Assembly (NCBI RefSeq): GCF_017302275.1
Contig: NZ_JAFLDR010000006.1
Location: 78,354 to 142,353, forward strand
Direction: 5' to 3'
Origin: Sulfuritalea sp.
Lineage (GTDB): Bacteria; Pseudomonadota; Gammaproteobacteria; Burkholderiales; Rhodocyclaceae
DNA length: 64,000 nucleotides
The position numbers and the translations under genes are program-made. The notes beneath the pieces were generated by a model. That model had not been told where the DNA came from. It saw nothing but the letters and a program-made list of their open reading frames with translations, and did not search any database. Below, piece by piece: positions 1 to 64,000 of this stretch (positions are counted from its first letter, which is position 1; every line of letters begins with the position of its first letter).

Positions 1-344
1 AGATGGCGGAAAAGCTGTCTGTTTCGATGCCGTCTTCCAAGTTGAAGGTGGCAATCGCCAAGGTATTGAAGGACGAGGGTTACATTGACGACTTCGCCAT
101 CCGTGAAAGCGGTGCAAAGCCTGAGCTCGACCTGGCGCTGAAGTACTATGCCGGTCGCCCCGTCATCGAGCGAATCGAGCGCGTTTCAAAACCTGGTCTG
201 CGCGTCTACAAAGGCAAGGACGATTTGCCCCGCGTGATGAACGGACTCGGTGTTGCCATTGTCTCCACGCCCAAGGGTGTGATGACAGACCGCCGCGCGC
301 GGGCCGGCAACATGGGCGGCGAAGTCCTCTGCATCGTCGCCTAA
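1..344 (+). CDS. rpsH: 30S ribosomal protein S8, 5' truncated by window edge
   Basis: Small-subunit protein S8, a 16S rRNA-binding assembly protein. The readable part corresponds to S8 from about residue 18 onward ([19 protein letters not shown]) and runs to the conserved C-terminal end GEVLCIVA. The first in-frame ATG, at position 3, is an internal methionine: family members carry about 17 more N-terminal residues, and the two bases before it fit the end of the preceding codon. The true start is outside the window. It is the first of a tightly spaced spc-operon series, 12 nt upstream of rplF. Confidence 0.97.
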
Positions 345-356
345 GGAGCTGCTGCC

Positions 357-890
357 ATGTCACGTATTGCAAAATATCCGGTCGAAGTGCCGAAAGGTGT
401 CGAGGTAACGCTCTCGGATTCCGAAATCGCCGTCAAGGGACCTCTTGGTACGCTTAAGCAGTTCATGTTGCCAGCCGTCACGATCGAGCGGGACGGTGAA
501 AAGCTCCTGTGCCGTGCGGTTGAGGGTGCGCCGAATGCAGGAGCGATGTCCGGCACCATGCGTGCGCTGCTCAACAACATGGTTACCGGCGTAACCAAGG
601 GCTTTGAGAAGAAATTGACCCTGGTGGGCGTCGGTTACCGGGCCCAGGCGCAGGGGGCAAAGCTCAACCTTACGCTGGGTTTCTCCCATCCGGTTGTGCA
701 TGAGATGCCAAATGGGATCAAGGTTGAAACTCCGACCCAGACTGAGATTCTCATCAAGGGGATCGACAAGCAGGTGGTTGGTCAGGTGGCTGCGGAAGTT
801 CGTGCCTATCGGTCCCCCGAGCCCTATAAGGGCAAAGGCGTCCGTTATGCCGACGAAGTTGTCGCGATCAAGGAAACCAAGAAGAAATAA
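357..890 (+). CDS. rplF: 50S ribosomal protein L6
   Basis: Large-subunit protein L6, 177 aa, the usual length. It has the typical opening [17 protein letters not shown] and the C-terminal rRNA-binding signature ending in [16 protein letters not shown]6 sits near the factor-binding site of the 50S subunit. The start has a Shine-Dalgarno sequence (AAGGAG) about 8 nt upstream, just after the rpsH stop. It is co-transcribed with its neighbours in the spc operon; no terminator or promoter is visible around it. Confidence 0.98.
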
Positions 891-905
891 TCGAGGCGCC
901 GAATC

Positions 906-1259
906 ATGGAAAAGAAACAAGCTCGACTGCGCAGGGCGCGCAAAACCCGCGCCAAAATTGCAGAGCTCAAGGTGGTGCGCCTCGCCGTGCATCGAAGCAA
1001 TTTGCATATTTCCGCCCAGATCTTCTCGGGCTGTGGCACTCGGGTGCTGGCTGCGGCTTCCACCATGGAACCGGAAGTCCGGAGCCAGGTGCCGAACGGT
1101 GGCAACGTCAATGCTGCCAAGACGATCGGCAAGCTTATCGCCGAACGCGCCAAGGCAGCCGGTATCGAGCAGGTAGCGTTTGACCGCTCCGGTTTTCATT
1201 ATCACGGCCGCGTCAAGGCGCTGGCTGAAGCCGCCCGTGAGGGCGGACTCAAGTTCTAA
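906..1259 (+). CDS. rplR: 50S ribosomal protein L18
   Basis: Large-subunit protein L18, 117 aa, which binds 5S rRNA in the central protuberance. The N-terminus is strongly basic ([19 protein letters not shown]) and the C-terminal part carries the family signature [24 protein letters not shown]. The length matches the family. It lies 15 nt after rplF and 11 nt before rpsE, consistent with operonic translation in the standard spc order. Confidence 0.98.
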
Positions 1260-1270
1260 GCGAGACGGAC

Positions 1271-1798
1271 ATGGCTAAACCACAAGGCAGGAAACAGCAG
1301 CAGGCCCAGGAAGAGCGCGACGATGGCATGCGCGAAAAGATGGTGTCCATCAATCGCGTTACCAAGGTGGTCAAGGGCGGCCGGATTCTCGGCTTTGCCG
1401 CGCTGACCGTCGTTGGTGACGGTGATGGCGGCGTCGGCATGGGCAAGGGCAAGTCCCGTGAAGTTCCGGTCGCCGTGCAAAAGGCCATGGAAGAAGCCCG
1501 CCGCAAGATGGCCAAGATCAGCCTGAAGGATGGGACTCTTCACCACTCGGTAACCGGCAAGCATGGCGCAACCACCGTACTGATGTCGCCGGCGTCCCCC
1601 GGAACCGGCGTCATTGCCGGTGGTCCGATGCGCGCGGTATTTGAAGTGATGGGCGTTACCGATGTGGTCGCCAAGACCATCGGTTCGACCAATCCCTATA
1701 ACGTGGTGCGAGCCACGCTGCATGGTTTGCTGGCCATGAGCACACCGGCTGAAATTGCTGCGAAGCGCGGCAAGGCCATAGCTGAAATTCTGGAGTGA
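1271..1798 (+). CDS. rpsE: 30S ribosomal protein S5
   Basis: Small-subunit protein S5, 175 aa, involved in decoding fidelity. It has the double-stranded-RNA-binding-like N-terminal domain ([20 protein letters not shown]) followed by the C-terminal S5 fold with the [13 protein letters not shown] loop and the conserved [11 protein letters not shown] segment. Relative to the shortest S5 proteins it has an N-terminal basic and glutamine-rich extension, common in betaproteobacteria. It ends 3 nt before rpmD, which suggests translational coupling. Confidence 0.98.
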
Positions 1799-1801
1799 AC
1801 C

Positions 1802-1984
1802 ATGGCTGAAAAGACTATTAAGGTCACGCTGGTAAAAAGCATCATCGGCACCAAGCAGGATCACCGCGCTACCGTGCGCGGCCTTGGCTTGCGGAAGCTC
1901 AACAGTTCAGCAGTGCTCGAGGATACTCCGGCGGTTCGCGGCATGATCCGTAAGGTGGCTTATCTGGTCAAGTGCGAAGGCTAA
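1802..1984 (+). CDS. rpmD: 50S ribosomal protein L30
   Basis: Large-subunit protein L30, 60 aa, full length. It contains the typical [20 protein letters not shown] start and the GLGLRKLNS motif. It sits between rpsE and rplO exactly as in other proteobacterial spc operons, 3 nt after rpsE. Nothing is unusual about composition or length. Confidence 0.97.
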
Positions 1985-1994
1985 GGGGAAACTG

Positions 1995-2450
1995 ATGGGC
2001 ATGGAACTCAATAAAATCAAGCCGGGAGCCGGCTCCAAGCACGCGGCGAAGCGTGTCGGGCGCGGGATCGGCAGCGGTCTCGGCAAGACTGCGGGCCGTG
2101 GCCACAAGGGACAGAAGTCCCGTGCAGGCGGCTTTCACAAAGTCGGTTTCGAAGGCGGTCAGATGCCGTTGCAGCGGCGCCTTCCCAAGCGTGGCTTCGT
2201 CTCCCTGACGGCAAGCCGCAACGTTGAGGTGCGTCTTTCCGAACTGGACAAGTTGCCGGTGGAAGATGTCGATCTGCTCGTGTTGAAGCAGGCAGGTATT
2301 GTTGCTGCGGATGCGTTGTCCGCCAAGGTAATTCTGTCCGGCAAACTCAATCGCAAGATCGCTTTGAAGGGTGTGGGCGCGACCAAGGGCGCGCGCGCCG
2401 CCATCGAAGCCGCCGGCGGCTCAGTGGCTGCCATTGCCGCCGCTGCCTGA
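1995..2450 (+). CDS. rplO: 50S ribosomal protein L15
   Basis: Large-subunit assembly protein L15, about 150 aa. The glycine- and basic-rich N-terminal arm ([19 protein letters not shown]) followed by the globular domain is diagnostic. Two starts are possible: ATG at 1995 ([11 protein letters not shown]), 6 to 7 nt after an AAGGGGA Shine-Dalgarno, and ATG at 2001 (MELNKIKPG), which matches the family N-terminus better but is spaced further. I keep 1995 on Shine-Dalgarno spacing. The difference is two residues. Confidence 0.97.
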
Positions 2451-2472
2451 CCGCGGACGAGGACAGGCGCAA

Positions 2473-3801
2473 GTGGCAACTCCCCAGGCAGCGGCTCTAG
2501 GCAAGGCAGGCAAGTTCGGCGACCTCTGGCGCCGGCTATGGTTCCTGCTTGGTGCCTTGGTCGTATTCCGGATTGGGGCGCATATTCCGGTACCAGGAAT
2601 TGATCCGGTAAAACTCGCGGAGTTGTTTCAAACTCAGCAGGGTGGGATTCTCGGCGTATTCAACCTGTTTTCCGGTGGTGCTCTATCGCGCTTCACGTTG
2701 TTTGCCTTGGGCATAATGCCTTACATTTCAGCGTCGATCATCATGCAATTGATGACGGTCGCTGTCCCTACGCTTGAGGCACTGAAGAAGGAAGGTGAGG
2801 CCGGGCGTCGCAAGATCACGCAGTACACCCGCTATGGCACGGTCGGCCTGGCGCTGTTCCAGGGGCTGGGAATGGCTGTCGCTCTTGAGTCGCAGGCCGG
2901 GCTGGTACTTGATCCAGGTCTGATGTTTCGCTTCGTCACCGTTTTGACGCTCCTGACCGGAACCATGTTCCTGATGTGGCTGGGCGAGCAGATCACGGAG
3001 CGCGGCTTGGGCAATGGCATTTCGATCATCATTTTTGCCGGCATTGTGGCGGGTCTACCCAGCGCCTTGGGCGGACTTTTCGAACTGGTTCGTACTGGTT
3101 CGATGCATGCACTCTCTGCCTTGTTCATCTGTGGCGTGGCGGTCTTGGTGACGGGCTTTGTGGTATTCGTTGAAAAGGGCCAGCGCAAGATACTGGTGAA
3201 CTACGCCAAGCGACAGGTCGGCAACAAAGTTTACGGTGGCCAGAGTTCCCATCTTCCCCTGAAGCTGAACATGTCGGGCGTCATTCCGCCCATCTTCGCC
3301 TCGTCGATCATATTGTTCCCTGCGACCGCCGCCGGCTGGTTTGGAGCCGGCGAGGGCATGACCTGGCTCAAGGACATAGCGGCGACGCTTTCCCCGGGGC
3401 AGCCGATATACGTGATCCTTTACGCAGTAGCGATCGTGTTCTTCTGCTTTTTCTATACAGCACTGGTGTTCAACTCAAAGGAAACGGCAGACAACTTGAA
3501 GAAGAGCGGCGCATTCGTCCCGGGCATTCGACCGGGCGATCAAACCAGTCGCTATATCGACAAGATCCTGACCCGTTTGACTCTGGCAGGTGCGATTTAC
3601 ATCACGGCAGTCTGCCTGCTTCCCGAGTTTCTGATTTTGAAATGGAACGTTCCGTTCTACTTCGGCGGCACTAGCTTGTTGATCATCGTCGTCGTGACGA
3701 TGGACTTCATGTCCCAGGTCCAGGCCTACGTCATGTCGCACCAGTATGAGAGTCTTCTGAAAAAGGCCAATTTCAAGGGGGCCGGTTTTCCGGCTCGCTG
3801 A
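2473..3801 (+). CDS. secY: Preprotein translocase subunit SecY
   Basis: SecY, the pore-forming inner-membrane subunit of the Sec translocon, 442 aa with ten predicted membrane helices. I start it at GTG 2473 ([19 protein letters not shown]), which has GAGGACAGG just upstream and gives the family length. The frame stays open to 2371 but that stretch overlaps rplO. Visible signatures are the plug-region segment [12 protein letters not shown], the cytoplasmic loop [13 protein letters not shown], and [14 protein letters not shown]-like text ([20 protein letters not shown]). It lies between rplO and infA in the spc operon. Confidence 0.97.
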
Positions 3802-3804
3802 ATC

Positions 3805-4023
3805 ATGTCCAAGGAAGACGTAATTGAAATGCAGGGAGAAGTCGTCGAAAACCTCCCGAATGCCACGTTTCGGATCAAACTCGAAAACGGGCATGTGGTT
3901 CTTGGCCACATCTCCGGAAAAATGCGCATGCACTATATTCGCATCCTTCCAGGAGACAAGGTCACCGTGCAGCTCACGCCTTACGATCTTTCCAAGGGTC
4001 GTATCGTGTTTCGCGCCAAGTAG
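3805..4023 (+). CDS. infA: Translation initiation factor IF-1
   Basis: IF-1, 72 aa, an S1-like OB-fold protein that occupies the ribosomal A site during initiation. The sequence is a standard IF-1 ([21 protein letters not shown]-like core, then [16 protein letters not shown] and a C-terminal [11 protein letters not shown]). It begins 3 nt after secY. The position between secY and rpmJ is characteristic of betaproteobacteria, whereas E. coli has infA elsewhere. Confidence 0.98.
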
Positions 4024-4049
4024 TTTGGCAATATTTCCGGAGAACTCCA

Positions 4050-4163
4050 ATGAAAGTTCTGGCTTCGGTCAAGCGTATATGTCGTCATTGCAAAGTCATC
4101 CGCCGCAAGGGCGTGGTCAGGATCATCTGTACCGATCCTCGCCACAAGCAGCGTCAGGGTTGA
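4050..4163 (+). CDS. rpmJ: 50S ribosomal protein L36
   Basis: Small zinc-ribbon protein L36, 37 aa, with translation starting [20 protein letters not shown] and ending in PRHKQRQG. The four zinc ligands of the C+ form are present (CRHC, then C27 and H32 or H33). GGAGAA lies about 6 nt before the ATG. The stop codon TGA is at 4161-4163. A good sigma-70 promoter overlaps this stop and probably drives the following operon. Confidence 0.96.
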
Positions 4164-4188
4164 TGGAGCGATTCAGATCAGATAGAAT
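4160..4188 (+). promoter_or_regulatory. Sigma-70-type promoter for the rpsM-rplQ (alpha) operon
   Basis: TTGATG at 4160-4165 and TAGAAT at 4183-4188 are separated by exactly 17 bp. The -35 box overlaps the rpmJ stop codon. Predicted transcription would begin near 4195, leaving a leader of about 60 nt before rpsM. The 93-nt gap between rpmJ and rpsM contains no gene. Inferred from sequence match only. Confidence 0.6.
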
Positions 4189-4256
4189 CTACGGTTTCGC
4201 GTTTTTCAGCAAGCCCACCCTACCGCATTCACTAACGGCGACGAACAGGTAAGCAC

Positions 4257-4622
4257 ATGGCTCGTATTGCAGGCGTCAACATCCCGAACCACCAGCACGC
4301 GGAAATCGCTCTCACGGCGATCTACGGCATCGGCCGTACCCGCGCACGCAAAATCTGCGACGCTGTCGGCGTCAAGCGTTCGGTCAAGATCAAGGAACTC
4401 ACGGACAGCGAGATGGATCGCCTGCGTGAGGAGGTAGGCAAGTTCACCGTCGAGGGCGATCTGCGCCGCGAGACGACGATGAACATCAAGCGCCTGATGG
4501 ATCTTGGCTGCTACCGCGGTGTGCGTCATCGCCGCGGCCTTCCCGTCCGCGGTCAGCGCACCCGCACCAACGCGCGAACCCGCAAGGGCCCGCGCAAGGC
4601 AATTTCGATGGGCAAGAAGTAA
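4257..4622 (+). CDS. rpsM: 30S ribosomal protein S13
   Basis: Small-subunit head protein S13, 121 aa, contacting P-site tRNA and the 50S bridge. It carries the helix-hairpin-helix-like [17 protein letters not shown] and the basic C-terminal tail [19 protein letters not shown]. It opens the alpha operon, 93 nt after rpmJ and behind the promoter at 4160-4188, with AGGTAAGC upstream of the start. Length and sequence are ordinary. Confidence 0.98.
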
Positions 4623-4637
4623 ACCAGGAACCATTAC

Positions 4638-5027
4638 ATGGCTAAGACTGCAACCAAAGTTCGCAAGAAGGTCAAGAAGAACGTCGCGGAGGGTATCGCC
4701 CACGTTCACGCTTCCTTCAACAACACCATCATCACCATCACCGACAGGCAGGGTAACGCCCTGTCATGGGCGACCTCCGGCGGCGCCGGCTTCAAGGGTT
4801 CGCGCAAGTCGACTCCGTTCGCCGCACAGATTGCCGCGGAAGCGGCTGGCAAAGCTGCTCAGGAGTGTGGTGTGAAGAATCTCGAGGTTCGCATCAAGGG
4901 CCCCGGCCCCGGGCGCGAATCGGCCGTACGGGCACTCAATGCGCTCGGCATGAAGATCACCAGCATCACCGACATTACCCCGATTCCCCACAACGGATGC
5001 CGGCCGCCCAAGCGCCGCCGCATCTAA
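4638..5027 (+). CDS. rpsK: 30S ribosomal protein S11
   Basis: Small-subunit platform protein S11, 129 aa. Diagnostic stretches are [31 protein letters not shown] and the C-terminal [18 protein letters not shown]. Its basic N-terminal [16 protein letters not shown] matches betaproteobacterial S11. It lies 15 nt after rpsM in the alpha operon, followed 15 nt later by rpsD. Confidence 0.98.
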
Positions 5028-5042
5028 GGCAGATACGACACC

Positions 5043-5672
5043 ATGGCCCGAAATCTAGATGCAAAATGCCGCCAGTGCCGCCGCGAGGGCGAAAAGCTCT
5101 TCCTCAAAGGCGAGAAGTGCTTCACTGACAAGTGCTCCGTCGAGCGTCGCGCCTACGCGCCGGGCCAGCATGGCCAGAAGTCCGGCCAGCGCCTGTCCGG
5201 ATACGGCACCCAGCTGCGCGAAAAGCAGAAGATCCGCCGTATCTATGGCGTTCTCGAGCGGCAATTCCGCAAGGTATTCTTCGAAGCCGAGCGCAAGAAG
5301 GGCCAAACCGGTGAGAACCTGCTCAAGCTTCTCGAATCGCGGCTCGATACCGTTGCCTATCGCATGGGGTTTGGCGTTTCGCGCGCGGAAGCTCGTCAGG
5401 TCGTGCGCCACAATGGCGTGCTGATCAACGGCAAGCGGGTCAACATTCCTTCCTACAGCGTGCGTCCTGGCGACGTCATTCAGTTGCTGGATGGCACCCG
5501 TGGCCATCTGCGCACCAAGGCTGCGCTTGATGCCGCCGAATCGCGCGGCTTTCCCGCATGGCTCGAAGTCGACGTCAAGGCCGGCAAGGGTGTGTTCAAG
5601 TCCTATCCGGCACGTGAAGACCTGCCGCCCTCGATCAACGAAGGTCTGGTCGTCGAACTGTATTCGCGCTAA
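5043..5672 (+). CDS. rpsD: 30S ribosomal protein S4
   Basis: S4, 209 aa, a primary 16S rRNA-binding protein and, in other proteobacteria, the translational repressor of the alpha operon. The N-terminal domain has four cysteines (C9, C12, C26, C31), the zinc-binding form of S4. The central S4 RNA-binding domain is seen at [20 protein letters not shown] and [18 protein letters not shown] strong hairpin lies just downstream, before rpoA. Confidence 0.98.
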
Positions 5673-5684
5673 CCGGTAGTTTTG

Positions 5685-5711
5685 CGCCTGGCGTCCTTCG
5701 GACGCCAGGCG
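5685..5711 (+). terminator. Strong hairpin between rpsD and rpoA without a T-run
   Basis: CGCCTGGCGTC (5685-5695) pairs perfectly with GACGCCAGGCG (5701-5711) around a 5-nt loop. There is no following T-run (the next bases are TCGTCCATTTG), so this is more likely an mRNA-processing, pausing or attenuation structure than a full terminator. It begins 12 nt after the rpsD stop and ends just before the rpoA Shine-Dalgarno. Confidence 0.6.
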
Positions 5712-5733
5712 TCGTCCATTTGAAGGAATGCAC

Positions 5734-6711
5734 ATGCACACACTTCTGAAACCCCGCAGTATCGACGTCCAGCAGCTTTCGCCGGTTCATGCCCGCGTGG
5801 TCATGGAGCCGTTCGAACGCGGTTATGGCCATACCCTTGGCAACGCGCTGCGCCGTATCCTGCTGTCATCCATGGAAGGTGTCGCGCCGACCGAGGTATC
5901 GATCGAAGGCGTGCTGCACGAGTACTCGACGCTTGACGGTGTGCGTGAAGACGTGGTCGACGTGCTGCTGAACTTGAAAGGCGTCGTGCTGAAGATGCAC
6001 AACCGCCGTGAAGCGACCTTGACACTCTCCCGCGATGGTGAAGGCGTGGTCACCGCGCGCGACATCGAAACCACCCATGATGTCGAGATCGTGAATCCGG
6101 ACCACGTCATTGCCCATATCGCGCCGGGCGGCAAGCTCAATATGCAGATTCGTGTCGAATCGGGTCGTGGCTATGTTCCCGCCAACCAGCGCGAGATCGC
6201 TCGCGAGAACCGCGCCATTGGCCAGATCATGCTCGATGCGTCGTTCAGCCCGGTGCGCCGCGTCAGTTACTCGGTCGAGTCCGCCCGCGTCGAGCAGCGT
6301 ACCGACCTGGACAAGCTGATCCTCGACATCGAGACCAACGGCGCCATCGACAACGCGGAAGAGGCGGTACGCACGGCGGCTCGCATCCTGATGGAACAGC
6401 TTTCGGTATTCGCCGACCTGGAAGGCACGCCACTGTCGGCCGAAGCGCCGAAGCAGACCACGGTCGATCCGGTTCTCGTGCGTCCTGTCGATGACCTGGA
6501 ATTGACCGTTCGTTCGGCAAACTGCCTGAAGGCCGAGAACATCTATTACATTGGCGACCTGATCCAGCGTACCGAAACCGAGTTGCTGAAGACGCCGAAC
6601 CTGGGTCGCAAGTCGCTCAACGAAATAAAGGAAGTGCTGGCGTCGCGCGGCCTGACTCTGGGCATGAAGCTGGAAAGCTGGCCGCCGGCGGGATTGGAAA
6701 AGCTCGCATAA
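5734..6711 (+). CDS. rpoA: DNA-directed RNA polymerase subunit alpha
   Basis: RNA polymerase alpha, 325 aa. The N-terminal assembly domain has the family signature [20 protein letters not shown]; the C-terminal domain (about residue 250 on) has the DNA-binding segment [19 protein letters not shown] and [14 protein letters not shown]. Two in-frame ATGs exist. The one at 5728 abuts the Shine-Dalgarno GAAGGA, while 5734 has about 6 nt spacing, so I choose 5734. The gene follows rpsD after the 5685-5711 hairpin. Unusually, rplQ follows only after 179 nt. Confidence 0.96.
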
Positions 6712-6732
6712 GCGAGCTTTCAGTGGAAACTT

Positions 6733-6805
6733 GCCTTCAGGTTAGTTGTAACTAAAGGCTCGCCTGATAGATTCACGCCGGGCTTCGGCACGGTCGCTTC
6801 GACCG
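6733..6805 (+). other. Structured rpoA-rplQ intergenic region
   Basis: The 179 nt between rpoA and rplQ hold two hairpins. The first pairs GCCTT (6733-6737) with AAGGC (6755-6759), with an inner stem TTAGTT (6742-6747) and AACTAA (6750-6755). The second is CGGTCG (6791-6796), loop CTT, CGACCG (6800-6805). No T-run follows either. These genes are normally only a few tens of bases apart, so the spacer may be a regulatory or processing element. I see no ORF in it. Confidence 0.5.
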
Positions 6806-6890
6806 CTTCACTTAGCTGCAAACTACTACTCGATAACCATTAACCGGCCACTTGCATTGCGCGGTGGCTGCAAAAAACGAGGGAATCAAA

Positions 6891-7280
6891 ATGCGTCACG
6901 GAAACGGACTTCGCAAACTCAATCGGACCTCGGCCCATCGCCAGGCGATGCTGCGCAACATGGCGGTTTCGCTGTTGCGCCACGAGGCCATCAAGACCAC
7001 ACTGCCCAAGGCCAAGGAATTGCGCCGCGTGGTGGAGCCCCTGATCACCCTGGGCAAGAAGCCCAGCCTGGCGAATCGCCGCCTGGCCTTCGACCGCACG
7101 CGCGACCGCGATATCGTCGGCAAACTGTTCGAGGTGCTCGGCCCGCGCTATGCCGCTCGCAACGGCGGCTATCTGCGCATCCTCAAGATGGGCTTCCGTG
7201 TTGGCGACAATGCACCGATGGCCTTCGTCGAGTTGCTGGATCGTCCGGCCGGGGAAGTGGTCGACGCGACGGCCGAGTAA
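6891..7280 (+). CDS. rplQ: 50S ribosomal protein L17
   Basis: Large-subunit protein L17, 129 aa. It begins [18 protein letters not shown], the universal L17 start, with GAGGGA upstream; an in-frame ATG at 6852 would only add 13 non-conserved residues. The core [19 protein letters not shown] (here [13 protein letters not shown]) and the C-terminal [10 protein letters not shown] complete the family pattern. It is the last gene of the ribosomal block and is followed by a clear terminator. Confidence 0.97.
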
Positions 7281-7302
7281 GTTCATCGCGCTCACCAAAA
7301 AG

Positions 7303-7325
7303 GCCAGGCATTGCCTGGCTTTTTT
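7303..7325 (+). terminator. Bidirectional Rho-independent terminator after rplQ and cysN
   Basis: GCCAGGCA (7303-7310) and TGCCTGGC (7312-7319) form a GC-rich stem, effectively 6 to 7 bp with a small loop. It is followed by six T on the plus strand and preceded by five A, which give a T-run on the minus strand. It separates the convergent rplQ and cysN. Confidence 0.88.
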
Positions 7326-7345
7326 GTTTCCTGCGACGGCCGCGA

Positions 7346-8644
7346 TCAGAGGATCATCCCGGCCCCGACCGTGTTGTTATTGCTTTCGTCGATCACGATG
7401 AAGGCGCCGGTGGCGCGATTCTCGGCATAGCGATCGACGACCAGCGGCTGCGCCAGCTTGAAGGCGACGCGGGCAATGTCGTTCATGCCGAGCCCTTCTG
7501 CCGCAACCTGCTGCAATGAATTGATGTCGAGCCGGTAGGCGATGCCGTCGAGCAAGGCGCGCGAGTCCCGCGTCGTCTGGCGGATCAGGTATTTGCGCTG
7601 GGCATCGAGCGGGCACTCGCCCAGCCAGCACAGCATCGCTTCGATGCGCCGTGTCACCAGCGCCGACTCTTTGGTTTCGCCACGAACAATCATGTCGCCG
7701 CGCGAGATGTCGATCTCGTCTTCCAGCAACAAGGTCACCGACTGTTCGGCGACGGCGCGCTGCAATGCGCGGCCGCCAAGCTCGATGCCCTTGACGCGGC
7801 TGCGCCGCTCGGACGGCAGCGCCACGACCTCGTTACCGACGGCAATCTCGCCCGATTCGACGCGCCCCATGAAGCCACGGTAGTCGTGCAGCAGCGGATC
7901 GTCAGCCCGCTGCGGACGGCAGACATACTGCACCGGGAAGCGGAAGCGCTCATCGCTTTCGCTGTGCGCGACAGGCGCCGACTCGAGGATGTCGATCAGG
8001 GTAGGCCCCTCGTACCAGTCGAGGTTGTCGCCGCGATCGACCAGCATGTCGCCGTTCAGCGCCGACAGCGGAATGAAGCGCACTTCCTCGATGCCCAGCT
8101 GGCTCGCAAAGTCGAGGTAGTCGCCGCGAATGCGTTCGAAGACCGCGCGGTCGTAGCCGACCAGGTCCATCTTGTTCACCGCGACGACCAGGTGCGGAAT
8201 GCCGACCAGGTGGGCCAGGTACGAGTGGCGCCGAGTCTGCGTCAGCACGCCCTTCCTGGCGTCAATCAGGATGATCGCCAGATTGGCGGTCGAGGCGGCG
8301 GTGACCATGTTGCGCGTGTACTGCTCATGCCCCGGCGCGTCGGCGATGATGTATTTGCGCCGGCCGGTGCTGCAGTAGCGATAGGCGACGTCGATGGTGA
8401 TGCCCTGCTCGCGTTCGGCCTGCAGGCCGTCGGTCAGCAGCGACAGATCGACCGCCTCCATGCCACGCCGCAACGAGGTCTTCTCGATGGCGTGCAGCGT
8501 GTCGGCAAGAATCGCCTTGGTGTCGTAAAGCAGGCGGCCGATCAGCGTGCTCTTGCCGTCATCGACGCTGCCGCAGGTGAGGAAGCGCAGCAAGCCGTTG
8601 TCCACCGGACTGCCAAACTCGGGAATGTGTTCGATCGCGCTCAT
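7346..8644 (-). CDS. cysN: Sulfate adenylyltransferase subunit 1 (GTPase)
   Basis: Large GTP-hydrolysing subunit of ATP sulfurylase, which with CysD activates sulfate to adenosine 5'-phosphosulfate (APS). It has 432 aa. The translation-factor-type G domain is seen at GSVDDGKSTLIGRLL (about residues 25-39), DAPGHEQYTRNM and NKMDL, followed by EF-Tu-like beta-barrel domains. There is no C-terminal APS-kinase (CysC) domain. Its start overlaps the cysD stop (TGATG), implying coupled translation. It is the last gene of the cysI-to-cysN minus-strand operon. Confidence 0.95.
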   Translation of the reverse strand: MSAIEHIPEFGSPVDNGLLRFLTCGSVDDGKSTLIGRLLYDTKAILADTLHAIEKTSLRRGMEAVDLSLLTDGLQAEREQGITIDVAYRYCSTGRRKYIIADAPGHEQYTRNMVTAASTANLAIILIDARKGVLTQTRRHSYLAHLVGIPHLVVAVNKMDLVGYDRAVFERIRGDYLDFASQLGIEEVRFIPLSALNGDMLVDRGDNLDWYEGPTLIDILESAPVAHSESDERFRFPVQYVCRPQRADDPLLHDYRGFMGRVESGEIAVGNEVVALPSERRSRVKGIELGGRALQRAVAEQSVTLLLEDEIDISRGDMIVRGETKESALVTRRIEAMLCWLGECPLDAQRKYLIRQTTRDSRALLDGIAYRLDINSLQQVAAEGLGMNDIARVAFKLAQPLVVDRYAENRATGAFIVIDESNNNTVGAGMIL

Positions 8645-9579
8645 CAGAAATACCCTTCCTTCTTGCGTTGCTCCATCGCGGCTTCGGAGGCCTGGTCATC
8701 CAGCCTTGTCGCGCCGCGCTCGGTTACGGTGGTGGTGGCGGTCTCGGCGATGATCTTGTGCACCGTGTCGGCATCCGATTCGACCGGTGCCGTGCAGGTG
8801 ATGTCGCCGACGGTGCGAAAGCGCACCCGCAGCTGCTCGACCACGTCGCCGTCGCGCGCCGGCGTGAGTTCCGTCACCGGCTGCAACAGACTGCCCCTGC
8901 GGATAACCGGGCGAACGTGGGCGAAGTAGATCGACGGCAAGGCCAGGCCTTCGCGCTCGATGTACTGCCAGACGTCGAGTTCGGTCCAGTTCGAGATCGG
9001 AAAGGCGCGGATGTTCTCGCCCTTGTGCACCCGGGCGTTTAACAAATTCCACAGCTCGGGGCGCTGATTCTTCGGATCCCATCCGCCGAATTCGTCGCGG
9101 AAGGAAAAGATGCGCTCCTTGGCGCGGGCCTTTTCCTCGTCGCGGCGGGCGCCTCCGATGCACGCATCGAAGCCGAATTCCTCGATGGCTTCGAGCAGGG
9201 TCACCGACTGGTGCTTGTTGCGCGACTCGTCGGCCGACTTGAGGCGCACCGTGCCGCGCGACATCGAGCTTTCGACCGAACGTACGATCAGGCGCTCGTT
9301 CAATTGGCAGGCACGGGCATCGCGGAAATCGATGACTTCGGGGTAGTTGTGCCCGGTGTCGATGTGCAGCAGCGGGAAGGGGAAGCGGCCGGGACGGAAG
9401 GCCTTCTCGGCCAGGCGCAGGAGCACGATGGAATCCTTACCGCCCGAGAACAGCAGAGCCGGATTGCTGCACTGGCCTGCGACTTCGCGCAGGATGTAAA
9501 TCGCTTCGGCCTCCAGCCAGTCGAGGTGGTCGAGGGCGGGACGCAGCGGCAGTAGCGGATTGAAGACAGGCGCGTTCAT
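8644..9579 (-). CDS. cysD: Sulfate adenylyltransferase subunit 2
   Basis: Small catalytic subunit of ATP sulfurylase, 311 aa, a PP-loop ATP pyrophosphatase-fold enzyme that forms APS from ATP and sulfate. The PP-loop FSGGKDSIVLL is at about residues 44-54. Other conserved parts are HIDTGHNYPEVIDFRD, GGARRDEEKARAKER and the C-terminal TERGATRLDDQ. The gene overlaps cysH by 4 nt (ATGA) at its start and cysN by 1 nt at its end, so it lies in the middle of a coupled cysHDN series. Confidence 0.96.
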   Translation of the reverse strand: MNAPVFNPLLPLRPALDHLDWLEAEAIYILREVAGQCSNPALLFSGGKDSIVLLRLAEKAFRPGRFPFPLLHIDTGHNYPEVIDFRDARACQLNERLIVRSVESSMSRGTVRLKSADESRNKHQSVTLLEAIEEFGFDACIGGARRDEEKARAKERIFSFRDEFGGWDPKNQRPELWNLLNARVHKGENIRAFPISNWTELDVWQYIEREGLALPSIYFAHVRPVIRRGSLLQPVTELTPARDGDVVEQLRVRFRTVGDITCTAPVESDADTVHKIIAETATTTVTERGATRLDDQASEAAMEQRKKEGYF

Positions 9580-10382
9580 GCCGCCGCCGTTCCGTCAGCG
9601 ACCGAAGGAAGTCCCTGTGGGGCGCCGACTTTTGGCGTGGCGATGCGTTGCAGCTTGCCATCCACCAGATGCAGGCCGCATTCCTTGCTCTCCGGGGATT
9701 CCCACCACCAGCGACCCGCGCGCACGTCCTCGCCGGGCTGGATGGCTCGGGTGCAGGGGGCGCAGCCGATCGAAGGATAGTTGCGGTCGTGCAGCGCGTT
9801 GTAGGGCACCCGGTTGGCGCGCAGATAAGCCCAGACTTCGCGTTCGCTCCAGTCCGCCAGCGGGCTGATCTTTACCAGGTTGTTGGCGCTGTCGAAGCTG
9901 ATGGTCTTGAGCTTTTCGCGGGTCGGCGATTGCGCCGCACGCAGGCCGGCGATCCAGGCCTGCTTGCCGGCCAGCGCGCGCTGCAGCGGTTCGATCTTGC
10001 GTGCGTGGCAGCAGGCCTTGCGCGCCTCCACCGAGTTGTAGAAGCCGTTGATGCCATGGGCAGCGACGAAGTCCTGCACGGCTTCGTGGCGCGGTGCGAA
10101 TACCTCCAGGCGGCGGCCGTAGTGGCGCTCGGCGCGTGCCATCAACTCGCAGGTTTCGGCCGGCAGTCGCCCGGTGTCGAGCGAGAAAATACCGATCTCG
10201 ATGCCTTCGCTCCAGATCATGTCGGTCAGCACCATGTCCTCGGCGCCCAGGCTGTTGGCGAACACGACGGGTGCGTAGTCGCGCGCGACGTCGCGCAGCA
10301 GTTGCTTGACGCCGACGGCTTTATCGGCAACGGTGGCGACCAATTCCAGGTCGGCAAGATCGGGCAGGTTTTCGCGCAGCAT
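9576..10382 (-). CDS. cysH: Adenylylsulfate (APS) reductase, CysH family, 4Fe-4S type
   Basis: Reduces activated sulfate to sulfite in the cytoplasm. It has 268 aa from ATG 10382, which has GAAGGAG about 7 nt upstream; a TTG five codons earlier overlaps that ribosome-binding site and is less likely. Four-iron cluster ligands of the APS-using subtype are present: CC at 124-125 (KACCHARK), C207 and C210 (SIGCAPC). The redox-active C235 is in KECGLH. This, plus the lack of APS kinase nearby, points to APS rather than PAPS. The last residues (from about KVGAPQGLPS) are encoded by a dispersed repeat at 9585-9633. Confidence 0.93.
   Translation of the reverse strand: MLRENLPDLADLELVATVADKAVGVKQLLRDVARDYAPVVFANSLGAEDMVLTDMIWSEGIEIGIFSLDTGRLPAETCELMARAERHYGRRLEVFAPRHEAVQDFVAAHGINGFYNSVEARKACCHARKIEPLQRALAGKQAWIAGLRAAQSPTREKLKTISFDSANNLVKISPLADWSEREVWAYLRANRVPYNALHDRNYPSIGCAPCTRAIQPGEDVRAGRWWWESPESKECGLHLVDGKLQRIATPKVGAPQGLPSVADGTAAA
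9585..9633 (-). repeat. Dispersed GC-rich repeat, long form (copy A)
   Basis: On the minus strand it reads AAAAGTCGGCGCCCCACAGG, then GACTTCCTTCGGTCGCTGACG and GAACGGCG. It matches copies at 21496-21541 and 58221-58265. It lies inside the 3' end of cysH, encoding its C-terminal tail and ending near the cysD start. Confidence 0.8.
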
Positions 10383-10405
10383 GGCAGGCTCCTTCAAATC
10401 CGTAA

Positions 10406-10930
10406 TCAGGCGGCCCGTCGGCGGAACAGGGGCAGCGGTTGTACCGCGTCACCCTGGTAGCTTTCGGGGAAATCATCGAACGCGGCCAGCGCCTCCTCGG
10501 CGCTCTTGCCTTCGCCGATGACGAAGGCGTCGAAGCCGACGCGATTGAGGAAGAAGATCTGGTCGCGGCCGATGTCGCCGAAGGCGCGTAGCTCGCCGTC
10601 GTAGCCGTGGCGCTCGCGCAGCAATCGGCCGGTCGAATAGCCGCGGCCGTCGGCGAGTTTCGGGAAATGCACGGCGATCACGGTGAAGTCGTCGATGTCG
10701 GCCGCGATCTCGGCCAGGTCGTCCTCGGGCGCGAGCCAGATGCCCAGCGGCGTGCCATGTTCGTACTCCCGATGGATCAGGCAGGCTTTCTTCGCCTTCC
10801 ATACCGCGACAGGGACCAGCAGCGGACCGACCGGCAGGCAGACGTCGAAGGGCGCCTCGCCGTCGACCAGGTTCACGACTTTCCAGGCGTCATCCTGCAG
10901 CCGACGCTCCTTGATGATTTGCTTAGCCAT
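10406..10930 (-). CDS. DUF934 family protein, sulfite-reduction associated
   Basis: A 174-aa protein resembling the DUF934 family, which is repeatedly found next to cysI and cysH in beta- and gammaproteobacteria and is thought to assist sulfite reduction; the biochemical role is not known to me. Visible family-like stretches are PVAVWKAKKACLIH, the acidic PLGIWLAPEDD, VIAVHFPKLADGRGYSTGRL and FLNRVGFDAFVIGEGKSAEE. No signal peptide or membrane helix is seen. It overlaps the end of cysI by 8 nt and precedes cysH by 23 nt, so it is within the operon. Function is inferred from context. Confidence 0.85.
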   Translation of the reverse strand: MAKQIIKERRLQDDAWKVVNLVDGEAPFDVCLPVGPLLVPVAVWKAKKACLIHREYEHGTPLGIWLAPEDDLAEIAADIDDFTVIAVHFPKLADGRGYSTGRLLRERHGYDGELRAFGDIGRDQIFFLNRVGFDAFVIGEGKSAEEALAAFDDFPESYQGDAVQPLPLFRRRAA

Positions 10931-12605
10931 TGACGGCTCTCCTTGATTGATGGGGATGCGGATATGCAGCGTGCTGAAAGACTAGGATGCCGATGCGGTC
11001 GAAGGTATCGATGAAGCGCTCGTCGGCGTGGCGGTGCGCGAGGTAGGCTGCGATCAGGCGCTCGACGGCGTCCGGCACGTCGGCGGCGGCAAAGGCCCGG
11101 CCGATCACTTCGCCGATGCGTGCCTCACTGCCCTGGCGACCGCCCAGCGTGATCTGGTACCACTCCGCGCCGTTCTTGTCGACGCCGAGGATGCCGATCG
11201 CGCCTAGATGATGGTGGCCGCAGGAGTTCATGCAGCCGGACATGTTGAGTTCGAGTTCGCCGATGTCGTGCTGGTAGTCGAGATCCTCGAAGCGCTCCTG
11301 GATCGCGGCGGCAATCGGCAGCGAGCGGGCGTTGGCCAGCGCGCAGAAATCGCCGCCGGGGCAGGCGATCAGGTCCTGGATCAGGCCCACGGTCGGAGAA
11401 GCAAGTCCCGCCGCCTTGGCGCGATGCCAGACGGTGTAAAGCTCGCGCTGCGGCACATCGGCGAGGATCAGGTTCTGCTCGTGGGAGACACGGATCTCGC
11501 CGAAGCTGTAGCGCTCGGCCAGGTCCGCCGCCGCTTCCATCTGTTCGCTGCTTGCGTCGCCCGGCGCTGCACCCAGCTTTTTCAGCGACAGCGTAACGGC
11601 GGCGTAGCCCGCAATCTTGTGTGCCTGCACGTTGCGCGCTACCCAGCACGCGAAAGCCTTGTCCTCGCGCAGGTGGGAGAGGTGGCAGAGGTCGTCCGCG
11701 GCCAGGGTTTCATAAGCGGGTGCGGCAAACTGCGCGGTCACGCGCGCGACTTCCGCTTGGGTCAGGGTCGCTGGGCCGCCCTGGAGGTTTGTCCACTCCG
11801 CTTCTACCTGCCGGGAAAACTCCTCACGGCCGAGTGCCTTGACCAGGATCTTGATGCGCGCCTTGTAGGTATTGTCGCGGCGGCCATGGCGGTTGAATAC
11901 CCGCACCAGCGCCTCGGTGTAGGTCAGCAGATGTTGCCAGGGCAGAAACTCTCGAATCACCTGACCCAGCAGCGGGGTACGGCCGAGGCCGCCGCCGGCG
12001 TACACCTTGAAGCCGATCTCGCCGGCATCGTTCCGGACCACCTGCAAGCCGATGTCATGCACCTGGATCGCCGCGCGGTCTTCCGTGGCGCCGGAAATGG
12101 CGACCTTGAACTTGCGCGGCAGGTAGGAGAACTCCGGGTGGAAGGTGGACCACTGACGAAGGATCTCGGCCCAGGGGCGCGGATCGGCGATCTCGTCGGC
12201 GGCGATGCCGGCGAAATGGTCGGTGGTCACGTTGCGGATGCAGTTGCCCGAGGTCTGGATCGCGTGCAGTTCGTCCCGCGCCAGGTCGGCCAGGATATCC
12301 GGCACCTCGGCCAGCTTGACCCAGTTCAGTTGCAGGTTGTGGCGCGTGGTGAAGTGGCCGTAGCCGCGGTCAAAACGGCGCGCCACGTCAGCAAAGCGGC
12401 GCAGCTGCGCCGCCGAGATCAGGCCGTAGGGCACCGCGAGGCGCAGCATCGGGCCGTGGCGCTGGATGTAGAGGCCGTTCTGCAGGCGCAGCGGGCGGAA
12501 CTCGTCATCCGACAGTTCGCCGGCCAGGTAGCGTTCCGTCTGGCCGCGAAACTGGGCAACGCGGGCCTGGACAATGGCGTGGTCGTGGTCGTCGTATCTG
12601 TACAT
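10923..12605 (-). CDS. cysI: Sulfite reductase, siroheme/4Fe-4S hemoprotein (CysI type)
   Basis: Six-electron reduction of sulfite to sulfide. The protein has 560 aa. Two ferredoxin-like half-domains and two siroheme/Fe-S half-domains are expected, with ligands C415, C421 (CPGGDFC) and C458, C462 (SGCMNSC) visible. The N-terminal part has GYGHFTTRHNLQLNW, typical of the nitrite/sulfite reductase family. The start at 12605 has AAGGAAA upstream. No flavoprotein partner (CysJ) is in the window, so the electron donor is unclear; a ferredoxin or a separately encoded reductase is possible. A ferredoxin-nitrite reductase is the alternative, but context favours sulfite. Confidence 0.9.
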   Translation of the reverse strand: MYRYDDHDHAIVQARVAQFRGQTERYLAGELSDDEFRPLRLQNGLYIQRHGPMLRLAVPYGLISAAQLRRFADVARRFDRGYGHFTTRHNLQLNWVKLAEVPDILADLARDELHAIQTSGNCIRNVTTDHFAGIAADEIADPRPWAEILRQWSTFHPEFSYLPRKFKVAISGATEDRAAIQVHDIGLQVVRNDAGEIGFKVYAGGGLGRTPLLGQVIREFLPWQHLLTYTEALVRVFNRHGRRDNTYKARIKILVKALGREEFSRQVEAEWTNLQGGPATLTQAEVARVTAQFAAPAYETLAADDLCHLSHLREDKAFACWVARNVQAHKIAGYAAVTLSLKKLGAAPGDASSEQMEAAADLAERYSFGEIRVSHEQNLILADVPQRELYTVWHRAKAAGLASPTVGLIQDLIACPGGDFCALANARSLPIAAAIQERFEDLDYQHDIGELELNMSGCMNSCGHHHLGAIGILGVDKNGAEWYQITLGGRQGSEARIGEVIGRAFAAADVPDAVERLIAAYLAHRHADERFIDTFDRIGILVFQHAAYPHPHQSRRAVNG

Positions 12606-12652
12606 GGTGTTTCCTTAATGTGAAACAACGCGTTCGAAGCGACGGGTGATTG

Positions 12653-12722
12653 CCGAGCGAAGCGAGCCGACTGGTAGCCCCGCCCTGGGGCGGGGATGGG
12701 GGTGGGGGGCGTTCAATTTGCC
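12653..12722 (-). repeat. GC-rich intergenic repeat family 3, copy 1
   Basis: About 70 nt upstream of cysI that aligns, on the minus strand, with 39062-39138: shared blocks are ATTGAACGCCCC, a C-rich stretch, a stem-loop, then GGCTCGC and GCTCG. The stem here is CCCCGCCC (12678-12685) with GGGCGGGG (12688-12695). The remainder of the 163-nt gap between cysI and the TauE gene shows nothing else. Confidence 0.65.
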
Positions 12723-12768
12723 TTTCGCGCGTTTCATCTTTCGCAGGTGGTACCGGGTGCCATGAGCG

Positions 12769-13572
12769 TTAAGTCAAGATCAATTTGCCGCCGATCAGCA
12801 GCAGCACGGAAGCGAGCAGGCCGCGCAGGGCGCGTTCGGGAACCCGGGCGGCAAAATGGGCACCGAGCGCGATGCCGGGTAGCGAACCGATCAGCAGCGA
12901 AACCAGCAGCACCACGTCGACCGTGCCCAGCCACCAGTGGCCGAGCCCGGCGACCAGGGTCAGCGGCACGGCGTGGGCGATGTCGGAGCCGACAATGCGG
13001 CGCGTAGCGAGCTGCGGATAGAGGAAGGTCAGCGCGGTGACACCGAGGGCGCCGGCGCCGACCGAGGAGATCGTCACCAGTGCGCCGACCACGACACCGA
13101 CGGCGACCGTCAGGCTGGCAACATGGCGATGCGAAAAGTCGGCGCTGGCGCTACGGCGTTTTGCGAGGTCCAGCAGGCGCTGGCGGAAAAACAGGGAGAG
13201 GGCGGTCAGCAGCAGGGCGAATCCGAGCACCACCGAGATCAGGCCCGTGGCGCCGTGGCCCTGCACCCCGAGTTGCGCCAGCACCAGCAGAGTCAGCGCG
13301 GCCGCCGGCACGCTGCCCAGCGCCAGGCGTCCGGTGATCGCCCAGTCGATGTTGCCGTGGCGATGGTGCACCCAGGAACCGCCGCTCTTGGTGATCGCCG
13401 CGTAAAGCAAGTCAGTACCCACTGCGGTGGCCGGCTTGAAGCCGAAGAGCAGGACCAGCAGCGGAGTCATCAGCGAACCGCCGCCGACGCCGGTCAGGCC
13501 GACCAGAACGCCGACGGCGAAACCGGAAAAAGGGAGGGCGGGATTGAAGGCGAATTCCATGATGCAGTGCAT
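12769..13572 (-). CDS. Sulfite exporter TauE/SafE family permease
   Basis: A 267-aa integral membrane protein with about eight hydrophobic helices in two repeats, each beginning with a TauE/SafE-like motif (VGLTGVGGGSLMTPLL near the N-terminus; GALVTISSVGAGALGVTAL in the second half). These permeases move sulfite, sulfonate-derived anions or related compounds. Its place beside cysI and the divergent cysB suggests sulfur-compound transport, possibly sulfate uptake, but substrate and direction are not shown. Starts at 13572 and 13560 are both possible. A copy of a dispersed short repeat lies in frame in the central loop (encoding about RRSASADFS). Confidence 0.88.
   Translation of the reverse strand: MHCIMEFAFNPALPFSGFAVGVLVGLTGVGGGSLMTPLLVLLFGFKPATAVGTDLLYAAITKSGGSWVHHRHGNIDWAITGRLALGSVPAAALTLLVLAQLGVQGHGATGLISVVLGFALLLTALSLFFRQRLLDLAKRRSASADFSHRHVASLTVAVGVVVGALVTISSVGAGALGVTALTFLYPQLATRRIVGSDIAHAVPLTLVAGLGHWWLGTVDVVLLVSLLIGSLPGIALGAHFAARVPERALRGLLASVLLLIGGKLILT
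13135..13158 (+). repeat. Dispersed GC-rich repeat, short form (copy D)
   Basis: Reads AAAGTCGGCGCTGGCG followed by CTACGGCG, identical over 24 nt to the copy at 16950-16973. It is embedded in the TauE/SafE gene, in the loop between the two halves. Confidence 0.8.
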
Positions 13573-13624
13573 CGTAGCGGCTTCATATAGTCCTGAAAAA
13601 TACTTAGTAGTAATTTCAATAGAA

Positions 13625-13642
13625 CCATTTGTTATATAATGG
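13625..13642 (+). promoter_or_regulatory. cysB promoter -10 box within an inverted repeat
   Basis: TATAAT at 13635-13640 lies 7 nt before the cysB ATG (13647). It is inside the inverted repeat CCATT (13625-13629) and AATGG (13638-13642). The 74-nt AT-rich gap between cysB and the divergent TauE gene must hold both promoters. The closeness to the start suggests a leaderless or very short-leader mRNA. No convincing -35 box is seen. Confidence 0.4.
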
Positions 13643-13646
13643 CCTT

Positions 13647-14588
13647 ATGAAACTTCAGCAGCTTCGCTACCTGGTGGAAGTCGAGCAACGCGGCCTCAGC
13701 GTTTCCGCCGCGGCGGAAGCCCTGTTCACCTCCCAGCCCGGAGTCTCCAAACAAATCGGAATGCTCGAAGAGGAATTGGGCGTGACCATCTTCGAGCGCA
13801 GCGGCAAACGCCTCGTCGCCGTGACCGCGCCCGGCCGCACCGTGCTGGCCATGGCGCGCCGCATCCTTGGCGAGGCGCGGAACATGAAACGGGTGGGCGA
13901 GGATTACGCAGCGGAAGGCAGCGGCAGCCTGTCCATCGCCACTACCCACACCCAGGCGCGGTACACGCTACCACCGGTGATCCAGCGCTTCGTGCAGCGC
14001 CACCCGGCGATCCGCCTGCACATCCAGCAGGGCAGTCCGTCGCAGGTCGCGGATTGGGTTCTTGACGGCAGCGCCGACCTCGGCATCGCCACCGAGGCGC
14101 TCGACCGCTATCCGGAATTCCTGACCCTGCCCTGTTTCCAGTGGGCCCACCTGGTCGTCACGCCGCGCGGGCATCCCCTGTTGGCGCAGCAACCGCTGAC
14201 GCTGGCGGCGCTGGCCGGCTATCCGCTGATTACCTATGATGCGACTTTCACCGGCCGCTCCCGCATCGACCGCGCCTTCGAGCGACACGATCTGCGCCCC
14301 AACGTGATGCTGACCGCGATCGACTCCGACGTGATCAAGACCTACGTCGGACTGGGGCTCGGTGTCGGCATCATCGCCGAGATGGCCTTTGATCCGCAGC
14401 GCGACGATTCCCTGTCGGCAATTGCGGCAACCCACCTGTTCGAGGGCAACACCACGCGCGTGGCTTTCCGCCGCGACGCCTGGATGCGGGGCTTCGAGTA
14501 TGACTTCATGGAACTGCTCGCACCCCAATTGACCCGGCCGGTGATCGAGGCCACGCAACGCGGTGAGGGCATCGACCCCGGCTTGTAG
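13647..14588 (+). CDS. cysB: LysR-type transcriptional regulator CysB
   Basis: LysR-family regulator of sulfur assimilation, 313 aa. The N-terminal winged helix-turn-helix (QQLRYLVEVEQRGLSVSAAA, then LFTSQPGVSKQIGMLEEEL) is followed by the CysB-type effector domain with ATTHTQARYTLPPVI, which in known CysB binds O-acetylserine/N-acetylserine or sulfate. The start at 13647 matches the family (MKLQQLRYL); an ATG at 13629 lies before the -10 box and is rejected. Divergent orientation from the sulfur genes supports direct control of that operon. Confidence 0.94.
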   Translation: MKLQQLRYLVEVEQRGLSVSAAAEALFTSQPGVSKQIGMLEEELGVTIFERSGKRLVAVTAPGRTVLAMARRILGEARNMKRVGEDYAAEGSGSLSIATTHTQARYTLPPVIQRFVQRHPAIRLHIQQGSPSQVADWVLDGSADLGIATEALDRYPEFLTLPCFQWAHLVVTPRGHPLLAQQPLTLAALAGYPLITYDATFTGRSRIDRAFERHDLRPNVMLTAIDSDVIKTYVGLGLGVGIIAEMAFDPQRDDSLSAIAATHLFEGNTTRVAFRRDAWMRGFEYDFMELLAPQLTRPVIEATQRGEGIDPGL

Positions 14589-14701
14589 CCTGAGCTGCCG
14601 CAGATTTCGCCCGCGCCGATGACGGCATTTCCCGCGCCGGAAGCTAGAATGGACGCGTTCTCCGATGGCCCCAGCCACATTTCCTTGCGCGAGGTTCGAC
14701 C

Positions 14702-14974
14702 ATGCCCTATACGCCCGATCTAGTCCATGAACTGAACACGCTGATCCGCTTCGACCTGGCGACCAGCCAGCAGGGCATCAAGGTGCACAAGACCGCCGAT
14801 CCGGACGTGATCGCGGCCACCCGCCGGCTTCATGCCAAGGGATTGTTGACGCAGGCCGACGGCGGCTACCTGACGGGATTGGGGCGGGATGCGGCGGAAC
14901 ACGCACAGGCCATGCTGACCATACTTACTTCCAGCGCCAGTTCGTCGTCCGTGCTGCTGCGTGACCTGGCCTAG
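14702..14974 (+). CDS. TIGR02647 family small protein
   Basis: A 90-aa soluble protein beginning MPYTPDLVHELNTLIRF, with KVHKTADPDVIAATRRLHAK and DGGYLTGLGRDAAEHAQ. This resembles a conserved family known as TIGR02647 in gamma- and betaproteobacteria, with a small winged-helix-like appearance; its function is unknown to me. It stands alone between cysB and yjgA, 113 nt after cysB, and is convergent with yjgA (6-nt gap). GAGG is visible upstream of the ATG. Confidence 0.8.
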   Translation: MPYTPDLVHELNTLIRFDLATSQQGIKVHKTADPDVIAATRRLHAKGLLTQADGGYLTGLGRDAAEHAQAMLTILTSSASSSSVLLRDLA

Positions 14975-14980
14975 CCTTCC

Positions 14981-15529
14981 CTAGTCGTCGGCACCGGCGC
15001 TTGCGGCGGCTTCCGGTGTGGCGGCGCCCTTCAGTTCGCGCAGTTCGCGGAACAGTTCGCGATAGGATCGCGGCGGCTTGCCCAGTTGCGCCTCCTTCAG
15101 CGCGTTGCGCCGCAACTGGCGCAAATGCTGCACATCGGCGCCCGGGTAATCGCGGGCCAGTTCGCTGAACGCCGATTCGTCTTCCATCAGGCGCGTGCGC
15201 AAGCGTTCCAGCTGATGCTGGCGAATGTTGGCCGCCTCCGAAACGCCGTTGATTTCATCCATCGCCGCGCGCAGCGGCGCGGCATCGACATCGCGCATGA
15301 TCTTGCCGATGTACTGCATCTGGCGGCGTCGGGCTTCGTGCTTGGTGATGCGCTGCGCTTCCAGCAGGGCATCGCGCAGGCGCTCCGGCATCTCGATTTT
15401 CGCCAGGCGCTCCTTCGATAGCGCCACCAGTTCCGCGCCCAGATCCTGCAGGGCGGTCATTTCGCGCTTCAGCTGCGATTTGCTGGGGCCGGAGTACTGC
15501 GGATCGTCGTCGTAATACGTGTCTTCCAC
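14981..15529 (-). CDS. yjgA: Ribosome biogenesis factor YjgA (DUF615)
   Basis: A 182-aa YjgA/DUF615 protein, a late 50S-associated factor in E. coli. The sequence is largely charged and helical: SKSQLKREMTALQDLGAELV, then RLRDALLEAQRITKHEARRR, MQYIGKIMRDVD, and the C-terminal PPRSYRELFRELREL. It is transcribed divergently from pmbA across an 82-nt gap, an arrangement common in proteobacteria. No odd features. Confidence 0.93.
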   Translation of the reverse strand: MEDTYYDDDPQYSGPSKSQLKREMTALQDLGAELVALSKERLAKIEMPERLRDALLEAQRITKHEARRRQMQYIGKIMRDVDAAPLRAAMDEINGVSEAANIRQHQLERLRTRLMEDESAFSELARDYPGADVQHLRQLRRNALKEAQLGKPPRSYRELFRELRELKGAATPEAAASAGADD

Positions 15530-15579
15530 GGTCTTTTCCCCGGCGCTTGCGAAGGGGAAGGTATCCCCGCTGGGATATG

Positions 15580-15587
15580 ATTATAAC
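15580..15587. promoter_or_regulatory. Overlapping divergent -10 elements of yjgA and pmbA
   Basis: Minus-strand TATAAT (15585-15580) and plus-strand TATAAC (15582-15587) overlap in the 82-nt yjgA-pmbA gap. They lie about 50 and 25 nt from the respective starts. The -35 boxes are not clear, so this is a weak call. Confidence 0.35.
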
Positions 15588-15611
15588 TTCGCCAATTGAA
15601 GGGTTCCCCGC

Positions 15612-16949
15612 ATGTCACAGGCTTTTGCACACACTCAGGAGGCGTTGCGCGCGCTGGCGCAGGATGTCCTCGACTATGCGGCGAGCCGTGGTGCGACGGC
15701 CTGCGAGGTCGATGTTTCGGAAGGGTCCGGCCAATCGGTCAGCGTGCGGCGCCAGGAAGTCGAAACCATCGAGTACAACCGTGACAAGGGGCTCGGCATT
15801 TCGGTGTATATCGGCCAGCGGCGCGGCCATGCCAGCAGCTCCGATTTCTCGTCGGCGGCGACCCGCGCCTCGGTCGATGCCGCATTGTCGATCGCCCGCT
15901 TCACCGCCGAGGACGACTGCGCCGGGCTGCCCGACGCGAAGTTGCTGCAGAAGAAGGAAATGGACCTCGACCTCTTCCACCCATGGAACATTTCCGTGGA
16001 AGATTCGATCGACCTCGCCCGGTGCTGCGAGCAGGCGGCGTTCGATGTCAGCCCGATGGTGAAGAACTCCGAAGGCGCCACCATCTCCGCACAGCAATCG
16101 CATTTCGTTTCCGCCAACAGCCTGGGCTTCATGGGCGGCTTCGCCACGTCGCGCCACTACATCTCCTGCTCGGTGATCGCCGGCGAGGGCGACGACATGC
16201 AGCGCGACGACTGGTACGCGACGCGCCGCGACGCTGCCGGCTTCCCCGATGCCGCGCGCATCGGCGACTACGCGGCGCGGCGCGCGCTGGCGCGCCTGGG
16301 CTCGCGCAAGCTGAAGACGCGCAAATGCCCGGTGATCTTCGAGGCGCCGCTGGCATCAGGCCTGATCGGCAGCTTCGTGCACGCGATTTCCGGCGGCGCG
16401 CTGTACCGCAAGACCTCCTTCCTGCTCGACAGCCTCGGCAAGAAACTGTTTCCCGATTTCGTCGAGATCAGCGAGCGCCCCCACATTCGCGGCGGCTTCG
16501 CCTCCTCGCCCTTCGATGACGATGGCGTTGCCACGCGTGATCGCGAGGTAGTGAAGAACGGTGTGCTGCAAGGCTACTTCCTGTCCAGCTACTCGGCGCG
16601 CAAGCTGGGCATGCAGACCACCGGCAATGCCGGCGGCTCGCACAACCTGCTGGTGCAACCGGGGCGGCACGACCTCAAGGGACTGTTGCGCGAAATGGGC
16701 AGCGGCCTGCTGGTGACCGAACTGCTCGGACAGGGAGTCAACTACGTCACCGGCGACTACTCGCGCGGCGCCGCCGGCTACTGGGTGGAGAAGGGCGAGA
16801 TCGCCTACCCGGTCGAGGAAATCACCATCGCCGGCAACCTGCGCGAGATGCTGCGCGGAATCGTCGCCATCGGCAATGACATCGAGGTTCGCGGCTCGAA
16901 ACAGGTCGGTTCGATCCTGGTCGAACGCATGACCATCGCCGGCAATTAG
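15612..16949 (+). CDS. pmbA: Metalloprotease PmbA/TldE
   Basis: PmbA (TldE), 445 aa, the partner of TldD in a heterodimeric cytoplasmic protease that matures modified peptides and degrades antitoxins in E. coli. Family stretches are GQSVSVRRQEVETIEYNRDK near the N-terminus, the central GSFVHAISGGALYRKTSFLL, and the C-terminal GVNYVTGDYSRGAAGYWVEK and ITIAGNLREML. TldE lacks the HExxxH zinc site of TldD, and none is seen here. No tldD is in the window. It ends one base before a dispersed repeat that marks the edge of the AT-rich island. Confidence 0.95.
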   Translation: MSQAFAHTQEALRALAQDVLDYAASRGATACEVDVSEGSGQSVSVRRQEVETIEYNRDKGLGISVYIGQRRGHASSSDFSSAATRASVDAALSIARFTAEDDCAGLPDAKLLQKKEMDLDLFHPWNISVEDSIDLARCCEQAAFDVSPMVKNSEGATISAQQSHFVSANSLGFMGGFATSRHYISCSVIAGEGDDMQRDDWYATRRDAAGFPDAARIGDYAARRALARLGSRKLKTRKCPVIFEAPLASGLIGSFVHAISGGALYRKTSFLLDSLGKKLFPDFVEISERPHIRGGFASSPFDDDGVATRDREVVKNGVLQGYFLSSYSARKLGMQTTGNAGGSHNLLVQPGRHDLKGLLREMGSGLLVTELLGQGVNYVTGDYSRGAAGYWVEKGEIAYPVEEITIAGNLREMLRGIVAIGNDIEVRGSKQVGSILVERMTIAGN

Positions 16950-16973
16950 AAAGTCGGCGCTGGCGCTACGGCG
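16950..16973 (+). repeat. Dispersed GC-rich repeat, short form (copy E), left edge of nuclease island
   Basis: Reads AAAGTCGGCGCTGGCG followed by CTACGGCG, starting right after the pmbA stop codon. An inverted, near-identical copy lies at 20053-20076, so the two bracket the 17.0-20.0 kb nuclease island. Confidence 0.82.
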
Positions 16974-17047
16974 AGATTTTATTGAGGCAGAGACAGGCCA
17001 TTTCCGGTCAATGGCACCGCGCTTCCATACCGGTCATTGGTTCTGAT

Positions 17048-18610
17048 CTACTGCGCTTTCGTGAGATCGATACTCAGTGAGCCTTGCTTTTCTGCGTAAC
17101 TGGCAAGGTAGAACTCAATTGTGTCGCCTTCAATTTGGAGGGAATTCTCCGTCACGAAACGGCGAAGTTTTCCCAATGCCTCGGCCGCCTTGATGTCATC
17201 CAGACTTACGGCAATCACGCATTCGATGGTCATCCTATCGGGCATCTTTCCATTGAATCCGAGAACGTCCTTGTACCAGATATGCCCCGATTCCTCTGCC
17301 CGCAGCATCTTTAGCACAGTCACGCCGTAGATGTAGGCCTGCCTGTAGGCCTGCTCAATTGCCTGCGCCTTTACTCCGGGCCGCTTCAGTTCCCAAATGG
17401 ATAGTCGCGTCCGATTTCCAACGCGACGGCGCGCCATGATGTCGATATTGCCCCTTTTCGCCTCGGGCTTACCTGTGTTTCCAGAGATCGGGACGGGCAA
17501 TTGGAACGGGCAGCCGGCGAGTAGAACTGGCTGTATATTGTTCTTCATGGTGTTATTGAATATCTTGCTTGAACTATCCGCCATCTGCTGGAGAAATATT
17601 GACTCAATGCGATGTTCCTCTGAGCGCCCTCGTGGCTCAGCGCCTAGATTCTTGAAATGCCTTCTGAATTTCTTGGATTCCTCGCCCGTCCAATCGAAGT
17701 GGCCCTCCTGACCAACCCCGAAATATTTCTTATTTTTGTCGGCCGTATTCTTGTCAATATGCAGTTGCGGACTGCCATCGACAAGTAGGTCGGCTACATG
17801 TTGTCCTTGGTAACGCAAAGAGAACGCAATACGCTTTTTCTTGGCTCGCGCCACGGAAAGATAGACCTTGAGCGGTTCCCACTGATGGAACGTCTTTGCC
17901 GCCTTCAGCAAAACCTCTTGGCTGCCAACCAAGTCATTAGCCCACCCGACACCCTTGTACCCCTTCGTCCGAACTTCTTCCCAACGTACTTCAATCTGTT
18001 CAAGTAAGCTCAAAGTCGAAAACTCCTGTTGATGTCGGGTCATAGCGAGATAGATTTTGGCCAACATGTGCGCATCCAGCAATGTGCCGTGATACTGGCG
18101 ACGGGGAATATCCAACTGGTAGTCTGCGCAGAGCGCATTTATATTGTTCTTGAGGCCCGGTCGAATTGCCCTAGCCATTTTGAGCGTATCGACTATGCCG
18201 GCGACGATTGTCTCTAGTGGCGAAAGTTTCAATAGGGCTAGCTCGTGGTTGAGATAGGTGGCATCGAACTCCGCGTTGTGTAGGACCAGTTCGGCACCGC
18301 GGACGAAATCCATAAAGTCAAAGGCGACCTCGGCGAACTTAGGCTTGTCGGCAAGGAATTCGTCGGACAGACCGTGTATGTACTCGGAAGAGCCCACCAA
18401 ACGTTCCGGATTCAGATAGTGATGGAAAGTGCGGCCTGTTCGCTTCCTCCCGATCATCTCGACGCCGCCAATTTCCGTGATGCGATCGTCAGGCTCCAAT
18501 CCGGTTATTTCGAGGTCCAGTACAACTCTGCGCACATCATGTCCTGCTGTCGTCGCGCCGTGCTTTAGGTCATCGGCAGCTTTGGCGGCGACCAAACGTT
18601 TATGGTTCAT
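17048..18610 (-). CDS. DEDDh 3'-5' exonuclease fused to a PD-(D/E)XK-like nuclease domain
   Basis: A 520-aa two-nuclease protein. Residues about 27-190 are a DnaQ-like exonuclease with all five DEDDh residues: D32 and E34 (VLDLEITGLE), D116 (HNAEFDATYLNHEL), H174 and D179 (YHGTLLDAH). Residues about 335-450 look like a PD-(D/E)XK fold: D390 (GNIDIMAR), E407 and K409 (IWELKRPG). The middle is unassigned. ATG 18610 is preferred because ATG 18616 abuts the Shine-Dalgarno GAAGGA. The gene follows the beta-CASP gene by about 80 nt on the same strand and is visibly less GC-rich than its neighbours, suggesting acquisition. Anti-phage or nucleic-acid-degrading roles are inference. Confidence 0.75.
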   Translation of the reverse strand: MNHKRLVAAKAADDLKHGATTAGHDVRRVVLDLEITGLEPDDRITEIGGVEMIGRKRTGRTFHHYLNPERLVGSSEYIHGLSDEFLADKPKFAEVAFDFMDFVRGAELVLHNAEFDATYLNHELALLKLSPLETIVAGIVDTLKMARAIRPGLKNNINALCADYQLDIPRRQYHGTLLDAHMLAKIYLAMTRHQQEFSTLSLLEQIEVRWEEVRTKGYKGVGWANDLVGSQEVLLKAAKTFHQWEPLKVYLSVARAKKKRIAFSLRYQGQHVADLLVDGSPQLHIDKNTADKNKKYFGVGQEGHFDWTGEESKKFRRHFKNLGAEPRGRSEEHRIESIFLQQMADSSSKIFNNTMKNNIQPVLLAGCPFQLPVPISGNTGKPEAKRGNIDIMARRRVGNRTRLSIWELKRPGVKAQAIEQAYRQAYIYGVTVLKMLRAEESGHIWYKDVLGFNGKMPDRMTIECVIAVSLDDIKAAEALGKLRRFVTENSLQIEGDTIEFYLASYAEKQGSLSIDLTKAQ

Positions 18611-18689
18611 CTTCATTCCTTCGACATGTTTTCAACAGTATCTGCTACTTCCAAACGAGAAAGCGTAATCCAAGGGCGTCGAGCATGAT

Positions 18690-19955
18690 TCATATTTCCC
18701 ACCATTCGCCGTCAGCGTGAGCGGTGACGTAAGGATACAGTTCGCTATACCGTTCGGGTACATCGCTATGGATGGGTACAAGCATCTTCGGATTCAGTGC
18801 TGTTACTAGTCGTTTGAGATCACCCGGGCTGGCATGGCCGGACGTGTGCACTTGATGGAATGGCATGCCGTTAGTTTTTCGCCATGCGTCGATTTTGAGA
18901 AGGCGATCTTCCTTCAAGTAACCATCCCATTGCGAATGAATCAGACAGGCACCATCCAGACAGTTCGCTCGTTCAAGGTCCCGCATCCATAGTTCCCGGA
19001 AAATCAGCGCGTAACCTCCCGGATTCTTGGCGATGGTCTTCGGAAAAATGCGGTGGCGAGAGTGTCGTTCCAATGCCTCAAACAAACCGGCCTTCTTGAT
19101 CTGTAGCCGTTGCCGCTGTGGAACACAAAGCGCAATGCGATTCCAATCAGATTGGGGAATGTGGGGATTGCCAGTTGCCGCAAGAATTTCGGCGGTGTAT
19201 AGATCAACTACCAATGTTCGGTGGGTTTTCAGGCATGCACGAAATATTGACACCAGACGGTCGATGTTCTGGGCCGAAGCATGGATAAGAGCGATTCCCG
19301 TGGTTTCCCGGAATATTTCAGCCAACTCATCTTCAATCGCATCCTCTGGCTTTGGGGCAACGTTGCATGCTCGCCCCAAGGTGGTTCCTTCGAGAAGAAG
19401 AACATCTAGGGATGCAGGTGGGGTCGCCATCAGTCGATCGACCAGTTCGCGCTTGCGTCCATGCACCCGTATGTCGCCGCTGTAGAAAAGTCGCTTCCCA
19501 TCAGCTTCGATGAGCAAGGCATAGGAATCATATGCAGAGTGATCCACCAAATAGAGGGTAATCCGAAACGACCCAAGGCTTACTGTCTTCCGATCCACAA
19601 GACTTGGCCCATCGAGATTGAGTGACGGCTGTCGCATGAAGGGCGCGGCAGCCCGAAGAATGCGGCGAGCAGCATCCCCCATCAGTACGGGAGTTGTCGG
19701 CATCCAGGGCAGCAGGCCGTAATGATCTTGGTGTGGGTGTGAAATAACGATGCCACGCAACGAACTTCCGTCGACTATGGGCGGAATTGGCGGAGATTCT
19801 GAGTCGCTTGTCAGCGGCATTCCAGCGTCAATTAGGATGGACTCGCCGCCAGCCTCGACCTGAACACAGGAGCCGCCGATTTCCTTGGCGCCACGATGAA
19901 TGCAGATTTTCATAAGCGGCATACTGCCATGCTCGAGGCTCACCACGTGAGCCAT
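18690..19955 (-). CDS. MBL-fold/beta-CASP hydrolase, RNase J-like
   Basis: A 421-aa metallo-beta-lactamase-fold protein. The metal motif HxHxDH is at H73, H75, D77, H78 (SHPHQDHYG), with H139 (LVDHSAYD) and D161 (FYSGDIRVHG) as further ligands. C-terminal VHTSGHASPGDL and MLVPIHSD match the beta-CASP motifs B and C of RNase J/CPSF-type nucleases. It is shorter than RNase J and lacks an evident C-terminal domain. The start is uncertain: 19955, 19922 and 19913 are in frame and none has a good Shine-Dalgarno; KICIHRGAKEIGG after the last ATG begins the conserved fold. It is upstream in a probable two-gene operon with the fused nuclease and shares its lower GC content. RNA or DNA substrate is unknown. 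Confidence 0.78.
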   Translation of the reverse strand: MAHVVSLEHGSMPLMKICIHRGAKEIGGSCVQVEAGGESILIDAGMPLTSDSESPPIPPIVDGSSLRGIVISHPHQDHYGLLPWMPTTPVLMGDAARRILRAAAPFMRQPSLNLDGPSLVDRKTVSLGSFRITLYLVDHSAYDSYALLIEADGKRLFYSGDIRVHGRKRELVDRLMATPPASLDVLLLEGTTLGRACNVAPKPEDAIEDELAEIFRETTGIALIHASAQNIDRLVSIFRACLKTHRTLVVDLYTAEILAATGNPHIPQSDWNRIALCVPQRQRLQIKKAGLFEALERHSRHRIFPKTIAKNPGGYALIFRELWMRDLERANCLDGACLIHSQWDGYLKEDRLLKIDAWRKTNGMPFHQVHTSGHASPGDLKRLVTALNPKMLVPIHSDVPERYSELYPYVTAHADGEWWEI

Positions 19956-20052
19956 CTTGGACGGGAGTACGCGATGAAGGTCCGCTATCTATTTCCTGCA
20001 CCGGCAGCAAAGGGCACTCACGAGCCCTTGATGCTTGTCGGCAGGCGTCAAT

Positions 20053-20076
20053 CGCCGTATCACCAGCGCCGACTTT
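20053..20076 (-). repeat. Dispersed GC-rich repeat, short form (copy F), right edge of nuclease island
   Basis: Plus strand CGCCGTATCACCAGCGCC then GACTTT; on the minus strand it matches copy E with two differences near the centre. It is in the 158-nt gap between the MBL gene and the spermidine-synthase-like gene, in inverted orientation to copy E. Confidence 0.8.
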
Positions 20077-20113
20077 CTCGTGCATCGACTTCCGGACCTG
20101 TTTCCTGCGTTGC

Positions 20114-21454
20114 TTACGGCGAGCGCGCGCTGTCAACGTCCGCCAGGTTCCGCTCGTCGACGTAGATCCCCGTCGCGTCGCCACCCTCGTTGGCAATGCA
20201 GGTGACGATCACGTTGCTGCGCGGCGCGGACTTGCGCAGCACTTCGACCGCGCAGCGGCCGTAGGCGCTTTCGATGGTCGCCAGCAAGTTGCGCGCGTAG
20301 GGGCTGGCGAGCTGGCCGTCGAGGATCAGGTTGGCCAGCATTGCACCGCCCGGCTTCAGCGCGTGCCGCGTGTCCAGCCAGAACTCGCGCGTTACCAGGT
20401 GGCCCGGGATCGAGGTGCGCGAGCTATAGACGTCGACCACCACGGCGTCATAACGCTTCTTCGTGTCGACCACGAAGCGCCGCGCGTCGGCGGCGATGAA
20501 TTCGCCGCGGATCGGTTCGCGCAGGAAGTCGCGCTCGGCGATGGCGCGGATCGCCGGGTCGATATCGACATAGGTGTAGCGATTCAGCGCTTCGCCCTGC
20601 GACAGGGTGAAGCCGCCGGCGCCGAGTACCAGGACGTCGCGCCCGACGAAGCCGAGGTCGTCGAGCAGGATGCGCCGCATGTGCTGCACATAGCGCGCAT
20701 GGTTCGGCGGCTGGCTGTCGTCGATCACCGAGGCGTGCTGGTTGTTGACCACGAAGGCGCGGGGAGCCACCATGCCGCCACGGGTCACCGACTGCACTTC
20801 ATAGTCGGCGTAGGCCGTGTCGGCGCGCTGCCGGTCGCCGAGGTTGGCGCCTAGGCTGAGCGCCGCAATGGCCGCCAACAGCGTCGCCGCGAAGGGTCGC
20901 GGGCGCTGCACCAGCGCGGCACCGGCGACCAGCATCAGGGCGCCGAGCAGCACTGCGGCCCAGACGCCGAACATCTGCATCACGACCAGCGACAGCGTGA
21001 CGGAACCGAGGAAGGAACCGAGCGTCGACCAGTAGAGTGCGCGTCCCGCCGCTTCGCCGCTGCGCTGCGCCAGCGTCAGGTTGGTCAGGATGGGCACGGT
21101 CTGCCCCAGCAGCCAGGCCAGCGGGCAAAGGATGCCGCCGATGAAGATCAGGTAGGCCAGCCCGGCCTGCGTTCCGGAGAAGATCGCATTGACGCTGCCG
21201 CCGGCCAGGCCCGCGCCCATCAAGGCCGCGGAGATCATGAAATTGCGCGCCACCACCTTGCGGTAGTCCACCGCGACGCGGCTGCCGGAGTAATAGCCTA
21301 GCGCCAGCGCCAGCAGGAACAGGCCGATGGTCGGCGCGGTGACCACGATGGAACTGCCGACATGGGGAATCAGTCGGCGCAGGGCGATTATTTCCGCGCC
21401 GAGCGAGCAGTAACCTTCGATGAAGACGATAGCAAACAGCAGGCGAGGCGGCAT
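20114..21454 (-). CDS. Fused MFS/spermidine synthase-like membrane protein
   Basis: A 446-aa protein with about seven N-terminal membrane helices (for example APTIGLFLLALALGYYSG), followed by a Rossmann-fold spermidine-synthase-like domain from about residue 230. The methyltransferase-type nucleotide loop is VLVLGAGGFTLSQG, then the acidic YVDIDPAIRAIAER and DARRFVVDTKKRYDAVVVDVYSS-type catalytic region. Such fusions occur in many proteobacteria; polyamine synthesis has not been established for most. No SpeD or other polyamine gene is nearby. The start ATG at 21454 is plausible but has only a weak Shine-Dalgarno. Confidence 0.85.
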   Translation of the reverse strand: MPPRLLFAIVFIEGYCSLGAEIIALRRLIPHVGSSIVVTAPTIGLFLLALALGYYSGSRVAVDYRKVVARNFMISAALMGAGLAGGSVNAIFSGTQAGLAYLIFIGGILCPLAWLLGQTVPILTNLTLAQRSGEAAGRALYWSTLGSFLGSVTLSLVVMQMFGVWAAVLLGALMLVAGAALVQRPRPFAATLLAAIAALSLGANLGDRQRADTAYADYEVQSVTRGGMVAPRAFVVNNQHASVIDDSQPPNHARYVQHMRRILLDDLGFVGRDVLVLGAGGFTLSQGEALNRYTYVDIDPAIRAIAERDFLREPIRGEFIAADARRFVVDTKKRYDAVVVDVYSSRTSIPGHLVTREFWLDTRHALKPGGAMLANLILDGQLASPYARNLLATIESAYGRCAVEVLRKSAPRSNVIVTCIANEGGDATGIYVDERNLADVDSARSP

Positions 21455-21495
21455 GGCGAAGGTGCCGTGGGCAGGGATGGCGACTTTAACCGAAG

Positions 21496-21541
21496 AGTCG
21501 GCGCCCCACAGGGACTTCCTTCGGGCGCTGGCGATACGGCG
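21496..21541 (+). repeat. Dispersed GC-rich repeat, long form (copy B)
   Basis: Reads AGTCGGCGCCCCACAGGG, ACTTCCTTCGGGCG, then CTGGCGATACGGCG. Removing the middle 24 nt would give exactly the short form, and the junction lies within short GGCG direct repeats. Confidence 0.82.
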
Positions 21542-21610
21542 TCACGGGGGGCAGGGCAATTGCATGAATGCCGTTGAGCTTGCAACCGGCAGCCAATGAC
21601 CCATTCCATC

Positions 21611-21674
21611 ATTCCGGCGAACGCCGGAATCCAAACTTTCGGCGTAAAACTGGATCCCGGGTCAAGCCCGGGAT
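21611..21674. repeat. Two-hairpin palindromic intergenic element
   Basis: ATTCCGGCG (21611-21619) pairs with CGCCGGAAT (21622-21630). ATCCCGGG (21654-21661) pairs with CCCGGGAT (21667-21674). This combination resembles a palindromic intergenic sequence that I recall from many proteobacterial genomes; no family name is assigned. Confidence 0.6.
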
Positions 21675-21880
21675 GACGCTCAACACGAAAATTGAAGAGT
21701 GTTGTACTTCACAAGCTAGACGTTCGCGTTCATGCGATCGCCCTGTGGGGGGTAAGGGATCGCGCGGAAATTTACAGGCTGCCGGGTGCCGCGTACCATG
21801 CGCCCTCCGATTCCATCGAGGTTCCGACCGTGTCGATACGAGGCAGGCAGTCTGGCGGAGGTCTGGCGTGCGCCCTCCGC

Positions 21881-21984
21881 CGGGCCGCCCCAAGGAGGGC
21901 GCAGACAATTCCCGGAGCCGCACCGCGGCGAACCGCAGTCACCCCCTCGCTTGGCGAGGGGGCTGGGGGGAGGGTAGTCCAGTG
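21881..21984 (+). repeat. Repeat carrying hairpin, Shine-Dalgarno and GTG start (copy 1)
   Basis: About 104 nt closely matching 63694-63796. Common parts are CGGGCCG, GGAGCCGCA, GCGGCGAA, then the hairpin CCCCTCGC-TTG-GCGAGGGG, the purine-rich GGGGGGAGGGTAG and finally CAGTGAGC. The GTG at 21982-21984 is the likely start of the methyltransferase gene. Confidence 0.8.
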
Positions 21985-23124
21985 AGCGTCGATGCGCCGT
22001 CGATCACCTGGGGCGAGGACGGCATGACGCATTCGCTGCGCTGGCAGTCGGAGGCCGGCGTGACGTCACCTCGGCGCATCGTGGTGGCCGACGATCGCAT
22101 GACGGCGGATGCGGCTTGGCGGCTTGCCTGCGAGGGCACGGCCCTGCTCTGGCGCGGCGACTTCCAGAACGCGCGCCAGTTGCTGCAGGCCATGGCCCGG
22201 CGCATCGAACGCAAGCCGCCCAAACAGGCTGCGGCAAACTCGGCTTCCGCGAGCTTCCATCAGTACCGGCTCGCCCAGGCGCAGCGCGCACGCACGCTGG
22301 GCATGCTGCTGTTGCCCTTCGACGACGGCTACCGGATTCCTCTGCGACGCGCGCCCGATGTGAACGATGCCTGTGTCGAAGCCTACGGTCCCGCCAGCGG
22401 GCCGTTTGCGGCATCGCTGCGCGAACTGCTGGGCGTCATCGGCGCCCACGAATGGCGCAAGAAAGGCGTACCGATAGGCGCGCTCGGCGCGCGGATGCAC
22501 CCGCACTATGGCGTGTTCTCCCCGGTGCGCGGCGAATACGTGGCACTGGTGGCGCAGGCGCCACTGCCGCCGAACTGCGAGCGCGCCTTCGACATCGGTA
22601 CCGGTACCGGCGTGCTGGCGGCCGTTCTGGCGCGGCGCGGCGTGGCACGGGTGGTGGCGACCGACAATGATGCCCGGGCCATCGCTTGCGCTGCGGACAA
22701 CATCCGGCGGCTTGGCCTGTCCGGACAGGTGGAAGTCGTCGCGGCCGACCTGTTCCCGCCGGAGCAGGCGCAAGTCGTGGTCTGCAATCCGCCATGGCTT
22801 CCCGGACGGGCGGGGACCACGCTCGAACGCGCCGTGTATGACCCGGACAGCCGCATGATGCAAGGATTCCTGGCGGGTCTGGCGGCTCGCCTCGCCCCCG
22901 GGGGCGAAGGCTGGCTGATCCTCTCCGACCTCGCCGAGCACCTCGGTTTGCGTTCCCGCGACGATTTGCTGGCGGCCTTCGCCAAGGCCGGACTGGCGGT
23001 GGTCGGGCGTCTCGACGCCGCACCGATCCACAGCCGCGCAAGCGATCGCAGCGACCCCTTGCATGCCGCCCGGGCACGCGAAATCACCTCCCTCTGGCGC
23101 TTGCGCCCGATCTCCACCGCGTAG
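21982..23124 (+). CDS. Class I SAM-dependent methyltransferase (HemK/RsmC-like)
   Basis: A 380-aa protein. The N-terminal half has an uncharacterised region with LACEGTALLWRGDFQNARQLL. The C-terminal half is a class I methyltransferase: motif I FDIGTGTGVLAAVLARRG at about residue 203, an acidic TDNDARAIACAADNIRRLGL, and the N6/N5-type catalytic motif NPPWLPG. That motif suggests methylation of an amino nitrogen in protein, RNA or DNA, but the substrate is unknown. I place the start at GTG 21982, supplied by a repeat with the Shine-Dalgarno GGGGGGAGG; the frame is open further upstream but is made of repeat sequence. It stands alone. Confidence 0.8.
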   Translation: MSVDAPSITWGEDGMTHSLRWQSEAGVTSPRRIVVADDRMTADAAWRLACEGTALLWRGDFQNARQLLQAMARRIERKPPKQAAANSASASFHQYRLAQAQRARTLGMLLLPFDDGYRIPLRRAPDVNDACVEAYGPASGPFAASLRELLGVIGAHEWRKKGVPIGALGARMHPHYGVFSPVRGEYVALVAQAPLPPNCERAFDIGTGTGVLAAVLARRGVARVVATDNDARAIACAADNIRRLGLSGQVEVVAADLFPPEQAQVVVCNPPWLPGRAGTTLERAVYDPDSRMMQGFLAGLAARLAPGGEGWLILSDLAEHLGLRSRDDLLAAFAKAGLAVVGRLDAAPIHSRASDRSDPLHAARAREITSLWRLRPISTA

Positions 23125-23229
23125 CGAGGTCCTCAGTATTTGCCGCAGAAGCGAGACATCGCTCTAATATTTGTGCAACGCAGCAATATAATAATCTGCA
23201 AGTTGTCCGAATTCCGTTGAAAGCAAGCC

Positions 23230-25557
23230 ATGACCCATGATGAACTGATTCCCTTTCTGCTAGACAAGGCGCCGCTGTTCGAGAGCTTCGGGCGGGACAG
23301 CATCGAGGCGATCGTCGAAGGATCCGAGTTGCGCACCTTCGAGGGCAACGAGTCGATCATCCAGTGCGGCGACGAGGGGCGCTTCATCGGCGTCTTGCTG
23401 GACGGCCACGGCGAGATTTCGGTGGCCGACAATACGGGCGGCCGCATCGTCATGAGCCCGCTGGAAGTGGGTGACGTGTTCGGGGAAATGTCGGTGCTGA
23501 CCGGCGATCGCACCGTTGCCGACGTCATCGCGGGCAATCGTTGCCTGGTGCTTCTGATTCCCCAGGACGTGGTCAGCAGCCTCATCCTGGTCTATCCCAA
23601 GGCCATCCTGTATCTCTCGAAATTGCTCGCGGATCGCGCTCGTGCCCAGGCCGTCGATGTCACCAGCAGCCAGCTGCGCGCCCGCGCCCTGGCGCAATCC
23701 GACGACCCCTATGCGCTGAGCCTGAAGAAGGACGTGCACGGCAAGATCCTCTCAATCAATGCCGGTCTCTCCCAGATCCGCTTCGGTATCTACGACACGC
23801 ATGACGAGGCGCTGGATGTGCACGGCGTGGTCGATTGTGCCGGCTGCGAGTCGGTGCACATCACCATGACCGCCGCCGGCAAGGCGGTGCGCCGCGAACG
23901 GCCGCCCTTCGCCATCGGCGAGTTCTTCAACGTCCTGTTCGAGTCCATGCTCGAGCTCGACAACCGCTTCCTGTTTACGCCGCTGGACGTCATCGCCGTC
24001 GGCCACCGCGTGGTCCATGGCGGCAGCAAGTTCTCCAGCGCCACGGTTATCACGCCGCAGGTGCTGGCCGACATCGAAGCCCTTGCGACGTTGGCGCCGC
24101 TGCACAACCCGCACAACCTCGAAGGCATGCGCGAGGCGATGAAGTTCTTTCCCGGCGTGCCGCATGTCGCCGTGTTCGACACCGCCTTCCACCAGACGCT
24201 GCCGACCTATGCCTACCTCTACGGCCTGCCCTACGAGTGGTACAAGAAGGAGGGCATACGCCGCTACGGTTTCCACGGCACATCGCATCGCTACGTGTCG
24301 CTGAAGGCGGCGGAAGTCCTCAAGCGGCCGCTCGGCGAACTGGAGATCATTTCCTGCCACCTCGGTGTCGGCGCCTCGATGTGCGCCATCGACCACGGCC
24401 GCTCGGTGGACACCACGATGGGCATGACGCCTTCGGACGGGCTGATCATGCCCAGCCGATCCGGCAGCCTCGACCCGGCGATCATGATCCAGCTCATGGA
24501 GCGCTACAAGCTCGGTCCGGACGAACTCAACAAGCTGATCAATTCGGAAAGCGGCCTCAAGGGCATTTCCGGGATTTCCAGCGACATCCACGAGATCGAA
24601 GCCGCCGCCGCCGAGGGCCACCATCGCGCGCTGCTGGCGCACAAGGCCTTCTGCTACCAGATCCGCAAGAACATCGGCGCCTACGTCGCCGCGATGGGCG
24701 GCGTCAGCGTCCTGGCCTTCACGGGCGACATCGGCGAGACCAGTCCCGCCGTGCGCAGCCTCGCCTGCCAGGGCCTGGCCTACATGGGCATCAAGCTCGA
24801 CGAAGACAAGAACAGCAGCCTGGGCGCGGTGAGCGACTATGCGGTCATCTCCGCCGACGACTCGCCGGTCACCATCATCGTCGTCGCCAACAATGACGAA
24901 CGTCTGCTGGCATGGGAAGCCTTGCGTGCCATCGAGCGCAACCAGATCACCCTGGCGATTCGCGACGAGGCGGCGTCGCCGATTCCGATCGAGGTCTCGG
25001 CGCACCACGTGCATCTGGCCCAAGCCGATGTCGAGAAACTCTTTGGCCCCGGCCACCAGCTCACGCCGGAACATGAACTGTCGCAGCCGGGGCAGTTTGC
25101 CTGCGCCGAGAAGGTGGATCTGGTCGGCCCCAAGGGGCGCATCGCCAATGTGCGCGTGCTCGGGCCGACGCGCAAGGAAACCCAGGTCGAGATCGCCATG
25201 ACCGAGCAGTTCAAGCTGGGCGTGCAACCGCCGATACGCGAGTCCGGCGACCTTGCCAATACGCCGGGAATCCGCCTCGAAGGTCCCGCCGGGAGTACAC
25301 AGCTCGACCGGGGCGTGATCTGTGCCCAGCGTCATATCCACATGTCTCCCGAGGATGCCATGCGCCTGCGCCTGCGCGATCGCTACGTGGTGCGCGTGCG
25401 CATCGAGGGCGAGCGCGAAGTGACCTACGGCGACGTCGTGGTGCGGGTAAATCCCAACTACCGTTTGGCCATGCACATCGACACCGATGAAGGCAATGCC
25501 GGCAACATCACCACGGGCATGCAGGGCTTCATCGAGGAAATCCAGAGTCGCGCCTGA
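23230..25557 (+). CDS. Cyclic-nucleotide-binding domain / acetate kinase / PduL phosphotransacylase triple fusion
   Basis: A 775-aa three-domain protein. Residues 1-135 are a cNMP-binding beta-roll (GDVFGEMSVLTGDRTVADVI at 81-100). Residues about 171-568 are acetate kinase: N177 (ILSINAG), R260 (VGHRVVHGG), D317 (FDTAFHQTLP), H349 (YGFHGTSHR), R410 and E503 (GDIGET). Residues about 585-765 are a PduL-type phosphotransacylase with two zinc-type histidine pairs (HHVHL at 592-596, RHIHM at 701-705). Together these would convert acyl-CoA plus phosphate to acyl phosphate and then to acid plus ATP, or the reverse. Odd: V380 replaces the usual Asn of the HLGNGAS motif. It converges on a CoA-transferase gene. 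Confidence 0.9.
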   Translation: MTHDELIPFLLDKAPLFESFGRDSIEAIVEGSELRTFEGNESIIQCGDEGRFIGVLLDGHGEISVADNTGGRIVMSPLEVGDVFGEMSVLTGDRTVADVIAGNRCLVLLIPQDVVSSLILVYPKAILYLSKLLADRARAQAVDVTSSQLRARALAQSDDPYALSLKKDVHGKILSINAGLSQIRFGIYDTHDEALDVHGVVDCAGCESVHITMTAAGKAVRRERPPFAIGEFFNVLFESMLELDNRFLFTPLDVIAVGHRVVHGGSKFSSATVITPQVLADIEALATLAPLHNPHNLEGMREAMKFFPGVPHVAVFDTAFHQTLPTYAYLYGLPYEWYKKEGIRRYGFHGTSHRYVSLKAAEVLKRPLGELEIISCHLGVGASMCAIDHGRSVDTTMGMTPSDGLIMPSRSGSLDPAIMIQLMERYKLGPDELNKLINSESGLKGISGISSDIHEIEAAAAEGHHRALLAHKAFCYQIRKNIGAYVAAMGGVSVLAFTGDIGETSPAVRSLACQGLAYMGIKLDEDKNSSLGAVSDYAVISADDSPVTIIVVANNDERLLAWEALRAIERNQITLAIRDEAASPIPIEVSAHHVHLAQADVEKLFGPGHQLTPEHELSQPGQFACAEKVDLVGPKGRIANVRVLGPTRKETQVEIAMTEQFKLGVQPPIRESGDLANTPGIRLEGPAGSTQLDRGVICAQRHIHMSPEDAMRLRLRDRYVVRVRIEGEREVTYGDVVVRVNPNYRLAMHIDTDEGNAGNITTGMQGFIEEIQSRA

Positions 25558-25573
25558 GGGCGCGGCCGGCGCA

Positions 25574-27586
25574 TCAGCCGCCTGCGGACTTCAAGCGTTC
25601 CTGCGCCTCGTCGCGGCTGCCGAAGATCTGCGGGTCGGCGACGCGCTTGCCGAAGGATTCGCCGAGTCTGGCGCGCAGGAAGGTACTCGAGGTATAGCGC
25701 GTCACGTCCGTGTAGTGCCGGTCCATGATGCCCTTGACCATGGCCGTGTAATCATCGATCAGTTCCGGCGCGATGCTGAAGCGGTCGTAGTTGACGATGG
25801 CCGCCACCCTGTGGCCGATCGGCGCCAGGCGTGATTCCACGGCGGCGAGGATGCGGTCGATGTCGGCGCGGGAGCGTACCGAGAGGCCCTCGAAATTGAC
25901 GAAGAACACGTTCTGCGCCGCGTCGTAGCTCAGGCGTTGTTCGAGCGGCATTTCCAGCAGGCCGGGGCGCAGGCCCATCGGCTCCGCGCTGAAAACGCGC
26001 GCGTCCATCAGCGCTGGCGGCTGGCGCATGAGCGGAGCGAATTCCATGCGGTCCAGAATGTCGCGCCGCAGATCGACGCCGGGCGCGATCTCGATCAGTT
26101 CCAGTCCCTCGGCGCAAAGGCGGAAGACGCAGCGCTCGGTGACGTAGAGCACGGTCTTCCCGCTCGCGGCGGCAACCGGGCCGCTGAACGTGCGGTGTTC
26201 GACCTCGTTCACGAACTTCATCGCCTTGCCGTCGGCAAGAATCTTTAGGACGCCGGCTTCAAGTGCGAGTTCGAGCTTGCCGGCGGTGAAAGTGCCGACG
26301 AAGACCACCTTCTTTGCGCTCTGGCTGATGTTGATGAAGCCGCCGGCGCCGGCAAGCTTGGGGCCGAACTTCGAGACGTTCAGGTTGCCTTCCCGGTCGG
26401 CCTGGGCGAGGCCGAGAAAAGCGATGTCGAGGCCGCCGCCGTCGTAGAAATCGAACTGGCTGGGCTGGTCGACGATGGCTTGGGTATTGATTGCCGCGCC
26501 AAAGTTCAGGCCGCCGGCCGGAACGCCGCCGATCACGCCAGGCTCGGCGGTGAGGGTGATGAGGTCGAGGATCTTTTCCTCCGTCGCAACGCTGGCGATG
26601 CCTTCCGGCATGCCGATGCCGAGGTTAACCACGTCGTTTGCGGTGAGTTCCATCGCCGCGCGGCGGGCAATGATCTTGCGCTCGTCGAGCCCCATCGGTG
26701 CCACGGCCGAGATCGGTACCCGTATCTCGCCGGAAAACGCGGCACTGTAGGGTTCGATGAAGGTCTGCATGTGGTATTCGGGCTTTTCCGCCACCACCAC
26801 GCAATCCACCAGCACGCCGGGAATCTTCACCTGGCGCGGGTTCAGGGTATTGCGATCGGCGATGCGCTCGACCTGGGCGATGACGATGCCGCCGGAGTTG
26901 TGCGCCGCCATGGCGATCGCCTGTGCTTCGAGCGTCAGGGCTTCGCGCTCCATGCTGACATTGCCGTCGGAATCCGCCGTGGTGCCGCGGATGATGCCGA
27001 CATGGATCGGGAAGGCCTTGTAAAACAGAAAATCCTCGCCGTCGATCGGCATCAGGCGCACCAGGTCGACACCGCTGGCAAGGGTCCGCTGGTTGAGCTT
27101 GCCGCCGCCATGGCGCGGATCGACGAAGGTGCCGAGCCCGATCCGGGTCAAGGTTCCGGGCTTGCCGGCGGCGATATCGCGGAACAGGTGACAGATCACG
27201 CCCTGCGGCAGGTTCCAGGCCTCGATGCGGTTGGCGACCGCGAGCTGCTGCAGCGTCGGCACCAGTCCCCAATGCCCGCCAACGACTCGCCTGACCAGGC
27301 CGTCGTGGCCCAGGTGATTGAGGCCGCGCGCCTTGCCGTCGCCCTGGCCGGCGGCATACACCAGCGTGAGATCACGCGGATGGCCCAGGCCGTGGGCATC
27401 GGCCTCTTGCGTCTCGAGAAATCGCGTCTCGAGCGCGACGGCGATGTTCTCGGCAAAGCCGATGCCGACGAAGCCGCCGGTGGCGATCGTGTCGCCGTCG
27501 CGGATCAGCTTCACGGCCTGGGCGGCGCTCATGACCTTGCCGGTGTCGCCACCGCGTAGGGACGCGATCAGGGGATGCTGGGACAT
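25574..27586 (-). CDS. Acyl-CoA:acetate/3-ketoacid CoA-transferase with C-terminal extension
   Basis: A 670-aa single-chain family I CoA-transferase. Both the alpha-like part ([31 protein letters not shown]) and the beta-like part ([19 protein letters not shown]) are fused. The likely catalytic glutamate lies in [15 protein letters not shown]. About 130 C-terminal residues exceed the usual 520-530-aa YdiF/propionate CoA-transferase length. The start at 27586 has AAGGAG upstream; the frame is open further but non-conserved. It would move CoA between short acids such as acetate, propionate or ketoacids. It converges with the AckA-PduL fusion and follows the TRAP genes on the same strand behind a terminator. 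Confidence 0.88.
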
Positions 27587-27679
27587 GGGTTGCTCCTTGC
27601 GTGCTGTTGCGGACGTCGTGGATGGACGATTATCGCGCCATGCCGGATCACGGGAGTGTGACCGAAACACCGATGCCAG

Positions 27680-27708
27680 AAAAACAAACCCCGCCGGAGC
27701 GGGGTTTG
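27680..27708 (-). terminator. Rho-independent terminator after dctP
   Basis: CAAACCCCG (27685-27693) and CGGGGTTTG (27700-27708) form a 9-bp stem with a 6-nt loop. On the minus strand it is followed by a T-run (TTTTT complementary to 27680-27684). It closes the TRAP operon. Confidence 0.85.
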
Positions 27709-27720
27709 CAGTATCCGTCC

Positions 27721-27738
27721 GCTGCCGCGAGCGGCAGC
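27721..27738 (-). other. Second hairpin immediately after the dctP stop
   Basis: GCTGCCGC (27721-27728) and GCGGCAGC (27731-27738) form a perfect inverted repeat 7 nt beyond the dctP stop codon, upstream of the terminator at 27680-27708. It may stabilise the mRNA 3' end. Confidence 0.5.
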
Positions 27739-27745
27739 ATGGAAT

Positions 27746-28858
27746 TTACTTCTTCTTCGGCGCTGCCTTGGCCGGCGCGCTGCGGCCGGTCTGCATGAAG
27801 TTGTCGAACGTGGCCTCGGTGAAGCGGAACCAGAGGTTCTGCTCGTCGCGGAAGGCCGCGTAGTCGGCATACACCTTCTTCCAGTTCGGGTTCTTCGCCG
27901 ACAACTCGTCGTACAGCTGCATCGCCGCGTCGTGCGCCGCCTTGAGGATGCTCTTGTCGAAGGCGGCGAGCTTGGCGCCGTTGGCCACCAGGCGCTTCAG
28001 CGCCGCCGGGTTCTTGGCGTCGTAGCGTGCCTGCATCTCGACGTGGGCGTGCGAGGCGGCGGCGGTGACGATGGCCTTGTAGTCTGCCGGCAGCCCTTCC
28101 CAGGCCTTGTTGTTGACGTACAGGGACAGCTGCGGGCCGCCTTCCCACCAGCCAGGGTAATAGTAGTGCTTGGCGACCTTGTAGAAGCCCAGTTTCTCGT
28201 CGTCATAGGGGCCGACCCACTCGGTGGCGTCGATGGTGCCCTTTTCCAGCGCCTGGTAGATTTCACCGCCGGGGATGTTCTGCGGCACGCCGCCGATCGC
28301 CGCCAGTACCTTGCCGCCGAAGCCGCCGATGCGCATCTTGAGGCCCTTGATGTCGGCCACCGACTTGATCGGCTTGCGGTACCAGCCGCCCATCTGGGCG
28401 CCGGTGTTGCCCATCGGGAAGTTGACGATGTTGTAGCCGGCATAGAACTCGCGCAGCAGCTTCATGCCGTTGCCTTCGTACATCCAGGCCGTCATCTGGC
28501 GGCTGTTGAGGCCGAAGGGAATCGCGCAGTCGATGGCGAAGGTTTCATCCTTGCCGAAGAAGTAGTAAGGCGCGGTGTGCGCGCATTCGACCGTGCCCTG
28601 CTGCACGCCGTCGACCACGCCGAAGGGGGGCATCAGTTCGCCGCCGGCATGGACGGAAATCGTGAACTTGCCGCCGGTGGACTCGCTCACCGACTTCGAG
28701 AACACCTCGGCGGCACCGTAAATGGTGTCGAGCGCCTTGGGGAAGCTCGAGGCCAGGCGCCAGCGGATGGTCGGGGACTGGGCGTGGACCGCCGGCGCGG
28801 CGCCGGCAGCCAGGATGCCGGCGATACCGGCGTTTTGCAGAAACTTGCGACGTTCCAT
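27746..28858 (-). CDS. dctP: TRAP transporter substrate-binding protein, TakP/lactate-like
   Basis: Periplasmic solute receptor of a TRAP transporter, 370 aa. Start at 28858 (MERRKFLQNAGIAGILAAGA) with GAGGAG upstream; it gives a twin-arginine-type signal peptide ending near VHAQ. Receptor features include GGWYRKPIKSVADIKGLKMR and the stretch ATEWVGPYDDEKLGFYKVA followed by YYYPGWWEGGP. These resemble the 2-oxoacid (TakP) and calcium-lactate receptor group, so small monocarboxylates are the likely ligands. It is the last of dctQ-dctM-dctP, and a terminator follows. Confidence 0.9.
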   Translation of the reverse strand: MERRKFLQNAGIAGILAAGAAPAVHAQSPTIRWRLASSFPKALDTIYGAAEVFSKSVSESTGGKFTISVHAGGELMPPFGVVDGVQQGTVECAHTAPYYFFGKDETFAIDCAIPFGLNSRQMTAWMYEGNGMKLLREFYAGYNIVNFPMGNTGAQMGGWYRKPIKSVADIKGLKMRIGGFGGKVLAAIGGVPQNIPGGEIYQALEKGTIDATEWVGPYDDEKLGFYKVAKHYYYPGWWEGGPQLSLYVNNKAWEGLPADYKAIVTAAASHAHVEMQARYDAKNPAALKRLVANGAKLAAFDKSILKAAHDAAMQLYDELSAKNPNWKKVYADYAAFRDEQNLWFRFTEATFDNFMQTGRSAPAKAAPKKK

Positions 28859-28929
28859 GTATGAGATCTCCTCGTTGTGGTTCAACCAGACAGGCGGCCC
28901 CAGGCTGGGTGCCGCCGGATACTACACCA

Positions 28930-30732
28930 TCACTTCTTGCCCTGTTTCAAGGACTGTTCGAGCGCTTTGCCCGGATCGTCCGCCTCGTCTTCCTTGTCGG
29001 CCTTGCCGTCCGCGCCTTCCTTGTCCTTTTCGCCATCGTCCTCCTCGGCCTCCGGCGCCATGGACTCCAGGCTACCGGGAGCCTCGATCTGGACATCCTG
29101 GGTGCTTGCCGCGGCCGGCTTGTCCAGGCTGTCGAGCACCAGGTTCGGGTAGATCACCACGGCAGAGACCATGATCAGCTGCAGGATGATGAAGGCGATC
29201 GCGCCCTTGTAGATCTGCGTCGTGGTCACCGCCGGGATGCGCTCGTTGGTGACGCGGTCGTTGTAGTCGGACTTCGCCGCCACGCTGCGCAGGTAGAACA
29301 GGGCGAAGCCGAAGGGCGGGGTGAGGAAGGAGGTCTGCAGGTTCATGGCGACGATGACGCCGAACCAGATCAGGGCATCGCTGCCGGCCGGCAGCAGGGC
29401 CGGCAGGATCTTCTCCGCCACCGGCGCCAGGATGGGCACGACGATGAAGGCGATTTCGAAGAAGTCGATGAACATGCCGAGGATGAAGATCAGCAGATTC
29501 ACGATAATCAGGAAACCCATGGCGCCGCCGGGCAGCTTGTCGAACAGGTGCTCGACGAACTTGTGGCCGTCGGCGGCGTTGAAAGTGAAGGAGAACACCG
29601 TCGAGCCGATCAGGATGAAAAGCACGAACACCGAAAGCTTGGTGGTGTTCTCCAGCGCCTGCACCAGCAGGTCCTTCGACAACTGGCGGCGAGCGATCGC
29701 CATCACCAGCGCGCCGAGCGCGCCCATCGCGCCGCCCTCGGTCGGCGTCGCCAGGCCGAGGAAGATGGTGCCCAGCACCAGGAAGATCAGCACCAGCGGC
29801 GGGATCAGAACGAAGGTCACGCGTTCGGAGAGCTTGGAGAGCAGACCCATGCCGGTGAGTTTGTTGATCAGCGCGAGGCCCAGCGCGACGAACGAGGAGA
29901 TAGTCATCGACAGGATCAGGATTTCGTCGCCGGGCGCCGCGTTTTCGCGGCCGGTCCAGCCCTTGATCAGGCCGTCGTGCACCTGGGACCAGGCGATGCC
30001 GGCCGCCGCCGCGACCAGCAGCAGCAGCAGCAGCGAAATGTGGCCCGAGGACCCATTGGCTTCCTTGTAGATGCGCGCCTCGGCGGGCAGGGCCGGCACC
30101 CAGGCCGGCTTGACGAAGGCCACCACGATGACGAACAAGGCATAAAGGCAGACCAGCAGCACGCCGGGGACCAGGGCGCCGGCATACAGGTCGCCGACCG
30201 AGCGGCCGAGCTGGTCGGCCATCACGATCAGCACCAGCGAGGGCGGGATGGCCTGGGCCAGGGTGCCCGAGGCGGTGATCACGCCGGTGGCGATGGCGCG
30301 GTTGTAGCCGTAGCGCAGCATGATCGGCAGCGAGATCAGGCCCATCGAGATCACCGCCGCGGCGACCACGCCGGTGGTGGCGGCGAGCAGGGCGCCGACG
30401 AAGATCACGGCAAGGGCGAGGCCGCCGCGCAGCGGGCCGAACACCTGGCCGACGGTCTCCAGCAGGTCCTCGGCCATGCCGCTGCGCTCGAGGATGATGC
30501 CCATGAAGGTGAAGAAGGGGATGGCCAGCAGCGTGTCGTTCTGCATGATGCCGAAGATGCGCAACGGCAGCGCCTGGAACAGCGAGGGTGGGAACATGCT
30601 CGCTTCCATGCCGAGGAAGCCGAAAAAAAGCCCCGTCGAGGCGAGCGCAAACGCCACCGGAAAGCCGGTGAGGAGAAAGAACAGCAGGCCGCAAAACATC
30701 AGCGGCACGAAGTTTTGGGCGATGAATTCCAT
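28930..30732 (-). CDS. dctM: TRAP transporter large permease with acidic C-terminal tail
   Basis: The 600-aa DctM subunit, with 12 or more predicted membrane helices, carries the sodium-coupled transport path. Family segments include FMGIILERSGMAEDLLETVG, ALAVIFVGALLAATTGVVAA and PTEGGAMGALGALVMA. The last 60 or so residues (SMAPEAEEDDGEKDKEGADG onward) form an unusual Lys/Glu/Asp-rich cytoplasmic tail not needed for the fold. It overlaps the dctQ stop by 1 nt and precedes dctP by 71 nt. Confidence 0.92.
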   Translation of the reverse strand: MEFIAQNFVPLMFCGLLFFLLTGFPVAFALASTGLFFGFLGMEASMFPPSLFQALPLRIFGIMQNDTLLAIPFFTFMGIILERSGMAEDLLETVGQVFGPLRGGLALAVIFVGALLAATTGVVAAAVISMGLISLPIMLRYGYNRAIATGVITASGTLAQAIPPSLVLIVMADQLGRSVGDLYAGALVPGVLLVCLYALFVIVVAFVKPAWVPALPAEARIYKEANGSSGHISLLLLLLVAAAAGIAWSQVHDGLIKGWTGRENAAPGDEILILSMTISSFVALGLALINKLTGMGLLSKLSERVTFVLIPPLVLIFLVLGTIFLGLATPTEGGAMGALGALVMAIARRQLSKDLLVQALENTTKLSVFVLFILIGSTVFSFTFNAADGHKFVEHLFDKLPGGAMGFLIIVNLLIFILGMFIDFFEIAFIVVPILAPVAEKILPALLPAGSDALIWFGVIVAMNLQTSFLTPPFGFALFYLRSVAAKSDYNDRVTNERIPAVTTTQIYKGAIAFIILQLIMVSAVVIYPNLVLDSLDKPAAASTQDVQIEAPGSLESMAPEAEEDDGEKDKEGADGKADKEDEADDPGKALEQSLKQGKK

Positions 30733-31331
30733 CAGCGGACTTCCTCTCGTACGTGTGCGGCGTGTTCCTCGATCTCGTGGCCGATCTCATCCTTGGCCGC
30801 GGTTGCTTCATGGCCGATGGCATCGGGTGCAGCGCCGGCGAGAAAGGCCGCGCGCTTGATCAGTTCGGAGGCGCCCTGCAGCCCCAGCAGCGTGAAGCCG
30901 AGCGGGATCAGTGCATACATCGGCCAGCGAATCAGGCCGCCGGCGTTCTGCGACATCTCGCCGCTGTTCCAGGCATTCACGAACAGGGGCCAGGAGATCA
31001 CGACCAGCATGTAGCACAGCGGGAACAGGAAGACGACGATGCCGACGATGTCGATGATGTTGCGTGTCTTTGCCGAGAGGTGGTTGGAAATGAAGTCGAT
31101 GCGCACGTGGGCGTTCTTGAGGAAGGCGAAGCCGGCGCCGAGCATGAAGACGGAGGCAAACAGGTACCACTGGATTTCCAGCAGCGCGTTCGAACTGGTG
31201 TCGAAGGCCTTGCGCACGATGGCGTTGCCGGCGGAGATCAGCACGGCGGCGAGGATCAGCCAGATCAGACTGCGGCCGAGCCGGTCGTTCATCCAGTCGA
31301 CCCCGCGGGAGAATTTCAACATGGCGTTCAT
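30732..31331 (-). CDS. dctQ: TRAP transporter small permease
   Basis: The 199-aa DctQ subunit, with four predicted membrane helices: residues near WLILAAVLISAGNAIVRKAF, WYLFASVFMLGAGFAFLKNA, DIVGIVVFLFPLCYMLVVIS and YALIPLGFTLLGLQGASE. The conserved HVRIDFISNHLS lies after the second helix. A charged C-terminal tail (EEHAAHVREEVR) follows. It is the first gene of the TRAP operon, with the divergent GntR-family regulator 306 nt away. Confidence 0.9.
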   Translation of the reverse strand: MNAMLKFSRGVDWMNDRLGRSLIWLILAAVLISAGNAIVRKAFDTSSNALLEIQWYLFASVFMLGAGFAFLKNAHVRIDFISNHLSAKTRNIIDIVGIVVFLFPLCYMLVVISWPLFVNAWNSGEMSQNAGGLIRWPMYALIPLGFTLLGLQGASELIKRAAFLAGAAPDAIGHEATAAKDEIGHEIEEHAAHVREEVR

Positions 31332-31512
31332 CGGTGCGACTCCAGGGTGGCGTTGCGCAGGCCGCGGCGATTCAAGGGAATGCCGGAGAATGGAAGGGGC
31401 ATCATAACCTGAGGTTTCAATATTCGTCGAATCGAAAGCCTGCCGGCACCGGGTGCGTCAGCAGGTGTGCGGTGCAGCAAGCGATTCCCGTGATATCGGT
31501 GGATTGGATCAA

Positions 31513-31523
31513 TGGTAAGACCA
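31513..31523. promoter_or_regulatory. Operator-like palindrome 1 for the FCD-GntR regulator
   Basis: TGGT-AAG-ACCA (31513-31523) fits the TGGTNNNACCA pattern known for FadR-subfamily regulators such as PdhR and LldR. It lies in the divergent gap between dctQ and the regulator, nearer the middle, and could control the TRAP operon. Confidence 0.6.
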
Positions 31524-31601
31524 AAACGTTCGGCATGATATCGATGCCAACCTACATTGTCAATTGAAATATTTTCATGGCCCCGGTTTATTTCAGGGCA
31601 A

Positions 31602-31631
31602 TTGATCTTTTGGTCAGACCAATGATATATT
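31602..31631 (+). promoter_or_regulatory. Promoter of the FCD-GntR regulator
   Basis: TTGATC (31602-31607) and TATATT (31626-31631) are 18 bp apart. The operator at 31610-31622 occupies the spacer, so a bound repressor would block RNA polymerase. The predicted start site falls at or next to the ATG at 31638, suggesting a leaderless transcript, unless ATG 31650 is used. Confidence 0.5.
31610..31622. promoter_or_regulatory. Operator-like palindrome 2, probable autoregulation site
   Basis: TTGGTC-A-GACCAA (31610-31622) is a perfect 6+1+6 palindrome matching the PdhR/LldR-type ATTGGTNNNACCAAT consensus. It is just 16 nt before the regulator's start codon. Confidence 0.7.
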
Positions 31632-31637
31632 GAGTCA

Positions 31638-32369
31638 ATGGATACCAGAATGACCGCTCCCCGACTCGCCGACGTCGTTGCGCGCGAGATCGAACAGCGC
31701 GTGCTCGAGGGCCGCCTGAAACCCGGCGACCGCTTGCCGTCCGAGCGGGAACTGTCGGTCCAGCTCGGCGTTTCGCGCGCTTCGCTACGTGAAGCCATCC
31801 AGAAGCTTGCCGCGCGCGGCTTGCTGGAAAGCAGGCAGGGCGGGGGAACCTTCGTCACCGACCGGCTGGATTCGAGCTTCGGCAATCCGTGGGAGGAAAT
31901 CCTGCGCGATCATCCGGGTGTCCATGAGGACATGCTGGAGTTCCGCCACATGCTGGAAGCGCGTGCCGCCGAATGCGCGGCGACGCGGGCCACGACCGTC
32001 GACCGCGAACGTGTGAGGCAGTGCCTCGCAGCACTCGAGGATTCATTTCGCGGCCAGGACCTCGACCTGCAGGTGGATAGCGACCTGGCCTTCCATCAGG
32101 CCATCGCCGAGGCCTCGCACAACGTCATCGTCGGCCACCTCACGGCCAGCCTGTTGCGCCTGATGCGCGACAACCTGCGCCGCAACCTCTCCGAACTGAT
32201 GCAGGTGCCGGCGGCCCGCGAAGCCTTGCTCGACCAGCACCGGGCGGTGTGGCATGCCATTGAGCAGGGGGATGCCGGCCAGGCGCTGGATGCGGCTGCC
32301 AGCCATATCGGCTACGTGCGCCAGAACCTGACGCGCATGCTGCGCAGCGACGCCCGCCACAAGCCGTAA
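31638..32369 (+). CDS. FCD-domain GntR-family regulator (LldR/PdhR-like)
   Basis: A 243-aa regulator. The N-terminal winged helix (residues about 8-75) has the GntR signature LKPGDRLPSERELSVQLGVS and RASLREAIQKLAARGLLE. The FCD ligand domain follows (about 95-230), with ALEDSFRGQDLDLQVDSDLAFH and LDQHRAVWHAIEQGDAGQAL. In this subfamily ligands are carboxylates such as pyruvate, lactate or fatty acyl-CoA. Its divergence from the TRAP genes and the two TGGTNNNACCA sites suggest it represses the transporter and itself. Alternative start: ATG 31650. Confidence 0.9.
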   Translation: MDTRMTAPRLADVVAREIEQRVLEGRLKPGDRLPSERELSVQLGVSRASLREAIQKLAARGLLESRQGGGTFVTDRLDSSFGNPWEEILRDHPGVHEDMLEFRHMLEARAAECAATRATTVDRERVRQCLAALEDSFRGQDLDLQVDSDLAFHQAIAEASHNVIVGHLTASLLRLMRDNLRRNLSELMQVPAAREALLDQHRAVWHAIEQGDAGQALDAAASHIGYVRQNLTRMLRSDARHKP

Positions 32370-32379
32370 AATACGCCGC

Positions 32380-33024
32380 ATGACGGCAACACGCATCACC
32401 CGCTTCTGCCTGATTCGCCATGGCGAGACCGACTGGAACGGCGAAAAGCGCATCCAGGGGCAGATCGACATCGACCTCAATGCCCGCGGCGAAGCCCAGG
32501 CACGGGCCGTCGCCGACGGCCTGCAAGGGCAGTCTTTTGCCGCCATCTACAGCAGCGACCTGCGCCGCGCCTGGCATACGGCGAGCATTGCCGCCGCAGG
32601 GCTCGGTCTCGCCGTCTCGCCGGCGCCGACTTTGCGCGAGCGGCATTTCGGCGTGCTGCAGGGCGTCACCGCGAGCGAGGCGCGCGAGCAGCTGCCGCAT
32701 GCCCACCATCACCACCTGGCGCGCACGCCGGACTACGATTTCGACAGCGGCGAATCCCTGGTCGTGTTCGCCGAGCGGGTGATGAGCGGGCTCGATGCGC
32801 TGGCGGAGTGTCACCTCGGGCAAAGTGTGCTCGCCTTCACCCACGGCGGCGTGCTCGACATTGCCTATCGCGCCGCGACGCGCCGCGCGCTCGATGCGCC
32901 GCGCGATTTCATGCTGCCCAATGCTGCCTTCAACTGGCTGGAACGCGATGACGTCGGCTGGCGATTGATTTCCTGGGCCGATTGCGGGCATCTGCAGCGC
33001 GCGCTGGACGAAGTGCCCGGCTAG
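32380..33024 (+). CDS. Histidine phosphatase family protein
   Basis: A 214-aa phosphoglycerate mutase-like phosphatase. The phosphohistidine motif is [10 protein letters not shown] near residue 11, with the second histidine in [11 protein letters not shown]. It also has [11 protein letters not shown], typical of cobalamin phosphatase or broad-specificity GpmB/CobC-like enzymes. The substrate cannot be told from sequence. It starts 11 nt after the regulator gene and probably shares its transcript; glyA follows. Confidence 0.9.
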
Positions 33025-33094
33025 CCGCCGCTTGGCGGCCGGACCGGGGCGGATGCTAAAATTCGATGTTTCCCACCCCTCTCCGGATCCCGCC

Positions 33095-34339
33095 ATGTTC
33101 CAGAAGCAAAACGCCCTCGCCAAGACCGATCCCGAACTCTGGACCGCGATCCAGAACGAGAACCGCCGCCAGGAAGACCACATCGAGTTGATCGCCTCGG
33201 AGAACTATGTGTCCTGGCCGGTGATGGAAGCCCAGGGCTCGCAACTGACAAACAAGTATGCCGAGGGTTATCCGGGCAAGCGCTACTATGGTGGCTGCGA
33301 GAACGTGGACGTGGTCGAGCAGCTGGCCATCGACCGGGCGAAGCAGCTGTTCGGCGCCGATTGCGCCAACGTGCAGCCCAATTCCGGCTCGCAGGCCAAC
33401 CAGGCGGTGTTCTTCGCCTTCCTCAAGCCGGGCGACACCATCCTCGGCATGAATCTGTCGATGGGCGGTCACCTGACCCACGGCATGCCGCTCAACATCA
33501 GCGGCAAGTGGTTCAACATCGTGCCCTACGGCCTCGACCAGAACGAGGAAATCGACTACGCCGAGATGGAGCGGCTGGCGCACGAGCACAAGCCCAAACT
33601 GATCATCGCCGGTGCTTCCGCCTACGCGCTGCGGATCGACTTCGAGCGTTTCGCCAGGGTGGCCAAGGCCGTCGGCGCCATTTTCATGGTGGATATGGCG
33701 CACTACGCCGGTCTGGTCGCTGCCGGCTGCTACCCGAATCCGGTACCCCACGCCGATGTCGTCACCACGACCACGCACAAGACCCTGCGCGGTCCGCGCG
33801 GCGGCCTGATCCTGATGCGCGCCGAGCACGAAAAGGCGATCAACTCGGCGATCTTCCCCGGCATTCAGGGCGGACCGCTGGAGCATGTGATAGCCGCCAA
33901 GGCGGTGGCGCTGAAGGAGGCGATGACGCAGGAATTCAAGGACTACCAGAGGCTGGTGATCGACAATGCCCAGGTGATGGCCAGGGTATTGAAGAGCCGC
34001 GGCCTGCGCATCGTCTCGGGACGTACCGAGTCGCATGTATTCCTGGTCGATCTGCAGGCCAAGAACATCACCGGCAAGGATGCCGAGGCCGCGCTGGGCC
34101 GCGCCCACTTGACGGTGAACAAGAACGCCATCCCCAATGATCCGCAAAAGCCCTTCGTCACCTCCGGCATCCGCCTCGGCACGCCGGCGATGACCACGCG
34201 CGGCTTCACCTCGGTCGAGGCCGAACGGGTCGCCAACCTGATCGCCGACGTGCTCGACGCGCCGAACGACGAGGCGGTGCTGGCGCGGGTGCGCGGCGAG
34301 GTGTCCGTTATGTGCAAGAAGTTTCCGGTGTATGGCTGA
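33095..34339 (+). CDS. glyA: Serine hydroxymethyltransferase
   Basis: PLP enzyme that interconverts serine and glycine with tetrahydrofolate, 414 aa. The start at ATG 33095 ([16 protein letters not shown]) is chosen by family length; an upstream in-frame ATG at 33032 adds 21 non-conserved residues. Key features: [34 protein letters not shown] and the PLP-lysine motif [14 protein letters not shown]. It heads a glyA-nrdR-ribD cluster typical of betaproteobacteria. Confidence 0.97.
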
Positions 34340-34344
34340 CCGTC

Positions 34345-34818
34345 ATGAAGTGCCCGTATTGCGCCGAGCCTAATACCCAGGTCGTCGATACACGGGAAAA
34401 CGAGGACGGTGACACGGTTCGTCGTCGTCGTCGCTGTTTGTCCTGCGACAAGCGCTTCACCACCTACGAGCGCGTCGAGTTGCAGTTGCCCCAGGTGGTG
34501 AAGAAAAACGGCAGCCGTACCGACTACGACCGCGACAAGCTCAAGGCCAGCATGATGCTGGCGATGAGGAAGCGCCCGGTTACCACGGAAAGCATCGACC
34601 TCGCGCTCGATCGTATCGAGGAAAAGCTGGTGCAGCTGGCGCTGCGCGAAGTGGCCTCGGACCGCATCGGCGAGCTGGTGATGCGCGAACTGAAGAAACT
34701 CGACAAGGTGGCCTATATCCGTTTCGCCTCGGTGTACCGCAACTTCGAGGACGTGGACGAGTTCTCGGACGCCATCCGCGAAATCAAGAAGCCGCGGCAG
34801 CCCCGCGCCAGGTCCTGA
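34345..34818 (+). CDS. nrdR: Transcriptional repressor NrdR
   Basis: Repressor of ribonucleotide reductase genes, 157 aa. The N-terminal zinc ribbon has MKCPYC and CLSCDK; the ATP-cone follows, with [19 protein letters not shown]. The start at 34345 is the canonical one, and only 5 nt separate it from the glyA stop. The C-terminal [17 protein letters not shown] is fully conserved. Its position between glyA and ribD is usual. Confidence 0.97.
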
Positions 34819-34842
34819 CGGGTTGCGGCTGATGGGCGCCGC

Positions 34843-35946
34843 ATGAGTTTTTCCGCTGCCGACCATGGTTTCATGACGCGTGCGCTGCAACTGGCGCAGC
34901 GCGGCCTGAATACCGCGACCCCCAATCCCCGCGTCGGCTGCGTCATGGTCCGCGACGGCAAAGCCATCGGCGAAGGCTGGCATGAAAAGGCGGGCGGACC
35001 GCATGCCGAGGCCGCCGCGCTGGCGCAAATAGTCGGCGCTGGCGATACGGCGGTCGGTGCCACGGCCTACGTCACGCTGGAACCCTGCAGCCATTTCGGG
35101 CGCACGCCGCCCTGCGCAGATGCGCTGATCGAGGCCGGTGTGGCGCGGGTCGTTGCCGCGATGCAGGATCCGAATCCGCTGGTCGCCGGGCAGGGCCTGG
35201 CGCGGATTTCCGCCGCGGGCATCGAAGTAGCCAGCGGATTGCTGGTAGCCGAGGCGAGGGAGCTCAACATCGGCTTCGTCTCGCGCATGACGCGCGGGCG
35301 ACCCTGGCTGCGGCTGAAAGTCGCTGCCAGCCTTGATGGCAAGACCGCGCTAAACAACGGTGTATCGCAGTGGATCACCGGGCCGGATGCCCGGCGCGAT
35401 GCCCACGCCTGGCGCGCGCGCTCCTGCGCGGTGCTGACCGGCATCGGTACGGTGAAGGACGACAATCCCCGGCTCACCGTGCGCGAGGTTGCTGCTCCGC
35501 GCCAGCCGCTCAAGGTGGTGATCGACAGCCGGCTCGAAACGCCGGCCGATGCCGCCGTGCTCGATGGCGGCAACGTGCTGATCGTCGCGGCGCAGGACGA
35601 TCCCGCGCGCAGTGCGGCCCTGCGCGCGCGCGGTGCCGAGATCGTGTTTTTGCCCAATGCGCAGGGCAAGGTCGAGCTCCCGGCCCTGCTGCAGGAACTC
35701 GGGCGGCGTGGCATCAACGAAGTGCTCGCCGAAGCCGGCACGCGACTCAACGGTTCCCTGCTGCGCGAAGGCTGTGTCGATGAACTGCTGATCTACCAGG
35801 CGCCGATGCTGATCGGCGATGCCGCGCGCGGCATGTTCGGGCTCGCCGAACTGACCGAGCTGGCCGGGGTGTGCCGCTTGAACATCATCGAGCGCCGTAG
35901 CGTGGGCGCCGACTTTCGCATCCGGGCACGCCTTGGCCAGGCGTGA
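34843..35946 (+). CDS. ribD: Bifunctional riboflavin deaminase/reductase RibD
   Basis: Riboflavin pathway enzyme with an N-terminal deaminase and a C-terminal reductase, 367 aa. Zinc ligands of the deaminase are seen in GGPHAEAAAL and PCSHFGRTPPCADAL. The reductase half has LRLKVAASLDGKTAL, WITGPDARRDAHAWRARSCA and EAGTRLNGSLL. Between HAE and GATAYVTLEPC there are three more residues than in E. coli RibD; this segment (about IVGAGDTAV) is encoded by a dispersed repeat (35031-35052). The next gene overlaps the end by 14 nt. Confidence 0.95.
   Translation: MSFSAADHGFMTRALQLAQRGLNTATPNPRVGCVMVRDGKAIGEGWHEKAGGPHAEAAALAQIVGAGDTAVGATAYVTLEPCSHFGRTPPCADALIEAGVARVVAAMQDPNPLVAGQGLARISAAGIEVASGLLVAEARELNIGFVSRMTRGRPWLRLKVAASLDGKTALNNGVSQWITGPDARRDAHAWRARSCAVLTGIGTVKDDNPRLTVREVAAPRQPLKVVIDSRLETPADAAVLDGGNVLIVAAQDDPARSAALRARGAEIVFLPNAQGKVELPALLQELGRRGINEVLAEAGTRLNGSLLREGCVDELLIYQAPMLIGDAARGMFGLAELTELAGVCRLNIIERRSVGADFRIRARLGQA
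35031..35052 (+). repeat. Dispersed GC-rich repeat, short form (copy G), inside ribD
   Basis: Reads AGTCGGCGCTGGCG followed by ATACGGCG, the exact short form. It is in frame in the deaminase domain of ribD, between two zinc-ligand motifs. Confidence 0.8.
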
Positions 35947-36310
35947 CAGGGACGAGGAGGAGGGGCGGCGCGATTTTCGCGGCCGCAGCCTGCTGATCAA
36001 CATCCTGCGCGTGTTCCACATCGTCGGGCTGGCCGGCATTTCCGCCGCGGTGCTGGCCGGTGCGGCGGGCGCCGAACAGTGGGGCGGCGTGATGCTGGTT
36101 TCCGGCATCGGCATCATCGCGCTCGATGCCTGGGCCAATCCGCTCTATTTTCGCCAGGCCAAGGGAATCGGTACGCTGCTCAAGATCGCCCTGGTGGTGC
36201 TGATGGTGGTTTGGGACAGCGGGCGCCAGCCGCTGTTCTGGTTCGTGCTGGCGTTTTCCGTCGCGCTCAGCCACGCACCGGGGCGGATTCGCCACCGGCA
36301 GTTGTTCTGA
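35933..36310 (+). CDS. Small conserved membrane protein of unknown function
   Basis: A 125-aa protein with three or four predicted membrane helices (for example VGLAGISAAVLAGAAGA, GVMLVSGIGIIALDAWA and LLKIALVVLMVVW) after a charged N-terminus (RRDRDEEEGRRDFRGR). The start is TTG 35933, overlapping ribD by 14 nt, which implies translational coupling; no ATG or GTG fits the helices better. It is convergent with the moeB-like gene 12 nt away. Function unknown. Confidence 0.7.
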   Translation: MARRDRDEEEGRRDFRGRSLLINILRVFHIVGLAGISAAVLAGAAGAEQWGGVMLVSGIGIIALDAWANPLYFRQAKGIGTLLKIALVVLMVVWDSGRQPLFWFVLAFSVALSHAPGRIRHRQLF

Positions 36311-36322
36311 CCAGCCGAAGGC

Positions 36323-37078
36323 TCAGTTCGCGGCCGCGCCGCAGACCGTGCAGCCCGGATCACGCGGCAGGCGGATCTCGCGCCACTCCATGCCGAGGCC
36401 ATCGAGCAGCAACAAGCGACCGGCGAGGCTGGTGCCGCAGCCGATCAGCAATTTCAGTGCTTCGGCGGCCTGCACCGTGCCGATGATGCCGGTCAGCGGC
36501 GCGAAGACGCCCATCACCGCGCAGCGCACTTCCTCGACCTCCTGACCTTCGGGAAACAGGCAGTGGTAGCAAGGGGCGTCCGCCTGGCGCGAATCGAACA
36601 CCGCCACCTGGCCGTCGAAGCGGATTGCCGCACCGGAGACCAAAGGCTTGCGGAACTTGACGCAGGCTCGATTCACGGCGTGGCGCGTGGCGAAGTTGTC
36701 GCAGCAGTCGAGCACGATGTCGGCCTGCGCCACTTCCGCGTCCAGGCGCTCGCCGGAAAGCCGCTCGGCCAGCGCGACGACCCGGCATTCGGGATTGATC
36801 TCGCCCAGGGTGCGCTTGCCGGAGGCTGACTTGCTCATGCCGACCGCATCGGTGCGATGCAGGATCTGGCGTTGCAGGTTCGTCATGTCCACCGTATCGC
36901 CATCGGCCAGCACCAGCGTGCCGACGCCGGCCGAGGCGAGGTAGTAGGCGGCGGGCGAACCGAGACCGCCGGCGCCGATCACCAGGGCGCGCGCATTGAC
37001 GATGTTTTCCTGCCCTTCGATGCCGATCTGCGGCAGCAGGATGTGGCGGCTGTAGCGCAGCAGCTGTTCGTCGTTCAT
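36323..37078 (-). CDS. moeB: MoeB/ThiF-family adenylyltransferase
   Basis: E1-like enzyme that adenylates the C-terminus of a sulfur-carrier protein (MoaD, ThiS or similar), 251 aa. The nucleotide loop is GAGGLGSPAAYYLASAG and the Arg finger lies in NLQRQILH. Zinc-binding CxxC pairs are seen at CYHC and at CTVC near the C-terminus. MoeB (molybdopterin) and ThiF (thiamine) cannot be separated on this evidence; the symbol is the common annotation. It is followed on the same strand side by a hypothetical gene upstream (37093-37575). Confidence 0.88.
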   Translation of the reverse strand: MNDEQLLRYSRHILLPQIGIEGQENIVNARALVIGAGGLGSPAAYYLASAGVGTLVLADGDTVDMTNLQRQILHRTDAVGMSKSASGKRTLGEINPECRVVALAERLSGERLDAEVAQADIVLDCCDNFATRHAVNRACVKFRKPLVSGAAIRFDGQVAVFDSRQADAPCYHCLFPEGQEVEEVRCAVMGVFAPLTGIIGTVQAAEALKLLIGCGTSLAGRLLLLDGLGMEWREIRLPRDPGCTVCGAAAN

Positions 37079-37092
37079 TGGGCCGTCGGGGC

Positions 37093-37575
37093 TCAGCGTT
37101 CCTGACGCAGCTCGGGCGGAGTCTCGTCGTGATCGCCGTGGGGATGGTGTTCCCAGGCCTTGGAATAGACCTCGTGCGATTTCTTGATCAGGCGTTCCGG
37201 CACGCGCATGTTGCGCATCTGGGTTTCCTCGCAGAAATACACTACGGTTCGCACCAGCTTGCTATAGACGCTATTGTCGAGATGGAAGCCCTGGCGCACC
37301 AGCGCGGCTTCCAGTCCCTCCAGCGAGTAGTCGCTGATCTCGTACCAGATCGAGAGGCTGCAGGGAACGAGGCCGCTGTCGATTTCCATGCCGTCCAGCC
37401 CGGCAAGCAGCCTGCGCGCTTCTTCCACATGTTCCGGATGGTTCGGGTCGAAGCGCAGTTCGCGGTGCTTGCGCGTACCGGGTTGCGGCACGAACGCGGC
37501 GGGACGCTGGCGCGGCTTGCCATCGCGCTTTTCGTCCCGCAATTCGCGAGCCTTCTCCGGGGTCATCCTGCTCAT
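37093..37575 (-). CDS. Conserved hypothetical protein
   Basis: A 160-aa soluble protein with a basic N-terminal tail (PEKARELRDEKRDGKPRQRP) and a central segment, HVEEARRLLAGLDGMEIDSG then LVPCSLSIWYEISDYSLEGL, that looks like a small beta-alpha-beta fold (possibly similar in outline to HMA domains, unverified). A His-rich stretch HHPHGDHDE lies near the end. It precedes moeB by 14 nt and follows ctpA by 64 nt, all on the minus strand. I do not recognise the family. Confidence 0.7.
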   Translation of the reverse strand: MSRMTPEKARELRDEKRDGKPRQRPAAFVPQPGTRKHRELRFDPNHPEHVEEARRLLAGLDGMEIDSGLVPCSLSIWYEISDYSLEGLEAALVRQGFHLDNSVYSKLVRTVVYFCEETQMRNMRVPERLIKKSHEVYSKAWEHHPHGDHDETPPELRQER

Positions 37576-37639
37576 CGTTCGCCTCCCGATGAAAAAGCTT
37601 GTGAAGACATTATCGAGCGGAACAACTGTTCATGTGGCT

Positions 37640-39043
37640 TCAGCGCTTGATGATCTGCCAGGCCTTGAGCAGATTGACCGCCTGGTTGAGCTGGTAGTCC
37701 TTCTTCGAGGCGAACTCGATGGGCGCTTGCGGCGAATCGTCGGCGTCGTCCTTGCCCTTCTTTTCGTCCTTCTTGGTCTGCGGCTTGGGTGCCGGCTCGG
37801 CGGCCTTTTCGTTTTCGCCGCCGAGATGGCGTTCCAGGTCGGCCTCGCGCACGCGTTCGCGCGATCCACCATTGGCGCTTTCCTCGACGATGATGTCGGG
37901 TGTAATGCCCTTGGCCTGGATCGAACGGCCCGAGGGCGTGAAATAGCGCGCCGTGGTGAGCTTGATCGCCGCATTGTTGGACAGTGGCAGCACCGTCTGC
38001 ACGGAGCCCTTGCCGAAGGTCTGGGTGCCCATCACGATGGCACGCTTGTGGTCCTGCAAGGCCCCGGCGACGATCTCCGACGCCGACGCGGAACCGCCAT
38101 TGACCAGCACCACCATCGGCGTGGTCCGCGCCCAGGCCGGCAGGCCTTTCATGATGTCTTCCTTGTTGCCGCGCTGGTAGTCCTCCGGGCTGGCCACGTA
38201 GCGTCGCTTGGCATCGTCGGTGCGGCCGTCGGTCGAGGTAACCAGGGTTTGTGGCGGCAGGAAGGCGGCGGAAACGCCCACCGCGCCGTTGAGCAACCCG
38301 CCTGGATCGTTGCGCAGGTCGAGCACCAGTCCCTTGATGCCGTCGCCCTTGGCCTCCTTGTCCGCCTTGGCCAGTTTGTCGAGGTGCTTAACCACGTCAG
38401 GCGCGGTTTCTTCCTGGAACTGGGTGACTCGCAGGTAGCCATAGCCGTTGTCGAGCAGCTTCGACTTGACGCTTTGCACCTTGATCTTTTCTCGCGTCAG
38501 GGTGACCTCGAAGGGTTTGCCTTCGCCCTTGCGCACGACGGTAAGCCGGATTTGGGTCTTTGGCTTGCCACGCATCTTCTTGACGGCGTCGCTGAGCGTG
38601 AGTCCTTTCACCGGAGTATCGTCAAGCTTGATGATCAAGTCGCCGGATTTCAAGCCGGCCCTTTGCGCCGGGGTGTCGTCGATCGGCGCCACCACCTTGA
38701 CGAAGCCGTCTTCCATGCCGACCTCGATGCCGAGGCCACCGAACTCGCCCTGGGTGCTGACCTGCAGGTCCTTGAAGGAATCGGGATCAAGGTAGGCCGA
38801 GTGCGGATCGAGGTTGGCCAGCATGCCGCTGATGGCGTGGGTGATCAGCTTCTTGTCATCGACCGGTTCCACATAGCCCTGCTTGATTGCGTTGTAGACA
38901 TCGGCAAAGCTGCGCAGCTCCTCGATCGGCAGCGCCGAACTGGCGGCATCCTTGTTCGCGCTGGCGGAAAAATTCAGGCTGATGAAGACGCCGGCGATCA
39001 GGCCGGTCACTACCAGACTCGCTTGCTGCAGCTTGCTGCTCAT
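37640..39043 (-). CDS. ctpA: Carboxyl-terminal processing protease, S41 family (CtpA)
   Basis: Periplasmic tail-specific protease, 467 aa. The start at 39043 (MSSKLQQASLVVTGLIAG) has GGAG upstream and gives an N-terminal signal or anchor. A PDZ domain follows (GGLGIEVGMEDGFVKVVAPI and AGLKSGDLIIKLDD), then the Ser-Lys catalytic dyad: Ser in VNGGSASASEIVAGAL and Lys in GTQTFGKGSVQT. A low-complexity Lys/Ala-rich tail precedes the end. With envC and gpmA it forms the common gpm-envC-ctpA order. Confidence 0.93.
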   Translation of the reverse strand: MSSKLQQASLVVTGLIAGVFISLNFSASANKDAASSALPIEELRSFADVYNAIKQGYVEPVDDKKLITHAISGMLANLDPHSAYLDPDSFKDLQVSTQGEFGGLGIEVGMEDGFVKVVAPIDDTPAQRAGLKSGDLIIKLDDTPVKGLTLSDAVKKMRGKPKTQIRLTVVRKGEGKPFEVTLTREKIKVQSVKSKLLDNGYGYLRVTQFQEETAPDVVKHLDKLAKADKEAKGDGIKGLVLDLRNDPGGLLNGAVGVSAAFLPPQTLVTSTDGRTDDAKRRYVASPEDYQRGNKEDIMKGLPAWARTTPMVVLVNGGSASASEIVAGALQDHKRAIVMGTQTFGKGSVQTVLPLSNNAAIKLTTARYFTPSGRSIQAKGITPDIIVEESANGGSRERVREADLERHLGGENEKAAEPAPKPQTKKDEKKGKDDADDSPQAPIEFASKKDYQLNQAVNLLKAWQIIKR

Positions 39044-39061
39044 AGGTACTCCGAAGAAGAA

Positions 39062-39138
39062 AGGCAAAGCCACATTGAACGCCCCCACCGCCCCATCCCC
39101 CGCCCACGCGGGGGCAACTGGTTGGCTCGCAGCGCTCG
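39062..39138 (+). repeat. GC-rich intergenic repeat family 3, copy 2
   Basis: In the 127-nt gap between ctpA and envC. It aligns with the reverse complement of 12653-12722: GGCAAA, ATTGAACGCCCC, a C-rich block, a GC stem-loop, then TTGGCTCGC and GCTCG. Confidence 0.65.
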
Positions 39139-39170
39139 AATACCAGAGGACGCCCCTCTGTTGTTGAACG

Positions 39171-40415
39171 CTAGCGAATGCCGACCCACTTGAGGGGGTC
39201 AAAGGGCTGGCCCCGATGCCTGAGTTCAAAGTATAAACCCGAGTCGGCATTGCCGCCGCTGTTTCCCACGGTGGCGACGGAATCACCATTTTTTACAACT
39301 GAGCCGACCGCCGCCAGCAGCGATTCGTTGTTGCCGTAAACGGACAGGAAGTCGTCACCGTGGTCGATCACCAGCAGGTTGCCAAAGCCGCGCAACCAGT
39401 CCGCGAACACCACCGTGCCCGGTGCCACGGCCCTGACCTCAAGGCCTTCGGCCGCGCGAATGAAGACGCCCTTCCAGAGTGCCCCTCCTTCCGCGCGCGG
39501 GGAGCCGAAGCGACCGGCGACCGTGCCCCTGGTCGGCAGGCGCAGCTTGCCGCGCAGGGCGGCGAAAGCGCCCGTGACGTCACCGGGATCGTGATTCTTC
39601 AGTCGTGGGGCCCCGGCCGTTACCGACCCGCCGGCATTGGGTGCCGCTTGGGCAACTCGTGGCCTGGCCTTGCGCGTCGCGGCGATCCGCGCCAGGCCAT
39701 CTATCAGCTTTGCCAGGCGCTGCTCATCCTTCTTCAGCGTGGCAATTTCCCGGCGTTGCGCCTTGAGCCGATCCCCGATCGCCGCCAGCATGCCGGCACG
39801 CTGCTTTCCGCGTTCGAGTAACTGGGCGCGACTTTCCTGCTGCCGCTGCTCGTTCTCCGCCACCTGCGCCTGCCGTTCGCGCGTAGCGTCGGCGAGCCGC
39901 TTTTTCTCGGCGGCGATGCTGCGCAACTGCTGTATCAGGTCGGCCTTGGCGCGCGAGAGTTGGGTCAGGAAATACCGGTCGCGCGTCGACTGGTTGGGAT
40001 CGGTGCCGGCAAGCAGAAGTGTCAGTGCGTCGGAATTGCCGCCGACGAACTGGCTGCGCAGTAGGTGCGCGAGGTGGTTCTGCTGCATTCCGGTCTGGCG
40101 GTCGAGACGCTGGTTCTGGGCATCGAGGTCGGCAATCTGGGCCTTCAGCCCGGCACGCTGGGTGCCAAGTTCATGCAAGCGCCGGTTGGCGTCGGATATC
40201 GCCGATTCGGTATCGCGCAACTGATCGGTGATGTGGCCTTTTGACTCCTCGGCCGCCGCCATTTCGCGTCGAAGCGCTTCGATGCGGCCCTTCAGGTCGT
40301 GGAGTTCGCCCTTCTTCGAATCCGCGTTGGCCGCGAATGCCGAAGAAAGGAAAACTGCTGTAACGAAGAATGAACAGTGGAACGCGAATGGTGCGAGGCG
40401 GTGCGGAATGCTCAC
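39171..40415 (-). CDS. envC: EnvC-type murein hydrolase activator
   Basis: A 414-aa periplasmic protein with a signal peptide (CSFFVTAVFLSSAFAANA), a long coiled coil (about residues 35-245) and a C-terminal LytM/M23-like domain (about 300-414). The LytM metal residues look degenerate: the usual HxxxD is replaced by WKGVFI and the second motif is HGDDFLSVYGN. EnvC proteins of this kind do not cleave but activate amidases at the division site. Located between gpmA (17-nt gap) and ctpA, the classical arrangement. Confidence 0.9.
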   Translation of the reverse strand: MSIPHRLAPFAFHCSFFVTAVFLSSAFAANADSKKGELHDLKGRIEALRREMAAAEESKGHITDQLRDTESAISDANRRLHELGTQRAGLKAQIADLDAQNQRLDRQTGMQQNHLAHLLRSQFVGGNSDALTLLLAGTDPNQSTRDRYFLTQLSRAKADLIQQLRSIAAEKKRLADATRERQAQVAENEQRQQESRAQLLERGKQRAGMLAAIGDRLKAQRREIATLKKDEQRLAKLIDGLARIAATRKARPRVAQAAPNAGGSVTAGAPRLKNHDPGDVTGAFAALRGKLRLPTRGTVAGRFGSPRAEGGALWKGVFIRAAEGLEVRAVAPGTVVFADWLRGFGNLLVIDHGDDFLSVYGNNESLLAAVGSVVKNGDSVATVGNSGGNADSGLYFELRHRGQPFDPLKWVGIR

Positions 40416-40432
40416 TGTTCACATTTCGTGTT

Positions 40433-41182
40433 TCACGCCTTGGCCTTGCCCTGGTTGGCCACGGCCTGCATAGCCGCCTTGATGGCGTCTGCATCGCCGA
40501 GGTAGTAGTTGCGAATCGGCTTCAGGTCGGCGTCGAGTTCGTAAACCAGCGGCTGCGCGGTCGGGATGTTGAGGCCGACGATGTCGGCGTCTGAAACCTT
40601 GTCCAGGTACTTGATCAGGGCGCGCAGGCTGTTGCCGTGTGCCGCGATGACGACCTTCTTGCCGGACCTGACGGCCGGCGCGATGGATTCGTGCCAGTAG
40701 GGCAGGAAGCGTTCCACGGTGTCCTTGAGGCATTCCGTGCGCGGAAACTGGGCAGGCGGCAGGTTCGCATAGCGCGGGTTGCCGGTTTCCAGGCGCGGGT
40801 CGTCCTCGGCCAGTGGCGGCGGCGGCGTGTCGTAGGCACGGCGCCAGACCAGCACCTGCTCGTCGCCATATTTTGCGGCGGTTTCCGCCTTGTTGAGCCC
40901 CTGCAAGGCTCCGTAATGGCGTTCGTTGAGGCGCCAGGAATGTTGCACCGGGATCCACATCCGGTCCATTTCTTCCAGCACCGTCCACAAGGTCTTGATG
41001 GCGCGGCGCAGCACCGAGGTGTAGGCGATGTCGAAGGCGAAGCCTTCCTTCTTCAGCAGCTGGCCGGCGGCCACGGCCTCGGCCAGACCCTTTTCGGTGA
41101 GTCCGACGTCGGTCCAGCCGGTGAATCGGTTTTCCTGGTTCCAGGTGGATTCGCCGTGGCGGAGCAGAACTATCTTGTACAT
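40433..41182 (-). CDS. gpmA: 2,3-bisphosphoglycerate-dependent phosphoglycerate mutase
   Basis: Glycolytic/gluconeogenic enzyme interconverting 3- and 2-phosphoglycerate, 249 aa. The phosphohistidine motif [19 protein letters not shown] opens the protein, with the start at 41182 by family match; the frame stays open upstream but is not conserved. [20 protein letters not shown] and [16 protein letters not shown] complete the signature. It is divergent from the arsR-like gene across a 114-nt gap. Confidence 0.95.
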
Positions 41183-41296
41183 GGCTGGCCTCAAAGCTTT
41201 GCAATAGCAGTATTCTATAATATTGTCGATTGCCGACAGCAAAAGCAGAATAAGCAAAGACACAATCAACGCGTTACATCGAGGAAGCCTTCCGGC

Positions 41297-41623
41297 ATGA
41301 ATCCAGCAATCAGCGAACTCATCGGCAAGCAGGAACACATCGAAACCGCGGCGCGGGCGCTTAAGGCGATTTCGCATCCGTTGCGCCTGAAAATACTTTG
41401 CGTGGTGGGTGGCGACGAAACCTGCGTGCAGGACATCGTTGAGGCTGTCGGTACCTCGCAAAGCAATATCTCGCAGCACCTCGCCATTTTGCGCGACAAG
41501 GGCGTCCTGCAGACCCGCAAGGATGCCAACCGGGTTTTTTATCGCATCGCCGACCAGCGCACGCTGCAACTCATCGCCCTCATGCGCGAAGTGTTCTGCG
41601 GCGTTCCGGCACACAGGGAATAG
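41297..41623 (+). CDS. ArsR/SmtB-family transcriptional regulator
   Basis: A 108-aa winged helix-turn-helix regulator. The HTH core is [20 protein letters not shown], with [12 protein letters not shown] in the wing. The region before it, [11 protein letters not shown], keeps one Cys near the classical ELCVCDL metal motif but not the pair, so metal sensing is uncertain. The start at 41297 ([16 protein letters not shown]) is chosen over more upstream in-frame codons, which overlap gpmA. It begins a plus-strand run with a rhodanese and a glutaredoxin, suggesting a redox or sulfur role. Confidence 0.85.
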
Positions 41624-41629
41624 ACAACA

Positions 41630-42040
41630 ATGGAATTCGTGCAACAGAACATCATGTGGGTTGCCCTGGCAGCAGTCAGTGGCGGAATGTTGCTGTGGCC
41701 GATGATCGCGGGCGGTACCGTGGCGCATCTCAGCCCGGCCGAGGCCACGCTGCTGATGAATCGCGAAGATGCGTTGGTACTCGACGTGCGCGAAACCGGC
41801 GAATGGAGCACGGGCCACATTACCGGTGCCCGCCACATCACGCTGGGCCAGCTCGACAAGCGCCTGTCGGAACTGGAGAAGTTCAAGGAGAAGCCGATCA
41901 TCGTGGTTTGCGCCACGGGCAATCGTTCCTCGTCGGCCTGTGGCCAACTGAAGAAGCATGGCTTCGACAAGGTCTATAGCCTTGGCGGCGGAATTTCCTC
42001 CTGGCGCGACTCCAGTCTGCCGCTCACCACCAAGTCCTGA
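41630..42040 (+). CDS. Membrane-anchored rhodanese-like protein
   Basis: A 136-aa single-domain rhodanese with an N-terminal membrane segment ([19 protein letters not shown]). The active-site cysteine is in [12 protein letters not shown], with [13 protein letters not shown] preceding. It resembles YibN-type proteins found before grxC and secB. It begins 7 nt after the ArsR-like gene and precedes grxC by 14 nt, so it is likely in one operon. Sulfurtransferase activity is probable; the partner is unknown. Confidence 0.9.
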
Positions 42041-42054
42041 ACAGAGAGAAAGTC

Positions 42055-42312
42055 ATGTCCAAGGTCCTGATGTACTCCACAGCAGTATGTCCCTACTGCG
42101 TACGCGCGGAACAATTGCTGACGCGGAAGGGCGTCACCGATATCGAGAAGGTCCGTGTCGACCTCGATCCGCAGCGGCGCGAGGAAATGATGCAGAAGAC
42201 CGGCCAGCGCACGGTGCCGCAGATCTTCATCGGCGAAACCCATGTCGGCGGCTGTGACGACCTTTACGAACTCGAGCACCAGGGCAAACTTGATTCCCTG
42301 CTGGCCGCGTAG
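42055..42312 (+). CDS. grxC: Glutaredoxin 3
   Basis: An 85-aa glutaredoxin with the dithiol active site CPYC (TAVCPYCVRAEQLL), the TVPQIFIGE cis-proline segment and the GGCDDLYELE glutathione contact. Its role is reduction of disulfides and glutathionylated proteins. It sits between the rhodanese gene and secB, a common order, with AGAGAGAAAG before the start. Confidence 0.95.
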   Translation: MSKVLMYSTAVCPYCVRAEQLLTRKGVTDIEKVRVDLDPQRREEMMQKTGQRTVPQIFIGETHVGGCDDLYELEHQGKLDSLLAA

Positions 42313-42345
42313 AATCAGCCCTTTTCCCTAACCATCGAATTCATC

Positions 42346-42801
42346 ATGAGCGACCAGCAGCCGGTATTCAGCATCGAAAAGATTTACGTCAAGGACCTCT
42401 CCATCGAAGTGCCCAACGCGCCGCAGATCTTCCTGGTGCGCGAGACGCCGAGCATCGAAGTGCAGATCCAGAGCGGCGCGACCACCATCGGCGACGGCAT
42501 GTACGAAGTGGCCCTGACCGTTACCGTGAATGCCAAGGAGGGCGAAAAGGCCTTCTTTCTGGTCGAGGTGATCAAGGCCGGCATTTTCCAGATCCGCAAC
42601 GTACCCGAGCAGGACATGGAGCCAATACTTGCCGTGGCCTGCCCCAACATCCTTTTCCCCTATGCGCGGGAAACGATCTCGGACGCCATCAATCGCGCCG
42701 GCTTCCCGCCCGTGATCCTTGCCCCGGTGAATTTCGAGTCGCTCTACCAGCAGCGGCTGATGGAGCAGCAGCAGAACGAAAGCAAGATCCAGCTGCAATA
42801 A
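42346..42801 (+). CDS. secB: Protein-export chaperone SecB
   Basis: Tetrameric cytoplasmic chaperone delivering precursors to SecA, 151 aa. Diagnostic stretches include QPVFSIEKIYVKDLSIEVPN, CPNILFPYARETISDAINRA and GFPPVILAPVNFESLY. The ATG at 42346 follows grxC by 33 nt. Position in a grxC-secB-gpsA order is typical for betaproteobacteria. Confidence 0.97.
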   Translation: MSDQQPVFSIEKIYVKDLSIEVPNAPQIFLVRETPSIEVQIQSGATTIGDGMYEVALTVTVNAKEGEKAFFLVEVIKAGIFQIRNVPEQDMEPILAVACPNILFPYARETISDAINRAGFPPVILAPVNFESLYQQRLMEQQQNESKIQLQ

Positions 42802-42820
42802 CGGGCGACGCGAGACCACG

Positions 42821-43282
42821 ATGCCGGCACTCGCTGCGCCACGGCGCCTTCCCTCCCTCGCTCTGATGCTCGCGACGCTGTTTTCCGCACCGGCGGCGCT
42901 CGCGCTGGATTACCGAACGGTGACCGAGGCGGCAGCCGTCTACGATGCCCCCTCGGCCAAGGCCAAGCCGCTGTTCGTGGTTCTTGCCGGCACCCCGGTC
43001 GAACTCGTCGTCGGCCTCGAAGGCTGGTCCAAGGTGCGCGACAGCAAGGGCGACCTGACCTGGATCGAGAAGAAGCACCTGTCCGAAAAGCGCAACGTCA
43101 TCGTGCGCGCCGAGCGCGCGCAGGTGCGGGCCGCCGCGGAAGACAAGGCCGCGCTGGTGTTCGAAGCCGAGCGCGACGTGGTGCTGGAACTGCTTGAAGT
43201 CCAGCCCGGCGGCTGGGCCAGGGTACGCCATCGCGACGGTCAGGACGGGTTTCTCAAGGTGACGCAGGTCTGGGGTCATTGA
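42821..43282 (+). CDS. Exported SH3-like domain protein
   Basis: A 153-aa protein with an N-terminal signal peptide (LALMLATLFSAPAALALD) and one or two bacterial SH3-like repeats: VYDAPSAKAKPLFVVLAGTP and VIVRAERAQVRAAAEDKAAL, each followed by a Gly-Trp (EGWSKVRD, GGWARVRH). Such proteins bind cell-wall peptides or other envelope partners. It lies between secB and gpsA; the specific function is unknown. Confidence 0.85.
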   Translation: MPALAAPRRLPSLALMLATLFSAPAALALDYRTVTEAAAVYDAPSAKAKPLFVVLAGTPVELVVGLEGWSKVRDSKGDLTWIEKKHLSEKRNVIVRAERAQVRAAAEDKAALVFEAERDVVLELLEVQPGGWARVRHRDGQDGFLKVTQVWGH

Positions 43283-43324
43283 GTTCTGCGGCGTCGCCGA
43301 TGTCGTCGCGACGGGGAGGATAGG

Positions 43325-44305
43325 ATGCGCATAGCGGTGCTCGGTGCGGGGGCCTGGGGTACGGCGCTGGCGATCGCCTTCGCTGCCCGGCACGAGGTGG
43401 TGCTCTGGGCGCGCGATGCCGCGCGGGTCGAGGATATGGCGCAGGCCAGGGAGAACCGGCGCTACCTGCCCGGGTGCGCGTTTCCCGAGGGCATGAAACT
43501 CACTTCCGATTTTTCCGCCGCGCTTGCCGGCGCCGATCTGGCGCTGCTGGCCGCGCCGCTGGCCGGCTTGCGTGCCCTGCTCGAACAACTCAAGGCCGTT
43601 GCTCCGGCAACGCCATTCCTCTGGGCATGCAAGGGCCTCGAAGCAGGCAGCGGTCTGCTGCCGCATCAGGTGGTGGTGGCGGTGATGGGCAAGGTTTCCT
43701 GCGGCGTGCTTACCGGCCCCAGCTTCGCCCTGGAAGTAGCGCGCGGCCTGCCCACCGCAATCACGCTCGCGGCGGCCGATCCCGCGTTCGCCGATGCCAC
43801 CGCGCAGCAACTGCATGGCGGCAACCTGCGCATCTATGCCAATGACGACCTGGTCGGCGCGGAGGTCGGCGGCGCGGTGAAGAACGTATTGGCCATTGCC
43901 ACCGGCATCTGCGACGGCCTCGGTCTGGGCAACAATGCCCGCGCCGCGTTGATCACTCGCGGCCTGGTGGAAATCACCCGTTTTGGCGAGGCGCTCGGCG
44001 CCCGACGCGAAACCTTCATGGGCCTGGCCGGCATGGGCGACCTGCTGCTGACCTGCACCGGTGACCTGTCGCGCAACCGGCGCGTCGGCCTGCTGCTCGC
44101 CGACGGCAAGGCGCTGCCGGAGATCGCCGCGGAACTGGGCCATGTCGCCGAAGGCGTGCCGGCCGCGCGCGAGGTGGCGCGCCGCGCCGCCGAACTCGGC
44201 GTGGACATGCCGATCACGCGCGCCGTGACGGCGGTGCTCGACGGCCACATCAGTCCGCGCGTCGCCGTGGAACAGCTGATGTCGCGCGGTGCCAAGCACG
44301 AGTAG
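43325..44305 (+). CDS. gpsA: NAD(P)H-dependent glycerol-3-phosphate dehydrogenase
   Basis: Cytoplasmic enzyme that makes sn-glycerol-3-phosphate for phospholipids, 326 aa. The Rossmann loop is [19 protein letters not shown]. The catalytic lysine region is [20 protein letters not shown], with [20 protein letters not shown] further on. GGGGAGGATAGG lies upstream of the ATG. It converges with trmL with a 2-nt gap. Confidence 0.96.
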
Positions 44306-44307
44306 GA

Positions 44308-44772
44308 TCAGACGCCGCCGGCGAAATCCTGTTGCCGCCAGGCTTCGTAAACCATCACCGCCACGGCATTGGACAGGTTGAGGCTGCGGTTCCCCGGCAA
44401 TAGCGGCAGGCGCAAGCGGTTGTCCGCGTCGATGTCCTCCAGCACCGCGTTCGGCAGTCCGCAGGATTCGGAGCCGAACACAAACGCATCGCCGGGTTGG
44501 AAGTTGGCGCTGGCGTGACGGCGAACGGCACGCGTTGTCAGGGCGAACACGCGGGCTTCGCCCAGCGCCGCCCGGCAGGTGCTCCAGTTCGGATGCACCG
44601 TGACGCAGGTCATCTCGTGGTAATCGAGTCCGGCACGGCGCAGTTGTGCGTCGGACAGGGTGAAGCCGAGCGGCTCGACAAGATGCAGGAGGCAGCCCGT
44701 GTTGGCGCACAGACGGATTACATTGCCGGTATTGGGCGGGATTTCTGGGGTGACCAGGACGACATGGAACAC
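44308..44772 (-). CDS. trmL: tRNA (cytidine(34)-2'-O)-methyltransferase
   Basis: SPOUT-class methyltransferase that modifies the wobble base of tRNA-Leu, 154 aa. It has the N-terminal VVLVTPEIPPNTGNVIRLCA and the trefoil-knot segments FGSESCGLPNAVL and LPLLPGNRSLNLSNAVAVMV. Length and motifs match TrmL. It is divergent from mshE over a 117-nt gap. The stretch at 44501-44523 resembles the short repeat, but the coding there also looks like the normal family sequence. Confidence 0.93.
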   Translation of the reverse strand: MFHVVLVTPEIPPNTGNVIRLCANTGCLLHLVEPLGFTLSDAQLRRAGLDYHEMTCVTVHPNWSTCRAALGEARVFALTTRAVRRHASANFQPGDAFVFGSESCGLPNAVLEDIDADNRLRLPLLPGNRSLNLSNAVAVMVYEAWRQQDFAGGV

Positions 44773-44889
44773 TTGCAGGTATCTCCGAAAAGCGGTAGTT
44801 TCTGCAAAATCAGCTGATTAGCTGGTAAATTTCGTGCAAAATCGCAGCAGAAAGGTTCCCGATTTTACGGGTACTGGGGAGATTGCCTG

Positions 44890-46596
44890 ATGGCACGTCC
44901 GGAAAAGATCCGTCTTGGCGACATGCTGGTGCAGCAACAGCTCGTCACCGGCGAGCAGCTCAAGCTCGCGCTCGACGAGCAGAAGCGCTCGGGGCGCAAG
45001 CTTGGTCGCGTCCTGGTGGAAAGCGGCTACGTTACCGAAGAAGGCATCTCGCTCGGACTCGCGCGCCAGCTCGGTGCCGACTACGTCGATCTCAAGACCT
45101 TCAAGCTGCAGCCCGAACTGATCAAGCTGTTGCCCGAAGCCCAGGCGCGCCGCCTGCGCACCCTGGTGCTGCAGGAGCGCGCCGGGATGCTGGTGGTCGG
45201 CATGGCCGATCCGACCGACCTGACAGCCTTCGACGAACTGGCGCGCATCCTCAAGCGCGAGATCAACCTCGCCGTGGTGACGGAGAGCCAATTGCTCGCC
45301 ACCGTCGATCGGGTCTATAGCCGTGCCGCCGAAATCAGCGGCCTGGCGAAGGAACTCACTGCCGACATGGGTGACGTCGCGACCGAGTTCGGCAATATCC
45401 TCGGCCTTACGGCCGGCGCCGAGGACGCGCCGGTGGTCAAGCTGCTCAACACCGTGTTCGAGGAGGCGCTCAAGATGCGCGCCTCCGACATCCATATCGA
45501 GCCGCAGGAAAAGTCGGTGGTGATCCGCTTCCGCATCGACGGCGTGCTGCACGTGCAGACCGAGGCCGATTCGAAGATTTCGACGGCGCTGGTGCTGCGC
45601 CTGAAGCTGATGTCCGGCCTCGACATTTCCGAGAAGCGCCTGCCGCAGGACGGCCGCTTCAACATCAAGCTGCGCAACACCGCGATCGACATCCGCATCT
45701 CCTCGATGCCGACCCAGCACGGCGAATCGGTCGTCATGCGCCTGCTGGCGCAGAACACCGGCCTGCTGCAGCTGGACCGTCTGCACATGCCGCCGCGCGT
45801 GCTCGAACGCTTCCGCCATTCGATCGCGCGGCCCGCCGGCATCGTCTTGGTGACCGGACCTACCGGTTCGGGCAAGACCACCACGCTGTATGCGGCGCTC
45901 AACGAGTTGAACACTCCCGAAAAAAAGATCATCACCGTCGAGGATCCCGTCGAATACCGCCTGCCCGGCCTCAACCAGGTGCAGGTGCACGAAAAGATCG
46001 ACCTCTCCTTCAGCCGCGTGCTGCGTTCCGCCCTGCGCCAGGACCCGGACATCATCCTGCTGGGCGAAATGCGCGACCAGGAGACGGCCGAGATCGGCAT
46101 GCGCGCCGCGATGACGGGCCACCTGGTGCTGTCCACACTGCACACCAACGACGCGTTGTCGACGCCGATCCGCCTGCTCGACATGGGCGTGCCGCGCTAC
46201 ATGGTGGCCATGTCGATCCAGATGGTCCTCGCCCAGCGCCTGGTGCGCGTCACCTGCGAGAACTGCTCCGCACCCTGTGCGCCAAATCCGAACGAACGCC
46301 TGTGGCTCAAGGCTGAACTCGGCGACCAGGTGGACAGCGTCGAATTCCGCCGTGGCGCGGGCTGCAGCCACTGCGCCAACACCGGCTACCAGGGTCGCCA
46401 GGCGGTCTATGAAATCCTCGACATGAACAATGCGCTGGTCGAGGCGGTGAACCGCGGCGACCCCAACGAGTTCATGCAGATCGGTCGCGAGCAGATGGCC
46501 GGCAACACCCTGCGCCGCGATGCCGTGCGCCTGGTGGTCAGCGGTCGCACCACCATCGAGGAAGCCATGCGCATCAGTACCCAGCTTGACGAGTAG
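44890..46596 (+). CDS. mshE: MSHA pilus assembly ATPase with MshEN domain
   Basis: Extension ATPase of the MSHA pilus, 568 aa. The N-terminal MshEN domain (about residues 5-100) has RLGDMLVQQQLVTGEQLKLA and RKLGRVLVESGYVTEEGI, the motif known to bind c-di-GMP. The GspE ATPase has Walker A GPTGSGKTTTLY (from residue 323), Walker B ILLGEMRDQET and a zinc tetracysteine set (CENC ... CSHC). The start has GGGGAGA upstream. It opens the pilus cluster. Confidence 0.94.
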   Translation: MARPEKIRLGDMLVQQQLVTGEQLKLALDEQKRSGRKLGRVLVESGYVTEEGISLGLARQLGADYVDLKTFKLQPELIKLLPEAQARRLRTLVLQERAGMLVVGMADPTDLTAFDELARILKREINLAVVTESQLLATVDRVYSRAAEISGLAKELTADMGDVATEFGNILGLTAGAEDAPVVKLLNTVFEEALKMRASDIHIEPQEKSVVIRFRIDGVLHVQTEADSKISTALVLRLKLMSGLDISEKRLPQDGRFNIKLRNTAIDIRISSMPTQHGESVVMRLLAQNTGLLQLDRLHMPPRVLERFRHSIARPAGIVLVTGPTGSGKTTTLYAALNELNTPEKKIITVEDPVEYRLPGLNQVQVHEKIDLSFSRVLRSALRQDPDIILLGEMRDQETAEIGMRAAMTGHLVLSTLHTNDALSTPIRLLDMGVPRYMVAMSIQMVLAQRLVRVTCENCSAPCAPNPNERLWLKAELGDQVDSVEFRRGAGCSHCANTGYQGRQAVYEILDMNNALVEAVNRGDPNEFMQIGREQMAGNTLRRDAVRLVVSGRTTIEEAMRISTQLDE

Positions 46597-46672
46597 GTCG
46601 CCGCACATGGACCCCAACATGACTACGTCCGGACGCGTGGCAAGCGTTTGCCGACACGGATCGCGGTAGGCC

Positions 46673-47905
46673 ATGCCCAGCTTCGCCTATCGCGGCCGCA
46701 ACGGCGCCGGCGAGATCGTGCAGGGCAGCATGGACGGCGCGACCGCGGGTGCCGTGGCCGACCAACTCGTCGGTAGCGGCGTGACGCCGGTGGAAATCAA
46801 GGTGGCCGAGGGTGCCGCGGAAAAGGCCGGCACCGGGACCGGCGGCATCCAGCTGTTCCGGCAAAAAGTAGAACACATGGATGTCCTGCTGTTCTCGCGC
46901 CAGATCCATACCCTGTTGCGTTCCGGCGTGCCCATCATGCGCGCGCTGGCCGGCCTGCAGGAATCCAGCAACAATCCGGCGATGAAGGAAGTGCTGCAGG
47001 ACGTGCGCGAAAGCCTCGATTCCGGCCGCGAGCTTTCGCTGTCGCTGGCGCGGCATCCCAAGGCGTTCTCGCCCTTCTACCTGTCCATGGTGCGCGTCGG
47101 CGAAATGACCGGTCGCCTGGAAGAAGTCTTCATCCGCCTGTTCGACCATCTCGCCTTCGAGCGCTTCATGAAGGACCAGGTCAAGTCGGCGCTGCGCTAC
47201 CCATCCTTCGTCGTCGCCTCGATGGTGATTGCCGTCGTCATCGTCAACATCTTCGTGATCCCGGCCTTCGCCCGTGTGTTCAAGGGCTTCGGCGCCGAAT
47301 TGCCATTGATGACGCGCATGCTGATCGGCTTTTCCGACTTCATGCTGAACTGGTGGCCGGCATTGCTGCTGGGCGGCGTCGGCGCCGTGTTCGCCTTCAA
47401 CGCCTGGCGCCGGACGCGGCGCGGACGCTACGACTGGGATCGCCTCAAGCTGAAGATCCCGATCGCCGGCAAGATCGTGCGCAAGGCGACGCTGGCGCGC
47501 TTCGCCGCGAGTTTCGCGCTGGCCTCGCGCAGCGGCGTACCGATCATCCAGGCCCTGACCAACGTCGCCGAAACCGTAGACAACGCCTACATCGCCGACA
47601 AGGTGGAAAAAATGCGCGACGGCGTAGAGCGCGGCGAAAGCATCCTGCGCACATCCATTGCCGCCGGCGTGTTCACTCCCGTGGTGCTGCAGATGATCGC
47701 GGTCGGCGAGGAATCCGGCGCGCTGGACGACATGATGAAGGAAGTGTCCGACATGTACCAGAGCGAGGTCGAGTACGAACTCAAGACACTGGCGCAGCAG
47801 ATCGAGCCGATCCTGATCATCGCGCTTGGCATCATGGTGCTGATCCTGGCGCTGGGCATCTTCCTGCCGCTGTGGGACCTGGGCAAGGTCACCATGAAGA
47901 AGTGA
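46673..47905 (+). CDS. mshG: MSHA pilus platform protein (GspF/PilC family)
   Basis: Inner-membrane platform protein, 410 aa. Two GspF domains: the first around LLFSRQIHTLLRSGVPIMRA, the second around LARFAASFALASRSGVPIIQ, with three hydrophobic helices such as FVVASMVIAVVIVNIFVIPA and ILIIALGIMVLILALGIFLP. It follows mshE by 76 nt, and the predicted MshF gene begins 8 nt after it. It docks the ATPase to the pilin-polymerising machinery. Confidence 0.93.
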   Translation: MPSFAYRGRNGAGEIVQGSMDGATAGAVADQLVGSGVTPVEIKVAEGAAEKAGTGTGGIQLFRQKVEHMDVLLFSRQIHTLLRSGVPIMRALAGLQESSNNPAMKEVLQDVRESLDSGRELSLSLARHPKAFSPFYLSMVRVGEMTGRLEEVFIRLFDHLAFERFMKDQVKSALRYPSFVVASMVIAVVIVNIFVIPAFARVFKGFGAELPLMTRMLIGFSDFMLNWWPALLLGGVGAVFAFNAWRRTRRGRYDWDRLKLKIPIAGKIVRKATLARFAASFALASRSGVPIIQALTNVAETVDNAYIADKVEKMRDGVERGESILRTSIAAGVFTPVVLQMIAVGEESGALDDMMKEVSDMYQSEVEYELKTLAQQIEPILIIALGIMVLILALGIFLPLWDLGKVTMKK

Positions 47906-47913
47906 GCTCTGAC

Positions 47914-48360
47914 ATGAGGCACCAGCACGGTTCCACCAAGTTCGAATTCGCCGTCACGGTGGCGATCTTCGGTGTTCTCGCCACATTGCTGCTGGCGCGC
48001 CTCAACGCGATACAGGCCGAGGCCGAGCGCACCGAGGTCGACCTCACGGTGCGCAACATCCGCGTCGGCATCCAGTTGGCGATTGGCGAACGCATCATGC
48101 GTGGCGAGGAGGAACGCCTCGGCGAAGTGGCGCAAGCCAGCCCGGTCGATTTCCTCGGCCATCGCCCGCGCGGCTTCAGCGAAGGCCGCGTGGCCGAGGC
48201 GGAGGGTCAGTGGGCCTGGGATCCGGTGCGCCGCGAACTGAGCTACCTGCCGCGCCTGCCGGTCGCATTCGGCGACGCCAGGGAGTTGCGCTGGCGCTAT
48301 GTGGCGCGGGTCGATGCCTCGGGCAAGACAGTCGGCGCCAGCCTCGTAGGGCTGAACTAG
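47914..48360 (+). CDS. mshF: Prepilin-like protein, probable MshF
   Basis: A 148-aa protein with a prepilin-like N-terminus, MRHQHGSTKFEFAVTVAIFG, followed by a hydrophobic helix. The Gly before the cleavage site and Glu at +5 are kept, but +1 is Ser rather than Phe. The remainder is a small periplasmic domain ending in YVARVDASGKTVGASLVGL. Position between mshG and the pilin genes fits MshF, a minor or biogenesis protein in Vibrio. The assignment rests on position and N-terminus. Confidence 0.7.
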   Translation: MRHQHGSTKFEFAVTVAIFGVLATLLLARLNAIQAEAERTEVDLTVRNIRVGIQLAIGERIMRGEEERLGEVAQASPVDFLGHRPRGFSEGRVAEAEGQWAWDPVRRELSYLPRLPVAFGDARELRWRYVARVDASGKTVGASLVGLN

Positions 48361-48446
48361 ATTCGTATATGGTCGATAATCAAGCTATTGACCGCAATGC
48401 CAACTGATATTTTTTACCGGTCGCAGACCCGAAGGTTTTCACTACC

Positions 48447-48959
48447 ATGAATCCAGGCCGCCGTTTATCGCTCGAACGTGGCTTCACCCTGATCGAACTG
48501 GTGATCGTCATCACCATCATCGGCATCCTTGCCGCCGTGGCCCTGCCGCGCCTGATCGACGCCCAGCGCGATGCGCGGGTGGCCAAGGCGAACGCGATCT
48601 ACGGTTCCATGCGCTCCGCGGTGAGCCTGGCCCGCTCGCGCTGCGAACTCGACCTCGCCGGCACCGCATCGAGCCTGACGGCGATCAATTGCAGTTCGAC
48701 GCCGCCCAAGGTGAACATGGATGGCCTCATGGTCGATATCGTCAATCGCTATCCGGCCGCCACGGTGAACGGCATCGACGCCGCCGCCGCGCTCAACCTC
48801 GCGGCGGATGGACTGGCTGCGGGCGGCAGCGGCGGCACGCGCACCTACGACGTGGCGGGCGGTACGCTGCCCAATTGCCGCATCAGTTACCAGGAGGCCA
48901 CCCTGAGCGGAGCGTTGATCGTCGCACCGGTGATTTCCGTAGTGACCACCGGGTGCTAG
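48447..48959 (+). CDS. mshB: MSHA minor pilin, probable MshB
   Basis: A 170-aa type IV pilin-like protein with prepilin leader MNPGRRLSLERG, cleavage then FTLIELVIVITIIGILAA and a globular domain with cysteines at CELD, NCSS, NCRI and the C-terminal TTGC. GAAGG lies 13 nt before the ATG. It precedes a second pilin by 48 nt; I call this one MshB by order and the next one MshA because it has its own promoter and stronger Shine-Dalgarno. The roles could be reversed. Confidence 0.75.
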   Translation: MNPGRRLSLERGFTLIELVIVITIIGILAAVALPRLIDAQRDARVAKANAIYGSMRSAVSLARSRCELDLAGTASSLTAINCSSTPPKVNMDGLMVDIVNRYPAATVNGIDAAAALNLAADGLAAGGSGGTRTYDVAGGTLPNCRISYQEATLSGALIVAPVISVVTTGC

Positions 48960-48969
48960 GGTTATACTG
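48942..48969 (+). promoter_or_regulatory. Putative promoter of the second pilin gene
   Basis: GTGACC (48942-48947) and TATACT (48964-48969) are 16 bp apart, overlapping the end of the upstream pilin gene. This would give the major pilin its own transcription start about 30 nt before the ATG. Confidence 0.45.
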
Positions 48970-49007
48970 AAGGTCATAAATTCATGCGATACGCAAAGGA
49001 GAGGGAA

Positions 49008-49376
49008 ATGAAGGCACGGGGTTTTACCTTGATCGAGCTGGTGGTCGTGATCGTGATTCTCGGCATCCTCGCCGCCTCGGCGCTGCCGAAGTTCGTCGAT
49101 CTGTCGTCGGACGCCGTGCAGGCCAAGGCCGACGGCATCGCCGGCGCGCTCGGATCGGCGGGCGCCATGCAGTATGCGAAGTCCAAGATTGCGGGAACCT
49201 CACCGGTCACCGCCGCCACCACTTGCAGCTCGGCACTGATTACCGGCGCGACCTGTGCGACCAGCATCACGGTCACTCCTGGCGTCTGCAGCAGCGGTTC
49301 GGCGAATTGCACCGTGGCTTGCGCCGAAGCGGGCGTCACCAAGAGCGGCGTCTCCCAAGTACCCTGCGATTCCTGA
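49008..49376 (+). CDS. mshA: MSHA major pilin, probable MshA
   Basis: A 122-aa pilin from ATG 49008 (MKARG, cleavage, FTLIELVVVIVILGILAA). AAAGGAGAGGGA lies just upstream, the strongest Shine-Dalgarno in the pilus cluster; an ATG eight codons earlier would disrupt it. The globular domain ends in a Cys-rich segment (NCTVACAEAG ... VPCDS) that may form disulfides. The own promoter and strong ribosome binding site suggest high expression, fitting the major pilin. It is followed by a glycosyl-ligase gene in the same frame after the stop. Confidence 0.8.
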   Translation: MKARGFTLIELVVVIVILGILAASALPKFVDLSSDAVQAKADGIAGALGSAGAMQYAKSKIAGTSPVTAATTCSSALITGATCATSITVTPGVCSSGSANCTVACAEAGVTKSGVSQVPCDS

Positions 49377-49463
49377 TGCACGCGTCCTGACCTCGCCGCG
49401 GGATTCGGGCTGATCGTTCGTCCCGCTCCGATCGTTGCGGTTTGTCTGGGCCTGCTCGCCGTC

Positions 49464-51176
49464 ATGGTGAGCGGGCCCTTTGTTTTGCCCTTCCACACCC
49501 ACCCGATCGCCAGCTTCCATTCCGAGTGGTGGGCGGCAGCCCTGGGTCTGGCGGCGGCGGCCTGCGGACTGTACACGGCGCGCCAGGGCTTGCCGCTTCC
49601 CGTACTGTTGGTGGTCCCTGCGGTGCTGCTGGCCATGCTGCTGTTGCAGTTCGCGCAGGGGCAACTGGCGTTCGCGCAGGTCGGCCTGCTGCATGCGCTT
49701 TACCTGCTCTGGGCCGGCCTGCTGATGGTGCTGGGGCGGCACCTGGCCGCGACCCTCGGCGTCGCCGCCCTGGCCGACGCGCTTGCACTGGGCCTCGTGG
49801 TCGGCGGCCTGGCCGCCGCCGCCGCCGCCGTGGTGCAATGGCTCGGGATTGCCGGCTCGGTGCCCTGGGTTTTTCCCCGGCTCGGCGGCGCCATCCAGGC
49901 CAACGTGGGCCAGAGCAACCACCACGCGCTCCACAGTTTCCTCGCCATCGCCTCGCTGTTCCATCTGCGCGCCGGCACCCGGTTGTCGCGGCCGCTGTTC
50001 TGGCTTCTGCTGACGGCAATCGGCTTCGGCGCCGTGCTGGGCAGTTCGCGCAGTGTCTTCCTTTATGCCGCCGTCGTGGTCTGCGCAGTGCTCCTGGCGC
50101 GAAGCAAGGATGCGCAGGGGCCGGGGAAAGGCATCGTGGTCGACGCCGCGCTGCTGCTGCCCTGGCTGGTGGCGCTTAGCCTGTTCGGTAGCTGGGCCGG
50201 CGCCGTCGGCGGCGACAACGCGGCGGCGACATCCGGCGTTCGCCTCTACGAGGAGGTTTCCGGGCCGAGCGCGCGGCTGGCAATCCTGCGCACCGGCTGG
50301 GCCGCCTTTCTCGAAGCGCCATGGCTGGGACAGGGTGCCGGCAACTATTCCTTCGCCAGCTTCGTCGCCGCGTCGGCACAGCAGGCCGGCGCACAGTTCA
50401 TGGTGTCCGAGCATGCCCACAACCTTGTCCTCAATCTGCTGGTGGAGTTCGGCGCGCCGGTTGCGTTCGCGGTGGTCGTCGCGCTGGCGGCGTGGGCGGT
50501 CGCCTTCCTGCGCCAGCCGTGGCAGCCGGCGCACGCTTGGTGTGCCGCGGTGCTGGGCATGGTGGCGATCCATTCGCTGCTGGAATATCCGCTCTGGTAT
50601 GCCTATTTCCTTGGTCCGACGGCCCTGCTGCTCGGCGCCGCCGGTTCCGGGGGCGGCTTGTTGCCGGGCGCGCGGCGCGCGCTGGTTTATGTGACGATCG
50701 CGGCGCTGGCCGGCGCGGCGACGCTGGCCGGGCTGCGCGCCGACTATGCCGCGATCGAAGCCGCCACCTATCGCCCCTTCGCCGGTCATGCGGAGCGCGA
50801 GAGCGCCTGGCGGCTGTCGATGCAGACCTTGCTGCGGCTGCACCGGGAATCGCTGCTTGCGCCCTGGGTGCTGCGCGCCTTCAACATCATGGCGGAGCCC
50901 GATGCGCAGCTTGCCGCGGATCGTGCCGACCTGTGCCAGCTGGGCCTGCGTCTGACTCCGGCGCGGGCCCTGGTGACGCGCTGCGCGATCCACCACGCGA
51001 TTGCCGGCCGCGAGGCCGAGGCGCGCCGCCTGGCGCTGTCTGCCCTGCGCGCATTTCCGGAGGAGGACGCGGCGACCCGTGGCGAACTGGCGCTGGCCGC
51101 GCGCATTTTCCCGGCGGTCGAGCCCTTGCGCGCGCTCGCCGAGTCGCTGCGCGCCGTGCCGCAGGCCGGCGGGTGA
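49464..51176 (+). CDS. PglL/O-antigen-ligase-like protein, probable pilin glycosylation ligase
   Basis: A 570-aa membrane protein with about ten helices. It has the Wzy/WaaL/PglL-type region with RLGGAIQANVGQSNHHALHS and the periplasmic loop VSEHAHNLVLNLLVEFG, then a C-terminal soluble segment with ERESAWRLSMQTLLRLHRES. PglL enzymes transfer glycans to pilins in the periplasm; being right after mshA suggests this pilin as target. The start is uncertain: helix 1 seems to extend upstream of ATG 49464 (APIVAVCLGLLAVMVSG), but no ATG, GTG or TTG is available after the mshA stop. Near-cognate CTG 49410 is possible. Confidence 0.82.
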   Translation: MVSGPFVLPFHTHPIASFHSEWWAAALGLAAAACGLYTARQGLPLPVLLVVPAVLLAMLLLQFAQGQLAFAQVGLLHALYLLWAGLLMVLGRHLAATLGVAALADALALGLVVGGLAAAAAAVVQWLGIAGSVPWVFPRLGGAIQANVGQSNHHALHSFLAIASLFHLRAGTRLSRPLFWLLLTAIGFGAVLGSSRSVFLYAAVVVCAVLLARSKDAQGPGKGIVVDAALLLPWLVALSLFGSWAGAVGGDNAAATSGVRLYEEVSGPSARLAILRTGWAAFLEAPWLGQGAGNYSFASFVAASAQQAGAQFMVSEHAHNLVLNLLVEFGAPVAFAVVVALAAWAVAFLRQPWQPAHAWCAAVLGMVAIHSLLEYPLWYAYFLGPTALLLGAAGSGGGLLPGARRALVYVTIAALAGAATLAGLRADYAAIEAATYRPFAGHAERESAWRLSMQTLLRLHRESLLAPWVLRAFNIMAEPDAQLAADRADLCQLGLRLTPARALVTRCAIHHAIAGREAEARRLALSALRAFPEEDAATRGELALAARIFPAVEPLRALAESLRAVPQAGG

Positions 51177-51243
51177 TCGAAGGCCTGCAGCCCCGGTTCT
51201 GCTACCATCATCCGCATGCCTTTCCTGCCTCGACTGCCGGTTT

Positions 51244-51266
51244 GCCGTAGCGCCAGCGCCGACTTT
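51244..51266 (-). repeat. Dispersed GC-rich repeat, short form (copy H)
   Basis: Plus strand GCCGTAGCGCCAGCGCC then GACTTT. It lies between the ligase gene and the probable mshC start. An ATG at 51216 would translate it in frame as RSASADFS, the same peptide as in the TauE gene. Confidence 0.78.
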
Positions 51267-51311
51267 TCGGCAGGACGCCCGCGCCGGCCGCGACTTGCGC
51301 GCGGGGATGGC

Positions 51312-51806
51312 ATGGGCTTGCGCGGCGGGCGCGGCTTCACCATGATCGAACTGATCACCATCCTGCTGCTGGTCGGGATCATGGCCTTCGTCGCACTGCC
51401 GCGCGTGGACCTGCTGCGCGGCTTCGACGAAATCGGCTATCGCGACAAGGTGCGTTCCACCATCGAATACGCCAGAAAGTCGGCGGTGGCGCAACGGCGC
51501 CACGTCCGCCTCACGACCGCGGGCAACGGCATGACGGTGGAGATTTCGTCGCTCGATCCCGACACCCTGACGCCGGCCAGTTGGCCGATCGCCTTTGCCC
51601 GCGCCCTGGCACTGCCGGGCAGCGCCAGCAATGCCGTGACGCCGCCGGCTGGCGGCACCCTGGTCGCCAGCGTCTCGCCACTGGCCTTCGATCCGCTGGG
51701 GCGTCCGCTGAACGCCACCACCGGCGCCGCGCTGGCGGCCGCCGCCACCTTCACCGTGTCGGGCAGCGTCGTCACCGTCGAAGCGGAAACCGGCCATGTC
51801 CATTGA
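51312..51806 (+). CDS. mshC: Prepilin-like protein MshC (GspH/FimT type)
   Basis: A 164-aa minor pilin. The leader MGLRGGRG is followed by the cleaved pilin signal FTMIELITILLLVGIMAFVA and a GspH-like domain starting DKVRSTIEYARKSAVAQRRH. An upstream in-frame ATG (51216) would add 32 residues, part of which is encoded by the dispersed repeat at 51244-51266, so I prefer ATG 51312. Position after mshA and before mshD supports MshC. Confidence 0.8.
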   Translation: MGLRGGRGFTMIELITILLLVGIMAFVALPRVDLLRGFDEIGYRDKVRSTIEYARKSAVAQRRHVRLTTAGNGMTVEISSLDPDTLTPASWPIAFARALALPGSASNAVTPPAGGTLVASVSPLAFDPLGRPLNATTGAALAAAATFTVSGSVVTVEAETGHVH

Positions 51807-52365
51807 TCGCCGCCGCGCGCGCGGCCTGACCCTGATCGAGCTGATTGTCTTCATCATGATCGTCAGCACCGCGCTGGCGGGGGTGCTGACGGTGCTCAAC
51901 GTGGCGGCGAAAGGCAGCGCCGACCCGCTGATACGCAAGCAGGCACTGGCGATCGCCGAGGCGGTTCTGGAAGAGGTGTTGCTGCAACCGTTTACCTGGT
52001 GCGATCCGGACGATCCGCAGGCGGCGACGGCGACCAGCAACGTCGTCGGCGCCGGCGGCTGCACGGCCGCGGGCGCGGTCGAGGCGGTGGGTGCCGAGAC
52101 CTTCGGCGGCGGCACGGACACCCGCGCCAGCGCGACCTTCCCCTTCGATAACGCCAGCGACTATCACGCCCAGGCGATCGCCACCACCCTGACCGGGGTC
52201 GCGCTGCCGGCCGGCTACAGCGCCGCGGTCACAGTGGCCGAGGCGGCGCTCAACGGCATCGCCGCGACCGAGTCGCTGCTGGTCACGGTCACCGTGACCA
52301 GCCCCGGCGAGACGCTGCAGTTGCAGGGCTACCGCACCCGTCATTCGCCCAACCTGCTGCCATGA
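51796..52365 (+). CDS. mshD: Minor prepilin MshD
   Basis: A 189-aa minor pilin. Leader MSIDRRRARG, then LTLIELIVFIMIVSTALAG, with conserved IRKQALAIAEAVLEEVLLQP and FTWCDPDD, typical of MshD (a GspI-like position). It overlaps mshC by 11 nt and mshO by 4 nt, indicating translational coupling. The Leu at +1 in place of Phe is tolerated in minor pilins. Confidence 0.88.
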   Translation: MSIDRRRARGLTLIELIVFIMIVSTALAGVLTVLNVAAKGSADPLIRKQALAIAEAVLEEVLLQPFTWCDPDDPQAATATSNVVGAGGCTAAGAVEAVGAETFGGGTDTRASATFPFDNASDYHAQAIATTLTGVALPAGYSAAVTVAEAALNGIAATESLLVTVTVTSPGETLQLQGYRTRHSPNLLP

Positions 52366-53228
52366 CGAACGCCACGCACCGACATGAAGCCGGCTTCACC
52401 CTGGTCGAGGCGATCGTCGCCATCGTCATCACCGGCATCCTTGCCGGCATCGTCGCCGTGTTCATCGCCAAGCCGGTCGAGGGCTATGCCGATTCCGTGC
52501 GCCGCGCCGAACTCACCGACGTCGCCGATGTCGCGCTGCGGCGCATGACGCGCGACGTTCGCCTGGCCCTGCCCAACAGCCTGCGCACGGTGGCCAACGG
52601 CTTCGAATTCGTCATGACCAAGTCGGGCGGACGCTACCGCGTTGAAAGCGACGGTTCGAGCTGCGGCAACTTCCTCTACTCCACGGATGTGGATTGCACG
52701 CCCGGGGTGGAAACTGCGTCGGAACTCGATTTCGACGTGCTGGGACCAATGCCGCCAATCACCGGCGGCGACCGTATCGTGGTGTACAACCTGGGCGCGG
52801 GCTATGCGCCGGCCGATGCCTATGCCGGTGGCAACGTCGCCACGGTCGCCGGTGCCGTGGCGATCACGGCCAACCCGGTGCCGCTGGTCGCCAATCCGTT
52901 TCCCACCCAGTCGCCACCGCTGCCGTCGCCCGCCTCGCGTTTCCAGGTGGTCGGCGCCACCGATCTCGTGGTGCGCTACACCTGCAGCGGCGGCGTCCTG
53001 ACCCGTTTCACCGGCTGTAGCCTGGCCACGCCCTCGGTCTGCGGCGGCACCGGTGCGCTGCTTGCCGGGTCCGCCACCGCGGAGCCCAAGGCGAGCTGTA
53101 CCATCGACTACGCCTCCGCCGCGACCGGCCGCAGCGGCCTGCTGCTGGTGCGCTTGACGCTGACCGACACACCCAGCGGCGAAAGCGCGACCCTGGTACA
53201 GCAGATCCACGTGGACAACGCACCATGA
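52362..53228 (+). CDS. mshO: Minor prepilin MshO
   Basis: A 288-aa minor pilin. Leader MTNATHRHEAG, then FTLVEAIVAIVITGILAGIV, followed by FIAKPVEGYADSVRRAELTD and ALRRMTRDVRLALPNSLR, the characteristic MshO region (GspJ-like). It overlaps mshD and mshP by 4 nt each (ATGA), so translation is coupled. Cysteines in the C-terminal half (CSGG, GCSL, VCGG, SCTID) may form disulfides. Confidence 0.9.
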   Translation: MTNATHRHEAGFTLVEAIVAIVITGILAGIVAVFIAKPVEGYADSVRRAELTDVADVALRRMTRDVRLALPNSLRTVANGFEFVMTKSGGRYRVESDGSSCGNFLYSTDVDCTPGVETASELDFDVLGPMPPITGGDRIVVYNLGAGYAPADAYAGGNVATVAGAVAITANPVPLVANPFPTQSPPLPSPASRFQVVGATDLVVRYTCSGGVLTRFTGCSLATPSVCGGTGALLAGSATAEPKASCTIDYASAATGRSGLLLVRLTLTDTPSGESATLVQQIHVDNAP

Positions 53229-53659
53229 GAATCGCCGCCAACCGCCCGCGCGGCTTCGCCATCGTCTCGGCGATCTTCATCCTCGTCGTGCTGGCGGCAC
53301 TGGGTGCATTCATCCTGAGCATTTCCACCAGCCAGCAGGTCGGCTCGGCGCTCGACGTGCAGGGTGTGCGCGCCTACCACGCGGCGCGGACCGGCATCGA
53401 GTGGGGCATGTATCGCCAACTGCGGGATGGCTCCTGTCCCGGTGCCGGGTCCCCGACATCCTTTGCGCCGCCGGCGACAACCATGGCTGGATTCACGGTT
53501 ACGGTCATCTGTGATGCCGTCGCTGATGCCAACGGCGGCCCGACCGTATATACCGTGCAGTCCACGGCCTGCAGCGAACCCAACGCGGCCGAGCCGAGGT
53601 GTCCCAATGCCGCCGGCGGCAACCTTTATGTCGAACGCCGGCTGGAGGTGGCATTTTGA
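53225..53659 (+). CDS. mshP: Pilus biogenesis protein MshP
   Basis: A 144-aa protein with a GspK/MshP-like N-terminus: MRIAANRPRG then FAIVSAIFILVVLAALGAFI, followed by STSQQVGSALDVQGVRAYHA and ARTGIEWGMYR, a signature of MshP. It overlaps mshO by 4 nt and precedes mshQ by 82 nt, in which a dispersed repeat copy lies. In other systems MshP is a minor component of the tip complex. Confidence 0.88.
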   Translation: MRIAANRPRGFAIVSAIFILVVLAALGAFILSISTSQQVGSALDVQGVRAYHAARTGIEWGMYRQLRDGSCPGAGSPTSFAPPATTMAGFTVTVICDAVADANGGPTVYTVQSTACSEPNAAEPRCPNAAGGNLYVERRLEVAF

Positions 53660-53690
53660 GATCGCCGCTGCCCACGCCAAGCCTGTCGCT

Positions 53691-53712
53691 GCCGTGCCGC
53701 CAGCGCCGACTT
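53691..53712 (-). repeat. Dispersed GC-rich repeat, short form (copy I)
   Basis: Plus strand GCCGTGCCGCCAGCGCC then GACTT. It is in the gap between mshP and mshQ, just before the first possible mshQ start codon (53718). Confidence 0.75.
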
Positions 53713-53741
53713 CCGGGATGAACAGGGGGTACCATTCGGCC

Positions 53742-56700
53742 ATGGGAACGTTCGATCCAGTGACCATGCCCGGCCGCAAGCTGCTTCTGCTCTTGCTGGC
53801 CATGCTGTGGGCGGTCGGCATTGCGTCGGTGCCGGCGCAGGCGCAGATCGCTTTCCGCAGCGCGACCTCGGCGATCGGCCCGGCCACCGGCGCCATCGCG
53901 CATCGTGCTTCCACCTCGGCGCGGGGGGGCAGCATCGTCTTTCGCGCCGCGGCGAATTCCGGCACGCCGACCTCGCTCCCGCCGGTGTTTCGCCAGGTGG
54001 CATCCGCCGTCGCGGTCAGCGGAGTGCTGACGCTCACCATCAATGTGCCTGCAGGGACGCTGGAAAATGACGTGATGATTGCGGCGATCGCCGTGCGGCC
54101 CAGCAGCGCCGTGATCACCGCACCGCCCGGGTGGGTCCTTGTCAACCGCATGAACAACCCGGGACCGACCGACAGCAACAGCCTTGCGGTGTACTACCGG
54201 GTCGCCGGGGCGATCGAATCGTTGAACTATGCCTGGACGTTTTCCGCATCGACCGGCTCGGTAGGAGGCATCCAGTCGTTTTCGAGCGTCGATACAGCCA
54301 GCCCGATCGTCGTCGAGAGCGGCCAGAACACGTCAGGCCTCTCGCATGCGACACCGGGCGTAACCACGGGCGCGGTGGCAAACACGATGCTGGTCACACA
54401 CCATGGCCTTGGGTCGTCGCGAACCTGGACGCCGCCGGCGGGGATGACCGAGTCCTTCGACCGGAGAAGCGCTTCCGTGAATAGCGATACCGGCCAGTCC
54501 CTGGAGGGCAACCGCCAGGTGCAGGCCGTGGCCGGCCCGACCGGGGCCAAGACCGCGACCGTCGGCGGCCATGCCGACGCCGGCAACGCGCACATCCTCG
54601 CCTTGCGCCCGGCCCTGCGCATCCCCGTGCCGGCCGGTGCGGCACCGGGTGACCTGTTGCTGGCGGCGGTCGCCGTGGCGCCGGATACCGCCGTGATCAC
54701 CCCGCCGGCGGGGTGGACCCTGGTAAACCGCACCGACAACACGGCTGCCAATACAAATTCTCTGGCTGTCTTCCGGAAATTCGCGGGTGCGACGGAGCCG
54801 AGCAGCTACATATTCGGCATTGCCGGCGAAACGGCGAAAGTTGGCGGCATGCAGGTCTATTCCGGGGTGGACGCGACGACGCCGATCGACGCCGGCTCCG
54901 GGTCACCGCCCCCGCCGCTGCCATCCGCGCTTTCCCATGCGGCGCCGAGCATCACCACGGTCCTCAACGCCATGGTGGTGACCCATCATTCGATGTCGTC
55001 GTCGGCAGGCTGGACTGCACCACCCGCGGGTGGCACGTTGCCCGCACTGACCGAGCGCTATGAAGTGGCAAGCCTCACGGTACCCAACGCCGGGGGTGTC
55101 TCCATGGAAAGTGCCTCGGCGGTTACGACTGCCGCCGGAGCAACCGGCACCAAGGCCGCGACCGCTTCAGCGAACGCCGATGTCGGCAACGCCCAGATCC
55201 TCGCGCTGCGGCCGGCTACCCGCTCGGTCAATATCGCCCGCCCGGGTAGCGCGGTGCAGAACGATCTCATGATCGCGGCGATCGGCTTTGCCCCGCATAC
55301 GGCGACCGTGACGCCCCCCGCCGGTTGGGTGCTGGTACAGCTCATGGACAACAGTGCCATCGCCGGCGGCACCACCAATTCGCTGGCGATCTATCGCAAG
55401 CTGCATTCGCTGACCGAGCCGGCAAGCTACACCTGGACCTTTTCCACCGATGTCACCGTGGCCGGCGGAATCCAGGCCTATTCGGGCGTGGACATCGCGA
55501 GCCCGATCGATCTGGCGAATGGACAAGGAACACCCTCGGCGGCGACACATGCGACGCCGAGCATCACCACCACGGTGGCCAATGCGATGCTGGTGACCCA
55601 CCACACCATGAATGGCCAGGGCAACTGGACGCACCCGGCCGGTTTCACCGAATCGTTCGACGTGACGACCCTGGGCGGTGCCGCCGGCCAATCTGTCGAC
55701 GGTGCCCGCGCGTTGCTTGCCGCGCCTGGTGCTACCGGGATCAAGACGGCGACGACGACGATTCCGGCCAACGCGGACAAGGGCAACGCGCACATCCTGG
55801 CGCTGCGGCCGGCGTCCGCCACCCGGTTCAGCATTGCGACGCCGGCCGGTACCGTGGCGAACGACCAGCTGATCGCGGCGATAGCGTTCACCCCGGATAC
55901 GGCGGTGATCGCGCCGTCGGTACCGGGCGACTGGACGCTGATCCAGCGCATGGACAACGTCGCGGGCGCCGGCACCAACAACTCGCTTGCCGTGTATCGA
56001 CGCCTTGCCACCGGCGCCGAGCCGGCCGCCCACGAGTGGACCTTCGGCGCGGCGCCGACGGCAGTGGCGGGCGGCATCCAGGCTTTTTTGGGCGTCGATG
56101 CCGCGACCCCGGTGGTCATCGCGAACGGCCAGAGCACCCCGTCCGCCCTGACCCATCCCACGCCCAGCGTGAATACAACCCCGGTACCCAATACGATGCT
56201 GGTCACCGCGCACGCCTATGCGTCATCGCGGACCTGGACTCCGCCCACTGGCATGGCCGAATCCTACGACCGCTCCAGTCTTACCGCGCCCAACGCCGGC
56301 GGTGTTTCGATCGAGGGCTCGCGCGTCAATCAGGCGGCGGCCGGCCTCACGGGCGCCAAGACCGCGACGCCGCAGGCGGGAAACAACGACAAGGGCAACA
56401 CCCATATCGTCGCCTTGCGTCCCGCGCCGGTGGTAGTGCCCTCGAATCCGACCGCCTTCAATGGCTGCGAGTCCGCAACCTGCACCCCGGTGGCGGCGCC
56501 GCTGACCTATGCCGCGCTCTACACCAAGCTCGCGGGCACCGCCTTCACCCTGCGCGGGGTCGCGCTCAAGGCCGACGGCACTCTTGAATCCGGCTTTGCC
56601 GGCTCGGTCACGGTCGACCTGCTGGCCAATGCCAACACCGGCGTGGCGCTCGACGCCAATAACTGCCCTGTCAGCCAGGATGCGACCATCGCCCTGGGCA

Positions 56701-58175
56701 GCGCGACCTTCGCCGCCGGGCGGGCGACCATCCCCGGGATCAGCGTGGCGAATGCCTACCGTGACGTCAGGATGCGTTTCAGCTGCACGGCGCTGGTCTG
56801 CGGCAGCGCCATCACGCGGTGTTCCAGCGACAACTTCGCCATCCGGCCGAGCGCCTTTGCGGTCAGTTCGAGCGCGAACGCCGATGCGACGGGGACAAGC
56901 GTCAGCGCGACACCGGCGGTCAAGGCAGGCGCGAGCTTCACGCTGGCTGCCACCGCCCTGGCTTCTTACAACCGCACGCCGACGATCGATGCGAGCAAGC
57001 TGGCGGCCCATGCCGGCGCCATCCAGACCGGGTCGCTGGGGGGCAGCTTCGGCGCGGCAACTGTCGGTACCGGCGTGGCGACAGGCAACTTCACCTATAC
57101 CGAGGTCGGCTACTTCAATTTCGCTGCCAACGGGGTCTACGACGACGGCTACACCGCGGTCGACCAGCCCAACGACTGCACCGACGATTTTTCGAATGCC
57201 CTCGATGTCAATGGCAAGTACGGCTGCAAGTTCGGCAATGTGGCGGCAACGAGCTATTTCGGCCGCTTCGTGCCGGACCGCTTCGCCCTGACGGCGGGCA
57301 GCCTGGTCGACCGGGCCGGCATCAATACCGGGGCCAGCGAAACCTGCGCGTCGACCTTCACCTATATGGGTGAGGAGTTCAAGACCGACTTCACGCTCGT
57401 CGCGCAGAATTCCACGCCGGCGACGACGCTGAACTACACCGGCGGCCATGCCAGGTTCGGGCTTACCACCTGGGCCAACTACGGTTTTACGGGATCCTCC
57501 GGGACGCTGGTCGCAGGTGGCGCCGCGCCGTCGGGATCCTGGGGCAGCACCGCCGGAACCTACGGTACGGCGGCTGTAACCGCTACACACAGGGTCACCC
57601 GGCCAGCCTCGCCGGTTGCCCCCTACACCGGCTTTGCGGTAAGCGCGCTGCCGTCGTATACGGACGGCACCGAGACCATCGCCCTCGTCGCTAGCTCCGC
57701 CGTCCATGGTGTCACGACCGAGCAGCGCTTTGGCCGCGTGCGACTGGTCAATGCCTACGGCTCGGAACTGCGGAACATCCGTCTCCCGGTGCGGGCGGAG
57801 TACGCGACCGGCGCCAATACCTGGGCGCTCAACGCCGCCGACGGCTGCACCAGCCTGCCCGCCAATGCCGTCGCGCTGTCGGGCGGGATCGCAGCCAATA
57901 CCAGCGCCTCCGCAGTGACGCTGAACGGAGGGAACGGCACGCTGACGCTGGCCAAGCCAAGTCCGGTTGCCACCGGTATCGTTGATGTGGCCGTCAATCT
58001 GGGCAGCACAGGCACTCCCGCGGACGTATCCTGCAATGCAGCCAGTCCGGCGACGACGGCCGCCAACATGCCCTGGCTTCAATTCGCGTGGTGTGCCGGC
58101 AAGCTCGACCCCAATGCGCGCGTGAGGTTCGGCTCGCCCAAGGCGCCCTACATCTACCTGCGTGAACGCTATTGA
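53742..58175 (+). CDS. mshQ: MshQ-like giant pilus-associated protein with tandem repeats
   Basis: A 1477-aa secreted protein. The signal peptide (MPGRKLLLLLLAMLWAVG) begins at ATG 53766; starts at 53718, 53742 and 53766 are in frame, and I use 53742 provisionally. Four tandem domains of about 195-203 residues begin near residues 102, 296, 499 and 699, each opening with a NDxMIAAIAxxP-like segment and containing PPAGWVLV, NSLAVYR, GGIQ and the closing GNAHILALRPA. From about residue 900 to the end is the DUF6701-like MshQ C-terminal domain with GRFVPDRFALTAGSLVDR. Likely an adhesin or tip protein. Confidence 0.88.
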   Translation: MGTFDPVTMPGRKLLLLLLAMLWAVGIASVPAQAQIAFRSATSAIGPATGAIAHRASTSARGGSIVFRAAANSGTPTSLPPVFRQVASAVAVSGVLTLTINVPAGTLENDVMIAAIAVRPSSAVITAPPGWVLVNRMNNPGPTDSNSLAVYYRVAGAIESLNYAWTFSASTGSVGGIQSFSSVDTASPIVVESGQNTSGLSHATPGVTTGAVANTMLVTHHGLGSSRTWTPPAGMTESFDRRSASVNSDTGQSLEGNRQVQAVAGPTGAKTATVGGHADAGNAHILALRPALRIPVPAGAAPGDLLLAAVAVAPDTAVITPPAGWTLVNRTDNTAANTNSLAVFRKFAGATEPSSYIFGIAGETAKVGGMQVYSGVDATTPIDAGSGSPPPPLPSALSHAAPSITTVLNAMVVTHHSMSSSAGWTAPPAGGTLPALTERYEVASLTVPNAGGVSMESASAVTTAAGATGTKAATASANADVGNAQILALRPATRSVNIARPGSAVQNDLMIAAIGFAPHTATVTPPAGWVLVQLMDNSAIAGGTTNSLAIYRKLHSLTEPASYTWTFSTDVTVAGGIQAYSGVDIASPIDLANGQGTPSAATHATPSITTTVANAMLVTHHTMNGQGNWTHPAGFTESFDVTTLGGAAGQSVDGARALLAAPGATGIKTATTTIPANADKGNAHILALRPASATRFSIATPAGTVANDQLIAAIAFTPDTAVIAPSVPGDWTLIQRMDNVAGAGTNNSLAVYRRLATGAEPAAHEWTFGAAPTAVAGGIQAFLGVDAATPVVIANGQSTPSALTHPTPSVNTTPVPNTMLVTAHAYASSRTWTPPTGMAESYDRSSLTAPNAGGVSIEGSRVNQAAAGLTGAKTATPQAGNNDKGNTHIVALRPAPVVVPSNPTAFNGCESATCTPVAAPLTYAALYTKLAGTAFTLRGVALKADGTLESGFAGSVTVDLLANANTGVALDANNCPVSQDATIALGSATFAAGRATIPGISVANAYRDVRMRFSCTALVCGSAITRCSSDNFAIRPSAFAVSSSANADATGTSVSATPAVKAGASFTLAATALASYNRTPTIDASKLAAHAGAIQTGSLGGSFGAATVGTGVATGNFTYTEVGYFNFAANGVYDDGYTAVDQPNDCTDDFSNALDVNGKYGCKFGNVAATSYFGRFVPDRFALTAGSLVDRAGINTGASETCASTFTYMGEEFKTDFTLVAQNSTPATTLNYTGGHARFGLTTWANYGFTGSSGTLVAGGAAPSGSWGSTAGTYGTAAVTATHRVTRPASPVAPYTGFAVSALPSYTDGTETIALVASSAVHGVTTEQRFGRVRLVNAYGSELRNIRLPVRAEYATGANTWALNAADGCTSLPANAVALSGGIAANTSASAVTLNGGNGTLTLAKPSPVATGIVDVAVNLGSTGTPADVSCNAASPATTAANMPWLQFAWCAGKLDPNARVRFGSPKAPYIYLRERY

Positions 58176-58220
58176 AGCCATCGCGGCCTCCGCAGACGAT
58201 ATGCGGAGCGGTATCCCTGG

Positions 58221-58265
58221 GACGGCGCCCCACGGGGACTTCCTTCGGTCGCTGGCGGCACGGCG
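58221..58265 (+). repeat. Dispersed GC-rich repeat, long form (copy C)
   Basis: Reads GACGGCGCCCCACGGGGACT, TCCTTCGGTCGCTGGCGG, CACGGCG. It lies in the 199-nt gap between mshQ and mshI, where no gene or terminator is seen. Confidence 0.8.
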
Positions 58266-58374
58266 GTTCGCGAATTAGCGCGACGAAGGGTCCAAATGCC
58301 TGCCCTTCCCCCTTGATATCAAGGCTTTCGCGCGCGCTCTTGGTCAGTATAGTCAGAAGAAAAAATGGGAACCC

Positions 58375-59313
58375 ATGCGTCCAGTGAGAAACTTTTTCAA
58401 ATCGGGTAGCGAGCCGGGCTGGTTGTCCGTGGTCCTGTGGCCGGAGCGTGTCGACCTGGTCCATGTGCGCCGGGAGGCTGGCCGCCAGCCGCGCGTGCTG
58501 CTGGCCGATTCGGTGGAAAAGGGCGCGGACTGCGCGGCGACGCTGGGCGCGCTGAGGAAGTCACTGCGGATCGATCGCCACCGCTGCACAGTGCTGCTGG
58601 AGCATGGCAGCTACCAGTTGATCCAGACCGAAGCGGTTCCCGGCGCCGCCGACGAGGCGCGCGAAGTGTTGCGCTGGAAGGTCAAGGACCAGGTCGAGTT
58701 CCCGGTCGAGACGGCGGCCATCGACATGTTGCCGATCCCGACCGATCGCGGCACGCCGCAGGTATTCGCCGCGTTGTCGCCGGAGTCGACCGTGGCGCCG
58801 CTGGTACAGGCCTTCCAGGCGGCAAAGGTGCCGCTGGCGGCGATCGACCTGCCGGAAATGTCGCAACGCAACTTGGCGGCGCTATTCGAGCAGGACGGGC
58901 GCGGTCTCGCCACCCTGGTGTTCGACGACGATTCCGGCCTGCTCACCTTTACTCGCGGCGGCGAACTGCTGGTCGTGCGCCGCGTGGACATCGCCGCGCG
59001 CCAATTGCAGGTCGCCGACGCGGAGCGCCGCGCCAACCTGTTCGAGCGCATCGCGCTCGACGTGCAGCGCTCGCTGGACAACTTCGATCGCGTCTTCAGC
59101 AGCGTGCCACTGGCGCGATTGCTGGTGGCACCAATACCGGGAGTCGAGGGCTTCCTCGATTACTTGCGCGCCAACCTGGCCGTGACCGTGGCGCCGCTGG
59201 AACTTTCGTCGGTGCTGGACATGGGCGCGGTGCCGGCCCTGCGCGATCCCCTGCGCCAGTTCCAGTGCCTGCGCGCTATCGGCGCCGCGCTGCGCGACGA
59301 GGCAACGACGTGA
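58375..59313 (+). CDS. mshI: MSHA biogenesis protein MshI (PilM-like)
   Basis: A 312-aa actin-fold-like protein related to PilM/MshI. Family-like text includes WLSVVLWPERVDLVHVRREA, EHGSYQLIQTEAVPGAADEA, VLRWKVKDQVEFPVE and the C-terminal LRDPLRQFQCLRAIGAALR. It probably forms a cytoplasmic ring that connects to the inner-membrane PilN-like protein. The start has only a weak AGAAG Shine-Dalgarno. It overlaps the next gene by 4 nt (GTGA). Confidence 0.88.
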   Translation: MRPVRNFFKSGSEPGWLSVVLWPERVDLVHVRREAGRQPRVLLADSVEKGADCAATLGALRKSLRIDRHRCTVLLEHGSYQLIQTEAVPGAADEAREVLRWKVKDQVEFPVETAAIDMLPIPTDRGTPQVFAALSPESTVAPLVQAFQAAKVPLAAIDLPEMSQRNLAALFEQDGRGLATLVFDDDSGLLTFTRGGELLVVRRVDIAARQLQVADAERRANLFERIALDVQRSLDNFDRVFSSVPLARLLVAPIPGVEGFLDYLRANLAVTVAPLELSSVLDMGAVPALRDPLRQFQCLRAIGAALRDEATT

Positions 59314-59981
59314 GCGCACAGATCAACCTCTACCATCCGCGCTTCCTCAAGCAGCGCGAACTATTGACGCTGGGCAACGTGGCGCTCGCCGCCGTCGTGC
59401 TCTATGCGGCTCTTGCGCTGGCCGGCGGTTGGGCCTGGCGCGATGCCGGTGCGCGGGCGGACGCCGCCGCCGCCATGGAAGCCCAGCTCAAGGCGGCGAA
59501 GGATGCCGTCGAAGCCGCAACCAAGTCGGCCGGTCGCCCGGCCAACCCGCAGTTGATCGCCGAAGTCGCCAGTGCCGCAGCCATGCTGCGTCGTCGTGGC
59601 GAAATCGCCCAGCTGCTGGAAAGTGGCGCCGTCGGCAGCACCGGCGGCTTTTCCGAGCATCTGCGCGGCCTCGCCCGCCAGGTACCGGAAGGACTCTGGC
59701 TGACGGGCTTTGCCATCGGGCCGGGCGGCCGGGACATGGAAATTCGCGGCAGCATGCTGGACGCCGCCGCGCTGCCGGACTACATCCGTCGCCTGCGTGG
59801 CGAGAAGGCCTTCCAGGGCCGCAGCTTCGCCTCCCTGACCATGAACCGGGCCGAGCCGGCGCCGGTCTTGCGGCCGGTCGGGCAGGCGCCCGCCGTGTCG
59901 CCGGCGCCGACTTCTCTACCGCGTCCGATCGATTTCGTGCTCCTGCCGAAGCCGGCCGAGGCGAGGGAGGCCAAGCCATGA
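59310..59981 (+). CDS. PilN-like MSHA biogenesis protein
   Basis: A 223-aa bitopic membrane protein with a GTG start in a 4-nt overlap with mshI. Its short cytoplasmic N-terminus, SAQINLYHPRFLKQRELLTL, is the PilN-type interaction motif that binds PilM proteins; one membrane helix follows (VALAAVVLYAALALAGGWAW). A coiled coil and a small ferredoxin-like periplasmic domain (VPEGLWLTGFAIGPGGRDME) come next. In MSHA clusters this gene is often called mshI2. Confidence 0.85.
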   Translation: MSAQINLYHPRFLKQRELLTLGNVALAAVVLYAALALAGGWAWRDAGARADAAAAMEAQLKAAKDAVEAATKSAGRPANPQLIAEVASAAAMLRRRGEIAQLLESGAVGSTGGFSEHLRGLARQVPEGLWLTGFAIGPGGRDMEIRGSMLDAAALPDYIRRLRGEKAFQGRSFASLTMNRAEPAPVLRPVGQAPAVSPAPTSLPRPIDFVLLPKPAEAREAKP

Positions 59982-60679
59982 GCGCGCTGGCCGCAAACTG
60001 GTCGCAGTGGTCGGCGAAGTTCGCTGCGCTGACCCGGCGCGAACGCGCCATCGTGGCCTTCGCGGTGGTATTCGGCGGCACCTTTCTGCTCTACAGCTTC
60101 GCGGTTGAGCCCTTGCTGCTCAAGGCGCGTGCGGCCGACCGGGTCGAGGCGGCGGCGCGCGCCGACCTCGCGGTGCAACAGGCCAGGCTGGCCGTGCTGA
60201 CAGCGCAGACCGCCGACCCGGACGCCGGCAGCCGCCGGCGCCTGGCGCAGATCAAGCAGGAACTGGCGACCGTGGGCGGACGCCTGGCGAGCTTCGAGGC
60301 GGGCATGGTGCCGCCGGCCCGCATGCAGGCCTTCCTCGAAGGACTTCTGGCACGCCGGTCGATCGAACTGCTAGGCCTCAAGACCCTGCCGGTGACGCAG
60401 GTGGGTACGCCGGGAAGCACCGAGCCGGTGGGCGCCAAGGGCAAGGCGGTCGCCGCCGATGCCGCGCAGGCCGGTGGCGACGGCATCTACCAGCATGGCA
60501 TGGAAATTCGCCTGGCGGGCAGCTACAACGATTTGCTGGGCTATCTTGCGGAGCTCGAACGCATGCCGCAACAACTGATGTGGAGCAGCCTCAGCTTCAG
60601 CGTTGAAAAGTACCCGCGCAATGTCATGGTGCTGCGGGTGTACACGCTGAGCCTTGACCGGGACTGGCTGGTCGTATGA
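59978..60679 (+). CDS. mshJ: PilO-like MSHA biogenesis protein MshJ
   Basis: A 233-aa bitopic protein, overlapping the PilN-like gene by 4 nt. One membrane helix (AIVAFAVVFGGTFLLYSFAV), then a coiled coil (LAVQQARLAVLTAQ) and a PilO-like periplasmic domain with GSYNDLLGYLAELERMPQQL and WSSLSFSVEKYPRNVMVLRV. With the PilN-like protein it would form the alignment complex between platform and secretin. Confidence 0.87.
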   Translation: MSALAANWSQWSAKFAALTRRERAIVAFAVVFGGTFLLYSFAVEPLLLKARAADRVEAAARADLAVQQARLAVLTAQTADPDAGSRRRLAQIKQELATVGGRLASFEAGMVPPARMQAFLEGLLARRSIELLGLKTLPVTQVGTPGSTEPVGAKGKAVAADAAQAGGDGIYQHGMEIRLAGSYNDLLGYLAELERMPQQLMWSSLSFSVEKYPRNVMVLRVYTLSLDRDWLVV

Positions 60680-61059
60680 TGCGTCGCGCCTTGAATTGCA
60701 TCTTCCTGGCCGGGCTGGCAGTGGCCGCGGTGGCCGGCGCGCAGGTGCCGGACCCGACCCGTCCGGCGGCGGCCGCGTTGGCCCCCGAGGCGGTCGGCAG
60801 TTTCGCCACGCCGGCCGAAAGCGGTGTGCAGACTGTGATCCTGCGACGCGGCGGCAAGTCGGCGGCGGTGATCAACGGCAGGTATGTTTCGGTCGGCGGC
60901 ATGGTCGGCGACAAGCGGGTGCAGAAGATCAGCGAAAGCGAAGTGGTATTGAAGGGGCCGGGCGGACGCGAAGTCATCAAGGTCATGCCGGCCATCGAAA
61001 AAGTGCCAGCAAGCAAGACGGTTGCCGCAAAGCGGCGCACGACGGGAACCACGCAATGA
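60676..61059 (+). CDS. mshK: MSHA biogenesis protein MshK (PilP-like)
   Basis: A 127-aa periplasmic protein with a signal peptide (ALNCIFLAGLAVAAVAGA), the conserved PDPTRPA right after it and a small beta domain with GKSAAVINGRYVSVGGMVGD and SESEVVLKG. This pattern matches MshK/GspC-like pilotins that link the alignment complex to the secretin. It overlaps both neighbours by 4 nt. Confidence 0.86.
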   Translation: MMRRALNCIFLAGLAVAAVAGAQVPDPTRPAAAALAPEAVGSFATPAESGVQTVILRRGGKSAAVINGRYVSVGGMVGDKRVQKISESEVVLKGPGGREVIKVMPAIEKVPASKTVAAKRRTTGTTQ

Positions 61060-62807
61060 CGACCACGAGACCAACCAGATATTTGTGCTGCGCCCTGCTC
61101 GCCGCCGCAGTCCTCGCCGGCTGCGCCGCGCCACAACGCGCCGGCGGCGACGTGCAAGGCCAGATCAACGATGTCCTGCTGAAATCGGCGACCGAACGCA
61201 AGGCGCCGGCGGCCGAGGTCGCCGACAAATCGCTGATGCCGCCCCTGGCTCCGCCGGCGACCGCGGATGCCGCGGCGGTGGAGCCGCGCTTCGACCTGTC
61301 GGTGGTCAACGCGCCGGCGACGCAGGTCTTCATGGCGCTGGTTTCCGGCACACGCTATAGCATGCTGCTGCCGCCCGACGTCAGCGGTAGCCTGACCGTC
61401 AACCTGAAGGACGTCACGGTGATCGAGGCGCTCGACACGATCCGCGAGCTCTACGGTTACGAATACCGCCTGCAGGGCAAGCGTATCTTCATCGAACCCA
61501 ACACGATCAAGACCCGCGTCTTCCAGATCAACTACCTTTCCAGCCAGCGTCACGGCAGCAGCGTGCTGCGCGTTTCCGGCAACGCGATGTCGACCAGTGG
61601 CACCACGGGTGGTGGCGGCACCACTTCCACGCCGACGGCGGGCCAAACCCTGCCGGCCGGAACCGGTTCTTCGACGGCCTCCGTCGGGTCCGATACCAGT
61701 CGCGTCAGCATGACCTCGGTCAGCGACTTCTGGGGCGACCTGAACCGCGCGCTGGCGACTATTGTCGGTACCACCGACGGGCGCAGCGTGGTGGTCAATC
61801 CCTCCTCCGGCGTAGTCCTGGTGCGCGCCCTGCCCAACGAATTGCGCAATGTCGAGAAATACCTCAAGGCGACGCAACTGGTCGCCGAGCGGCAGGTGAT
61901 GCTCGAAGCCAAGATCATCGACGTCACCCTGTCCGAGGATTTCCAGTCCGGCGTGAACTGGGGTGCTTTCAAGAGCGGACCGAACAGCCGCAGCGGCATC
62001 GGCGTCTCGCAGCCGGGCGCCACCGTCGGCGTCGGCACCACGGCGCAAACCATCGGTACGGCGACGGCCCCGCTGCTTACCGTGACGCCCGGCCAACTCG
62101 GGTCGATAGCCGCCTCGACGCTGGGCAAGGGCTTCATCGGCCTCGCCTTCCAGACCTCGAACTTCGCCGCGCTGCTCAACTTCCTCGAAAGCCAGGGCAG
62201 CGTCTCGGTGCTGTCGTCGCCGCGCATCGCCACGTTGAACAACCAGAAGGCGGTGCTCAAGGTCGGTGACGACGGCATATTCGTGACCAACCTTACGGTC
62301 AGTGCGGGCACCACCACCGCGGCGGGCACCACCGGGCCGGCCACGGTCACGCCGCAATTCCAGTCGATGTTCTCGGGCATCTCGCTCGACGTGACGCCGC
62401 AGATCGACGACGACGGCAACATCATCCTCCACGTGCATCCGGCGGTGACCACGATCACCGAAAGCAACAAGGTGATCGACCTGGGCGGCGCCACCGGCAT
62501 CATCAACCTGCCGCTGGCCGTGAGCCGCATCAACGAGACCGACAGCGTGGTGCGGGTCCAGGACGGCAACATCGTCGCCATCGGCGGCCTGATGCGCCAG
62601 GAATCCAGCTCCGACCGTTCGCAACTGCCCGGCGCCAGCGGCTTCCTGGCCAACGCGCTGGGCCAGCGCGCCTCGGCGCTGCGCAAGCGCGAGTTGGTGA
62701 TACTGATCAAGCCGACCCTGATCGACAGCGACCGTGCCTGGGCGCAGGACATCAAGGATGTACAGGAGCGCGTGAAGGGCTATCCCGGCGGCCTGCCCGC
62801 GCAGTAG
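61056..62807 (+). CDS. mshL: MSHA outer-membrane secretin MshL
   Basis: Outer-membrane secretin, 583 aa, a predicted lipoprotein (LLAAAVLAGC, lipidated Cys at about residue 23). An N-terminal secretin/TonB short domain (LTVNLKDVTVIEALDTIREL) is followed by N1 domains and the secretin barrel with VSVLSSPRIATLNNQKAVLK, ATGIINLPLAVSRINETDSV and LRKRELVILIKPTLI. It overlaps mshK by 4 nt. It forms the gated ring through which the pilus exits. Confidence 0.93.
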   Translation: MTTTRPTRYLCCALLAAAVLAGCAAPQRAGGDVQGQINDVLLKSATERKAPAAEVADKSLMPPLAPPATADAAAVEPRFDLSVVNAPATQVFMALVSGTRYSMLLPPDVSGSLTVNLKDVTVIEALDTIRELYGYEYRLQGKRIFIEPNTIKTRVFQINYLSSQRHGSSVLRVSGNAMSTSGTTGGGGTTSTPTAGQTLPAGTGSSTASVGSDTSRVSMTSVSDFWGDLNRALATIVGTTDGRSVVVNPSSGVVLVRALPNELRNVEKYLKATQLVAERQVMLEAKIIDVTLSEDFQSGVNWGAFKSGPNSRSGIGVSQPGATVGVGTTAQTIGTATAPLLTVTPGQLGSIAASTLGKGFIGLAFQTSNFAALLNFLESQGSVSVLSSPRIATLNNQKAVLKVGDDGIFVTNLTVSAGTTTAAGTTGPATVTPQFQSMFSGISLDVTPQIDDDGNIILHVHPAVTTITESNKVIDLGGATGIINLPLAVSRINETDSVVRVQDGNIVAIGGLMRQESSSDRSQLPGASGFLANALGQRASALRKRELVILIKPTLIDSDRAWAQDIKDVQERVKGYPGGLPAQ

Positions 62808-62845
62808 GCCGGAGCGCGCGCGAGCCAAGCCCGCAGGGACGCCAG

Positions 62846-63682
62846 ATGTACCTCAAGCACTTCGGGCTCCACGAGATGCCGTTCGGCATCACGCCGGACA
62901 CCAGCTTCATCTATTCGGCCGACGCCCACCAGGAAGCGCTCAACACCCTGCTGATCGGCCTCGACACCGGCGAGGGTTTCATCAAGATCACGGGCGAGGT
63001 CGGCACCGGCAAGACGCTGCTGTGCCGGCGCTTCCTCGCTACCCTGGGCGAGGATAACGTGGTCGCCTACCTGCCCAATCCAATGCTGGAACCGCGCGTG
63101 TTGCTGATCGCGATCGCCGAGGAGCTCCGGCTCAAGCTGCCTGGACTGGATCACGAGTTTCACTTGGTCAAGGAATTCAATCGGCATCTGCTGGAGATGG
63201 CGGCCAGTGGCAAGCGGGTGGTGATCTGCATCGACGAGGCGCAGTCGATGCCGCTGGAAAGCCTCGAAGCGCTGCGCCTGCTGTCGAACCTCGAAACCGA
63301 AAAGCGCAAGCTGCTGCAGGTCGTGATGTTCGGCCAGCCGGAACTGGACCAGAAGCTGGCCAATCCTGCGGTGCGCCAGCTGCGCCAACGCATCGTGTTC
63401 CATTACCGGATGCCCGGCCTGCGCCAGCAGGAAGCCGGACATTACCTCGCCCACCGCCTGCGCGTCGCCGGGCATCGCGACGGCGACGTGTTTGCCCCGT
63501 CCAGCGTGCGCCTGCTGTACCGGCTGTCGAGCGGCACCCCGCGCCTGGTCAACGTGCTGGCGCACAAATCCCTGCTGCTGGCCTACGGCGAGGGCAAGAC
63601 CCGCGTCAGTCGCGCCCACGTCAAGCTTGCCGGCCGAGATACCGAAGGCCTGCCGGGCTTGCAGTGGTGGCAGGCATGGTGA
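62846..63682 (+). CDS. mshM: ExeA-like AAA ATPase MshM
   Basis: A 278-aa AAA ATPase of the MshM/ExeA type. It begins MYLKHFGLHEMPFGITPDTS, has Walker A TGEVGTGKTLLCRRF and Walker B VVICIDEAQSMPLESLEALR, and sensor segments near ANPAVRQLRQRIVFHYRM. ExeA-type proteins assist secretin assembly with peptidoglycan contact; the C-terminal peptidoglycan-binding domain of ExeA is missing here, as in MshM. It lies 38 nt after mshL. The stop is at 63682, followed by a repeat and mshN. Confidence 0.92.
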   Translation: MYLKHFGLHEMPFGITPDTSFIYSADAHQEALNTLLIGLDTGEGFIKITGEVGTGKTLLCRRFLATLGEDNVVAYLPNPMLEPRVLLIAIAEELRLKLPGLDHEFHLVKEFNRHLLEMAASGKRVVICIDEAQSMPLESLEALRLLSNLETEKRKLLQVVMFGQPELDQKLANPAVRQLRQRIVFHYRMPGLRQQEAGHYLAHRLRVAGHRDGDVFAPSSVRLLYRLSSGTPRLVNVLAHKSLLLAYGEGKTRVSRAHVKLAGRDTEGLPGLQWWQAW

Positions 63683-63693
63683 GCGCGACCCCC

Positions 63694-63796
63694 CGGGCCG
63701 TCCCAAGGGGGCACAGCCACCCCGCGGAGCCGCAGGGCGGCGAATCGCGGCCATCCCCTCGCTTGGCGAGGGGGCCGGGGGGAGGGTAGAACAGTG
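63694..63796 (+). repeat. Repeat carrying hairpin, Shine-Dalgarno and GTG start (copy 2)
   Basis: About 103 nt, closely matching 21881-21984. It ends at the GTG start codon of the mshN-like gene. The hairpin CCCCTCGC-TTG-GCGAGGGG and GGGGGGAGGGTAG are conserved in position. Confidence 0.8.
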
Positions 63797-64000
63797 AGCC
63801 TGGTCAACAAGATGCTGCGCGACCTCGATGCCCGCCGCGTCGGCGACGGCGAGCGCGCCGCGCTGCCCGCCGCGGTGACGCCGCTGGCGGCCCACCAGGA
63901 AGTACCATCCATGCTGCCGCGTTTGCTGCTGGCGGGCCTGGTATTGGTCGTACTCCCGGTCGCCGCATGGTATGCCATGCAGAATTCCGCTCCGCCACCC
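63794..64000 (+). CDS. mshN: MshN-like pilus biogenesis protein, 3' truncated by window edge
   Basis: The first 69 codons are visible, starting at GTG 63794 with MSLVNKMLRDLDARRVGD, the characteristic MshN N-terminus, then a single membrane helix (RLLLAGLVLVVLPVAAWYAM). MshN is a tetratricopeptide-repeat protein in known clusters, but that part lies outside the window. The ribosome binding site GGGGGGAGG and the start codon are part of a repeat also found before the methyltransferase gene at 21982. Confidence 0.85.
   Translation, partial: MSLVNKMLRDLDARRVGDGERAALPAAVTPLAAHQEVPSMLPRLLLAGLVLVVLPVAAWYAMQNSAPPP

Follow-up and report, generated by a model that had tools for sequence, protein, structure and literature searches.

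A CNB-type, acetate-kinase-type and PduL-type fusion protein with a replaced ATP half-site across a betaproteobacterial clade

Acetate kinases (AckA) and phosphotransacylases form the node between acetate or propionate and ATP, and they set the level of acetyl phosphate, a bacterial signal. In the window (the whole stretch of 64,000 nucleotides that was analyzed), a single open frame appears to join both enzymes to a CNB-type domain, which raises the question of whether its product is an ATP-making enzyme controlled by a cyclic nucleotide. Domain models name the fusion acetate/propionate kinase and phosphate propanoyltransferase, so that ATP synthesis may be credited to it when the metabolism of Dechloromonas, Zoogloea, Rhodocyclus, and related carriers is modeled.

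Architecture, distribution, and neighborhood of the fusion

The 775-codon frame, which begins at an ATG, was matched by three Pfam families, each above its curated cut-off: cNMP_binding (residues 35–119, E 2.4e-12), Acetate_kinase (residues 172–561, E 1.6e-126), and PTAC, or PduL (residues 586–759, E 4.2e-76; Table 1). An AlphaFold2 model of the whole chain, built from 46 alignment rows, reached a mean pLDDT of 89.0 and a pTM of 0.87. When compared by Foldseek, the AckA-like part matched the acetate kinases 1g99, 1tuy, and 2iir (TM 0.92–0.93 on target), and the PduL part, modeled with the two-domain PduL fold, matched 5cuo (TM 0.95–0.96, rmsd 1.0, 46% identity); the CNB part matched CNB proteins less strongly, with a best E of 5.7e-10 and TM values on the target of 0.22–0.36. 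An earlier note on this DNA had placed cNMP-type, AckA-type, and PduL parts on a single chain, and Pfam, AlphaFold2, and Foldseek bear this out.

Table 1. Features of the fusion locus. Coordinates are window positions; AckA residue numbers in brackets follow M. thermophila acetate kinase (MtACK).
Feature	Position	Strand	Basis
Whole ORF, CNB-like + AckA-like + PduL fusion, 775 aa	23230..25557	+	ORF, Pfam, model, Foldseek
CNB-like beta-roll, residues 1–135 (Pfam cNMP_binding 35–119)	23230..23634	+	Pfam, alignment
PBC tip Glu86	23485–23487	+	alignment
PBC tip Thr95, Arg in canonical PBCs	23512–23514	+	alignment
Linker, residues 136–170, most variable part; pLDDT <50 at 142–144	23635..23739	+	entropy, model
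Acetate-kinase-fold domain, residues 171–568	23740..24933	+	Pfam, Foldseek
PHOSPHATE1 changes L180 (S10), Q182 (S12), R184 (K14)	23767..23781	+	alignment
PHOSPHATE2 change V380 (N211)	24367..24369	+	alignment
LOOP3 changes P408 (G239), S409 (T240)	24451..24456	+	alignment
LOOP4 change H454 (R285, adenine-plane Arg)	24589..24591	+	alignment
ADENOSINE change D500 (G331)	24727..24729	+	alignment
Metal-site change D556 (E384)	24895..24897	+	alignment
Kept acyl/phosphoryl residues R260 (R91), H292 (H123), D317 (D148), H349 (H180), R410 (R241)	24007..24459	+	66/66 clade
PduL-type phosphotransacylase, residues 585–765	24982..25524	+	Pfam, alignment, Foldseek
PduL two-zinc-site ligands H593, H595, E654, H702, H704, H749; phosphate contact R648 (Arg103 equivalent)	within 24982..25524	+	alignment
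Convergent CoA-transferase-family gene (CoA_trans; FadX-like), 16 bp off	25574..27670	-	context only

Among related genomes, the AckA–PduL order was found in 70 rows, or 66 distinct proteins, of a single betaproteobacterial clade; the CNB domain was read over its whole length in 43, the other 23 coming from 3.5-kb loci that start at CNB residues 82–88. Named carriers among the matches listed include Dechloromonas, Rhodocyclus, and Zoogloea. Copies in genomes of the same family as the source are identical over residues 201–761 to records of Dechloromonas denitrificans and Rhodocyclus purpureus, so the source is assigned to the family of these two species, which we take to be the Rhodocyclaceae. 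At least nine further CNB–ACK–PduL proteins occur in other phyla, where counts are lower bounds drawn from the best 80 rows of a profile scan of genome contigs. A tree was built by a quick method with midpoint rooting from 117 of 122 rows, those of 290 aa or more; in it the clade formed one 36-row group with support of 100 on a branch of 0.75, beside three-domain proteins with canonical sites.

Across the 31 genomes of the same genus, nine (the source included) carry the full-length fusion, the other eight copies being 87 to 94% identical; in a tenth, G009, the copy is split across two frames and was excluded from all alignments. The possibility of a sequencing or assembly artefact, raised in the earlier note, is ruled out by the 66 distinct relatives with the AckA–PduL order and by these intact copies. 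Decay to a pseudogene is likewise ruled out by dN/dS values of 0.07 to 0.11 and by zero internal stops in 16 translated copies. Short-frame PduL genes were found at 27 places, and the 12 examined are not fragments of the fusion: all 12 are only 46 to 49% identical to its PduL part, seven adjoin a separate AckA ORF of 400 to 436 aa, and five have no AckA within the stretch fetched. Of the other 15, three are the broken G009 copy, a frame truncated where its contig stops, and a fragment of 32 residues.

The convergent CoA-transferase gene, previously read as strengthening a role in carboxylate metabolism, gives weak support, as it is found at seven of nine own-genus loci and at none of 15 others. 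A microcompartment or operon role is disfavored because neighbors differ between genera; this comparison used 24 of 32 loci, the remaining eight having been dropped because simple ORF picking chose a longer frame that overlaps the fusion. No phosphoketolase neighbor was present in ten ORFs scanned from eight loci of distant relatives.

The two halves of the acetate kinase site

Residue roles were taken from PMC3475010, PMC4390882, PMC5517563, PMC6461089, and PMC4784909. S10, S12, Lys14, N211, G239, G331, and E384 are kept in none of the 66 clade proteins, and R285 and T240 in seven and six, respectively. AckA (EC 2.7.2.1; PF00871; MtACK 1g99/1tuy) has the same fold over the whole domain, but the clade differs from it at PHOSPHATE1/2, LOOP3, LOOP4, ADENOSINE, and E384 and is fused to two further domains. 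Several of the replacing residues are fairly constant (Gln at S12 in 60/66, Pro at G239 in 58/66, and Asp at G331 in 55/66), and the E384 position holds Asp in 58, Asn in six, and His in two, with Asp in the window protein. In contrast, R91, H123, D148, H180, and R241 are kept in all 66, and the acetate-pocket residues V93, P232, and L122 in 36, 36, and 34 of 36 clade rows. Equivalents of all eight of these carboxylate/phosphoryl residues are present in the window protein, R91, V93, H123, D148, H180, P232, and R241 being shared with AckA; N7 is kept in 63 of 66 clade proteins, and D283 mostly. Mean entropy was 0.88 for ten ATP-side columns, 0.65 for the whole ACK domain, and 0.07 for 11 acyl/phosphoryl-side columns (both sets of columns picked by us from published roles), with zero entropy at the pocket residues R91, V93, H123, D148, F179, H180, P232, R241, and R340. 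Since the ATP-side columns vary more than the domain average, constraint on that side appears relaxed. The domain as such is not decaying, as dN/dS values across nine own-genus copies (36 pairs; ACK 0.079, PduL 0.072, CNB 0.108) indicate purifying selection. Read as sequence, the clade says that the ATP half is gone and the acyl half frozen.

Two-domain ACK–PduL proteins and the three-domain proteins of other phyla share the ACK–PduL order of the clade but keep G331 (85/85) and E384 (85/85) in every scored row, together with G239 (83/83) and S12 (35/35). This outside set comprised nine three-domain, 46 two-domain, and 30 other rows plus MtACK; some "stand-alone" rows are stop-to-stop frames and one is a fragment. 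Values for S10, S12, and K14 rest on 35 rows, the PHOSPHATE1 columns being cut by the local match in many two-domain rows, and the second AckA of the source genome is among the rows in which PHOSPHATE1 was not read. The rest of the ATP site is mostly kept outside the clade, although N211 varies (Ser, Gly, or His in some). Of the nine other-phyla three-domain proteins in this set, seven have a largely canonical ATP site and two a partly altered one; a relative with a canonical site is that of Verrucomicrobium sp. BvORR106, whereas the magnetotactic L084 and L093 proteins are altered in part, at S10, N211, and R285.

Single changes at N211, G239, or G331 of MtACK cost 6- to 200-fold (PMC4390882), and E385A in PgAck (Mt E384) abolishes all detectable activity (PMC6461089). 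Given these mutational effects and the replacement of S12, K14, N211, G239, G331, and E384 in 66/66, a working acetate kinase, as first proposed, is unlikely, and we infer that the AckA-like domain does not use ATP. The statement that most catalytic residues are present is true only on the acyl-phosphate side of the site and fails for the ATP/Mg half; E503, which had been counted among them, corresponds to MtACK E334, the metal/catalytic Glu E384 being Asp here. The source genome contains a second AckA, and of 17 genomes with the fusion, 14 have a further AckA match apart from it, the remaining three being 79 to 81% complete.

The PduL and CNB-type domains

The PduL ligands H48, H50, E109, H157, and H159 and the phosphate contact R103 are kept in 66/66 clade proteins, and H204 in 65 with one gap. 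A 16-row alignment likewise retained the six zinc ligands and equivalents of Arg103, Ser127, Gln74, Gln77, Arg97, and Arg194. As compared to R. palustris PduL (PF06130; 5cuo), the fold, six zinc ligands, and Arg103 are common to both; the differences are that the PduL part here belongs to a fusion, lacks conserved neighbors, and has His615 at rPduL Lys70. A PduL part with an intact zinc site was thus correctly predicted, and it is probably active as a phosphotransacylase.

A CNB beta-roll is present by Pfam, alignment, model, and Foldseek, and resembles the CNB domains of PKA, PKG, and CRP in fold and in its significant Pfam match, but differs at the PBC Arg. The canonical position carries Arg in 0/66 clade proteins (Thr95 in the window protein); in 50 of the 66 an Arg occupies the preceding position (R94 in the window protein), and as the PBC alignment is ungapped and CNB loop lengths vary, a shifted Arg is possible. 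Of 64 clade rows scored for the PBC Glu, 19 retain it, as do 9/9 own-genus proteins (E86 in the window protein). The PBC Arg is missing from the nine other-phyla three-domain proteins as well. Cyclic-nucleotide gating, as proposed in the earlier note, is therefore unsupported, Glu86 and R94 notwithstanding. Nucleoside sensing as in kinetoplastid PKA is a lead only: PMC10959531 describes T. cruzi PKAR (6ftf) as a CNB protein activated by nucleosides rather than cAMP, and its segment RTVADV is identical in the window protein, but the diagnostic RBC Glu is missing, the position being Ser88 by our own alignment. Separately, the source genome has other CNB matches in ORFs (L003 to L006).

Possible functions of the fusion

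The explanation that we favor, with somewhat better than even confidence, is that a PduL phosphotransacylase is joined to an ATP-blind AckA-type domain that binds acyl phosphate and to a noncanonical CNB domain. The PduL part would interconvert acyl-CoA plus phosphate and acyl phosphate plus CoA, making or consuming acetyl or propionyl phosphate. The AckA-like domain, no longer using ATP/ADP, would still accommodate acyl phosphate or a short carboxylate; it may bind the PduL product or the free acid and feed its level back on PduL, or may slowly hydrolyze acyl phosphate. The CNB-like domain could serve as a second regulatory input or an assembly element rather than a canonical cAMP/cGMP sensor, and regulation of PduL by the other domains is presumed. 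Several observations count against this explanation: the fair conservation of several replacing residues could reflect a new specific function and not a loss, Asp in place of E384 might still hold metal, the retention of N7, D148, and D283 would fit some phosphoryl-transfer function, and a retained acyl half-site is no proof of acyl-phosphate binding. More tentatively, the fusion may be a natural pseudo-acetate-kinase, in which the AckA fold, without recourse to ATP, senses acyl phosphate (or a short carboxylate) and controls the PduL of the same chain, with a CNB domain devoid of cyclic-nucleotide contacts. Such an enzyme would read and set the acetyl- or propionyl-phosphate level rather than make ATP.

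An unlikely alternative is that the AckA-like domain remains catalytic with a non-ATP donor or acceptor (PPi/phosphate as in Entamoeba, or polyphosphate), PduL coupling acyl-CoA to that currency. The acyl/phosphoryl half-site is invariant while the ATP side is replaced, the new residues Q182, D500, and D556 are fairly constant in the clade, and Dechloromonas, Rhodocyclus, and Zoogloea come from groups that include polyphosphate accumulators. The four Asp-bearing sequences cited below belong to what is presumably the class Anaerolineae. Dechloromonas is termed a polyphosphate accumulator in the title of PMC8630035. According to PMC5517563, the ADENOSINE Gly is missing from the PPi enzyme EhACK too, and Asp stands at this position in four sequences of Anaerolineae type; EhACK (4h0o) is likewise non-Gly at MtACK 331 and non-Asn at 211 (PMC5517563 and PMC4390882), both departures being shared by the window protein. 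However, Gln-Met and an extended PHOSPHATE2 loop are found in EhACK, whereas the window protein has Asp-Ile and a loop of normal length (HLGVG) without the extra Gly. The acidic residue at 331 and the hydrophobic residues at N211 would also remove beta-phosphate contacts that PPi would need, the ATP-side columns vary more than average, and swaps toward EhACK in MtACK and E. coli AckA gave no PPi use (PMC5517563).

The reading with which the locus was first presented, a bifunctional, substrate-channeling acetate kinase–phosphotransacylase gated by cyclic nucleotide, is improbable. All three folds are present, the window protein has Glu86 with the adjacent Arg94, and the seven other-phyla relatives with a largely canonical ATP site may work so, but the clade-wide losses at the ATP/Mg and PBC Arg positions, the PBC Glu retained in a minority of clade rows, the missing PBC Arg in all nine other-phyla proteins, and the second AckA of the genome speak against it; despite first appearances, the fusion probably neither makes ATP nor is controlled by cAMP. 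Very doubtful is a ligand-free AckA-like scaffold for dimerization or stability with PduL as the sole function, for although published structures show AckA as a dimer and PduL as a dimer or a larger assembly (PMC3475010 and PMC4784909) and the ATP site is freed from constraint, nine strictly invariant acyl/phosphoryl pocket residues exceed the needs of a scaffold. A clean natural comparison is available, since Verrucomicrobium- and Planctomycetota-type proteins share this three-domain architecture but have an ATP site that is largely intact, unlike the one here.

Domain architecture of the fusion protein

The earlier note had proposed that a cyclic-nucleotide sensor, an acetate kinase and a PduL phosphotransacylase are joined in one polypeptide, and domains of these three types do occur together: Pfam detects all three on the one chain, and Foldseek searches with the predicted structure agree. 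NCBIfam recognized ackA (TIGR00016) and phosphate propanoyltransferase (NF011652), each above cut-off. The AlphaFold2 model, built from a 46-row alignment, has a mean pLDDT of 89.0 and a pTM of 0.87, with residues 142–144 as the sole stretch of at least three residues below pLDDT 50. Its middle part matched acetate kinases, its last part matched PduL (5cuo) at rmsd 1.0, and cyclic-nucleotide-binding (CNB) proteins were matched with a best E of 5.7e-10.

Coordinates of the fusion gene and its Pfam domains
Feature	Position	Strand or chain	Description
CNB-AckA-PduL fusion ORF	23230-25557	+	open frame, 775 aa
cNMP_binding	residues 35-119	fusion protein	Pfam, above curated cut-off
Acetate_kinase	residues 172-561	fusion protein	Pfam, above curated cut-off
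PTAC	residues 586-759	fusion protein	Pfam, above curated cut-off

ATP and acyl sides of the acetate kinase-type domain

The AckA-type domain (numbered as in Methanosarcina thermophila acetate kinase, MtACK) was aligned in 122 rows, comprising 36 members of the betaproteobacterial fusion clade that includes the window protein, nine other three-domain proteins, 46 two-domain proteins, 30 without a PduL match, and MtACK. Of the 392 columns compared, 95 reach 85% conservation or more outside the clade; inside it, 68 of the 95 are retained in 90% or more of the rows and 19 are changed in 90% or more. Among the 19 are S10, S12, K14, N211, G239, T240, R285, G331, T382, and E384, while the other nine (G35, A63, L71, G77, A163, G248, L268, R308, and I388) are not known to be ATP contacts. 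In the rows scored outside the clade, G331 (85/85), E384 (85/85), G239 (83/83), and S12 (35/35) are invariant. After addition of 34 further fusions and removal of repeats, 66 distinct clade proteins were obtained, none of which keeps S10, S12, Lys14, N211, G239, G331, or E384; T240 is kept in six. R91, H123, D148, H180, and R241 are present in all 66 and N7 in 63. At G331 the clade carries Asp (55), Glu (8), Arg (2), or Gln (1), and at E384 Asp (58), Asn (6), or His (2).

In StAckA, the acetate residues, assigned by comparison with ligand-bound MtACK, are V93, L122, P234, R243, and A181, the metal residues are N10, K17, D150, and E387, and the nucleotide set includes N213, R287, G333, and N337, as well as R91, H123, H182, and R243 (PMC3475010). 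Measured against this nucleotide set, the clade retains the residues that lie close to the phosphate being transferred, whereas N211, G331, and N335 are lost and R285 is kept in 7/66. In MtACK, the β-phosphate is contacted by N211 and the α- and β-phosphates by G331, with R285 positioned at the adenine ring; replacing N211, G239, or G331 singly reduced activity 6- to 200-fold (PMC4390882). PgAck E385A, equivalent to E384, had no detectable activity (PMC6461089), and Gly at 331 is called completely conserved in ATP-dependent enzymes (PMC5517563).

With columns selected by their published roles, mean entropy across the 66 proteins was 0.88 at ten ATP-side columns versus 0.65 for the domain, and 0.07 at eleven acyl/phosphoryl-side columns, nine of them strictly invariant. 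By sequence, the ATP site of the clade looks released and its acyl site frozen. Counting against simple release, Q182, P408, and D556 (at S12, G239, and E384) are each ∼90% constant, which makes a new specific partner possible. The domain is nevertheless maintained, since dN/dS within the genus is 0.079, versus 0.072 for the PduL part and 0.108 for the CNB part. By a quick tree method with midpoint rooting, the clade is set off by a single long branch (length 0.75, support 100) and neighbors three-domain proteins with canonical sites, which suggests that the architecture predates it. The Magnetominusculus and Magnetobacterium fusions (loci L084 and L093) have their own partly altered ATP site at S10, N211, and R285, which may reflect a similar change that arose independently.

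A separate second AckA match is present in 14 of 17 fusion-bearing genomes, the remaining three being 79–81% complete. The second copy of the window genome is canonical at the columns covered, which do not include PHOSPHATE1, and just upstream of it lies a weak Pta family match (69 bits versus a curated cut-off of 311). As an acetate kinase, the fusion is probably dispensable to the cell.

PduL and CNB parts

With Rhodopseudomonas palustris PduL numbering transferred by ungapped alignment onto the ligands reported in PMC4784909, the window protein has all six zinc ligands and Arg103. All 66 proteins share these residues, apart from a single gap in the alignment at H204.

The CNB part has the correct fold. 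Its canonical phosphate-binding Arg position holds Ile, Thr, Leu, Val, Ser, Met, or Asn, and Arg in 0/66; an Arg lies one residue earlier in 50/66. The nine three-domain proteins from other phyla have no Arg at the canonical position either. The window protein and all nine own-genus proteins carry the ribose Glu, which overall occurs in only 19 of 64 scored clade proteins (19 of 43 read over the whole domain). The segment RTVADV is also found in Trypanosoma cruzi PKAR, which responds to nucleosides (PMC10959531), but the diagnostic Glu position of PKAR is Ser88 here.

Of the cNMP-gated, ATP-forming bifunctional enzyme suggested earlier, the fusion itself stands, whereas the function does not fit the clade, in which S10, S12, K14, N211, G239, G331, and E384 and the phosphate-binding Arg are each kept in 0/66; it may fit relatives from other phyla in part. 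The favored reading of the clade protein is a PduL enzyme carrying a predicted ATP-blind, AckA-fold acyl-phosphate-binding domain and a noncanonical CNB domain. Among the open-access papers listed in literature searches and screened by title and abstract start, none describes the fusion or an inactive acetate kinase homolog.

Distribution and gene neighborhood

Full-length fusions occur in 9 of 31 own-genus genomes, window genome included, the other eight copies being 87–94% identical; in one incomplete draft genome (G009, locus L015) the copy is split into two frames near residue 472. Among 399 sampled genomes of the order, eight carry a PduL domain; all eight belong to the own family, and the domain sits in each case in an open frame of 777–951 aa. 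In the family itself, the domain was found in 116 of 395 sampled genomes; its 117 occurrences divide into 90 within frames of at least 777 aa and 27 within frames below 350 aa. Twelve of these 27 were examined, and because they share just 46–49% identity with the PduL part of the fusion and seven adjoin a separate AckA ORF, they look like a different lineage.

A search of genome contigs, whose best 80 matches give a lower bound, returned three-domain proteins from Zoogloea oleivorans, Dechloromonas denitrificans, D. hankyongensis, Azonexus hydrophilus, and Rhodocyclus purpureus, many two-domain ACK-PduL proteins, and at least nine three-domain proteins outside the clade (Akkermansiaceae, Verrucomicrobium, Planctomycetota, Brocadiia, Aminicenantes, Magnetominusculus, Magnetobacterium, and two Deltaproteobacteria). 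The fusion is thus widespread. R. purpureus has two diverged copies in tandem (L076:9821-14794), both of which lack S10, S12, K14, N211, G239, G331, and E384 and have Asp in place of N7. At L137:5020-9108, a frame of 1363 aa, measured from stop to stop, ends in ACK-PduL, and its ∼770 upstream residues matched no Pfam family at 1e-5. In Verrucomicrobium sp. BvORR106, a gene fusing CNB to a fumarase/aspartase-type lyase (L082:8053-9960) lies directly upstream of CNB-ACK-PduL, so the linking of CNB domains to metabolic enzymes may be more general there.

An ORF with a methyltransferase match lies 105 bp upstream of the window fusion gene on the same strand, and a convergent CoA-transferase gene lies 16 bp away, a proximity seen in 7/9 own-genus loci and in 0/15 others. 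This CoA-transferase-family gene (25574-27670, minus strand) encodes 698 aa, ∼135 of them outside the FadX-like match, and past it are TRAP transporter genes DctP, DctM, and DctQ (27746-31331, minus strand).
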